From a virus, in IMG/VR virus record IMGVR_UViG_3300032242_001988, positions 1 to 25,494 of that record: a stretch of DNA of 25,494 bases, one strand, 5' to 3'. Below the pieces are notes generated by a model. The model saw nothing but the letters and a program-made list of their open reading frames with translations, was not told the origin of the DNA and made no database searches. How positions within the stretch are numbered: position 1 is the first letter of the stretch; every line of letters starts with the position of its first letter. The position numbers and the translations under genes were made by a program. Shown here piece after piece: positions 1 through 25,494 of the stretch.

Positions 1-96
1 CCAACTAAGTTTGGACTTCCTTTATTACAATTTTTCGGTAAATTAGTAGAGGAGCAAAAACCAGCAGCGACTGAGGTAGAAGCAGAACCTGCATAA
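1..96 (+). CDS. C-terminal end of an unknown protein (cut by window edge)
   Basis: Only the last 31 codons are present, open from base 1 to a TAA. The tail is rich in Glu, Ala and Pro (ends EVEAEPA), resembling the acidic tail of the next gene. It lies 10 bases before that gene on the same strand, so it is probably the previous member of the same late operon. Function cannot be judged from this fragment. Confidence 0.6.
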   Translation, partial: PTKFGLPLLQFFGKLVEEQKPAATEVEAEPA

Positions 97-106
97 AAAA
101 AATAAA

Positions 107-367
107 ATGTATACATTAACAGAGCAAGATTTAAAAAGCATTAAGGCTGCGTTTGGTAACGACCAACCATCAATTAATGGGGTTAGCATTACTGATTTAA
201 TTATTGAATTATCTGAAATCAATAATGGTCAAACAATAGTTAACCCTCAGGTTGAGGTAGAAGCTTCAGTAGTTGAGGCCCCAACAGAGATAGTAGAGGC
301 TGCACCTATTGAGGCTCCAATTGAAACCCCAACAGAAACTCCAATAGTTGATATAACAGCTCAATAA
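107..367 (+). CDS. Small acidic protein of unknown function
   Basis: An 86-residue protein not recognised as a known family. The N-terminal half (about 1-45) looks like a small helical domain. The second half is a low-complexity acidic tail made of repeated Glu-Ala-Pro-Ile/Thr units such as VEAPTE, IEAPIE and PTETP. No signal peptide or membrane segment is seen. The stop TAA shares its last base with the ATG of the next gene (TAATG), so the two are probably translated together. Such tails may act as flexible linkers; that is inference. Confidence 0.6.
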   Translation: MYTLTEQDLKSIKAAFGNDQPSINGVSITDLIIELSEINNGQTIVNPQVEVEASVVEAPTEIVEAAPIEAPIETPTETPIVDITAQ

Positions 368-672
368 TGGACATCCAAACAGAGATAACCTTGATGGAAA
401 GCCGTTTAACAACTATGGAGAACAAGCTAAATGATGTTGAATCTAAGTTAGATGCCTTGGATGGCAAGATGTCTCAGGTAATAGATGCCATAATAGGCAA
501 TAAGCTTACAAAAAGTAATGGGCTAGCTGATGATATTCGTGAAATAGGCGAACTTGCAGATAAGCATGAGGAGATTCTTAAAAGAACTAAATGGCTTTGG
601 ATAGGGGTTGTTTCTGTTTCTACTGTTATAGGATTCTTACTTAAAATAGTACTTGAATTTTTTGCAAAATAA
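367..672 (+). CDS. Coiled-coil protein with C-terminal membrane anchor (XhlA-like)
   Basis: A 101-residue protein. Residues about 5-60 form a heptad-like coiled coil (MESRLTTMENKLNDVESKL) and about 76-96 form one hydrophobic segment (WLWIGVVSVSTVIGFLLKIV) before a short basic end. Coiled coil followed by one C-terminal membrane span is the layout of XhlA-type haemolysin/holin accessory proteins, which help phage lysins across the membrane. Its place just upstream of a holin-like gene and an endolysin supports a lysis role. Sequence resemblance to XhlA is only of layout; a virion assembly role is also possible. Confidence 0.55.
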   Translation: MDIQTEITLMESRLTTMENKLNDVESKLDALDGKMSQVIDAIIGNKLTKSNGLADDIREIGELADKHEEILKRTKWLWIGVVSVSTVIGFLLKIVLEFFAK

Positions 673-1220
673 TGTACAGGTATTTAATCATATTTGTTCT
701 AGTAGTTGTTGTATTACTATTATTGAACTCTCGTTCAGCTAAGGATGTTACTACAATTGTAACCCATACGGATACTCTTTACCACGACACAACTATTGTG
801 AGGTACAAGAAAGGCTCTAATATTGTATATAAAATCATTGATTCTGTACCAAATTCTGTACAGATTTATGTACACGATACAATTAAAATGATAGACGATT
901 ATCTATCAATTAAGGTTTATACGGATACTTTACGGATAAATACGGATAATAGCGTATATATTCAAGATACCATCAGCCAAAATAGAATATTAGGTAGGTC
1001 TTACAAGGCTGATTTAAGGGAGAAAACCATAGTGGTTACCAATGACATATACCACGAGGAGAAGAAATCCATCTATTTGGGCCCTATACTTGATTTAAGA
1101 CGACTTGATAACAAAATAGGTATAGGAGCAAGCTTAATGTACAAGCCCTCTAAAAGTCAGCTAATTGGCTTAAATTTGACTACCAACCAAATATCGGCTG
1201 GCTACTATATAAAATTCTAA
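672..1220 (+). CDS. N-terminally membrane-anchored protein, possibly lysis-associated
   Basis: A 182-residue protein. Residues 3-20 are a strong hydrophobic segment (YLIIFVLVVVVLLLLN) with no clear cleavage site, so it is probably an uncleaved membrane anchor. The rest is Thr/Asp-rich and beta-prone, ending in strands with aromatic residues (SAGYYIKF). It starts at the TAATG junction with the previous gene and is followed 3 bases later by the holin-like gene. Position in the lysis cassette suggests an inner-membrane spanin-like or peptidoglycan-spanning role, but no homology was recognised. Confidence 0.55.
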   Translation: MYRYLIIFVLVVVVLLLLNSRSAKDVTTIVTHTDTLYHDTTIVRYKKGSNIVYKIIDSVPNSVQIYVHDTIKMIDDYLSIKVYTDTLRINTDNSVYIQDTISQNRILGRSYKADLREKTIVVTNDIYHEEKKSIYLGPILDLRRLDNKIGIGASLMYKPSKSQLIGLNLTTNQISAGYYIKF

Positions 1221-1223
1221 AAT

Positions 1224-1424
1224 ATGAAACAATTCTTTTGCGAAGACAACGGAAACTTGTCAATGAAAAGGCTATGTGGTTTAATATGCACCCTAGCATT
1301 GTGTATAAAATTAATAAATAATCCTACCGAGGCATTGGTTTATTCTGTTGCTACCTTAGCGGCTGCTGCCCTTGGTTTAACCACCGCAGAAAAAATTTGG
1401 AAAAAAAATGAAAAAAATGACTAA
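1224..1424 (+). CDS. Holin-like small membrane protein
   Basis: A 66-residue protein with two predicted membrane helices (about 17-31, LCGLICTLALCIKLI, and 37-55, LVYSVATLAAAALGLTT) joined by a short turn (NNPTEA), and a basic C-terminus (KIWKKNEKND). The opening pattern, a short polar segment FFxEDNGNLSM before the first helix, is as I recall it in small holin-like proteins of Bacteroidota phages. It would form the membrane lesion that releases the endolysin. It sits directly before a membrane peptide and the GH19 endolysin, which supports the call. No experimental support can be drawn from sequence. Confidence 0.6.
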   Translation: MKQFFCEDNGNLSMKRLCGLICTLALCIKLINNPTEALVYSVATLAAAALGLTTAEKIWKKNEKND

Positions 1425-1494
1425 TTACGAAAAAAAAGTGTTTACTTTTGTATTAACACTTTGGATTCTATTACTTAGTTATTTTATGATATGA
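1408..1494 (+). CDS. 28-residue single-span membrane peptide in the lysis cassette
   Basis: ATG at 1408 to TGA at 1492-1494 gives a 28-residue peptide: a charged start (MKKMTNYEKK) followed by a hydrophobic helix (VFTFVLTLWILLLSYFMI). It overlaps the end of the holin-like gene by 17 bases in another frame and shares ATGA with the start of the endolysin gene, so it is tightly embedded. It fills an otherwise unexplained gap between two lysis genes. It might be an antiholin, a pinholin-like peptide or a lysis timer; that is inference from topology and place. Confidence 0.5.
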   Translation: MKKMTNYEKKVFTFVLTLWILLLSYFMI

Positions 1495-2126
1495 TTATAG
1501 CTGACCAATTAAAGAAGATATGCCCTACGCTTAATGCTGATAGGGCTTCTTCTATTTCAGCACTTATTAATTCTGTATGTCCTAAATACGACATTAATAC
1601 TCCTGTTAGACTACACGCCTTCTTGGCTCAGATAGCCCACGAGAGTGGCGAATTCTCAATAAAGACAGAAAGTATGAACTATTCTACCCCAGAAAGAATA
1701 GTGGCTATATGGCCATCAAGATTCAATTTAGATGGAGTAGGTAAGCTAAATGCTCACGATTATATCAAAAATGCAGCTAAATTAGGCAATGAGGTATATG
1801 CAAATAGAATGGGCAATGGTGCTCCTGAAACGGGAGATGGTTACAGATATAGAGGGGCAGGATTTTTGCAATTGACAGGCAAGGAATCATATCAGCATTA
1901 TGCTAATTATATTAAGAAAGAGGTTGGGGAAACTGCTGACCTAGTGAGAGGAACAGATGAGTATGCTTTAGATTCAGCTTGTTGGGAGTATGCAATTGAC
2001 AAGAAATTAAATGATGAGGCTGATGCCAAGGATTTTGTTACTATCACCAAAAGAATTAATGGTGGAACAATAGGTCTTACCGAGAGATTGAAATATTACA
2101 AACTAGCCCAACAAATAATAATCTAA
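1491..2126 (+). CDS. Endolysin, glycoside hydrolase family 19 (chitinase-like lysozyme)
   Basis: A 211-residue protein that should cut the glycan backbone of host peptidoglycan at the end of infection. Family 19 features are clear: AQIAHESGEFSIKTESMNY (about 46-64) with the likely acid Glu51 in HESGEF and a second Glu near 60, and YRYRGAGFLQLTGKESYQ (about 118-135), the RGxxQLTG substrate-cleft motif. No signal peptide is seen, so release depends on a holin, consistent with the membrane genes just upstream. The start ATG overlaps the preceding micropeptide stop, and the gene ends in a TAATG junction with the next. Confidence 0.92.
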   Translation: MIIADQLKKICPTLNADRASSISALINSVCPKYDINTPVRLHAFLAQIAHESGEFSIKTESMNYSTPERIVAIWPSRFNLDGVGKLNAHDYIKNAAKLGNEVYANRMGNGAPETGDGYRYRGAGFLQLTGKESYQHYANYIKKEVGETADLVRGTDEYALDSACWEYAIDKKLNDEADAKDFVTITKRINGGTIGLTERLKYYKLAQQIII

Positions 2127-2428
2127 TGGACACACTATCCTACATCAAAGAATCCCCTTACATCAAGGAGGTTCAGTACTCAGTTTACACCATCTCTAAG
2201 ATAGAGAGCAACGATAACATTGATGCTATTGAAACAGATGTAATTGAGAAAGGTTTATTTATTGGTGGTATAGCTAATCCTATAAGAGTGCAAAAGGTTG
2301 ATTCAATTAATGATTTAGCCTATGCTTATTATAGGGAGTCTTTAGTTGGTAATACCTTTGACCTTCCTACCAAGGACTTTGTAAATATGTTCAAGACAGT
2401 CTACGAGCAGGCCGTAAAAAAAATCTAA
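2126..2428 (+). CDS. Protein of unknown function downstream of endolysin
   Basis: A 100-residue soluble protein with mixed charge and no recognised domain, membrane span or signal peptide. It begins in the TAATG junction with the endolysin stop, so it is co-translated with the lysis cassette, and ends 14 bases before the exonuclease gene. The repeated phrase YIKE at residues 5-8 and 12-15 is the only small irregularity. Confidence 0.6.
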   Translation: MDTLSYIKESPYIKEVQYSVYTISKIESNDNIDAIETDVIEKGLFIGGIANPIRVQKVDSINDLAYAYYRESLVGNTFDLPTKDFVNMFKTVYEQAVKKI

Positions 2429-2442
2429 CCAACACCATACAA

Positions 2443-3195
2443 ATGAAAAAAGAACTAGGCGTTACTAAACGTAGAAGACTCTTTTTTGACATTGAATCAG
2501 CCCCCAACATAGGATTCTTTTGGCAAGCTGGATACAAATTAAATATCGGACCACAAAACATTATAAAAGAAAGAGCAATTATTTGCATTTGCTATAAATG
2601 GGAGGGTGAAAAAGAAACCTATTCTTTGCAATGGGATGCCAAGCAATCAGATAAAAAAATGCTTGAACAATTTGCTAAGGTTCTTAATGAGGCTGATGAA
2701 TTAATAGGTCATAATGGGGATAGGTTTGACCTACCTTGGGTTAGAACAAGATGTCTTAGGTATGGTATAGATATGCCTCCAAAGTTCATAACAATAGATA
2801 CTCTTAAGGTGGCTCGCACTAAGTTTAAATTTAATTCTAACAAGTTAGATTACATAGCAAGTTTCCTAGGCATAGGTCATAAGATTAAAACAGAGTTTAG
2901 TTTATGGACTGATATAGTTCTTCATAAGGATAAGAAGGCTATGGAAGATATGATTAAGTATTGTAAAATGGATGTGGTTCTTCTTGAGAAGGTATTTAAC
3001 GAGCTATCTAAACACATAGACCCTAAGACTCATTACGGAGTAATATTTGGTCAAGACAGAGGTAGCTGCCCAGAGTGTGGTGCAAGCGGTGGTAATCTAG
3101 TGGTTAATAATAAAAGAGTAATGGCTAGTGGTACTGTTAAGTTACAGATTAAGTGCAAGGTCTGTGGAAAATTTCACACAAAAACAGATAAATAA
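2443..3195 (+). CDS. DEDDy-type 3'-5' exonuclease with C-terminal zinc ribbon
   Basis: A 250-residue protein of the ribonuclease H-like 3'-5' exonuclease superfamily, probably degrading or proofreading DNA or RNA with two metal ions. Exo I is FFDIESAP (Asp16, Glu18), Exo II is IGHNGDRFDLPWV (Asn91, Asp96), and Exo III is YCKMDVVLLE with Tyr173 and Asp177, the DEDDy pattern. Residues 209-241 add a zinc ribbon (CPEC ... CKVC) that could grip nucleic acid. No polymerase domain follows, so it is a stand-alone nuclease. The ACACC-like A-rich leader contains no Shine-Dalgarno sequence. It is odd to find it in the lysis operon rather than with the replication genes on the other strand. Confidence 0.8.
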   Translation: MKKELGVTKRRRLFFDIESAPNIGFFWQAGYKLNIGPQNIIKERAIICICYKWEGEKETYSLQWDAKQSDKKMLEQFAKVLNEADELIGHNGDRFDLPWVRTRCLRYGIDMPPKFITIDTLKVARTKFKFNSNKLDYIASFLGIGHKIKTEFSLWTDIVLHKDKKAMEDMIKYCKMDVVLLEKVFNELSKHIDPKTHYGVIFGQDRGSCPECGASGGNLVVNNKRVMASGTVKLQIKCKVCGKFHTKTDK

Positions 3196-3201
3196 ATAAT
3201 T

Positions 3202-3405
3202 ATGAAAACCGCAATGGAACAAGCACTAGCAAGGATTGAAATGCTATATATAGAAAAAGATAGCGTTCATTGGGAAATGTTTAAGAATGATTGTATGGAA
3301 AAAGAAAAAGAGCAGATAATAGAGGCTTATTATGGAAAAATAAATGGAGTATTTGGCTATCGTGAAGAAGGAGAAGAGTACTACAACCAAACCTATAACA
3401 AATAA
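3202..3405 (+). CDS. Small protein of unknown function
   Basis: A 67-residue, charged, mostly helical protein rich in Glu, Lys and Tyr, ending YYNQTYNK. No known motif. It starts 6 bases after the exonuclease gene and its last codons take part in a 17-base sequence repeated at the end of the next gene, which hints at local duplication of the gene boundary. Confidence 0.5.
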   Translation: MKTAMEQALARIEMLYIEKDSVHWEMFKNDCMEKEKEQIIEAYYGKINGVFGYREEGEEYYNQTYNK

Positions 3406-3408
3406 CCT

Positions 3409-3585
3409 ATGAAAGATAAAGACTTATTAGAATTGCTATTAAAAGATGTTACTAGATTTGAAGTTATAGACCATTCTAAAAAGATGCGTGGAAGATATGT
3501 GGTTGAATATGGTATTAAGGTTGAGGTATCTATTCAAGATGATGGTAAGACAATGAAAGTATTCTTAAATGACCAAAACAAATAA
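3409..3585 (+). CDS. 58-residue protein of unknown function
   Basis: ATG at 3409 to TAA at 3583-3585 encodes a 58-residue protein: an acidic helix (KDKDLLELLLKDV) followed by beta-prone sequence (GRYVVEYGIKVEVSI). It fills the gap between two genes with 3-base spacers on either side, and uses the same junction sequence (CCT-ATG-AA) as its neighbour, so it is very likely translated. Function unknown. Confidence 0.6.
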   Translation: MKDKDLLELLLKDVTRFEVIDHSKKMRGRYVVEYGIKVEVSIQDDGKTMKVFLNDQNK

Positions 3586-3588
3586 CCT

Positions 3589-3858
3589 ATGAAGCAATTT
3601 GTAGATGAACATAACTACCCTTTGTTTGATGGTGTATACAATTTAAAACCAAAACCTATGAGCAAGGTATTAGACAAGGTTATATCCGACCTAGAGGATA
3701 GAGAGATATTAGGAATTAATAAATATGGAACTACTTGTGATAGAGATGATTATGAGTTAGTTGATTGGCTACAAGAGGCTTACGAGGAGACGCTTGATAA
3801 GGCTATGTATTTGCAAGCCGCAATCAGAAAACTACAAGAAAATAATAAAGTTTATTAG
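3589..3858 (+). CDS. Small helical protein, possibly MazG-like
   Basis: An 89-residue helical protein. The segment ILGINKYGTTCDRDDYELVD followed by WLQEAYEETLDKAMYLQ (about 41-77) resembles, from memory, a phage family in which N-KYG-T, D, WL and EAYEE-LD-A-YL are conserved. The EAYEE...D arrangement recalls the metal-binding acidic helix of MazG-type nucleotide pyrophosphohydrolases, but the full EExxE-ExxD pair is not clear, so that link is tentative. It follows the previous gene with a 3-base spacer in the same plus-strand operon. Confidence 0.5.
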   Translation: MKQFVDEHNYPLFDGVYNLKPKPMSKVLDKVISDLEDREILGINKYGTTCDRDDYELVDWLQEAYEETLDKAMYLQAAIRKLQENNKVY

Positions 3859-3882
3859 TATATTTACAGCTCAAATAAAGTC

Positions 3883-4077
3883 ATGAAACTCAGTAAAAAA
3901 TTTAATAAAATGTCGTTGCAAGAACAAGAGGCGTATCTAGTAAAAGAACTTCAAGAGATGTACATACAAGAGGATGCTATCAAAAAAATGCTAGGTAAGG
4001 TTAGAGGAGGACAAAAAGTAAACATACAAACAGAGCCAGACAGACCAGATGAAATCCTACTAAAAAATGCCGAATAA
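3883..4077 (+). CDS. Small charged helical protein of unknown function
   Basis: A 64-residue protein with an N-terminal helix rich in Lys, Gln and Glu (about 1-45) and a short Pro/Asp-rich tail. No membrane span or motif is recognised. Its end overlaps the start of the metallopeptidase gene by 11 bases, implying coupled translation. The upstream gap of 24 bases holds TATATTTA, one base off the TAnnTTTG promoter element, so weak independent transcription is possible. Confidence 0.5.
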   Translation: MKLSKKFNKMSLQEQEAYLVKELQEMYIQEDAIKKMLGKVRGGQKVNIQTEPDRPDEILLKNAE

Positions 4078-4378
4078 AATTACCATACCTAGTGAGTTCA
4101 AATTAAATGGTAAAAAGATTACCGTGCAATATGATGATGAGTATTGTGATGAAAACGGATTACTAGGAGAGGCGGATTTTACAGATAAGATTATAACCTT
4201 AACATCTAAAGACGGAGGTAAACGATTGCCAAAGTCTGAAATACAAAAAACATTCTACCACGAATTAACGCATCTTGTTCTAGATGCCGCAAGTAGACAT
4301 CAGCTAAAATATAATGAGGAATTTGTGGATGCAGTTGGTATGCTTCTTTATGAATACGAACGTACTAAAAAGTACTAA
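4067..4378 (+). CDS. Small zinc metallopeptidase-like protein (HExxH)
   Basis: A 103-residue protein with the zincin motif FYHELTHLVL: His65 and His69 would bind zinc and Glu66 would activate water. NEEFVDAV (83-90) downstream could supply the third ligand, as in compact SprT- or ImmA-like gluzincins. The first half is beta-prone. Similar single-domain phage proteins are annotated as ImmA/IrrE-like peptidases; whether it cuts a host regulator is unknown. The gene ends head-on with the terminase gene, overlapping it by 14 bases on the opposite strand. Confidence 0.65.
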   Translation: MPNKITIPSEFKLNGKKITVQYDDEYCDENGLLGEADFTDKIITLTSKDGGKRLPKSEIQKTFYHELTHLVLDAASRHQLKYNEEFVDAVGMLLYEYERTKKY

Positions 4379-6320
4379 ACTGATTTGGGCTGAAGGTTTC
4401 TATCAAAGGACTTTTCTTTTTTAATATAGCCTGAGACTTAGTTTGTCCCGTCAAGGTCAACAACATAATCATAAATGATACCGTTCTATCAAACTTAGTT
4501 CTATTACTATGGTCATATCTTTTTAATTCATCTAATAAGTCAGGGTAGTTAATCAAATGAGAATAATGCTCTACATAGTTAATACAATATTCTAACTGCT
4601 TAGACAAGGCGAAGGCATCAGCTGAGCTTACCCCTCTCTGCATTACATTAACCTTAGTCTTTCTTTGTGGGTCCACCACGGCATCTGGCTTCTTACCAAG
4701 CATAGGTAAGCAATTTCTTTTAAAGTCATTGTCTGATTTAAAATACTCGTAGTAATCATCTCCAGCATCGGACTCTATTGTTGCAGGCACCCCATAATAC
4801 ATTGAGGCCATTAACATCTCCTTCCAAAATAATTTCTTCATCTTAGGTCTACCAAAGAAATGGGCCACAGGAGCCCCACTATCTTCCTTCGTAGAGTCTA
4901 CCTTCTCTCCTATCCAAGCTGAGCCTTGAGAGCCCTCTCCTGAGGTCATAGAGTGTCTGAATGGGTCAATACCAAATCCATACTCCCCTGTATTCCTTGG
5001 GTACATTACATTACCCCTAAATTCAAAATTATTAGCCTTGTGAGGAAACTTATATATCAGCCAATAACCGGCAGAGTCATCAGCAAATTGTACCTTGTCT
5101 TCCCCATCTATGTAAAATCTTCCTCTTCTTAATGTAACGGGCTTTTCTTTTAGATTCATTTCTTGTAAGAGAATATTGTCTAAATTAAAATGACAATCAG
5201 CTTGGTTAAATTTAAAAGCCTCCTCCTCGCTTAATGGGTAGTCTCTTGTATCTTGGTCATTGTTTCTGTAATTGGCAAGGATGAACTCCTTGGCCTCCTC
5301 TTTCTTAGACATTCCATACTCATCTATAAAGCCAGCTAACCCCTCAGATGCGGGTGCAAAATATCTTACTAATTTACTTGGGGTAATCCTTCCGTGTCTA
5401 AACTGATTAGACTCATCCCACAAGTTTTTAAACTCCTGCCCACCATTATTAGGAGGATTCACGGTAGATACCATCAAGGCAAATCCTACCTTGTTAGCCC
5501 CCTCTGTTAAGGTCTTTTTAACAATGTTCCAATATTCTGTAATGGGTACCTCTGTTGGGAATTTAGAGGCCTCATCTATCAGCAATCTACTCCATCTTCC
5601 AGAGTCAAAGGAGTTCAATGCGGTGTTACGCCATTCTATAAATGAATTAAGTCCTTCTCTCTTGTTGAAAAGACCTTTGTTTGTTTTCTTTCTTTTAGAT
5701 TGCTTTACCAATATCAATCTCTTCTTAGGGTCTTCTGTTCCGTCTGTTCTTGGCTGAAGAAACATTGGCATAGCCCTAAACCCATACACCACCATATTAG
5801 CAAATAAGTCAGAGGCATCCCCTCCTGTCTTTGATATAATACCACATCTAGTGTTCTCTGTGTTGCTTGCCTCCTTGGTAAGGATACAAGAAGCCTGTGA
5901 GGTTGCCCCCTCTCTACGCTTTTTAACCCTAATAACGCCTAATATATTTTTGTCCTTTGAAATCTCCTCGTAGAATAAAAACCACTTTCTATCAGCATCT
6001 CTGTAATCAGGAAAGATACCTGACTCTAATGTCCAATAGTTAAGGTAAAAATAGTGGTCTCCTGTAATAAAGGTAGGGAAGCCGTTGTTCATAAACCAAT
6101 AGCCCTCTCTACATCTTGAAAATTCTCTTTTGATAAATTCTATTTGCTCCTCATTGTAACTTGGTACATCATCCTCATCAACCTCCACCTCCCAAAAAGA
6201 ATCTGGTATCTCTATCCTAATAAACTTTTGTTTTTTAGTAGGTAGATTGCTCCCATCTATATCTTTTAATTGTGGTGCGTTAGGTAGATGACATTCAATG
6301 CCATAGATAATATCTATCAT
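4365..6320 (-). CDS. terL: Terminase large subunit (DNA-packaging ATPase and nuclease)
   Basis: A 651-residue protein that should pump phage DNA into proheads and cut it to length. The ATPase part shows a deviant Walker A region RVKKRREGATSQASC (131-145) and Walker B RLLIDEASKF (245-254, with Asp249 and Glu250). The RNase H-like nuclease part shows FGIDPFRHS and, further on, ATIESDAGDDYYEYF, giving the acidic metal-binding residues. The length is somewhat above the usual 450-600. It is the only gene in its transcription unit here, with a promoter element four bases before the ATG and a terminator just beyond. No small terminase subunit was recognised, though the small HTH proteins upstream are candidates. 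Confidence 0.9.
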   Translation of the reverse strand: MIDIIYGIECHLPNAPQLKDIDGSNLPTKKQKFIRIEIPDSFWEVEVDEDDVPSYNEEQIEFIKREFSRCREGYWFMNNGFPTFITGDHYFYLNYWTLESGIFPDYRDADRKWFLFYEEISKDKNILGVIRVKKRREGATSQASCILTKEASNTENTRCGIISKTGGDASDLFANMVVYGFRAMPMFLQPRTDGTEDPKKRLILVKQSKRKKTNKGLFNKREGLNSFIEWRNTALNSFDSGRWSRLLIDEASKFPTEVPITEYWNIVKKTLTEGANKVGFALMVSTVNPPNNGGQEFKNLWDESNQFRHGRITPSKLVRYFAPASEGLAGFIDEYGMSKKEEAKEFILANYRNNDQDTRDYPLSEEEAFKFNQADCHFNLDNILLQEMNLKEKPVTLRRGRFYIDGEDKVQFADDSAGYWLIYKFPHKANNFEFRGNVMYPRNTGEYGFGIDPFRHSMTSGEGSQGSAWIGEKVDSTKEDSGAPVAHFFGRPKMKKLFWKEMLMASMYYGVPATIESDAGDDYYEYFKSDNDFKRNCLPMLGKKPDAVVDPQRKTKVNVMQRGVSSADAFALSKQLEYCINYVEHYSHLINYPDLLDELKRYDHSNRTKFDRTVSFMIMLLTLTGQTKSQAILKKKSPLIETFSPNQFSTF

Positions 6321-6324
6321 ATAG

Positions 6325-6332
6325 CAAAGGTA
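6325..6332 (-). promoter_or_regulatory. Promoter -7 element (TACCTTTG) for terminase
   Basis: On the minus strand TACCTTTG matches the Bacteroidota -7 consensus TAnnTTTG and stands four bases before the terL ATG, so the transcript would be leaderless or nearly so. No TTG lies 17-23 bases upstream, because the space is taken by the terminator hairpin. The same four-base spacing occurs before the genes starting at 7774 and 22007. Confidence 0.5.
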
Positions 6333-6336
6333 AGAT

Positions 6337-6372
6337 AAAAAAATAGGGGATAAGAAAAAATCTTACCCCCTA
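6337..6372 (-). terminator. Rho-independent terminator ending the replication operon
   Basis: On the minus strand a stem TAGGGGGTAAG / CTTATCCCCTA (one bulge, AT-rich loop of about 7 bases) is followed directly by seven T residues. It lies 28 bases after the stop of the SSB-like gene and just before terL, separating the early operon from terL. Confidence 0.8.
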
Positions 6373-6399
6373 GGTTAGTAATTACGGCCTAAGAAAGGA

Positions 6400-6645
6400 C
6401 TAAAAAGGAAGGTCTGCTGATGCAGTTTCCTTAGTTGCTCCCGTTGGAGTCCAAGTATCAATGCTGATCTGGACATCCTTTCCAAACTTATCGGCCTTGC
6501 CGATGTTGATGTTTAACTTCACATACTTCTTTCCGTTGAAGTCTTGTACGTGCTGATTAATTACTTCTGGGTTAACAGTAACTGATAACCAAGTGTCATT
6601 CTTTTTTACGCCTTTACCAGCGTAAATTTTTGGTGCTTTTTCCAT
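6400..6645 (-). CDS. Small beta-rich protein with SSB-like C-terminal tip
   Basis: An 81-residue protein with alternating hydrophobic strands (WLSVTVNPEV, KKYVKLNINI, VQISIDTW) and a C-terminus ending SADLPF. Single-stranded DNA-binding proteins end in an acidic tip with Pro-Phe (DDDIPF in E. coli) that recruits repair and replication partners. The size, beta content and position at the end of the replication operon fit a minimal ssDNA-binding or accessory protein, but an OB fold cannot be proven by eye. The leader reads AACACACAGCT before ATG. A terminator follows the gene. Confidence 0.55.
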   Translation of the reverse strand: MEKAPKIYAGKGVKKNDTWLSVTVNPEVINQHVQDFNGKKYVKLNINIGKADKFGKDVQISIDTWTPTGATKETASADLPF

Positions 6646-6668
6646 AGCTGTGTGTTTTTGTTTTGTTT

Positions 6669-6968
6669 TTAATGTGTGTTTTTAATTTCACTTCTTACTT
6701 CGCTTAAATGTTGTATCGGATTACTCATATCTACGCCAGAAGCATCTCCTATATTTTTAAGAAAACTAATCATTACAGACAAGAATCTTTCATTAATTCT
6801 TTCTTCAATTTCATATATTTCTTTTCTAGTTAATTTAACCCCAACTACAGTCATAATATCATTCATAACATCAGCATTTAAATCACTAGCTACCGATTTT
6901 GGGTGGTCTTTTTCAAAAGAAGGAGCTTGCATTTCTAACAATTTTTTTGCTGTAAAAACATTTGTCAT
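6669..6968 (-). CDS. Protein of unknown function in replication operon
   Basis: A 99-residue soluble helical protein with no recognised motif; residues about 40-75 (LTRKEIYEIEERINERFLSV) look like one long amphipathic helix. It starts 35 bases after the preceding gene with an AT-rich leader (GAACACAAAAAAT). It lies between the 133-residue unknown and the SSB-like gene, so a replication or recombination accessory role is possible but unproven. Confidence 0.55.
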   Translation of the reverse strand: MTNVFTAKKLLEMQAPSFEKDHPKSVASDLNADVMNDIMTVVGVKLTRKEIYEIEERINERFLSVMISFLKNIGDASGVDMSNPIQHLSEVRSEIKNTH

Positions 6969-7003
6969 ATTTTTTGTGTTCAGATTTTATTCTGTCCCCA
7001 ATT

Positions 7004-7405
7004 TTATTTTAAATTAAGAGTCTCCGATTTTAAATAGGACAATGCAGTTCTCAATACCTCAATACGATAGTGCATTTCCTTTATTACTAATTCAGACCAA
7101 GTATCATAAAAAGATACCCCTGCAACCTCTGCATTCAAGATTGCTTTCTTTTCAGCAGCTGACCCATTGTAATTATCCGTTATGGTTAATTTGCTTACGA
7201 TGTGCCTTTCTAAAAGAAATTGGAATCTTGCCTTACACTCTGCGGCAGTTGCTTGTATGTCTGTTATTGCATTCAGTTTTTCTAATACTGATATTGGATT
7301 AGTCAAATCTACCTTAGCTGAAATAGCTAATTTAACTTGTTCAAACAATATTCTAGTATCATCAAACTTTTTTTGCAACTCTTCCTCCTTGAACATCTTC
7401 TCCAT
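7004..7405 (-). CDS. Helical protein of unknown function
   Basis: A 133-residue mostly alpha-helical protein. The first 75 residues, with LEKLNAITDIQATAAECKAR, look like a coiled or helical bundle. The start overlaps the end of the upstream HTH gene by 44 bases (35 if the second Met, MFKEEEL, is used), a long overlap that suggests translational coupling. No catalytic motif, signal peptide or membrane span is seen. Confidence 0.6.
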   Translation of the reverse strand: MEKMFKEEELQKKFDDTRILFEQVKLAISAKVDLTNPISVLEKLNAITDIQATAAECKARFQFLLERHIVSKLTITDNYNGSAAEKKAILNAEVAGVSFYDTWSELVIKEMHYRIEVLRTALSYLKSETLNLK

Positions 7406-7556
7406 AAAATCTTTTTATTTTATATTTTTTAATCCAATTATATAATTGTCTTTCTTCAATCCCAATTAATTTAGCGGCCTCTAAAATAGTATCTGCTTTA
7501 TTTAATGCCTTAATTGCAATTTGTTTGTAGTTGTGTTCAAAATTTAGTATTTCCAT
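7362..7556 (-). CDS. Small Fis-type helix-turn-helix protein
   Basis: A 64-residue protein whose core ILEAAKLIGIEERQLYNWIK (residues about 24-43) matches the Fis/NtrC C-terminal helix-turn-helix pattern (AAxxLGIxxxxLYxxxxKxxI), followed by a basic tail. It probably binds DNA as a dimer, as a regulator or as a small terminase- or replication-related factor. Its ATG shares a base with the stop of the upstream gene (TAATG), and it overlaps the downstream gene. Confidence 0.65.
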   Translation of the reverse strand: MEILNFEHNYKQIAIKALNKADTILEAAKLIGIEERQLYNWIKKYKIKRFYGEDVQGGRVAKKV

Positions 7557-7774
7557 TATTCTGCTTTTATGTGTCTGATGGCAAATTCTTTTTTATAATT
7601 TTCAATATATATTCTTTCTCTATTTGCGATTACTCTTCTCAACACATTATCACTTATACCTAATTTAGCACAGGCTTTTTTTGCGGTATCAAATTCAATT
7701 CTTTTTTCTCTTCTTTCTTTTAGGTCGGTTATACTTGTGTCATATAATGCGACTCCAAACTTTATAACGTTCAT
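7556..7774 (-). CDS. Small putative DNA-binding protein
   Basis: A 72-residue basic protein. Residues about 30-52 (AKKACAKLGISDNVLRRVIA) look like a helix-turn-helix, followed by a basic helix, as in small phage regulators. A TAACTTTG promoter element lies four bases before its ATG, so it may head a unit that is also read from upstream. It follows the primase-helicase stop by 26 bases and is joined to the next gene by TAATG. The name is based on pattern only. Confidence 0.5.
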   Translation of the reverse strand: MNVIKFGVALYDTSITDLKERREKRIEFDTAKKACAKLGISDNVLRRVIANRERIYIENYKKEFAIRHIKAE

Positions 7775-7778
7775 GTCG

Positions 7779-7811
7779 CAAAGTTATTATTTTAGTTTAT
7801 TAAAATGGCAA
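7779..7811 (-). promoter_or_regulatory. Promoter (TTG-N22-TAACTTTG), near-leaderless
   Basis: On the minus strand TTG at 7811-7809 and TAACTTTG at 7786-7779 are 22 bases apart, inside the 17-23 range described for Flavobacteria. Only CGAC separates the element from the ATG at 7774. It overlaps the last codons of the helicase gene, so the small genes downstream may be expressed separately. Confidence 0.5.
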
Positions 7812-9644
7812 TTCTTGCATAATTTTTTCTAATTCTTCTTCAGTTGGTGGAACATAATCTATCTTAGGCTCTACCCTTCCTTCTCTTTTTATTGGAAGCC
7901 AACCATACTCATCAGTAAACTCAATACCATCTTTCATCACAAGTTTAATCATCTGGCCCCTAGGCGTTGTATTACCACCAGTGTCTTTGTTACGCATCTT
8001 GTTTACATATATTTCGGTTATCATCCAAGTCTGAGGGTCTTGAATATTTCTATTCATTGTCAAGAATATATCAGCCTTGTTATAAAGTACGGCACCCCCA
8101 TCGGCATCAGCTGGCCAAGGAATTAGTTGATTCCCATCCTTATCCCTTTCTCTTTGAGATTGGCTCCTAGTATGTAAGGCAACAAATATTGATATGTTTG
8201 TTCTTTTGGTAAACAAAAGCATATCAGTATACATCTCCATATCATTGTCATACTTAGAATTACCCTTAACCTTTAGGGCGTTGATTGGGTCAATAAACAT
8301 TCCTTTTATAGAATGGAATTTAGATACTTTTTCAGCGTATTTAAGGAGGTCATCATAAGAATGCATCGTATCGTTGTTGATAAAGTACATCCTTTCGTTA
8401 ACCCACTTCAAGGCCTCTTGAAATTCAAACTCAGAACACTCTTTAATCTTCTTTCCTACATAATGCTCTACCATTCTCATCTTTACAGAGGAGGTTCTAT
8501 TTTCTCCCGTATAGACCACCCACCCCCAATCGTATTTATAGGAGGATAAGAATATCAGCCAAAAGGTTAAGGCAGTCTTGCCGGTATGGGCGTGAGAAAG
8601 TAGGGCATAAAACTCTCCCTCCTTAAGTAAAAGATATTTGTCCATATCAGTATACCCAAAAGGTAATCCCATAGGGATAAGCCCAGCTCTATATCTTCTT
8701 ATGTACTCTTCATCAGCCTTGTTACTTACCAAGAATGAAAGCTCCTCATCTATCAGACCCAATTCCTCAATAGCTGTCCTTTCGTAGGTGGCAAGTTCAT
8801 TAATAGGCATATACTGACCAGCTTTTACCCCATCAGCTACCGCTTGAATCTCAATTTCAGCCTCTTGAGGGCCAAATTTCTTTAAAACCTCGTACTCTAA
8901 AACTTTCTGTGCTATGGACTCCTCTACAAGGCCTCCAGAAACCCATCCTCCGACCAAATAAGCGGCTTTAATTACCGAATGGTGTCTTTTCCCTATCTCA
9001 GCCTTTTGTATCATTTTTGAGGCTATATTGAGCTTTGCGTAGTCAGTACTAACGCCAGTCATTAGTATCCCCTCATTATGGATGTTCTCTATAACCTCAA
9101 AGAACGTTTTACTATCATAATTAATGTAGATGTTAGGGTCATAAGAAAAGAATAAAATCCTTGATGGGTTACGAGCCGTTGGGTCAAACATTGGATATCT
9201 CTTGAGCAAGGCATTATAATGTTGCTCGTGCTTATTGCCATCAGCTATCTTGATTAATCCGTGGAGCCCAGTCCCAGAAGGAGATACCCATAGGGCATAA
9301 ATAAAGGGGTCTTTCTTGGCCTCCTCCTTGTACTTTTCTACATCAATGTCATCCACATCAAATGGGATAAACTTTGAATGTATGCTTAAGGAATTATCAT
9401 TACGAAATGATTCGTAGATAGTTCCATCTTCCCTAGTTTTTCTAATGGGTATGGTAAACTCTCCAGCAAATAACACGCAAGGCAATTCTTTTTTTAGCTG
9501 AGTTATTACCTCCTGATCTGTCTCTTGCCTTATCCTTTCTACTTGCTCTTTAACCTTACCATTTTTAATACCATCCAAAACATTTTGTAAGTTAACCTTA
9601 TAGGGGTTGCCTATGTCACTATACTTTTTGAAGATTGTTACCAT
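7800..9644 (-). CDS. Primase-helicase fusion: BT4734-like primase domain plus DnaB-type helicase
   Basis: A 614-residue protein likely to prime and unwind DNA at the phage fork. Residues about 50-190 resemble the BT4734-like (VirE N-terminal) archaeo-eukaryotic primase fold: FDVDDID with Asp96 and Asp98, then SPSGTGLHG with His128. Residues about 325-600 form a RecA/DnaB-type ATPase: Walker A SHAHTGKT (350-357, Ser in place of the first Gly) and Walker B GMFIDPINAL (448-457). It ends in EKIMQELPF, an SSB-like tip. The start overlaps the end of the DnaA-like gene by 26 bases. The fusion and domain order mimic T7 gp4 with an unrelated primase; that comparison is mine. Confidence 0.8.
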   Translation of the reverse strand: MVTIFKKYSDIGNPYKVNLQNVLDGIKNGKVKEQVERIRQETDQEVITQLKKELPCVLFAGEFTIPIRKTREDGTIYESFRNDNSLSIHSKFIPFDVDDIDVEKYKEEAKKDPFIYALWVSPSGTGLHGLIKIADGNKHEQHYNALLKRYPMFDPTARNPSRILFFSYDPNIYINYDSKTFFEVIENIHNEGILMTGVSTDYAKLNIASKMIQKAEIGKRHHSVIKAAYLVGGWVSGGLVEESIAQKVLEYEVLKKFGPQEAEIEIQAVADGVKAGQYMPINELATYERTAIEELGLIDEELSFLVSNKADEEYIRRYRAGLIPMGLPFGYTDMDKYLLLKEGEFYALLSHAHTGKTALTFWLIFLSSYKYDWGWVVYTGENRTSSVKMRMVEHYVGKKIKECSEFEFQEALKWVNERMYFINNDTMHSYDDLLKYAEKVSKFHSIKGMFIDPINALKVKGNSKYDNDMEMYTDMLLFTKRTNISIFVALHTRSQSQRERDKDGNQLIPWPADADGGAVLYNKADIFLTMNRNIQDPQTWMITEIYVNKMRNKDTGGNTTPRGQMIKLVMKDGIEFTDEYGWLPIKREGRVEPKIDYVPPTEEELEKIMQELPF

Positions 9645-10068
9645 ATAATTCGTTGTGATATTTCCAAAGTTCGTTTTCTAATTTCTTAATTTTCATTCTA
9701 TAATCTATTTCTGTTGCCATCCAATTGGTGGCCGACTTGATACTATTAATTACTGAGGTGTGGTCCTTTAAGCCAACATATTCAGCAATTTCCCTTAGGG
9801 ATAATCCAGTAAACTTTTTTAGTAAATAAGCACAAGCGTGTCTTGCATTTATAATCTCTCTCTTTCTACTTTTTACTACAAAGTCAACCCCAAATTCTTC
9901 CTTAACCAATTGAATAATCTTATCGTGAGCAATAGGAAATGATATTTCAGTAAAGTCTTCTTTAATACCTTTTAGCATTACACTTGACTCGTGAATGAAA
10001 TATCTACACCTAACAATAATATCATTTAACTCCCCAATGGCCATCGTCACCTTTTCTTTTTTTGTCAT
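9619..10068 (-). CDS. Stand-alone DnaA domain IV (origin-binding) protein
   Basis: A 149-residue protein whose residues about 51-125 match the DnaA C-terminal DNA-binding domain: ARHACAYLLKKFTGLSLREI, then AEYVGLKDHTSVINSIKSA, the latter holding the DnaA signature (G-x-DHTTV). There is no AAA+ ATPase domain; the first 50 residues are helical and could bind another protein. It should recognise an origin and may hand over the primase-helicase encoded just downstream, whose start it overlaps by 26 bases. A role as repressor, or in decoying host DnaA, is also conceivable. It joins the upstream gene by an ATGA overlap. Confidence 0.85.
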   Translation of the reverse strand: MTKKEKVTMAIGELNDIIVRCRYFIHESSVMLKGIKEDFTEISFPIAHDKIIQLVKEEFGVDFVVKSRKREIINARHACAYLLKKFTGLSLREIAEYVGLKDHTSVINSIKSATNWMATEIDYRMKIKKLENELWKYHNELYGNNLQKV

Positions 10069-10718
10069 ATATACTTGTTTAATTGTTCTTTATAATATTC
10101 GTGTGTTCTCTTCATCCAATCAATAGGTACTCCTTTGCTGAAATATTTAGACTTATAATTAGTCATCATATAGGCTTGTATCTCATCATCAATAACAGAT
10201 TTGTTATATCCTAATATAATTAGATTGTCTTTAAATATTTTTTTATATTTTTTTGGTATCAATGAGGTAAGAACATCTGCTGTCTCTTTATAGATTTTAC
10301 TTGTGTAATACAAAGCGTGGCATATCTCGTGTTTAAATGTACTACCACTATTAGCCTTGGTGCCTATGATATAACTGCTTAGGCTATAATTATGATTCCT
10401 AAGAATCTCATCTATAATTTCCTCCATTACATCATCATAAGGTGTCTTATTTTTAATAGCAATCATACAATTAACTGCCACCTTAAAAGGTATGTTGAAG
10501 CCGCTCCAATCCTTAGCATAGGTAAAGGAGTTTTTATTTTTCATAGAATACCACCTTACATACTCCCACATATCAAAGTCGGTTTCAACAAATTGTTCGC
10601 TATCTGATTCATAGAATTCTTGTACCCTACAAAATAGCATAGCCCTATCGTAGTCATTAGGGACAATAACAGCAAATATATTGTCTTTTATTTCTTTAAG
10701 GGTATATTCTATTTTCAT
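10065..10718 (-). CDS. HExxH protein, putative zinc metallopeptidase
   Basis: A 217-residue protein carrying FKHEICHALYY (His130, Glu131, His134) and, about 45 residues later, VIDDEIQAYMM (Glu179), which could be the third zinc ligand of a gluzincin. The N-terminal 100 residues are not recognised. It lies between the RecE-like nuclease (TAATG junction) and the DnaA-like gene (ATGA overlap), so it is produced with the replication proteins. Target unknown; it is the second HExxH protein in this window and is not an obvious duplicate of the 103-residue one. Confidence 0.6.
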   Translation of the reverse strand: MKIEYTLKEIKDNIFAVIVPNDYDRAMLFCRVQEFYESDSEQFVETDFDMWEYVRWYSMKNKNSFTYAKDWSGFNIPFKVAVNCMIAIKNKTPYDDVMEEIIDEILRNHNYSLSSYIIGTKANSGSTFKHEICHALYYTSKIYKETADVLTSLIPKKYKKIFKDNLIILGYNKSVIDDEIQAYMMTNYKSKYFSKGVPIDWMKRTHEYYKEQLNKYI

Positions 10719-11482
10719 TAGTCGTTATTTTTAACCCAATAAGGTAGTGATATAATAGGTTTAATTCCTTCCACCATATACCAAAAATCATAAGACATAT
10801 TGAAACATTCTGGATGCTCAAGACAATAGTTAAACCCTACGCACAATCTTTCTAATTCTTTTTTACCATATCTTATAAAATCAGCTGATACTTGAATCAA
10901 ACCATTGTAGTATGGCTCTCCCTTCTCTATTACATAGAACGCGAAATTGCCACCATAAACGGCAGCTTGAATATGATATTGATAATTAAAAAAGTCCTTA
11001 ATAAGGTTATCTATTTGCCCACTCTGAACAGTCTTAATATCTACTACTGAATCAGCCTTAACAATATCCTTAATAGTAATAAAAGGAAGTCCAAAAATCT
11101 CAGAGGCTTCCTTAACCTCCGTCTTAGCCCCACTCATTAGTATCTCAAATTCTGGATTGCTTTTTACATACTCAGCTACCCCAAATATTTCATTGTGTAA
11201 TTTGTCGTCAATCATAGTCTTGCCTACTGACTCCGCTTCTAATCTAGCATAAGTTTCTTTGCCATCTTTAGTACGCATATCTAACTTAGGAATAACAACA
11301 AACTGATTGTTGAACTCTTGTGGTTGTAATAGCATACAATGTAATGCTGACCCGTAAGTCAAAGCTGGTGTAGTTTCTTTAGGCTTGTTTCGGTAATTTA
11401 TAAAATGCCTTGGACTTTTAGCAAACTCTTTTATTGAAGAGTAGCTTAATGGTCTGTCATACAAATCTTGTAGTGTTATCAT
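10718..11482 (-). CDS. RecE-like PD-(D/E)xK exonuclease (DUF3799-type)
   Basis: A 254-residue protein resembling the nuclease domain of exodeoxyribonuclease VIII (RecE). Motifs in order: YSSIKEFAKSPRHFINYR (14-31), GSALH (44-48), an acidic patch VKEASE (123-128), KDI (Asp139), VDIKT (Asp148, Lys150) and YHIQAAVY (Gln172, Tyr176, the QxxxY motif). Such enzymes resect 5' ends to give 3' tails for an annealing protein. The ERF annealing gene lies in the same operon upstream, separated by the methyltransferase and nuclease genes. The spacing between GLPF and KDI is shorter than I expect for the family, so the exact catalytic residues are less sure. Confidence 0.75.
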   Translation of the reverse strand: MITLQDLYDRPLSYSSIKEFAKSPRHFINYRNKPKETTPALTYGSALHCMLLQPQEFNNQFVVIPKLDMRTKDGKETYARLEAESVGKTMIDDKLHNEIFGVAEYVKSNPEFEILMSGAKTEVKEASEIFGLPFITIKDIVKADSVVDIKTVQSGQIDNLIKDFFNYQYHIQAAVYGGNFAFYVIEKGEPYYNGLIQVSADFIRYGKKELERLCVGFNYCLEHPECFNMSYDFWYMVEGIKPIISLPYWVKNND

Positions 11483-11484
11483 AA

Positions 11485-11946
11485 TTATAGTTTAAAAAAT
11501 TTTACATATTTGGTATCAATAAAATAAAACAAAAGGTTGTCTTTCTTGTATCTGTCGTAGGTTCTTTTAAGTTGCCAATGTTCAAATGTATTGTCTCTTA
11601 TAGATGCAAAGTGTGTTCTATCCTTGCTAAGAATAATATGAACATTAGGCTTATCTTTCTTTGAGTTGTATCCAGTAAATGAATTAACAATCATAGTTTT
11701 ATAAGGCCAATTTGTTAAATCAAAATCAGCACCACTATGCTTAACCTCAACAATTAACCTTTGATTATCCTTTGTTATAAATAAATCCCCTTGGTCAGCA
11801 TACCTAGAAAAAGCACCAACCGCATGAGGAGCTATGACAAGATCTGGCATCCCTACCTCATACCCATGCTTTTCAAAATATTCCTTGAATAATACGACAG
11901 CCTCTTGTGATTTTATTAATCTCTCTTTAAATTGTTCGTAGTTCAT
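11485..11946 (-). CDS. Putative PD-(D/E)xK endonuclease next to methyltransferase
   Basis: A 153-residue protein with the restriction-endonuclease-fold pattern DQGDLFIT ... LIVEVKHS: Asp54, Glu67 and Lys69 would bind metal and catalyse cleavage. It begins 20 bases inside the end of the methyltransferase gene, so the two are tightly linked. It could be the restriction partner of that methyltransferase, a phage nuclease for host DNA, or a resolvase; sequence alone does not decide. No DNA-recognition domain is obvious. Confidence 0.6.
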   Translation of the reverse strand: MNYEQFKERLIKSQEAVVLFKEYFEKHGYEVGMPDLVIAPHAVGAFSRYADQGDLFITKDNQRLIVEVKHSGADFDLTNWPYKTMIVNSFTGYNSKKDKPNVHIILSKDRTHFASIRDNTFEHWQLKRTYDRYKKDNLLFYFIDTKYVKFFKL

Positions 11947-12862
11947 CCTCCATAAGTTTTATGGTCTTGAATAATTGTAATGCTACTTGTGGCACTATTG
12001 CATTACCATAGGCCATTATGGATTCTTTTCTCCATTTAGAAAAGGTGATAGAGTCCAATTGGCGGGGAAGCCCATCATCTCCTCCACAAATAGGGGGTTG
12101 AGTTGGGAATTGGCTGAAGTCAAATTCGGAGTCCCATTCAGTATCCTCGCTGACTGCTCTAGGCTCAGCCCCATCTCCTGTCCAGATCTTGTTATATTCT
12201 TTCCATCTGTCAGCGTTCTGTCCCCCTTGAAATCCCTCGTGCAAGGTGTTGGTAGCATCCTCATTATCGCCATTTGTTTTAATGGGTTCTGAAGATTTAC
12301 TCCCTTCTCCTTGTGCCTCTGTTGTGCCGCCTTGAATGTTTCTGGCATCCTTGGTGTGTTCCAATCGTAGGCCGATGGAGTTGGCAACAAACCAAACTCT
12401 GTCTCTTTTATGGGGAGCGTTGACGCTTGCAGCTGGAATAAGAAACGATTGGACTTCATATCCTTCCCTTTCCAAGTCAGCGTGCACCTCGTGGAATACC
12501 ATCCCTTCATTCCAACTAAGGAGTCCACGAACATTCTCGCCAATAACCCATTTGGGTTGGATTTCTTTAATTGCTCTAAGCATCTGAGGAAAGAGATGTC
12601 TTTCATCGTTTTTGCCGAGCCTAAGCCCTGCTGAGCTATATGGTTGACAAGGGAATCCCCCCGTAAGTATGTCAATTTCTCCTCTGTGAATAGAGAAGTC
12701 TGTTTGTTTAATGTCATCGTAACTAATTGAATTTGGGAAATGATGTTTAAGTACCTTTTGTCCGAATGGGTTTTTTTCGCAATGGAACACATTTGTCCAA
12801 CCCATCTTCTCGGCAGCTATTTCAAAGCCACCGATACCGCTGAATAAACTTCCGTGTCTCAT
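11927..12862 (-). CDS. dcm: DNA (cytosine-5) methyltransferase
   Basis: A 311-residue enzyme that transfers a methyl group from S-adenosylmethionine to cytosine C5 in DNA. Motif I is GSLFSGIGGFEIA (4-16), motif IV GGFPCQPYSSAG (68-79) with catalytic Cys72, motif VI ENVRG (109-113), motif VIII RDRVWFVA (153-160), and motif X AYGNAIVPQVALQLF near the end. The region between VIII and X (about 165-275) is the target-recognition part. The protein probably protects phage DNA from host restriction, or pairs with the nuclease gene that overlaps its end. A long second open frame lies inside it on the same strand. Confidence 0.92.
   Translation of the reverse strand: MRHGSLFSGIGGFEIAAEKMGWTNVFHCEKNPFGQKVLKHHFPNSISYDDIKQTDFSIHRGEIDILTGGFPCQPYSSAGLRLGKNDERHLFPQMLRAIKEIQPKWVIGENVRGLLSWNEGMVFHEVHADLEREGYEVQSFLIPAASVNAPHKRDRVWFVANSIGLRLEHTKDARNIQGGTTEAQGEGSKSSEPIKTNGDNEDATNTLHEGFQGGQNADRWKEYNKIWTGDGAEPRAVSEDTEWDSEFDFSQFPTQPPICGGDDGLPRQLDSITFSKWRKESIMAYGNAIVPQVALQLFKTIKLMEDELRTI
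12016..12717 (-). CDS. Long alternative-frame ORF inside the methyltransferase gene (possible overprinted gene)
   Basis: In the +1 frame within the methyltransferase gene an open frame runs from an ATG at 12717 (MTLNKQTSLFTEEK) for 233 codons; an in-frame ATG at 12792 would give 258. The product has protein-like features: two copies of a phrase, GLLPTPSAYDW and MLPTPCTRDF, the segment WYSTRCTLTWKGK, and an end NPLFVEEMMGFPANWT that looks like methyltransferase motif IX. From memory, phage proteins with SLFTEE, LLPTP repeats and MGFPxxWT ends are common beside or inside dcm genes; I could not verify this. If real, it may partner the methyltransferase. The alternative is a chance frame kept open by methyltransferase constraint. 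Confidence 0.45.
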   Translation of the reverse strand: MTLNKQTSLFTEEKLTYLRGDSLVNHIAQQGLGSAKTMKDISFLRCLEQLKKSNPNGLLARMFVDSLVGMKGWYSTRCTLTWKGKDMKSNRFLFQLQASTLPIKETEFGLLPTPSAYDWNTPRMPETFKAAQQRHKEKGVNLQNPLKQMAIMRMLPTPCTRDFKGDRTLTDGKNITRSGQEMGLSLEQSARILNGTPNLTSANSQLNPLFVEEMMGFPANWTLSPFLNGEKNP

Positions 12863-12864
12863 AA

Positions 12865-13407
12865 TTATTTTGTTAAAAGGTCAGCTACTTTTTTAGATAC
12901 ATTGTATTTCTTGCGTACATCTACTAGCTTAAAGCCATTGCTTAATGCACTTTTAACTTTGTCAAATTCATCTGTACCCTCGTTTAACCAAGGTTTTTCT
13001 GGAGTTTTTTCAGCGATGATAGTAATTTCATTTGATGCCTTGTTGCCGTCATCATCCTCATTTTCAATGATTAGGTTAAGCAACCCACTTAAGGAATATC
13101 TTTTTGCATAGGATACAGCCGAGCCATACTCTTGGGCTGATTGTTTGTTAACAACAATTGGGAATATTGAACCCATAGACTCTCCAGTCTCTGAATGCCA
13201 TACCTTTGTTTCAACCAATAGCTGACCCTCAGATAATACATTAGACTGAGTTATTACTAATCCATTATTAATTAATGGCTGTCTAATTGTTTGCTGAATA
13301 GTATCTAAGCTTGCATACTTAGATTTATGGAAAGGGTTATTAGCACCTTTAATAATAGGTTTTACTTGCTTGTTAAATTCAACAAGACTTTTTAATAGAG
13401 CTTTCAT
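12865..13407 (-). CDS. erf: ERF-family single-strand annealing protein
   Basis: A 180-residue protein of the ERF superfamily, which anneals complementary single strands during phage recombination and genome circularisation. Typical features are the N-terminal helix, NPFHKSKYASLDTIQQTIRQ (about 24-43) and SAQEYGSAVSYAKRYSLSGL (about 91-110). The start at 13407 was chosen because the family begins at this Met; an upstream in-frame ATG at 13473 would run back through a terminator. It is preceded by the leader AAACACACACAT. The acid-rich region after 118 (NEDDDGN) and a basic C-terminus (VRKKYNVSKKVADLL) follow. It heads the replication operon and likely works with the RecE-like nuclease. Confidence 0.85.
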   Translation of the reverse strand: MKALLKSLVEFNKQVKPIIKGANNPFHKSKYASLDTIQQTIRQPLINNGLVITQSNVLSEGQLLVETKVWHSETGESMGSIFPIVVNKQSAQEYGSAVSYAKRYSLSGLLNLIIENEDDDGNKASNEITIIAEKTPEKPWLNEGTDEFDKVKSALSNGFKLVDVRKKYNVSKKVADLLTK

Positions 13408-13426
13408 ATGTGTGTGTTTAAATTTT

Positions 13427-13458
13427 AAAAAAAAGGGGGCAAGTAGAAACAAGCCCCC
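13427..13458 (-). terminator. Rho-independent terminator upstream of erf
   Basis: On the minus strand GGGGGC, a 12-base loop and GCCCCC are followed by eight T residues. It ends the string of small genes at 13495-16322 and stands 20 bases before the erf start, so erf needs its own promoter or read-through. No clear TAnnTTTG element was found between the hairpin and the erf ATG. Confidence 0.85.
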
Positions 13459-13494
13459 GTGGGCCATTATCATTCTAAAACAAAGAATAATAGG

Positions 13495-13695
13495 TTAAAT
13501 ATTTTGTCCTTTATCGGTCTTAATTGTACCTGCTATGCCGTGCTTCCAAAAGCTATTAAGAATAGTTACCTCAAGTATTTCATTGATGGTTGTTATAGAC
13601 TCATCATTAAGTAAATTACGAGTAGAGGTTGATATTATTTTTCTTACGCTTTCTTGGACATCGGTAATGATTGTCTCTTGGATATCTTTTATCAT
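13495..13695 (-). CDS. Small protein of unknown function
   Basis: A 66-residue protein, Thr/Ile/Ser rich and helical, with no recognised motif. Last gene before the terminator at 13427-13458. Leader ACCACACATT before the ATG resembles those of erf and the SSB-like gene. The 50-base gap upstream holds TGTGGATTA, one base away from a DnaA box, but it is single and not convincing. Confidence 0.5.
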   Translation of the reverse strand: MIKDIQETIITDVQESVRKIISTSTRNLLNDESITTINEILEVTILNSFWKHGIAGTIKTDKGQNI

Positions 13696-13745
13696 AATGT
13701 GTGGTTTAAGAATTCAAAGTTATAAACAATTGTGGATTACACAAA

Positions 13746-13964
13746 CTATTTAGTAACATTTTTTTCATCTTTTTTTTCAAATTCTTGTAATGTTTCTTTT
13801 TTAATCTCAGATTCTAGGCCTTTTAGAAGTTCAAACTTTGCTATAGCTTGTGGCCCACTTTGTGTGGAGTAAACTGGTTCCCAATAGGTGCCAGTCCATT
13901 TCTCAATGTTATACCAAATGGTTTCCTTAATAACATTGGTTTCTTTTTGTAGTCTAATTTTCAT
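13746..13964 (-). CDS. Small protein of unknown function
   Basis: A 72-residue protein. The middle (ETIWYNIEKWTGTYWEPVYS) has the strand-like look of a small beta domain that many phage accessory proteins share, followed by a Lys/Glu helix (ESEIKKETLQEFEKKDEK). Its start overlaps the stop of the upstream 57-residue gene by 11 bases. Confidence 0.5.
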   Translation of the reverse strand: MKIRLQKETNVIKETIWYNIEKWTGTYWEPVYSTQSGPQAIAKFELLKGLESEIKKETLQEFEKKDEKNVTK

Positions 13965-14127
13965 GTGTTGGTTCTTGAGGGAATAAAATAATTGGTTTAC
14001 TTGGGGTGCTTTTCTTTACTACATCCATAATTTGTTTATATGCTTGTGGGTCATAGAGTAATGAATGATTAATTTCTGTAATAATTACTCTTTTTTCTAC
14101 CTCGTTTAATTGCTGATACTTAGTCAT
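13954..14127 (-). CDS. 57-residue protein of unknown function
   Basis: ATG at 14127-14125 to TAG at 13956-13954 gives a 57-residue protein (begins MTKYQQLNEVEKRVIITEIN). It fills a gap with overlaps on both sides: ATGA with the upstream gene and 11 bases with the downstream one. This perfect fit in the operon is the main reason to call it. No motif is recognised. Confidence 0.6.
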   Translation of the reverse strand: MTKYQQLNEVEKRVIITEINHSLLYDPQAYKQIMDVVKKSTPSKPIILFPQEPTHEN

Positions 14128-14267
14128 TTGTTTTCGTTTGGGTTAATAAATTTTACTATTGGTTTTTTATTATAAGCTCTTTTGGTGTGCATATGCATTC
14201 CGCAGCCTTCACATATTTGATGCTCGTGAGCATAATGCTTGTCTGCTGAAATGTAATTACTTAACAT
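14124..14267 (-). CDS. 47-residue Cys/His-rich protein
   Basis: Start taken at 14267 because this ATG overlaps the upstream stop by 11 bases; a longer open frame exists upstream but lies in another gene. Residues about 14-27 hold HEHQICEGCGMHMH, a cluster of two Cys and several His residues that could bind one zinc ion. The C-terminus is basic (KRAYNKKPIVKF). It ends in an ATGA overlap with the next gene. Possible nucleic-acid binder; unproven. Confidence 0.55.
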   Translation of the reverse strand: MLSNYISADKHYAHEHQICEGCGMHMHTKRAYNKKPIVKFINPNENK

Positions 14268-14481
14268 CTTCCACTGGTGTTGGTGCATCAGAAATTTCAA
14301 TAGGTTTTTCATTTGCTTCTTGTTGGTTAGATAATAGGGTGTCAAAGGTGCCAATCATAAAGATTGTAATAGGCATTTCAGCCTTCTGCTTGGCAGTAAA
14401 ATTTGTGTTGTAGTCATTCTTTAACTGCTCGTAGTTACTTGCTACAAAGGTAGCTAAGGCGTGTAGGATTTGATTTTTCAT
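14257..14481 (-). CDS. Small protein of unknown function
   Basis: A 74-residue protein: hydrophobic/helical N-terminus (ILHALATFVASNYEQLKNDY), a middle segment MPITIFMIGTFDTLLSNQQ that is moderately hydrophobic, and an acidic Pro tail (EISDAPTPVEDVK). Start overlaps the stop of the 22-residue membrane peptide (ATGA). Not recognised. Confidence 0.5.
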   Translation of the reverse strand: MKNQILHALATFVASNYEQLKNDYNTNFTAKQKAEMPITIFMIGTFDTLLSNQQEANEKPIEISDAPTPVEDVK

Positions 14482-14546
14482 TCTTTGTTGTTTTTACCGA
14501 CTAAATAGCCGATGGTGTAAAAAAATATTGCATATAAAATTTTCAT
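14478..14546 (-). CDS. 22-residue membrane micropeptide
   Basis: ATG at 14546-14544 to TGA at 14480-14478 encodes 22 residues (opens MKILYAIFFYTIGYL, closes VGKNNKE). It overlaps the previous gene's stop and the next gene's start by ATGA at both ends, the same junction used by real neighbours. One short hydrophobic helix is flanked by a Lys at the start and a basic, polar end. Without it the 61-base gap would be the only unexplained break here. It could be a membrane peptide or simply a translated coupling device. Confidence 0.5.
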   Translation of the reverse strand: MKILYAIFFYTIGYLVGKNNKE

Positions 14547-14749
14547 AATACCTCTTGTAATTCTTTAAATTGTGGTGTAATGTCTATGGTTTTTCCACCT
14601 ATGTATATTTCAGCTGAAACAAAAGTTCGTTCACCCTCATCAACAAAATGCTGTCCGTGACCTTCTTCTATGCTCCATCTTTCTTCTACATTATAGTTAA
14701 TCCTAATCTCAGCCTCAAACCATTCTATTTCTTTTCTTATTCTTTTCAT
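14543..14749 (-). CDS. 68-residue protein of unknown function
   Basis: The start is set at 14749 (MKRIRKEIEWFEAEIRINYN) because this ATG makes an ATGA overlap with the upstream stop; an earlier in-frame ATG adds seven residues. The protein is charged, with beta-prone segments (RTFVSAEIYIGGKTIDITPQ). It ends with an ATGA overlap to the micropeptide. Unknown function. Confidence 0.55.
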   Translation of the reverse strand: MKRIRKEIEWFEAEIRINYNVEERWSIEEGHGQHFVDEGERTFVSAEIYIGGKTIDITPQFKELQEVL

Positions 14750-15012
14750 AATATAATTGTTTCTTTCCAATTACCAATAGGCTCGCCGCTTATCAATCTA
14801 AGAAAGCAGTTCTCAGCATCCATAAGTTCTTGGAAATGGATAGGCTCTTTTTTATCCTTGATAGGAGTCCAATCAGCCCAATCTTTGTTAATAAATATCA
14901 GTCGTTTTAAAATGCTGATGATAGTAATTTGTCTTTTCTCTATGGTATAATAATACATAGAGTCGTTGATGTAGGCCCCCATCCATTGGTGTTTAATGAT
15001 TCTGTGTTTCAT
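14746..15012 (-). CDS. 88-residue protein of unknown function
   Basis: Rich in Ile, Lys and aromatic residues, with no recognised domain. Its start lies 20 bases inside the end of the 33-residue membrane peptide and its stop overlaps the next gene by ATGA. It is soluble by appearance, despite several hydrophobic patches (ITIISILKRLIFI). Confidence 0.5.
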   Translation of the reverse strand: MKHRIIKHQWMGAYINDSMYYYTIEKRQITIISILKRLIFINKDWADWTPIKDKKEPIHFQELMDAENCFLRLISGEPIGNWKETIIL

Positions 15013-15094
15013 CTTCTTTAATTAATGGTGCGTTAATAAATTCGTAGATTATCCAGATCCACGATATGACAAGTAATGCAATGATTATTATCAT
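14993..15094 (-). CDS. 33-residue single-span membrane peptide
   Basis: ATG at 15094-15092 to TAA at 14995-14993. The peptide is a nearly pure hydrophobic helix (MIIIIALLVISWIWIIYEFI) with a polar acidic tail (NAPLIKEDETQNH), so a C-terminal soluble end is likely. It overlaps the upstream stop by ATGA and the next start by 20 bases. Compare with the other micropeptides in this window; no sequence similarity is evident among them. Confidence 0.55.
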   Translation of the reverse strand: MIIIIALLVISWIWIIYEFINAPLIKEDETQNH

Positions 15095-15255
15095 ATTAGT
15101 TCGGTTTTAGATGATATAATTTTTCTAGACACCTTTACAATATCCGTACTTGGTTCTTGAATTAAGGCTGCTTTGAATTTCTTCTTCATCTGACCGAAAG
15201 CCTTGGCTTCTTTTTTAGCCTCAGCTACCTCCTGTTTTGTTAGCTTTTCTTTCAT
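15091..15255 (-). CDS. 54-residue basic protein of unknown function
   Basis: Start at 15255 (MKEKLTKQEVAEAKKEAKAF) is preferred because it begins one base after the upstream stop; a longer frame to 15306 lies inside that gene. The protein is a Lys/Ala/Glu-rich amphipathic helix followed by a Ser/Lys tail. Possibly a DNA-binding or antirepressor peptide; no motif supports a specific role. Confidence 0.5.
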   Translation of the reverse strand: MKEKLTKQEVAEAKKEAKAFGQMKKKFKAALIQEPSTDIVKVSRKIISSKTELI

Positions 15256-15256
15256 A

Positions 15257-15415
15257 TTAATTGTCTTTTTGATTGTTAAAAATATCCATGTAATAATAGG
15301 CTGCATTTATAATCCTCTCAACAAGTTCATCATCAGTTAGGTATACTAACTCAGAGGAGTCGTATTCATCTGTGAGAAGAATCTCTAGGGCCTCAACAAG
15401 GTCTCTTCTAATCAT
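15257..15415 (-). CDS. 52-residue acidic protein of unknown function
   Basis: Start at 15415 (MIRRDLVEALEILLTDEYDS) because this ATG overlaps the upstream stop by 8 bases. The product is acidic and helical (ELVYLTDDELVERIINAAYY). The LTDDE phrase recurs in the neighbour starting at 15839 (KLTDDEWIDI), hinting at related small acidic proteins. Confidence 0.5.
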   Translation of the reverse strand: MIRRDLVEALEILLTDEYDSSELVYLTDDELVERIINAAYYYMDIFNNQKDN

Positions 15416-15611
15416 AGTTTTCAATTTGGGTGTAATAATAATCATACCATTCGTTAAATACATCTTGGGCCTCATCTTTGTAGGTTAGGATGTCAGCATC
15501 CTTATCGTCAATACCTATCCACACCTCATCTTCCGAGGCCCCAATTTCCATCTTCATTCTTTCGTGAGCCAACACACTTGCTAACTCAACTATGTTGATT
15601 GTTTTATTCAT
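15408..15611 (-). CDS. 67-residue acidic protein of unknown function
   Basis: An acidic helical protein (ERMKMEIGASEDEVWIGIDD, DILTYKDEAQDVFNEWYDYY) with no membrane span. It overlaps the downstream gene by 8 bases. The high Asp/Glu content is shared by the next genes upstream, so DNA mimicry is a possibility to keep in mind but is not shown. Confidence 0.5.
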   Translation of the reverse strand: MNKTINIVELASVLAHERMKMEIGASEDEVWIGIDDKDADILTYKDEAQDVFNEWYDYYYTQIENYD

Positions 15612-15620
15612 ACTTAATAT

Positions 15621-15839
15621 TTAATTGTTATTAATTGTTTCAATAAATCTAATAGCAAGGGCATTTTGATTGTGGAAACCGCCATTGAACTCCATTGTAA
15701 AAAAGTTTAAACTGAGTACTAATCCGTGGCTTTCTGATATATCAATCCATTCATCATCGGTTAGTTTGTCTAATTCTTCCATAGTCTTTTGCTTGGTAGC
15801 CGCCTTAACAATAAGATAGGCTCTGATTTCTTTTTTCAT
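15621..15839 (-). CDS. 72-residue protein of unknown function
   Basis: A small protein with the phrase ELDKLTDDEWIDISESHGLV followed by a beta-prone middle (LSLNFFTMEFNGGFHNQNAL). It begins with an ATGA overlap to the upstream gene. Proteins of this style are abundant in phage accessory regions; no function is assigned. Confidence 0.55.
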   Translation of the reverse strand: MKKEIRAYLIVKAATKQKTMEELDKLTDDEWIDISESHGLVLSLNFFTMEFNGGFHNQNALAIRFIETINNN

Positions 15840-16057
15840 TTTGTTACATTTAATTGTTTATTAATTTCTTCTCTATCAATTTCATACTGATGTATATATA
15901 CCCCTATTGTGTCCCAACATATACCTATTTGGCAATCGTGGTGTCTTAATAGGTCATCTAATATTTCATCAGCCTCTTGTTCGCTTAGCTCTACGCCTAG
16001 CTCATTAGCCCTCATAAGGACATCTTCCGTAGCCCAAATAATTGAAATCGTTTTCAT
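15836..16057 (-). CDS. 73-residue protein of unknown function
   Basis: The pattern MKTISIIWATEDVLMRANE then ADEILDDLLRHHDCQIGICW resembles, from memory, a phage protein family of Bacteroidota with a short N-terminal strand, a helix with LSEQEADEIL, and a strand ending in GICWDTI. Acidic helix followed by His-His-Asp. It is followed directly by its neighbour through ATGA. Function unknown. Confidence 0.55.
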   Translation of the reverse strand: MKTISIIWATEDVLMRANELGVELSEQEADEILDDLLRHHDCQIGICWDTIGVYIHQYEIDREEINKQLNVTK

Positions 16058-16073
16058 TTGTTATTATTTTAAA

Positions 16074-16322
16074 TTATAAAACTGGTAAGGTTGTTTGCTT
16101 ACCATTCTTGTCAAATACAAACAAGGCTCCACCATCATTGCCTTCGTCATCCATTGATACAATACATACATTCCCATCACTTAGCTCAAACATAATAGGT
16201 CGCTTATTCCAATACATATCCTTGGACATTTCTTCATCCATGTAGTTTACGGCTACGATTGTTTTACCTAGCAATGATTTTCTTGCCACTTGATTCCATT
16301 TAAGGTCTAGATTCTTTTCCAT
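16074..16322 (-). CDS. 82-residue protein of unknown function (common phage type)
   Basis: Start at 16322 (MEKNLDLKWNQVARKSLLGK); longer in-frame ATGs lie upstream of the terminator and are unlikely. The core LLGKTIVAVNYM ... WNKRPIMFELSDGNVCIVSM then DDEGNDGGALF is a small beta domain widely seen, as I recall, in phage genomes without known function. It is the first gene after the terminator at 16387-16426, so a promoter is expected in the 64 bases between, but none was clear. Confidence 0.6.
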   Translation of the reverse strand: MEKNLDLKWNQVARKSLLGKTIVAVNYMDEEMSKDMYWNKRPIMFELSDGNVCIVSMDDEGNDGGALFVFDKNGKQTTLPVL

Positions 16323-16386
16323 AATCTTGGGTTGGTTGCCTATACACCATAAGGTTTTGATTATTAATTTTGCGAACGATGATAGT

Positions 16387-16426
16387 AAAAAAGCTCCCCC
16401 CTTATACCTAGAAAGGTTAGGGGGGA
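16387..16426 (-). terminator. Rho-independent terminator after amidotransferase gene
   Basis: On the minus strand TCCCCCC ... GGGGGGA form a stem with partial pairing inside the loop (AACC/GGT), followed by GC and then TTTTTT at 16392-16387. It begins 18 bases after the amidotransferase stop and ends the upstream minus-strand unit. Confidence 0.75.
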
Positions 16427-16443
16427 TATTAACAATGAACAAA

Positions 16444-17328
16444 CTAATATATTGTAGAGTAAACAGTTGGTAAGGTTTCTTTACCATACTCTTTCTCATA
16501 GGCTCTCTCATCATCTAACATCATCTCATACTCACAATCGGTACACATATCACAATCCCATTGCTTAACATAGGTTACCTCGCCGACTTCTTTCCACTCG
16601 TTACAACACTCACAAATGGAGTAGTCAAAGCCTTCCCCACTTCCTTCCCCACTTGCAGTAACCTCCTCCACCTCAAACTCATCCTTGCTGTATTTGTATG
16701 TTGTCTTGCTATTACTGACCTTGCTACCATACCAACCATTTTCCCAATCGGAATCAAAGTAACTGCTGTAACCATACGATACCTTAGCTCTCTTGTAGGA
16801 GGTATTTGAGAACCAAGCACCACCCTCTGACCACTCGCCAGCTCTCTCATTCAAGATGAAGTAATCACCCTTGTCATCTAGGAACACAAACTTGTTACCA
16901 GATCCTATGGTAAACTCAAGCACATTCATTATGGCTTGATTCTTATAGAAGTTATAGGGCAATGGTTTCATTAAGATGTTATTGAATATCTGTGTGTCAT
17001 TCTCCTTGCTACCTTGAGGCACATTAATATCTAGTATACCATTGTGGCAGAAGTAAAGGTTCTTATGAATCTTGAACGGATGGCAATTGTATTCATTGAT
17101 ACCACCACTTGTTGCGATACGGAAGTGAATGACAACACTTGAATCCAGTTTAGTGCCCTCTTGCACATACTCATAGAACTTATCAAATGATTGCATTTCT
17201 TTCTTAACGACTATCTTACCATTGTCAGTATACATTATACCGCCTCCGTGTCCATTGTTGTCCCAACAATTTTGAAGCTCTTGTCTACTGATTACATTTC
17301 CTTTTGGTTGTACTGCGATAACACACAT
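16444..17328 (-). CDS. Class II glutamine amidotransferase (Ntn hydrolase) with zinc ribbon
   Basis: A 294-residue protein. The first residues MCVIAVQPKG place Cys2 as N-terminal nucleophile after Met removal. Residues 66-75 (VIHFRIATSG), 81-85 (NCHPF), 94-97 (CHNG) and Asp111 match the glutamine-binding set of class II amidotransferases, which release ammonia from glutamine. Residues 239-265 (CECC ... CDMCTDC) add a zinc-binding tail. It lies just downstream of the amidoligase gene (2-base gap), so the ammonia is probably used there. The target is unknown. No propeptide is seen, as expected for a Cys2 enzyme. Confidence 0.8.
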   Translation of the reverse strand: MCVIAVQPKGNVISRQELQNCWDNNGHGGGIMYTDNGKIVVKKEMQSFDKFYEYVQEGTKLDSSVVIHFRIATSGGINEYNCHPFKIHKNLYFCHNGILDINVPQGSKENDTQIFNNILMKPLPYNFYKNQAIMNVLEFTIGSGNKFVFLDDKGDYFILNERAGEWSEGGAWFSNTSYKRAKVSYGYSSYFDSDWENGWYGSKVSNSKTTYKYSKDEFEVEEVTASGEGSGEGFDYSICECCNEWKEVGEVTYVKQWDCDMCTDCEYEMMLDDERAYEKEYGKETLPTVYSTIY

Positions 17329-17330
17329 AA

Positions 17331-18611
17331 TTATATATTTTTTGTTTTAATAAATTTGTTTAACATATTGTATTCACTTGACTTGCTGATATATTCCTTG
17401 AATGATTCAAGCGTTATATCTTTGCAATCTCTAGTGAAGTTGAACAAGGCATAACAGAACTCAATGTTCTTCATAAAGGATTGATAGTTGAGTGTACCCC
17501 TAAAGATTCTTATCTCAATTGTCCTATCGTTTTGTAGGTTGATAGCAACATACCTTCTACTATTGCCGCTTTTCTTTTTGGCTTTGTAGATAACCTCAGA
17601 GGTTGATTCCTCCTCAATGGTTGCCCATCTATTAAGGTTATCAATCTTGCGTTGGGATATTGCTGTAACGAATTCTTTGTTATCTATGAAGAACTTAATG
17701 AACCTATATAATTGCCAAGTCCCAAAGGATTTCTTGCTGAGATGAATGTGCATCCCACAAGTGTCGGAGTCATAAGACCTATACCTATTACTTATTAGGG
17801 CATTTAACATCTTCTTGAATACATCCTCCTTGTGTTGATGTATGTAGCTGATGGTCATTGGGTGGGTAACAATCTCAAAGCCATTGTTTAGGCTACCATC
17901 ATTCTTGAAGTAATAAGAGGGATGCTCAATCTCCTTGGCCATTGCACCCTTGTTGGTATCGCTTTCATTCTGCTCTACCTCCAGTTCAATACCAAAGTAT
18001 AGGTCATCTTTCTCATTGAGATGTTCGCCATCAGCCTTGAAGAATGTAGGTCTAGGTTTGTAATTGTAACTCATAATCCTACCCCCACCACTATTCTGAC
18101 ATCTATTACATAGCCAATAATCACAATCATCATCAGAGTTGGAGCAGTCATCCATTAGCCAAGTGTCATCACAATTACTACATTCAAATGTACCCACATC
18201 CTCTCTGCAACCCTCACACAAATTACCCATACCACGAACATAAACATAGTCATAATAAGTTGAGTGATTCTCATTACATCTATTACAATGCCAAGCGTGG
18301 TTGTTAGCACATCCGTCACACCAACATTCCTCTCCAGATCGTGTGTTTACTCTTGTAAGTTCTAGGTCTCTACCATACTCCTCACAATGTTCGCACCAAT
18401 CTAATTCAGTCTTGCAGTCATCACAATAACGATGGTCATCAATTACTGATAGGTCATCGCTTTGATAAATCTCGTTGCAACCATAACACGGATGGTAGTC
18501 ATCGTAACACTTGTTACATACAATCCCATCTTCAGTAGCGAAATGTTCCCCATCTCCGATAGGGTTTTCGCATCTAGCACAGCATAATACTGTTTCTGTT
18601 AGATTTTCCAT
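17331..18611 (-). CDS. Amidoligase-family protein with multiple zinc fingers
   Basis: A 426-residue protein. Residues 10-181 hold a run of CxxC pairs (from CARC 11-14 and CNKC 32-35 through CYGC and CDDC to CNRC) giving about five or six zinc sites of LIM/treble-clef style. Residues about 203-426 match the phage-type amidoligase fold: LYFGIELEVE (204-213), KNDGSL with GFEIVTHPM (236-252), CGMHIHLS (285-292) and TIEIRIFRGTL (364-374), related to glutamine synthetase/GCS enzymes that form amide bonds with ATP. The zinc part may bind the substrate or nucleic acid. It pairs with the amidotransferase downstream. The reaction is unproven. Confidence 0.8.
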   Translation of the reverse strand: MENLTETVLCCARCENPIGDGEHFATEDGIVCNKCYDDYHPCYGCNEIYQSDDLSVIDDHRYCDDCKTELDWCEHCEEYGRDLELTRVNTRSGEECWCDGCANNHAWHCNRCNENHSTYYDYVYVRGMGNLCEGCREDVGTFECSNCDDTWLMDDCSNSDDDCDYWLCNRCQNSGGGRIMSYNYKPRPTFFKADGEHLNEKDDLYFGIELEVEQNESDTNKGAMAKEIEHPSYYFKNDGSLNNGFEIVTHPMTISYIHQHKEDVFKKMLNALISNRYRSYDSDTCGMHIHLSKKSFGTWQLYRFIKFFIDNKEFVTAISQRKIDNLNRWATIEEESTSEVIYKAKKKSGNSRRYVAINLQNDRTIEIRIFRGTLNYQSFMKNIEFCYALFNFTRDCKDITLESFKEYISKSSEYNMLNKFIKTKNI

Positions 18612-18727
18612 ACATAAAGTTTTAAGGTTTGAAAATAGTCTCTCATCTCATTAGCCGAGAGTACAAGAAAGTTTAGATGTGTGTTTGAGTCGGGGCATAA
18701 TCCGACTAGGTGGAGTAGTGTCTCCAT
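18599..18727 (-). CDS. 42-residue protein upstream of amidoligase
   Basis: ATG at 18727-18725 to TAA at 18601-18599 encodes 42 residues (METLLHLVGLCPDSNTHLNF ...). It overlaps the amidoligase start by 13 bases in another frame and starts 18 bases after a TAATTTTG promoter element. It could be a real small protein or a leader peptide that governs amidoligase translation. No homology recognised. Confidence 0.4.
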   Translation of the reverse strand: METLLHLVGLCPDSNTHLNFLVLSANEMRDYFQTLKLYVWKI

Positions 18728-18745
18728 AGTTTAAGGTTTAGTTTA

Positions 18746-18753
18746 CAAAATTA
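18746..18753 (-). promoter_or_regulatory. Possible promoter -7 element (TAATTTTG)
   Basis: On the minus strand TAATTTTG fits TAnnTTTG and lies in the 172-base gap between the zinc-ribbon gene and the amidoligase unit, where a promoter is expected. No TTG is seen 17-23 bases upstream, so it is uncertain. Confidence 0.35.
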
Positions 18754-18783
18754 AGATGCAAATTCCTAATGAAATGTTAAAGT

Positions 18784-19023
18784 TTAAAAGGATGACTTCA
18801 TCCCCTTACATACACCATACCCTTGCCTTTGAGCTGAGCGTACAATCCTATCAGCTAAATCCCTTGGTAGGATCTGGATAGTGTTGCCGGTTTTGTGGTT
18901 GGTAATAGGTGCACAGCCGACTCTAGGTGTATTGCTACATTCCAAGCAATACGAGTAGCCGCATTTTGTGAGTCTAAGTAGTGGCATATCTTGTCCACAT
19001 CTTACACATTTGGTTTGTTCCAT
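18784..19023 (-). CDS. 79-residue zinc-ribbon-like protein
   Basis: A Cys-rich protein with CVRC (6-9) and, after about 12 residues, CGYSYCLEC (21-29), a likely single zinc site. The rest (residues 35-79) is basic (RDLADRIVRSAQRQ). It lies in the same strand and region as the zinc-finger amidoligase. Possible nucleic-acid or protein-binding role. Confidence 0.55.
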   Translation of the reverse strand: MEQTKCVRCGQDMPLLRLTKCGYSYCLECSNTPRVGCAPITNHKTGNTIQILPRDLADRIVRSAQRQGYGVCKGMKSSF

Positions 19024-19041
19024 AGGCTTATAATTGTTTAT

Positions 19042-19200
19042 TTAGTTTTGTTTTAAATCTTCATCATTTGCTTCCATAATCCAATAGTCATCTAGATTAA
19101 ACCCTAACTCCTTAGCTTCTATTATAGCTTGTTCCATAGTATTAGATTCTAAGTCCCAATTATCGTATGGGTCGTGGTAACTACAAATTGAATAATTCAT
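19042..19200 (-). CDS. 52-residue acidic protein of unknown function
   Basis: ATG at 19200-19198 to TAA at 19044-19042 (begins MNYSICSYHDPYDNWDLESN, ends LDDYWIMEANDEDLKQN). It fills the 183-base gap between its neighbours and has normal acidic, aromatic-rich composition seen in this operon. No motif recognised. Confidence 0.6.
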   Translation of the reverse strand: MNYSICSYHDPYDNWDLESNTMEQAIIEAKELGFNLDDYWIMEANDEDLKQN

Positions 19201-19206
19201 ATGTTT

Positions 19207-19467
19207 TTATTTGGTTTCTATAATATAAAGTCCTTCATTGTACCAATGTATGTTGGTTGCCCTTCGCCCATTGTACTTGCCATCCTCTATCCAACATTCT
19301 TGTAACATATAGTCGTTGGCTTCTTCTATTGAAACGATGGATGTCTTGCGAAAGTCTGTCATCCCCTCGGATCTGGCAAAGGCTTCTAGCTTAGGTTCTA
19401 GCTTATCAATATGATAACTCTTATATTCCGACCTATCTAATAGTAGGTGGTATTGTGGTTTAGGCAT
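19207..19467 (-). CDS. 86-residue protein of unknown function
   Basis: A small mixed alpha/beta protein with paired motifs FRKTSIVSIEEANDYMLQ and CWIEDGKYNGRRATNIHWYN. No recognised domain, membrane span or catalytic motif. It is spaced by 9 bases from the upstream gene and 6 from the next, in line with an operon. Confidence 0.55.
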   Translation of the reverse strand: MPKPQYHLLLDRSEYKSYHIDKLEPKLEAFARSEGMTDFRKTSIVSIEEANDYMLQECWIEDGKYNGRRATNIHWYNEGLYIIETK

Positions 19468-19476
19468 AGGTTTAAT

Positions 19477-19779
19477 TTATTCAGCTGAATAATCGTATAG
19501 GTCATCAGCTGATGATTTGTAAATTGATTTTACTTTGTTAATAAATTGGTGGACTTTTCTTGTATTGTCTATCTTGTCCAATGCAACCTCGTAAAGTACC
19601 CTATGAGACATTACATTAGGAACACATTCCCATAACATTAAATACTTGTCTCCTATTTGAATGTGGTAGAAATCGTTTATTATTATTTCGGAATCTACCT
19701 CAGCCCAATAGTCGGCCTCTGATGTCTCTCTTACTACTATGTTATTCCTAACAAGTAGGTCGTAAATAATTTTAAGCAT
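19477..19779 (-). CDS. 100-residue protein of unknown function
   Basis: Start chosen at the ATG at 19779 (MLKIIYDLLVRNNIVVRE), which overlaps the upstream stop by 8 bases; a TTG six bases earlier is a less likely start. The protein is acidic with alternating beta-like strands (DFYHIQIGDKYLMLWECV) and a helical tail (VHQFINKVKSIYKSSADD). Not recognised. Confidence 0.55.
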   Translation of the reverse strand: MLKIIYDLLVRNNIVVRETSEADYWAEVDSEIIINDFYHIQIGDKYLMLWECVPNVMSHRVLYEVALDKIDNTRKVHQFINKVKSIYKSSADDLYDYSAE

Positions 19780-19954
19780 ACTCAAATTTTAGATGTGATT
19801 GATAGGCAATTTTCTCCATCACCTTGCGGATCTGGTTTTGGGCCTCTTGTCTTGTTGCACCCATTTGGATATGGATGTCTACCATCTTGTCGTAGGTGGT
19901 GATACGCTTTCTCTTTGGTTTGCCATTGGCAATTACCTTTGTTATATGTGTCAT
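19772..19954 (-). CDS. 60-residue basic protein, first gene of the minus-strand cluster
   Basis: Basic helical protein (KVIANGKPKRKRITTYDKMV, RQEAQNQIRKVMEKIAYQ). A second long open frame covers the same DNA (19782-19970), but this one has more protein-like composition and an 8-base stop-start overlap with the gene downstream, so it is preferred. Possibly DNA binding. It is the first gene downstream of the control region. Confidence 0.5.
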   Translation of the reverse strand: MTHITKVIANGKPKRKRITTYDKMVDIHIQMGATRQEAQNQIRKVMEKIAYQSHLKFEYA

Positions 19955-20027
19955 AACTGTTTGACGCCATTTGACCTCTTGGCTGAGTCTAGTCTATATT
20001 TAGAATTGAATCTTACGGCCTAACCGA

Positions 20028-20070
20028 TATAAAAAAGAAAGGACGCCCAATGATCTGGACGCCCCTTCTT
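20028..20070 (-). terminator. Weak terminator-like hairpin
   Basis: On the minus strand AAGAAGG and CCTTTCTT can pair (one bulge) around a loop that contains two direct copies of GGGCGTCC, followed by TTTTTT. It would stop transcription coming from the control region before the gene at 19954. The stem is short and loosely formed. Confidence 0.3.
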
Positions 20071-20077
20071 AGGTGTA

Positions 20078-20225
20078 TTACTTTTTAAATTGTCTTACTT
20101 TGTCTTGTTCTATGTGTTGCTTCCAATCTTGCGATGCTTTCACATCATAGGCATATATTAGCTATTGTTTTGGTCAATAGGTCAGCGTATGCGTATCCGC
20201 TTAATTTACTTTTATTTAATTTTAT
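20078..20225 (-). pseudogene. Possible frameshifted gene remnant
   Basis: On the minus strand one frame reads KLSGYAYADLLTKTIANI and stops at TGA 20147-20145; the frame shifted by +1 continues YAYDVKASQDWKQHIEQ to a TAA at 20080-20078. Joined, they look like one protein end, but there is no ATG, GTG or TTG start upstream. It may be a decayed gene or chance sequence. Confidence 0.25.
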
Positions 20226-20264
20226 AACTTGAAAACTTAGTATAAAAAAGTAACAAAATAGTTA

Positions 20265-20295
20265 TTTGTCCCCTTGTTAGGTGAACATACTTTTG
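20265..20295 (+). promoter_or_regulatory. Promoter TTTG-N19-TACTTTTG on the plus strand
   Basis: TTTG at 20265-20268 and TACTTTTG at 20288-20295 are 19 bases apart, the same spacing as the promoter before the gene at 22007. No plus-strand coding region of note follows for 1.7 kb, so it may drive a non-coding RNA or an antisense transcript to the gene at 20627. Confidence 0.5.
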
Positions 20296-20357
20296 CCTTT
20301 ATCTATCTTTTGAATAGTGCGTTTAATGTAATTTATTTTAAAAAATTGCACCACCAT
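20277..20357 (-). CDS. Possible 26-residue basic peptide
   Basis: ATG at 20357-20355 to TAA at 20279-20277 gives 26 residues (begins MVVQFFKINYIKRTIQKIDK). A TATCTTTG element lies 27 bases upstream on the same strand. Basic composition (KRTIQKIDKGK). It overlaps the plus-strand promoter at 20265-20295. Short length means chance is possible. Confidence 0.3.
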   Translation of the reverse strand: MVVQFFKINYIKRTIQKIDKGKSMFT

Positions 20358-20384
20358 ATAGGCAGTAAAAAATTTTTAAAAATT

Positions 20385-20398
20385 CAAAGATAGCTTTG
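20385..20398. promoter_or_regulatory. Back-to-back TAnnTTTG elements in a palindrome
   Basis: CAAAG-ATAG-CTTTG is a 5-bp palindrome with a 4-base centre. It carries TATCTTTG on the minus strand and TAGCTTTG on the plus strand. Neither has a proper TTG at 17-23 bases, so it may be an operator or a weak divergent promoter. A similar arrangement, CAAAA-TTAC-TTTTG, occurs at 20538-20551. Confidence 0.35.
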
Positions 20399-20434
20399 TA
20401 TTGATTGATATTTTAAATATCCTTTAAAATTATG

Positions 20435-20483
20435 GGTAACATTGCGTTACCTATTTAAAGGAACTTTGTAACATTGCGTTACA
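20435..20483. repeat. Two palindromic operator-like repeats (GTAAC-ATTGC-GTTAC), 32 bp apart
   Basis: Copies at 20435-20451 (GGTAAC ATTGC GTTACC) and 20467-20483 (TGTAAC ATTGC GTTACA) have perfect arms and identical centres, each followed by TATTTAAA. Their centres are 32 bases apart, about three helical turns, suggesting a dimeric protein bound on one face of DNA. They are the strongest sequence-specific repeat in the control region and could be origin iterons or regulatory sites. Confidence 0.65.
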
Positions 20484-20562
20484 TATTTAAACTACATTAG
20501 GCGTCAATACTTACTTAAGCCTAATAAAGGATATTTTCAAAATTACTTTTGTATCCTAGTTG

Positions 20563-20620
20563 AAGCCTTACAAAGATTCAATCTTTGCCTATCTTTATTT
20601 TCAAGATAGTAGTAAGGCTT
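20563..20620. other. Inverted repeat with two inner hairpins (three-way junction)
   Basis: An outer 9-bp stem (AAGCCTTAC 20563-20571 / GTAAGGCTT 20612-20620) encloses two perfect inner hairpins: AAAGATT/AATCTTT (20572-20586) and CTATCTT/AAGATAG (20589-20609). On the plus strand the outer stem is followed by TTTTAATTCTATTTTTT, so it could end a plus-strand RNA. It also lies just past the stop of the gene at 20627. Confidence 0.55.
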
Positions 20621-20626
20621 TTAATT

Positions 20627-21052
20627 CTATTTTTTATAGAATCGTTCCACCATTAGCGACCAACGATAAGCAGAAAAACCGAAGTTTTTTTCGTACTCAC
20701 TACGATATTTATCGTTGAATTCAATTGAGGGCTTAACATCGTTCGCATTAAAGCCTTGTATTTTTTCGTAATGGCTTTTAAAAAATTCTAGATAGAATTG
20801 ATAGGCCTTTGATGGGCTTTTAAATTCCTCTTTCATCTTAGCATTACTTTCATACTTAGCTTTTAACAATTGCTTTGAGGTTACTCCCTCTGCCAATAAC
20901 AAAGTAGGTTTTTCAATCTTAGCCTTAATAGGCTTTACAATTGTTTTTTTGCTCTCTAATGGCTTACTAACTGATAAGCCTTTTTTTGAGCTGTTAATTA
21001 CTTTTGTTGACTTTGTGGTATTGTTTAATACCATTGCGTTTGCTTGTTTCAT
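20627..21052 (-). CDS. 141-residue lysine-rich protein of unknown function
   Basis: Start chosen at 21052 (MKQANAMVLNNTTKSTKVIN), preceded by the A-rich leader AATTCAAAACA. Residues 1-55 are a low-complexity Lys/Ser/Thr stretch, probably disordered and basic; residues about 60-141 (LLKAKYESNAKMKEEFKSPS ... YRSEYEKNFGFSAYRWSLMV) are helical with aromatic clusters. It stands alone in the 2 kb control region, between palindromic sites and the very AT-rich DNA, so a DNA-binding or origin role is plausible. No family recognised. Confidence 0.6.
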   Translation of the reverse strand: MKQANAMVLNNTTKSTKVINSSKKGLSVSKPLESKKTIVKPIKAKIEKPTLLLAEGVTSKQLLKAKYESNAKMKEEFKSPSKAYQFYLEFFKSHYEKIQGFNANDVKPSIEFNDKYRSEYEKNFGFSAYRWSLMVERFYKK

Positions 21053-21590
21053 TGTTTTGAATTTTAGCGTTATTAAATTAAAGAACTTTTTTTGATTCAC
21101 TTTTGAATCATAATGCAATCTACTACTTTCAAACATTAAAAACCTAATTTTTATACAACTATTTTTAAAAAACTTTTTTTAGACTGAAAACTAATAATAT
21201 ATAAATAACAAAAAATTATAATGTGTTAAACAGTATTTGAATAATGCTATAAAAAAACAATTTAATAAAACATAAACAAAGGATAAAAGAAACAAAGAAA
21301 GTAAGGTATAAAAGTATAAATGAACTATAAAAAAACTAACATAAAAAAACAATATTAAAAAGATAGCCATTGAAAAAATTAGTAGGTATAAATTGATATT
21401 AATACTTTATCGTTTATTAGTTTAATGGATGTACTTAATTAGTTTAATGCAAGAAACACTATCCTTTATACCTATCAATACCTAGCTATAATTTTAAATT
21501 TAATAACTCAATTACTTTGTCTTATCTTTTATAAATAATACTTGAAATATTTTTGTAATGTATAAACCTTTGATTATTAAGGTACTCGGT
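21053..21590. other. Very AT-rich non-coding stretch, candidate replication origin
   Basis: No convincing gene was found. The stretch is much richer in A and T than the neighbouring genes and has many A-tracts. It holds a hairpin (TGATTC/GAATCA, 21093-21110), a long imperfect inverted repeat and a tandem 12-mer (listed separately). Such DNA is easily melted, as at origins. No DnaA boxes of the usual TTATCCACA type were seen. Confidence 0.4.
21363..21492. repeat. Long imperfect inverted repeat with a nested tandem 12-mer
   Basis: TAGGTATAAA (21383-21392) pairs with TTTATACCTA (21465-21474); outside and inside it, ATAGC/GCTAT, ATTGA/TCAAT and GATA/TATC can extend the pairing discontinuously. 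The enclosed loop carries two copies of ATTAGTTTAATG (21416-21427 and 21438-21449; 22-base period). It could fold as an RNA or extrude as a cruciform. Confidence 0.45.
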
Positions 21591-21716
21591 TTAGATATAG
21601 TTAATTTGCACCCTACCACCTGATCTGTTCTGGTTAATGAGTCTCCCTACCACACATATATCTCCCACATTTCTATGGTACACCTTCCAATACAGACATT
21701 TTCTACCCCTACCCAT
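21591..21716 (-). CDS. 41-residue basic protein in the control region
   Basis: ATG at 21716-21714 to TAA at 21593-21591. The peptide (MGRGRKCLYWKVYHRNVGDI then CVVGRLINQNRSGGRVQINYI) reads like a folded beta-rich protein with Cys7 and Cys21, not random AT-rich sequence. Its minus strand is clearly more G-rich than the flanks, explaining a C-rich island on the plus strand. No promoter element or overlap supports it. Function unknown; an RNA- or DNA-binding role is only a guess from the basic charge. Confidence 0.4.
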   Translation of the reverse strand: MGRGRKCLYWKVYHRNVGDICVVGRLINQNRSGGRVQINYI

Positions 21717-21775
21717 ACAATATCACCATTATATGCCTAAGCTCCTATTTGAGGTTAAAAAGTGCCTTTATATTG

Positions 21776-21900
21776 ATTTGAACCTATTCAGCTAAATATT
21801 ACTTCTACTTACTATCTTCGTCTCCCTTTGGTCGCCTAGATAGTAATACATAACTATAAATGGCTTGATACTTAGTACTGGTATAGAGTGAGGTTCAAAT
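21776..21900. repeat. Nested inverted repeats upstream of the rightward operon
   Basis: Outer 9-bp arms ATTTGAACC (21776-21784) and GGTTCAAAT (21892-21900) enclose inner 9-bp arms TTACTATCT (21809-21817) and AGATAGTAA (21838-21846). Both pairs are perfect. No gene explains them. The right outer arm runs into the first operator copy. Reads on the minus strand resemble a T-arm of tRNA but the stems do not pair. Confidence 0.5.
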
Positions 21901-21995
21901 TATTTGTACTAAATAGGGGTGTTTGTCCAAATTATTTGGTATAAGTGTTATAAATAAAATAGTTTAATAAATTTGTATTGTTACAAATTATTTGT
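21896..21995. promoter_or_regulatory. Three operator-like palindromes (CAAAT-T-ATTTG)
   Basis: Copies at 21896-21906, 21927-21939 (extended CCAAATTATTTGG) and 21982-21996 (extended TACAAATTATTTGTA) share the core CAAATTATTTG. Centres lie 32 and 56 bases apart. The third copy lies between the -33 and -7 boxes of the promoter at 21972-22002, so binding there would block RNA polymerase. The likely binder is the winged-helix protein encoded directly downstream. Confidence 0.65.
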
Positions 21996-22002
21996 ATATT
22001 TG
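21972..22002 (+). promoter_or_regulatory. Strong Bacteroidota promoter for the rightward operon
   Basis: TTTG at 21972-21975, 19 bases, then TATATTTG at 21995-22002, a full match to TTTG-N19-TAnnTTTG. Only GTCT lies between the -7 box and the ATG at 22007, so the mRNA is probably leaderless or nearly so. An operator palindrome fills the spacer. Confidence 0.75.
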
Positions 22003-22006
22003 GTCT

Positions 22007-22495
22007 ATGAGTATCACTAAACACGCAACCTACATACACAATCCTTTTAGAGTAGAGCCTGCTTACTTTAGAAAAATAGGGGAGGTATCAGCTGATGCTG
22101 AATTAAAGTATAAGACTAGGGATATGGAGGACCATATTAGGATATTCCCAAATGCCTACGATGACTTTCGTAATCTTAATTCTATGGCTGTAAAGATACT
22201 TGGATTCATTTGTAAGGAGTTAAATACGGATATAGTTAGGCTGAATATAATAGATTTGATGAAAGAATTTTCTGTATCTTCAAAGTATACAATTTACAGA
22301 GGCATAGAAGATTTATTAGAAAAGCAGTTTATGGCTAAGAAAGCAGGCACAGATATTTATTTTATAAACCCGGGAAAAATATTTAAAAGAAGCAGGTCTA
22401 GGTGGTTTGATGAGACCAAAGAGTTTGACCAAAAAAACAAGGATATGCTTCTTAAAATAAGTTCCTATGAAACTCAACAAAATGAAATTAAATAG
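22007..22495 (+). CDS. Winged-helix protein, RepL-like (regulator or replication initiator)
   Basis: A 162-residue protein. Start taken as ATG 22007, since it falls right after the promoter; a TTG five codons upstream lies inside the -7 box. Residues about 60-130 (NSMAVKILGFICKELN ... IDLMKEFSVSSKYTIYRGIE) look like a winged helix: three helices, then a wing with TDIYFINPGKIFKRSRSRW, a phrase like the NPxxIFKG segment I recall in RepL-type plasmid initiators. It heads the operon behind three palindromic sites and could repress its own promoter or start replication. The N-terminal 50 residues are unrecognised. Confidence 0.6.
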   Translation: MSITKHATYIHNPFRVEPAYFRKIGEVSADAELKYKTRDMEDHIRIFPNAYDDFRNLNSMAVKILGFICKELNTDIVRLNIIDLMKEFSVSSKYTIYRGIEDLLEKQFMAKKAGTDIYFINPGKIFKRSRSRWFDETKEFDQKNKDMLLKISSYETQQNEIK

Positions 22496-22661
22496 AGAAA
22501 AGATAGCTGACCTTTACGAAGACTTTTTGGAGGATAATGATACAGAAGGACATTTGCCAGCCTTAAACAAGGCATTGATAGACACCATCTGTTTTCTTAT
22601 AGAAAAGAATCCAAAGACCATAGATATACATCCTAACTACACCACAAATAGTACCCTATGA
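22482..22661 (+). CDS. 59-residue acidic protein of unknown function
   Basis: Start at ATG 22482 or, five codons earlier, 22467; both lie inside the end of the winged-helix gene, so the exact start is open. The product is acidic and helical (EKIADLYEDFLEDNDTEGHL) and ends with an ATGA overlap to the next gene. Function unknown. Confidence 0.5.
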   Translation: MKLNREKIADLYEDFLEDNDTEGHLPALNKALIDTICFLIEKNPKTIDIHPNYTTNSTL

Positions 22662-22795
22662 AAGCCTTAAAAATAGCCGCAGTTATCTTTGTTTATTTCT
22701 TTTTCTTTTTCTATATTATAGTTGTACTATTAGGCAATTTTGTAAGAGACCTAGTATTGGAATCTATCAGCTATTTTAAAAACACAAGCATATGA
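22658..22795 (+). CDS. 45-residue single-span membrane peptide
   Basis: ATG at 22658 to TGA at 22793-22795. A basic start (MKALK) is followed by one long hydrophobic helix (IAAVIFVYFFFFFYIIVVLL) and a polar tail (RDLVLESISYFKNTSI). It overlaps the upstream stop by ATGA and the next start by ATGA, so it is an integral part of the operon. Possible membrane toxin, holin-like or exclusion peptide. Confidence 0.6.
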   Translation: MKALKIAAVIFVYFFFFFYIIVVLLGNFVRDLVLESISYFKNTSI

Positions 22796-22890
22796 TGGAT
22801 ACCATATATACCTTTTTGTTTCTTTTGTTCCTATTATGGATTTTATTTGTAGCCATACTATTTATCCTTAAAATATATAAAGACAAATGA
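22792..22890 (+). CDS. 32-residue single-span membrane peptide
   Basis: ATG at 22792 to TGA at 22888-22890. Nearly all hydrophobic (YTFLFLLFLLWILFVAILFI) with a short basic end (LKIYKDK). Joined by ATGA to both neighbours. Together with the 45-residue peptide it forms a tandem pair of membrane peptides, as in two-component small membrane systems. Confidence 0.6.
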   Translation: MMDTIYTFLFLLFLLWILFVAILFILKIYKDK

Positions 22891-23132
22891 TAATATGTTA
22901 CATATGTAATAAGCAGGTATCTAAATGTTTAAAGGTAGATAACCTAACCTTTGGGTATTGTGAGAAGCACGAATCAATAGTGCAAATGGGGGTGGTTAAG
23001 TTTATGCTCACCCACAAGCTTGATTATCTTCACGATGCCAAGTATAACGATATAGTACATAAAAAGAGTTCAGCTGAAATAGAATTTGAAAAACAAGTCT
23101 TACCAGAAAACCTAAACGAATTAGAAGATTGA
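22887..23132 (+). CDS. 81-residue Cys/His protein
   Basis: Starts MIICYICNKQVSKCLKVDNL; CYIC plus later C25/H28 (FGYCEKH) form a likely zinc site. The rest is helical and acidic. It begins with an ATGA overlap with the membrane peptide and ends with a TTGA overlap with the next gene. Possibly a small zinc-binding regulator. Confidence 0.55.
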   Translation: MIICYICNKQVSKCLKVDNLTFGYCEKHESIVQMGVVKFMLTHKLDYLHDAKYNDIVHKKSSAEIEFEKQVLPENLNELED

Positions 23133-23353
23133 TACACGAGTTTAAGACCTACATACCTGTTCACACCCCACACGGAGAGGGGGAGGCTATGTTATTTATA
23201 GATTATAACCTTACGACAAATAGTGTATGGGTTGTAAGGCTTAAGGGAGGTTCTGTTAGACATTACTTTAGTAACGATATAGTGGTTTATGGGAATCCAA
23301 TGAATGGGAACGGATGGGATATTGAAATACCAAAAGAATGGAAAAATGATTAG
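23129..23353 (+). CDS. 74-residue protein, TTG start
   Basis: A small beta-rich protein (EGEAMLFIDYNLTTNSVWVV, VRHYFSNDIVVYGNPMNGNG WD). The phrase HTPHGEGEA then SNDIxVYGNPM resembles, as I recall, a common phage family with no known function. The only in-frame start that keeps the conserved opening is TTG at 23129, which overlaps the upstream stop as TTGA. An ATG at about 23188 would remove it. Confidence 0.5.
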   Translation: MIHEFKTYIPVHTPHGEGEAMLFIDYNLTTNSVWVVRLKGGSVRHYFSNDIVVYGNPMNGNGWDIEIPKEWKND

Positions 23354-23783
23354 AAGAAAGGTTCCAAAAAGTAAGATAAAAAGTAAAGCTAAGCCTTTAC
23401 AAAAATCAAAAAAAGTAAAGGAAAGTAAACTTAAACCTTTACCAAAACTTATAAAGGATGCTCAACAGGTCTTTAACAAATACATAAGAACCCGTGATGC
23501 AGGTATGGTATGTATCAGCTGTGGTTCAGATAAGGCTAACCAAGCAGGTCATTGGATAAGTGTTAAACAATCTAGTGCCCTAAGATTCCACGAATGGAAT
23601 GTAAACCTACAATGTGCTGGTTGTAATCTATACCTACACGGCAATCAAATAATGTATAGGGTAGGTCTTGTAAAGAAAATAGGAGAGAAGGCGGTAGCTG
23701 AACTTGAGTCTATGTATGTAAACAATAGGATTAAGAAATGGGATAGAACTGAACTTGAAGATTTAATTAATAAATATAAATAG
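23346..23783 (+). CDS. ninG: NinG-family (Rap) recombination nuclease
   Basis: A 145-residue protein (start 23346, overlapping the upstream stop by 8 bases; an earlier in-frame ATG lies in the previous gene). NinG/Rap proteins cut recombination intermediates. Features are a basic N-terminal tail (1-32), LIKDAQQVFNKYIRTRDAGM, zinc pair CISC (56-59), QAGHWISVKQSSALRFHEWN (66-85), CAGC (90-93) and LHGNQIMYR (97-105), a Cys4/His finger followed by a metal-dependent core. It sits in the rightward operon, away from the ERF and RecE-like genes on the other strand. Confidence 0.85.
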   Translation: MIRRKVPKSKIKSKAKPLQKSKKVKESKLKPLPKLIKDAQQVFNKYIRTRDAGMVCISCGSDKANQAGHWISVKQSSALRFHEWNVNLQCAGCNLYLHGNQIMYRVGLVKKIGEKAVAELESMYVNNRIKKWDRTELEDLINKYK

Positions 23784-23791
23784 TATATTTG
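23784..23791 (+). promoter_or_regulatory. Promoter -7 element (TATATTTG)
   Basis: TATATTTG begins right after the ninG TAG stop, three bases before the ATG at 23795. The -7 box is a full match; the nearest TTG (23755-23757) is 26 bases upstream, slightly too far. It would give a leaderless mRNA for the downstream genes. Confidence 0.4.
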
Positions 23792-23794
23792 TGT

Positions 23795-24448
23795 ATGGCA
23801 AAGATTAAGACTAAAGATAATAAGAATAAATCTAAAGATGCAAACCCATATAAAAAGGTTGATTCTAGATTTGCTGATAATTTTAGGGCTGTTTTTCCTG
23901 CACCAAAAAATGTATCACAAGCGGCAGCAAAAGCAATAACAGGAGATGCTAGAATGAGTGAGAGTTCCTTAAGTGATAATGAAAAAGTATTATTATATGA
24001 TGTAATACAAAATGCTATAAAAAGGACAGGCAAAAAAGATGGTGGAACAGAGTACGCTGATTATGGTAATCTTGGACATGGAAGTTCTGAGAATTATGAA
24101 AGTTGGTTTAATAGGGGTAAATTAAATTTATTAGAAGGGGCATTCCAAAGTGGTACAAACCCAGGTTTTAAATTAGCTTCTACAATAGGAAGAGGAAGAT
24201 ATTGGCACGATGAAAAAAATCCAAATACCGTTTATTATACAGATGTCTATGATTGGAATCCAAAAGAAAAAAACTTTAAAGGCTCTAATGCATACCAAAC
24301 GGTCAGAAATGCTATGAGGGCAACAGAGGACAAAAACTTAAATGAGTCAAAAAATGAAATGTCAAGAATGAACTTTAAACTTGATAAAAATGAAATAGAT
24401 AAACTAAGAAGCAAGATTGCAATAAATGATGAAAAATATAGAGACTAA
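23795..24448 (+). CDS. 217-residue protein, possible virion or internal protein
   Basis: Start at ATG 23795 (MAKIKTKDNKNKSKDANPYK), just after the promoter element; a GTG-like start two codons earlier is unlikely. The N-terminal 30 residues are basic and disordered. Residues 100-170 hold NPGFKLASTIGRGRYWHDEK followed by TVYYTDVYDWNPKEKN; the YW...TDVYDWN phrase resembles a phage structural family with a conserved DxYDFN motif, from memory. It lies beside several basic small proteins. Function unproven. Confidence 0.5.
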   Translation: MAKIKTKDNKNKSKDANPYKKVDSRFADNFRAVFPAPKNVSQAAAKAITGDARMSESSLSDNEKVLLYDVIQNAIKRTGKKDGGTEYADYGNLGHGSSENYESWFNRGKLNLLEGAFQSGTNPGFKLASTIGRGRYWHDEKNPNTVYYTDVYDWNPKEKNFKGSNAYQTVRNAMRATEDKNLNESKNEMSRMNFKLDKNEIDKLRSKIAINDEKYRD

Positions 24449-24597
24449 TGGCAAAGGTAAAAATGATTAAAAGGGCTGATGGCTCATATTCCAAAACAGG
24501 ACTTTGGGATAACATTCGTGCTAACAAGGGTAGTGGTAAAAAACCAACAGCCGAGATGTTAAAACAAGAAAAGAAAATAAAAGCTAAATCTAAGTAG
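24448..24597 (+). CDS. 49-residue basic protein of unknown function
   Basis: ATG at 24448 shares a base with the upstream stop (TAATG) and TAG lies at 24595-24597. The product is Lys-rich (MAKVKMIKRADGSYSKTGLW ... KQEKKIKAKSK). No motif. Part of a run of five short basic proteins that could be internal virion or DNA-binding proteins. Confidence 0.6.
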   Translation: MAKVKMIKRADGSYSKTGLWDNIRANKGSGKKPTAEMLKQEKKIKAKSK

Positions 24598-24598
24598 T

Positions 24599-24883
24599 AT
24601 GTCAGAAGCATGGCAAAGAAAAGAAGGCAAGAATCCAAAAGGCGGGTTAAACGCCAAAGGAAGAGCATCCTATAATAAGGCTCACGGAGGTAATTTAAAA
24701 GCTCCTGTTAAATCTGGTGTTAATCCTCGTAGGGTTTCATTTGCAGCTAGGTTCGCAGCCATGGCAGGACCAATGAAAAAACCAAATGGTGAACCAACAA
24801 GAAAAGCATTAGCCTTAAAGGCATGGGGATTTAGTTCTCCCGCAGCTGCAAGGTCATTCGCAAATAAACATAAAAAATCATAA
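24599..24883 (+). CDS. DUF6321-like basic protein
   Basis: A 94-residue basic protein. The opening NPKGGLNAKGRASYNKAHGG NLKAPV, then RRVSFAARFAAMAGPMKKPN and ending ALKAWGFSSPAAARSF, follow the pattern I recall for DUF6321 phage proteins (GLNxxGRxxYN ... SFxARMxxM ... LRKW), although the later half is more divergent. Often found near packaging and structural genes. Probable nucleic-acid binder. Confidence 0.6.
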   Translation: MSEAWQRKEGKNPKGGLNAKGRASYNKAHGGNLKAPVKSGVNPRRVSFAARFAAMAGPMKKPNGEPTRKALALKAWGFSSPAAARSFANKHKKS

Positions 24884-24889
24884 TATAAA

Positions 24890-25132
24890 ATGGCAAAGGT
24901 AAAAGTAAAACAATCGGCTGGTAACAAAGCATTACCAAAAAAACCAACAGAAAATGGTAAGAGTTATGCTAGTAATAAATCAGTTGAGGCTAAAAAATTT
25001 GTAGAACCTAAGAAAGGAACTGATGTAGGATACGGCTACAAGGTAGGAGAAGGAGAGATGGGTAAAAAAGAAATACCAGTTAAAAAACAAGTTGAAATGG
25101 CTTCTGTTAGTTCTACCTACAAAAAAAAGTAA
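24890..25132 (+). CDS. 80-residue lysine-rich protein
   Basis: Low-complexity, Lys, Glu and Val rich (AKVKVKQSAGNKALPKKPTE), probably disordered. It starts 6 bases after the DUF6321-like gene and ends in a TAATG junction. No motif is seen; perhaps a packaged or internal virion protein. Confidence 0.55.
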   Translation: MAKVKVKQSAGNKALPKKPTENGKSYASNKSVEAKKFVEPKKGTDVGYGYKVGEGEMGKKEIPVKKQVEMASVSSTYKKK

Positions 25133-25398
25133 TGAAAGGCAAATCTAAATCAGCCGTTTATTTCCAAAAGAACCCAGAGGCTCGTAAGAAAAAAAATGCC
25201 TACAATACTGCCTACCACTCTACCCCTGAAAGAAAAAAATACAGGGTTAGATTGAACAAGGCAAATAGAAAGGCTGGTACTTATGGAAACGGAGATGGCA
25301 AGGATATGTCTCACACAAAGTCAGGGAAGCTGGTAAAAGAAAGCCAATCAGCTAACCGAGCAAGGAACGGCAAGGATGGTAGCTCATCTAAAAAATAA
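25132..25398 (+). CDS. 88-residue lysine/arginine-rich protein
   Basis: Strongly basic (KGKSKSAVYFQKNPEARKKK ... YRVRLNKANRKAGTYGNGDG). The composition resembles small DNA-binding proteins such as internal virion components. TAATG junction with the previous gene. Unrecognised. Confidence 0.55.
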   Translation: MKGKSKSAVYFQKNPEARKKKNAYNTAYHSTPERKKYRVRLNKANRKAGTYGNGDGKDMSHTKSGKLVKESQSANRARNGKDGSSSKK

Positions 25399-25409
25399 AA
25401 ACACAACAC

Positions 25410-25494
25410 ATGAAAGCACGCAGAAAAATGCTCGTGGTCAAAAGCTATAAGGAGCAAAAAGAAACGCACGAGGTTAAGTTAGAAAACGGAGAAA
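25410..25494 (+). CDS. Start of a further basic protein (cut by window edge)
   Basis: ATG at 25410 opens a frame that runs to the last base (begins MKARRKMLVVKSYKEQKETH). It is preceded by the leader AAAACACAACAC, like other starts in this window. Only 28 codons are visible. Confidence 0.5.
   Translation, partial: MKARRKMLVVKSYKEQKETHEVKLENGE

Follow-up and report, generated by a model that had tools for sequence, protein, structure and literature searches.

Multispecific C5-cytosine DNA methyltransferases (C5-MTases) of SPbeta-type phages carry, within a single chain, a contiguous series of several target-recognition modules, each about 40 residues long, immediately ahead of motif IX. Other enzymes of the class, such as M.EcoHK31I and M.EaeI, are naturally composed of two polypeptides; the small chain of M.EcoHK31I was reportedly found by Lee, Kam and Shaw in 1995 to come from a different frame within the large-chain gene, and the genes of M.AquI are not known to be nested. 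In canonical C5-MTases, a small domain carries both the recognition domain and motif IX (PMC3404938). The small chain of the two-polypeptide enzyme M.EcoHK31I holds motif IX alone and its large chain motifs I-VIII and X, together with the predicted target-recognition domain (TRD), while M.AquI is split inside the variable region, with motifs IX-X in the small chain (PMC3404938).

Nested reading frames within phage cytosine methyltransferase (dcm) genes are partly on record. Paenibacillus phage Shelly gp56, labelled 'g55 internal gene', has already been annotated as a gene in the +1 arrangement described below, and other P. larvae phages possess two dcm features with the same nesting, the inner gene being labelled merely hypothetical protein or methyltransferase; we found neither functional nor selection evidence for it in the paper describing 48 genomes (PMC6070908). 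The PHROG 1008 record ('DNA methyltransferase') is matched by the protein studied here and by nested proteins of Paenibacillus, Lacticaseibacillus, Porphyromonas and Salmonella type, the dcm frame belonging to phrog_363, but it is silent on a nested, motif IX-bearing partner and its name is inherited from annotation. No description of this nested family was found in the searched literature, nor of the selection evidence, modular architecture and breadth reported here.

We analysed a stretch of viral DNA of 25,494 nucleotides (the window; positions 1 to 25,494 of IMG/VR record IMGVR_UViG_3300032242_001988), in which a dcm gene, alpha, encloses a +1-frame protein, beta. The pair resembles M.EcoHK31I in that the large chain has motifs I-VIII and X and the second chain lies in another frame, reportedly nested in that enzyme also. 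M.EcoHK31I, likened here by its description, is however a bacterial restriction-modification enzyme (YGGCCR) with its predicted TRD in the large chain, whereas pairs of the present type are mainly viral, with one to four exchangeable modules in the beta family and an alpha that has no ordered recognition region. As in M.AquI, two chains would form one C5-MTase. The tandem modules of about 40 residues before the motif IX-like end recall the SPbeta-type enzymes, although those are single polypeptides and here the modules, which may recognise DNA, are in a separate overprinted ORF. With good confidence, we propose that the locus specifies a nested two-chain C5-cytosine methyltransferase, in which one DNA encodes a catalytic chain, alpha, and a specificity chain, beta, in two frames.

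Results

The alpha gene and the frame nested within it

Alpha occupies positions 11927..12862 of the minus strand and encodes 311 aa. It matches phrog_363, TIGR00675 above its cut-off, and PF00145 over residues 1-177 (E 3e-44, the match ending at 179 of 324). Motifs I, IV (PCQ), VI (ENV), VIII and X occur in order as invariant columns of alignment A3, and the catalytic domain with motifs I-VIII (aa 1-162, 12377..12862; LFSGIGG, GGFPCQP, ENV, RDRVWFVA) was delimited from A3 and an AlphaFold2 (AF2) model. This model is confident over most of residues 2-162, less so at the active site and neighbouring loops, and confident again at the C-terminal motif X helix (AYGNAIVPQVALQLFKTI, 11930..12007), which is conserved in A3. 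Its Foldseek match to M.HhaI (E 8e-14) and M.HaeIII is limited to the catalytic domain, about 170 columns. Residues 165-285 (12008..12370), which lie opposite the beta modules and motif IX-like segment, are predicted to be unstructured (pLDDT below 50) and evolve with the codon phase of beta; alpha is variable in A3 up to about residue 250. We looked for motif IX in the C-terminal parts of alpha proteins and did not find it. By motif content and model, alpha is predicted to be a C5-cytosine DNA methyltransferase chain lacking motif IX and an ordered recognition region. Because a downstream ORF (11485-11946, 153 aa) starts within the last 20 bases of alpha (11927-11946), the gene lies in a tight operon.

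The beta frame was recognised by its homologues, by the shift in wobble position described below and by phrog_1008 (E 1.5e-24). As the original prediction had it, the ORF runs on the minus strand from ATG 12717 to a stop at 12016 (12016..12717, 233 codons), or for 258 codons from ATG 12792 in the ORF list (12016..12792), a less likely start; the entire stop-free run is 266 codons. The phrases to which that prediction drew attention, LLPTPSAYDW, MLPTPCTRDF and MGFPANWT, are all present. The N-terminal part of beta (aa 1-109, 12391..12717; WYSTRCTLTWK...RFLFQLQ) lies opposite alpha motifs IV-VIII and has invariant residues L67, W73 and W82. It is followed by two proposed target-recognition units, module 1 (aa 110-153, 12259..12390; LLPTPSAYDW...) and module 2 (aa 154-205, 12103..12258; MLPTPCTRDFKGD...), and by a segment resembling motif IX, LNPLFVEEMMGFPANWT (aa 206-222, 12052..12102), in which M215, G216 and P218 are invariant.

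Across the family, beta modules begin with LxTP, frequently with D(W/Y/F), and a C-terminal LNPxFVEEMMGFPxNWT then closes the protein. From 97 beta proteins we cut 238 modules of about 40 residues, one to four per protein. Module families recur in different slots, that of module 1 being the largest (47 copies, in slots 0-3 of different proteins) and that of module 2 occurring in slots 1 and 3, so the modules behave as exchangeable cassettes. The proposed likeness of MGFPANWT to motif IX is supported when the beta end is aligned by hhalign with five canonical motif IX regions (P = 3.6e-4), LNP...GFP pairing with canonical LT...GFP, and is weak on its own (probability 37%); an HMM built from the five canonical sequences barely detects the beta end. 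Sequence searches of the PDB with beta, its profile and its C-terminus gave no match, as did searches for the family in Pfam and NCBIfam, and the AF2 model of beta, based on 39 sequences, is poor (pLDDT 49).

Openness of the +1 frame

The 266-codon run was never reached when the synonymous codons of the window's dcm gene were permuted 1000 times (mean 109, maximum 256), and recoding with synonymous codons drawn from neighbouring genes gave a longest +1 run of 160. The +2 frame is ordinary (36 codons, permutation p = 0.56). That so long a frame is unlikely by chance thus held up, although the premise of AT-rich DNA did not, the dcm gene having 44% G+C. Routine stops in the +1 frame of related dcm genes had been named, jointly with a lack of homologues outside dcm, as what would count against a second protein; there were no such stops in 100 distinct homologous genes, all of which had permutation p<0.05 and 94% p<0.005, as against 3% with p<0.05 in the +2 frame. 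A locus from Rhodoplanes (67% G+C) has an open run that is not significant taken alone.

Three control single-chain dcm genes with their own motif IX (L219, L224 and L225, from Klebsiella, Staphylococcus and an NgoMIV-type system) do not have an open +1 frame. Two further canonical single-chain genes with their own motif IX and no beta match (L223, 1959-3416; L226, 1917-3410) have +1 runs of 144 and 165 codons (p 0.008 and <0.002), so run length alone is not diagnostic of beta.

Selection on the two frames

Substitutions were tallied by dcm codon position in 25 independent pairs. Counts at positions 1/2/3 were 24/16/150 upstream of the overlap, 135/65/323 in its first half (alpha motifs IV-VIII), 489/152/165 in its second half (beta modules and motif IX-like segment) and 45/14/108 downstream. 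The fast position therefore passes from the dcm third position in alpha-only DNA to the dcm first position, which is the beta third, in the second half, a shift expected if beta is translated but not if the frame is a by-product. The second half also shows more change at position 1 than at position 3 in bacterial Bacteroidota-type loci (1167 vs 993, p 1e-4), Firmicutes-type loci (233 vs 129, p 3e-8) and Proteobacteria-type loci (299 vs 231, p 2e-3), with p-values that are approximate because sites and pairs are not wholly independent; pairs opposing the switch number 6 of 23 in the bacterial set and 2 of 10 in the Proteobacteria set. Change at position 3 in the first half is below that of alpha-only DNA in all four sets (0.150 vs 0.306 in Firmicutes-type loci, approximate p 9e-15), so beta constrains the first half too.

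When the same codons are read in both frames, pairs of modules have a mean identity of 66% in beta against 41% in alpha, and identity is higher in beta for 1946 of 1953 pairs. Identity to the nearest relatives is 90% and 80% for beta, against 82% and 67% for dcm. We considered and rejected the idea that the LPTP repeat is a mere +1 shadow of dcm VAN(S/T)/ATN(T); the codons correspond, yet beta is the better-conserved frame over them, so the shadow runs from beta to dcm and not the reverse. The substitution patterns show that the +1 frame dominates protein coding over the second half of the overlap, and both frames bear the marks of protein-coding selection. Together with the absence of +1 stops, these patterns support the overprinted gene pair originally envisaged, and we conclude from them that the beta frame is a real coding sequence.

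The start of beta

Conservation among homologues begins near ATG 12717. In the Bacteroidota phages this ATG is formed by an alpha Asn codon and the G that follows it; the Asn codon at this site is AAT in 63 of 63 genes, while elsewhere in these genes Asn before G is AAT in 62%. The 14 Firmicutes-type loci place the beta ATG at alpha codon 62-72, and in 12 of them an anti-Shine-Dalgarno match lies upstream, among the strongest 1-5% of gene positions; against synonymous shuffles, about p<=0.05 was reached in only six of the 14. This Shine-Dalgarno (SD) signal is clear by position and moderate by shuffle.

Distribution

A search with beta (P0001) retrieved 478 relatives among viral-contig stretches, and each fetched viral locus with an alpha match has beta in the same +1 register. 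Nested beta also occurs in bacterial genomes of Bacteroidota, in Paenibacillus and Lacticaseibacillus phages, in Salmonella, Enterobacter, Rhodoplanes and Nostoc plasmid loci, and in assemblies labelled Bacillota, Phycisphaerales, Dehalococcoidales, Parcubacteria, Chitinivibrionales and Burkholderiaceae, several of which are metagenome bins. Similar proteins do, as originally suggested, accompany phage dcm genes, phrog_1008 being the beta family and Shelly gp56 one of its annotated cases. Independent copies outside dcm genes, which it had been suggested should be sought, were not found with beta itself, the A1 profile or the Paenibacillus and Salmonella beta proteins as queries; wherever alpha and beta were both located, beta was nested. 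The case for coding is unaffected, since the tests for selection are independent of that search. By these comparisons phages and bacteria that are only very distantly related share the arrangement, and one stretch of DNA has long been under two coding demands.

Some loci depart from the pattern in their annotation or integrity. In KT997847 (L130, 1291-2127), a short annotated dcm is followed by a 'cytosine-specific methyltransferase' that is the beta frame, and the alpha N-terminus and remainder are in different frames, through a frameshift or a sequence error. In L239, L247, L268 and L269, alpha and/or beta switch frame within the gene relative to close relatives, which reflects either errors in the sequence or a genuine change in how the two frames are related. 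Four Bacteroides elements (L134, L135, L208 and L215) have in-frame stops in alpha and none in beta. The stops are all TGA where read, mostly at sites where relatives have Trp (LAAE*MGW, FSR*RQASIKGYG), and these codons are possibly read through as Trp, or else alpha is decaying with beta kept.

Stop codons at the catalytic cysteine in relatives

In the nearest relatives (L002-L004) and many others, an insertion of 6 or 9 nt interrupts alpha precisely at the junction of GGFP and CQP, for example at 2524-2550 in both L002 and L004 and at about 2741-2767 in L115 and L117; it is found too in L277-L300, L302-L309, L316 and L318-L321, and the window itself is without it. Once chance matches that have no alpha domain are set aside, the insertion opens with a stop codon in 33 of 33 distinct genes (21 TAA, 9 TGA, 3 TAG), and the codon before TGY is in every one YYN with at least one C (CCA 10, CTA 8, CCT 4, CTG 4, TCA 3, CCG 2, CCC 1, CTT 1), giving the pattern CCN-stop-(stop/sense)-YYN-TGY. 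All examples come from metagenomic contigs; none was seen in the top-ranked isolate-phage matches, although these were not inspected nucleotide by nucleotide. The insertion requires nine changes when placed on a tree of 198 alpha sequences.

Beyond the stop the alpha frame remains open, ENV is kept in all 33 genes, and substitutions at positions 1/2/3 number 225/134/386 over the first 85 codons and 95/83/198 in the C-terminus. Beta reads through the insertion in its own frame in nearly all stop-bearing genes (the exception is L292), and the stop owes its T to the third base of a beta codon, a position at which T is used in just 18% of comparable beta codons. Three accounts of the stop were rejected: that alpha is dead in these relatives, given that alpha-phase constraint persists past the stop; that translation reinitiates in the third frame, which is mostly closed within 4-44 codons; and that beta depends on the stop, given that it usually has its own upstream ATG. 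A 7-nt insertion at the same site in L323 (7937-7966; TGA A TCA) shifts both frames and creates ATGA; it probably arose by a one-base indel from an L300-like TGATCA insertion, or else alters the start of beta.

The CCN-stop-YYN context makes these genes candidates for a natural in-frame stop-hop. The tRNA-Pro would leave the CCN before the stop and re-pair 6 or 9 nt downstream on YYN, through G-C or G-U pairing with anticodon NGG, yielding GGFPCQP with no extra residue. Readthrough of the stop, or initiation of the downstream part in some other way, are rival accounts. Stop-hops are known from synthetic constructs, and no natural in-frame case was known as of a 2016 review (PMC5009743).

Discussion

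Our comparisons establish for beta protein-coding selection, nesting conserved across phyla, modularity and conserved starts, and from these and the architecture of alpha we infer that the two chains associate, recognise a target and methylate it. Alpha would contribute the SAM-binding catalytic domain with its catalytic Cys and motifs I-VIII, as well as the motif X helix, and beta would provide what alpha misses, one to four tandem modules of the form LPTPxxxD... and then the motif IX-like segment. The modules are the proposed target-recognition domains through which beta would choose the target, the assembled enzyme would methylate phage DNA, and swaps of modules would alter methylation specificity. 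Beta is very probably the target-recognising subunit of an enzyme of the M.EcoHK31I kind, as its gene architecture and the precedent of that enzyme suggest; that alpha is predicted to be unstructured exactly beneath the beta modules supports beta as the supplier of the recognition part.

The arrangement may have originated from a single-chain ancestor whose gene was broken up by frameshifts; beta would then have grown backwards across motifs IV-VIII, and alpha forwards as far as motif X, across the stretch that holds the modules and motif IX. The way in which the wobble phase changes along the gene agrees with this model of splitting and mutual extension. A more comprehensive reading, in which an ancient, reciprocally overprinted methyltransferase has its modules shuffled in the nested frame and close relatives of the window translate alpha by a natural stop-hop, is one that we offer tentatively, as falling somewhat short of probable.

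Beta could instead be a real protein with a role outside the methyltransferase, perhaps in DNA binding, anti-restriction or regulation, and its poor structural model, its weak motif IX statistics and the lack of Pfam or NCBIfam matches would agree with this. We consider it unlikely, because the modules and motif IX-like end of beta fall just where alpha is without motif IX and an ordered recognition region, because every located beta lies within an alpha of this type, and because M.EcoHK31I provides a precedent. It is less likely still, and indeed rather improbable, that beta exists only as the C-terminal part of an alpha-beta fusion produced by programmed +1 frameshifting. Such a fusion would bring motifs I-VIII, recognition modules and motif IX into the right order in one chain, and a single chain was probably the ancestral state, but synonymous codon choice preserves a separate start for beta, which has SD-like sites in the Firmicutes-type loci as well; beta is also constrained upstream over motifs IV-VIII, which a fusion does not need, and a non-exhaustive look revealed no conserved slippery site at the end of the alpha domain. 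The least tenable explanation, that constraint on dcm amino acids and codons happens to exclude +1 stops without there being a second protein, draws on the bias that dcm imposes on this frame (permuted genes keep runs of about 100 codons) and on the two long runs in genes lacking beta, but we regard it as already refuted, its probability being negligible, by the 100 of 100 genes that surpass their own permutations, the shift of the wobble position to the +1 frame, the better conservation of modules in beta than in alpha, the beta start codons and SD sites, and the three canonical controls without an open frame. The two-chain methyltransferase with beta as its specificity chain is the reading that we prefer.

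Long same-strand overlapping genes have seldom been proved in prokaryotes. More than 200 homologous loci, from phages and several bacterial phyla, here permit a test of coding from sequence alone, in which the fast codon position visibly switches frame inside a single gene. If beta is the specificity subunit, many phage and bacterial methyltransferases have been annotated minus half of the enzyme, and predictions of specificity made from dcm alone would fail for them. The stop at the catalytic cysteine of relatives offers a direct route to testing natural stop-hopping, and the modules may represent a ready system with which to re-target cytosine methylation.
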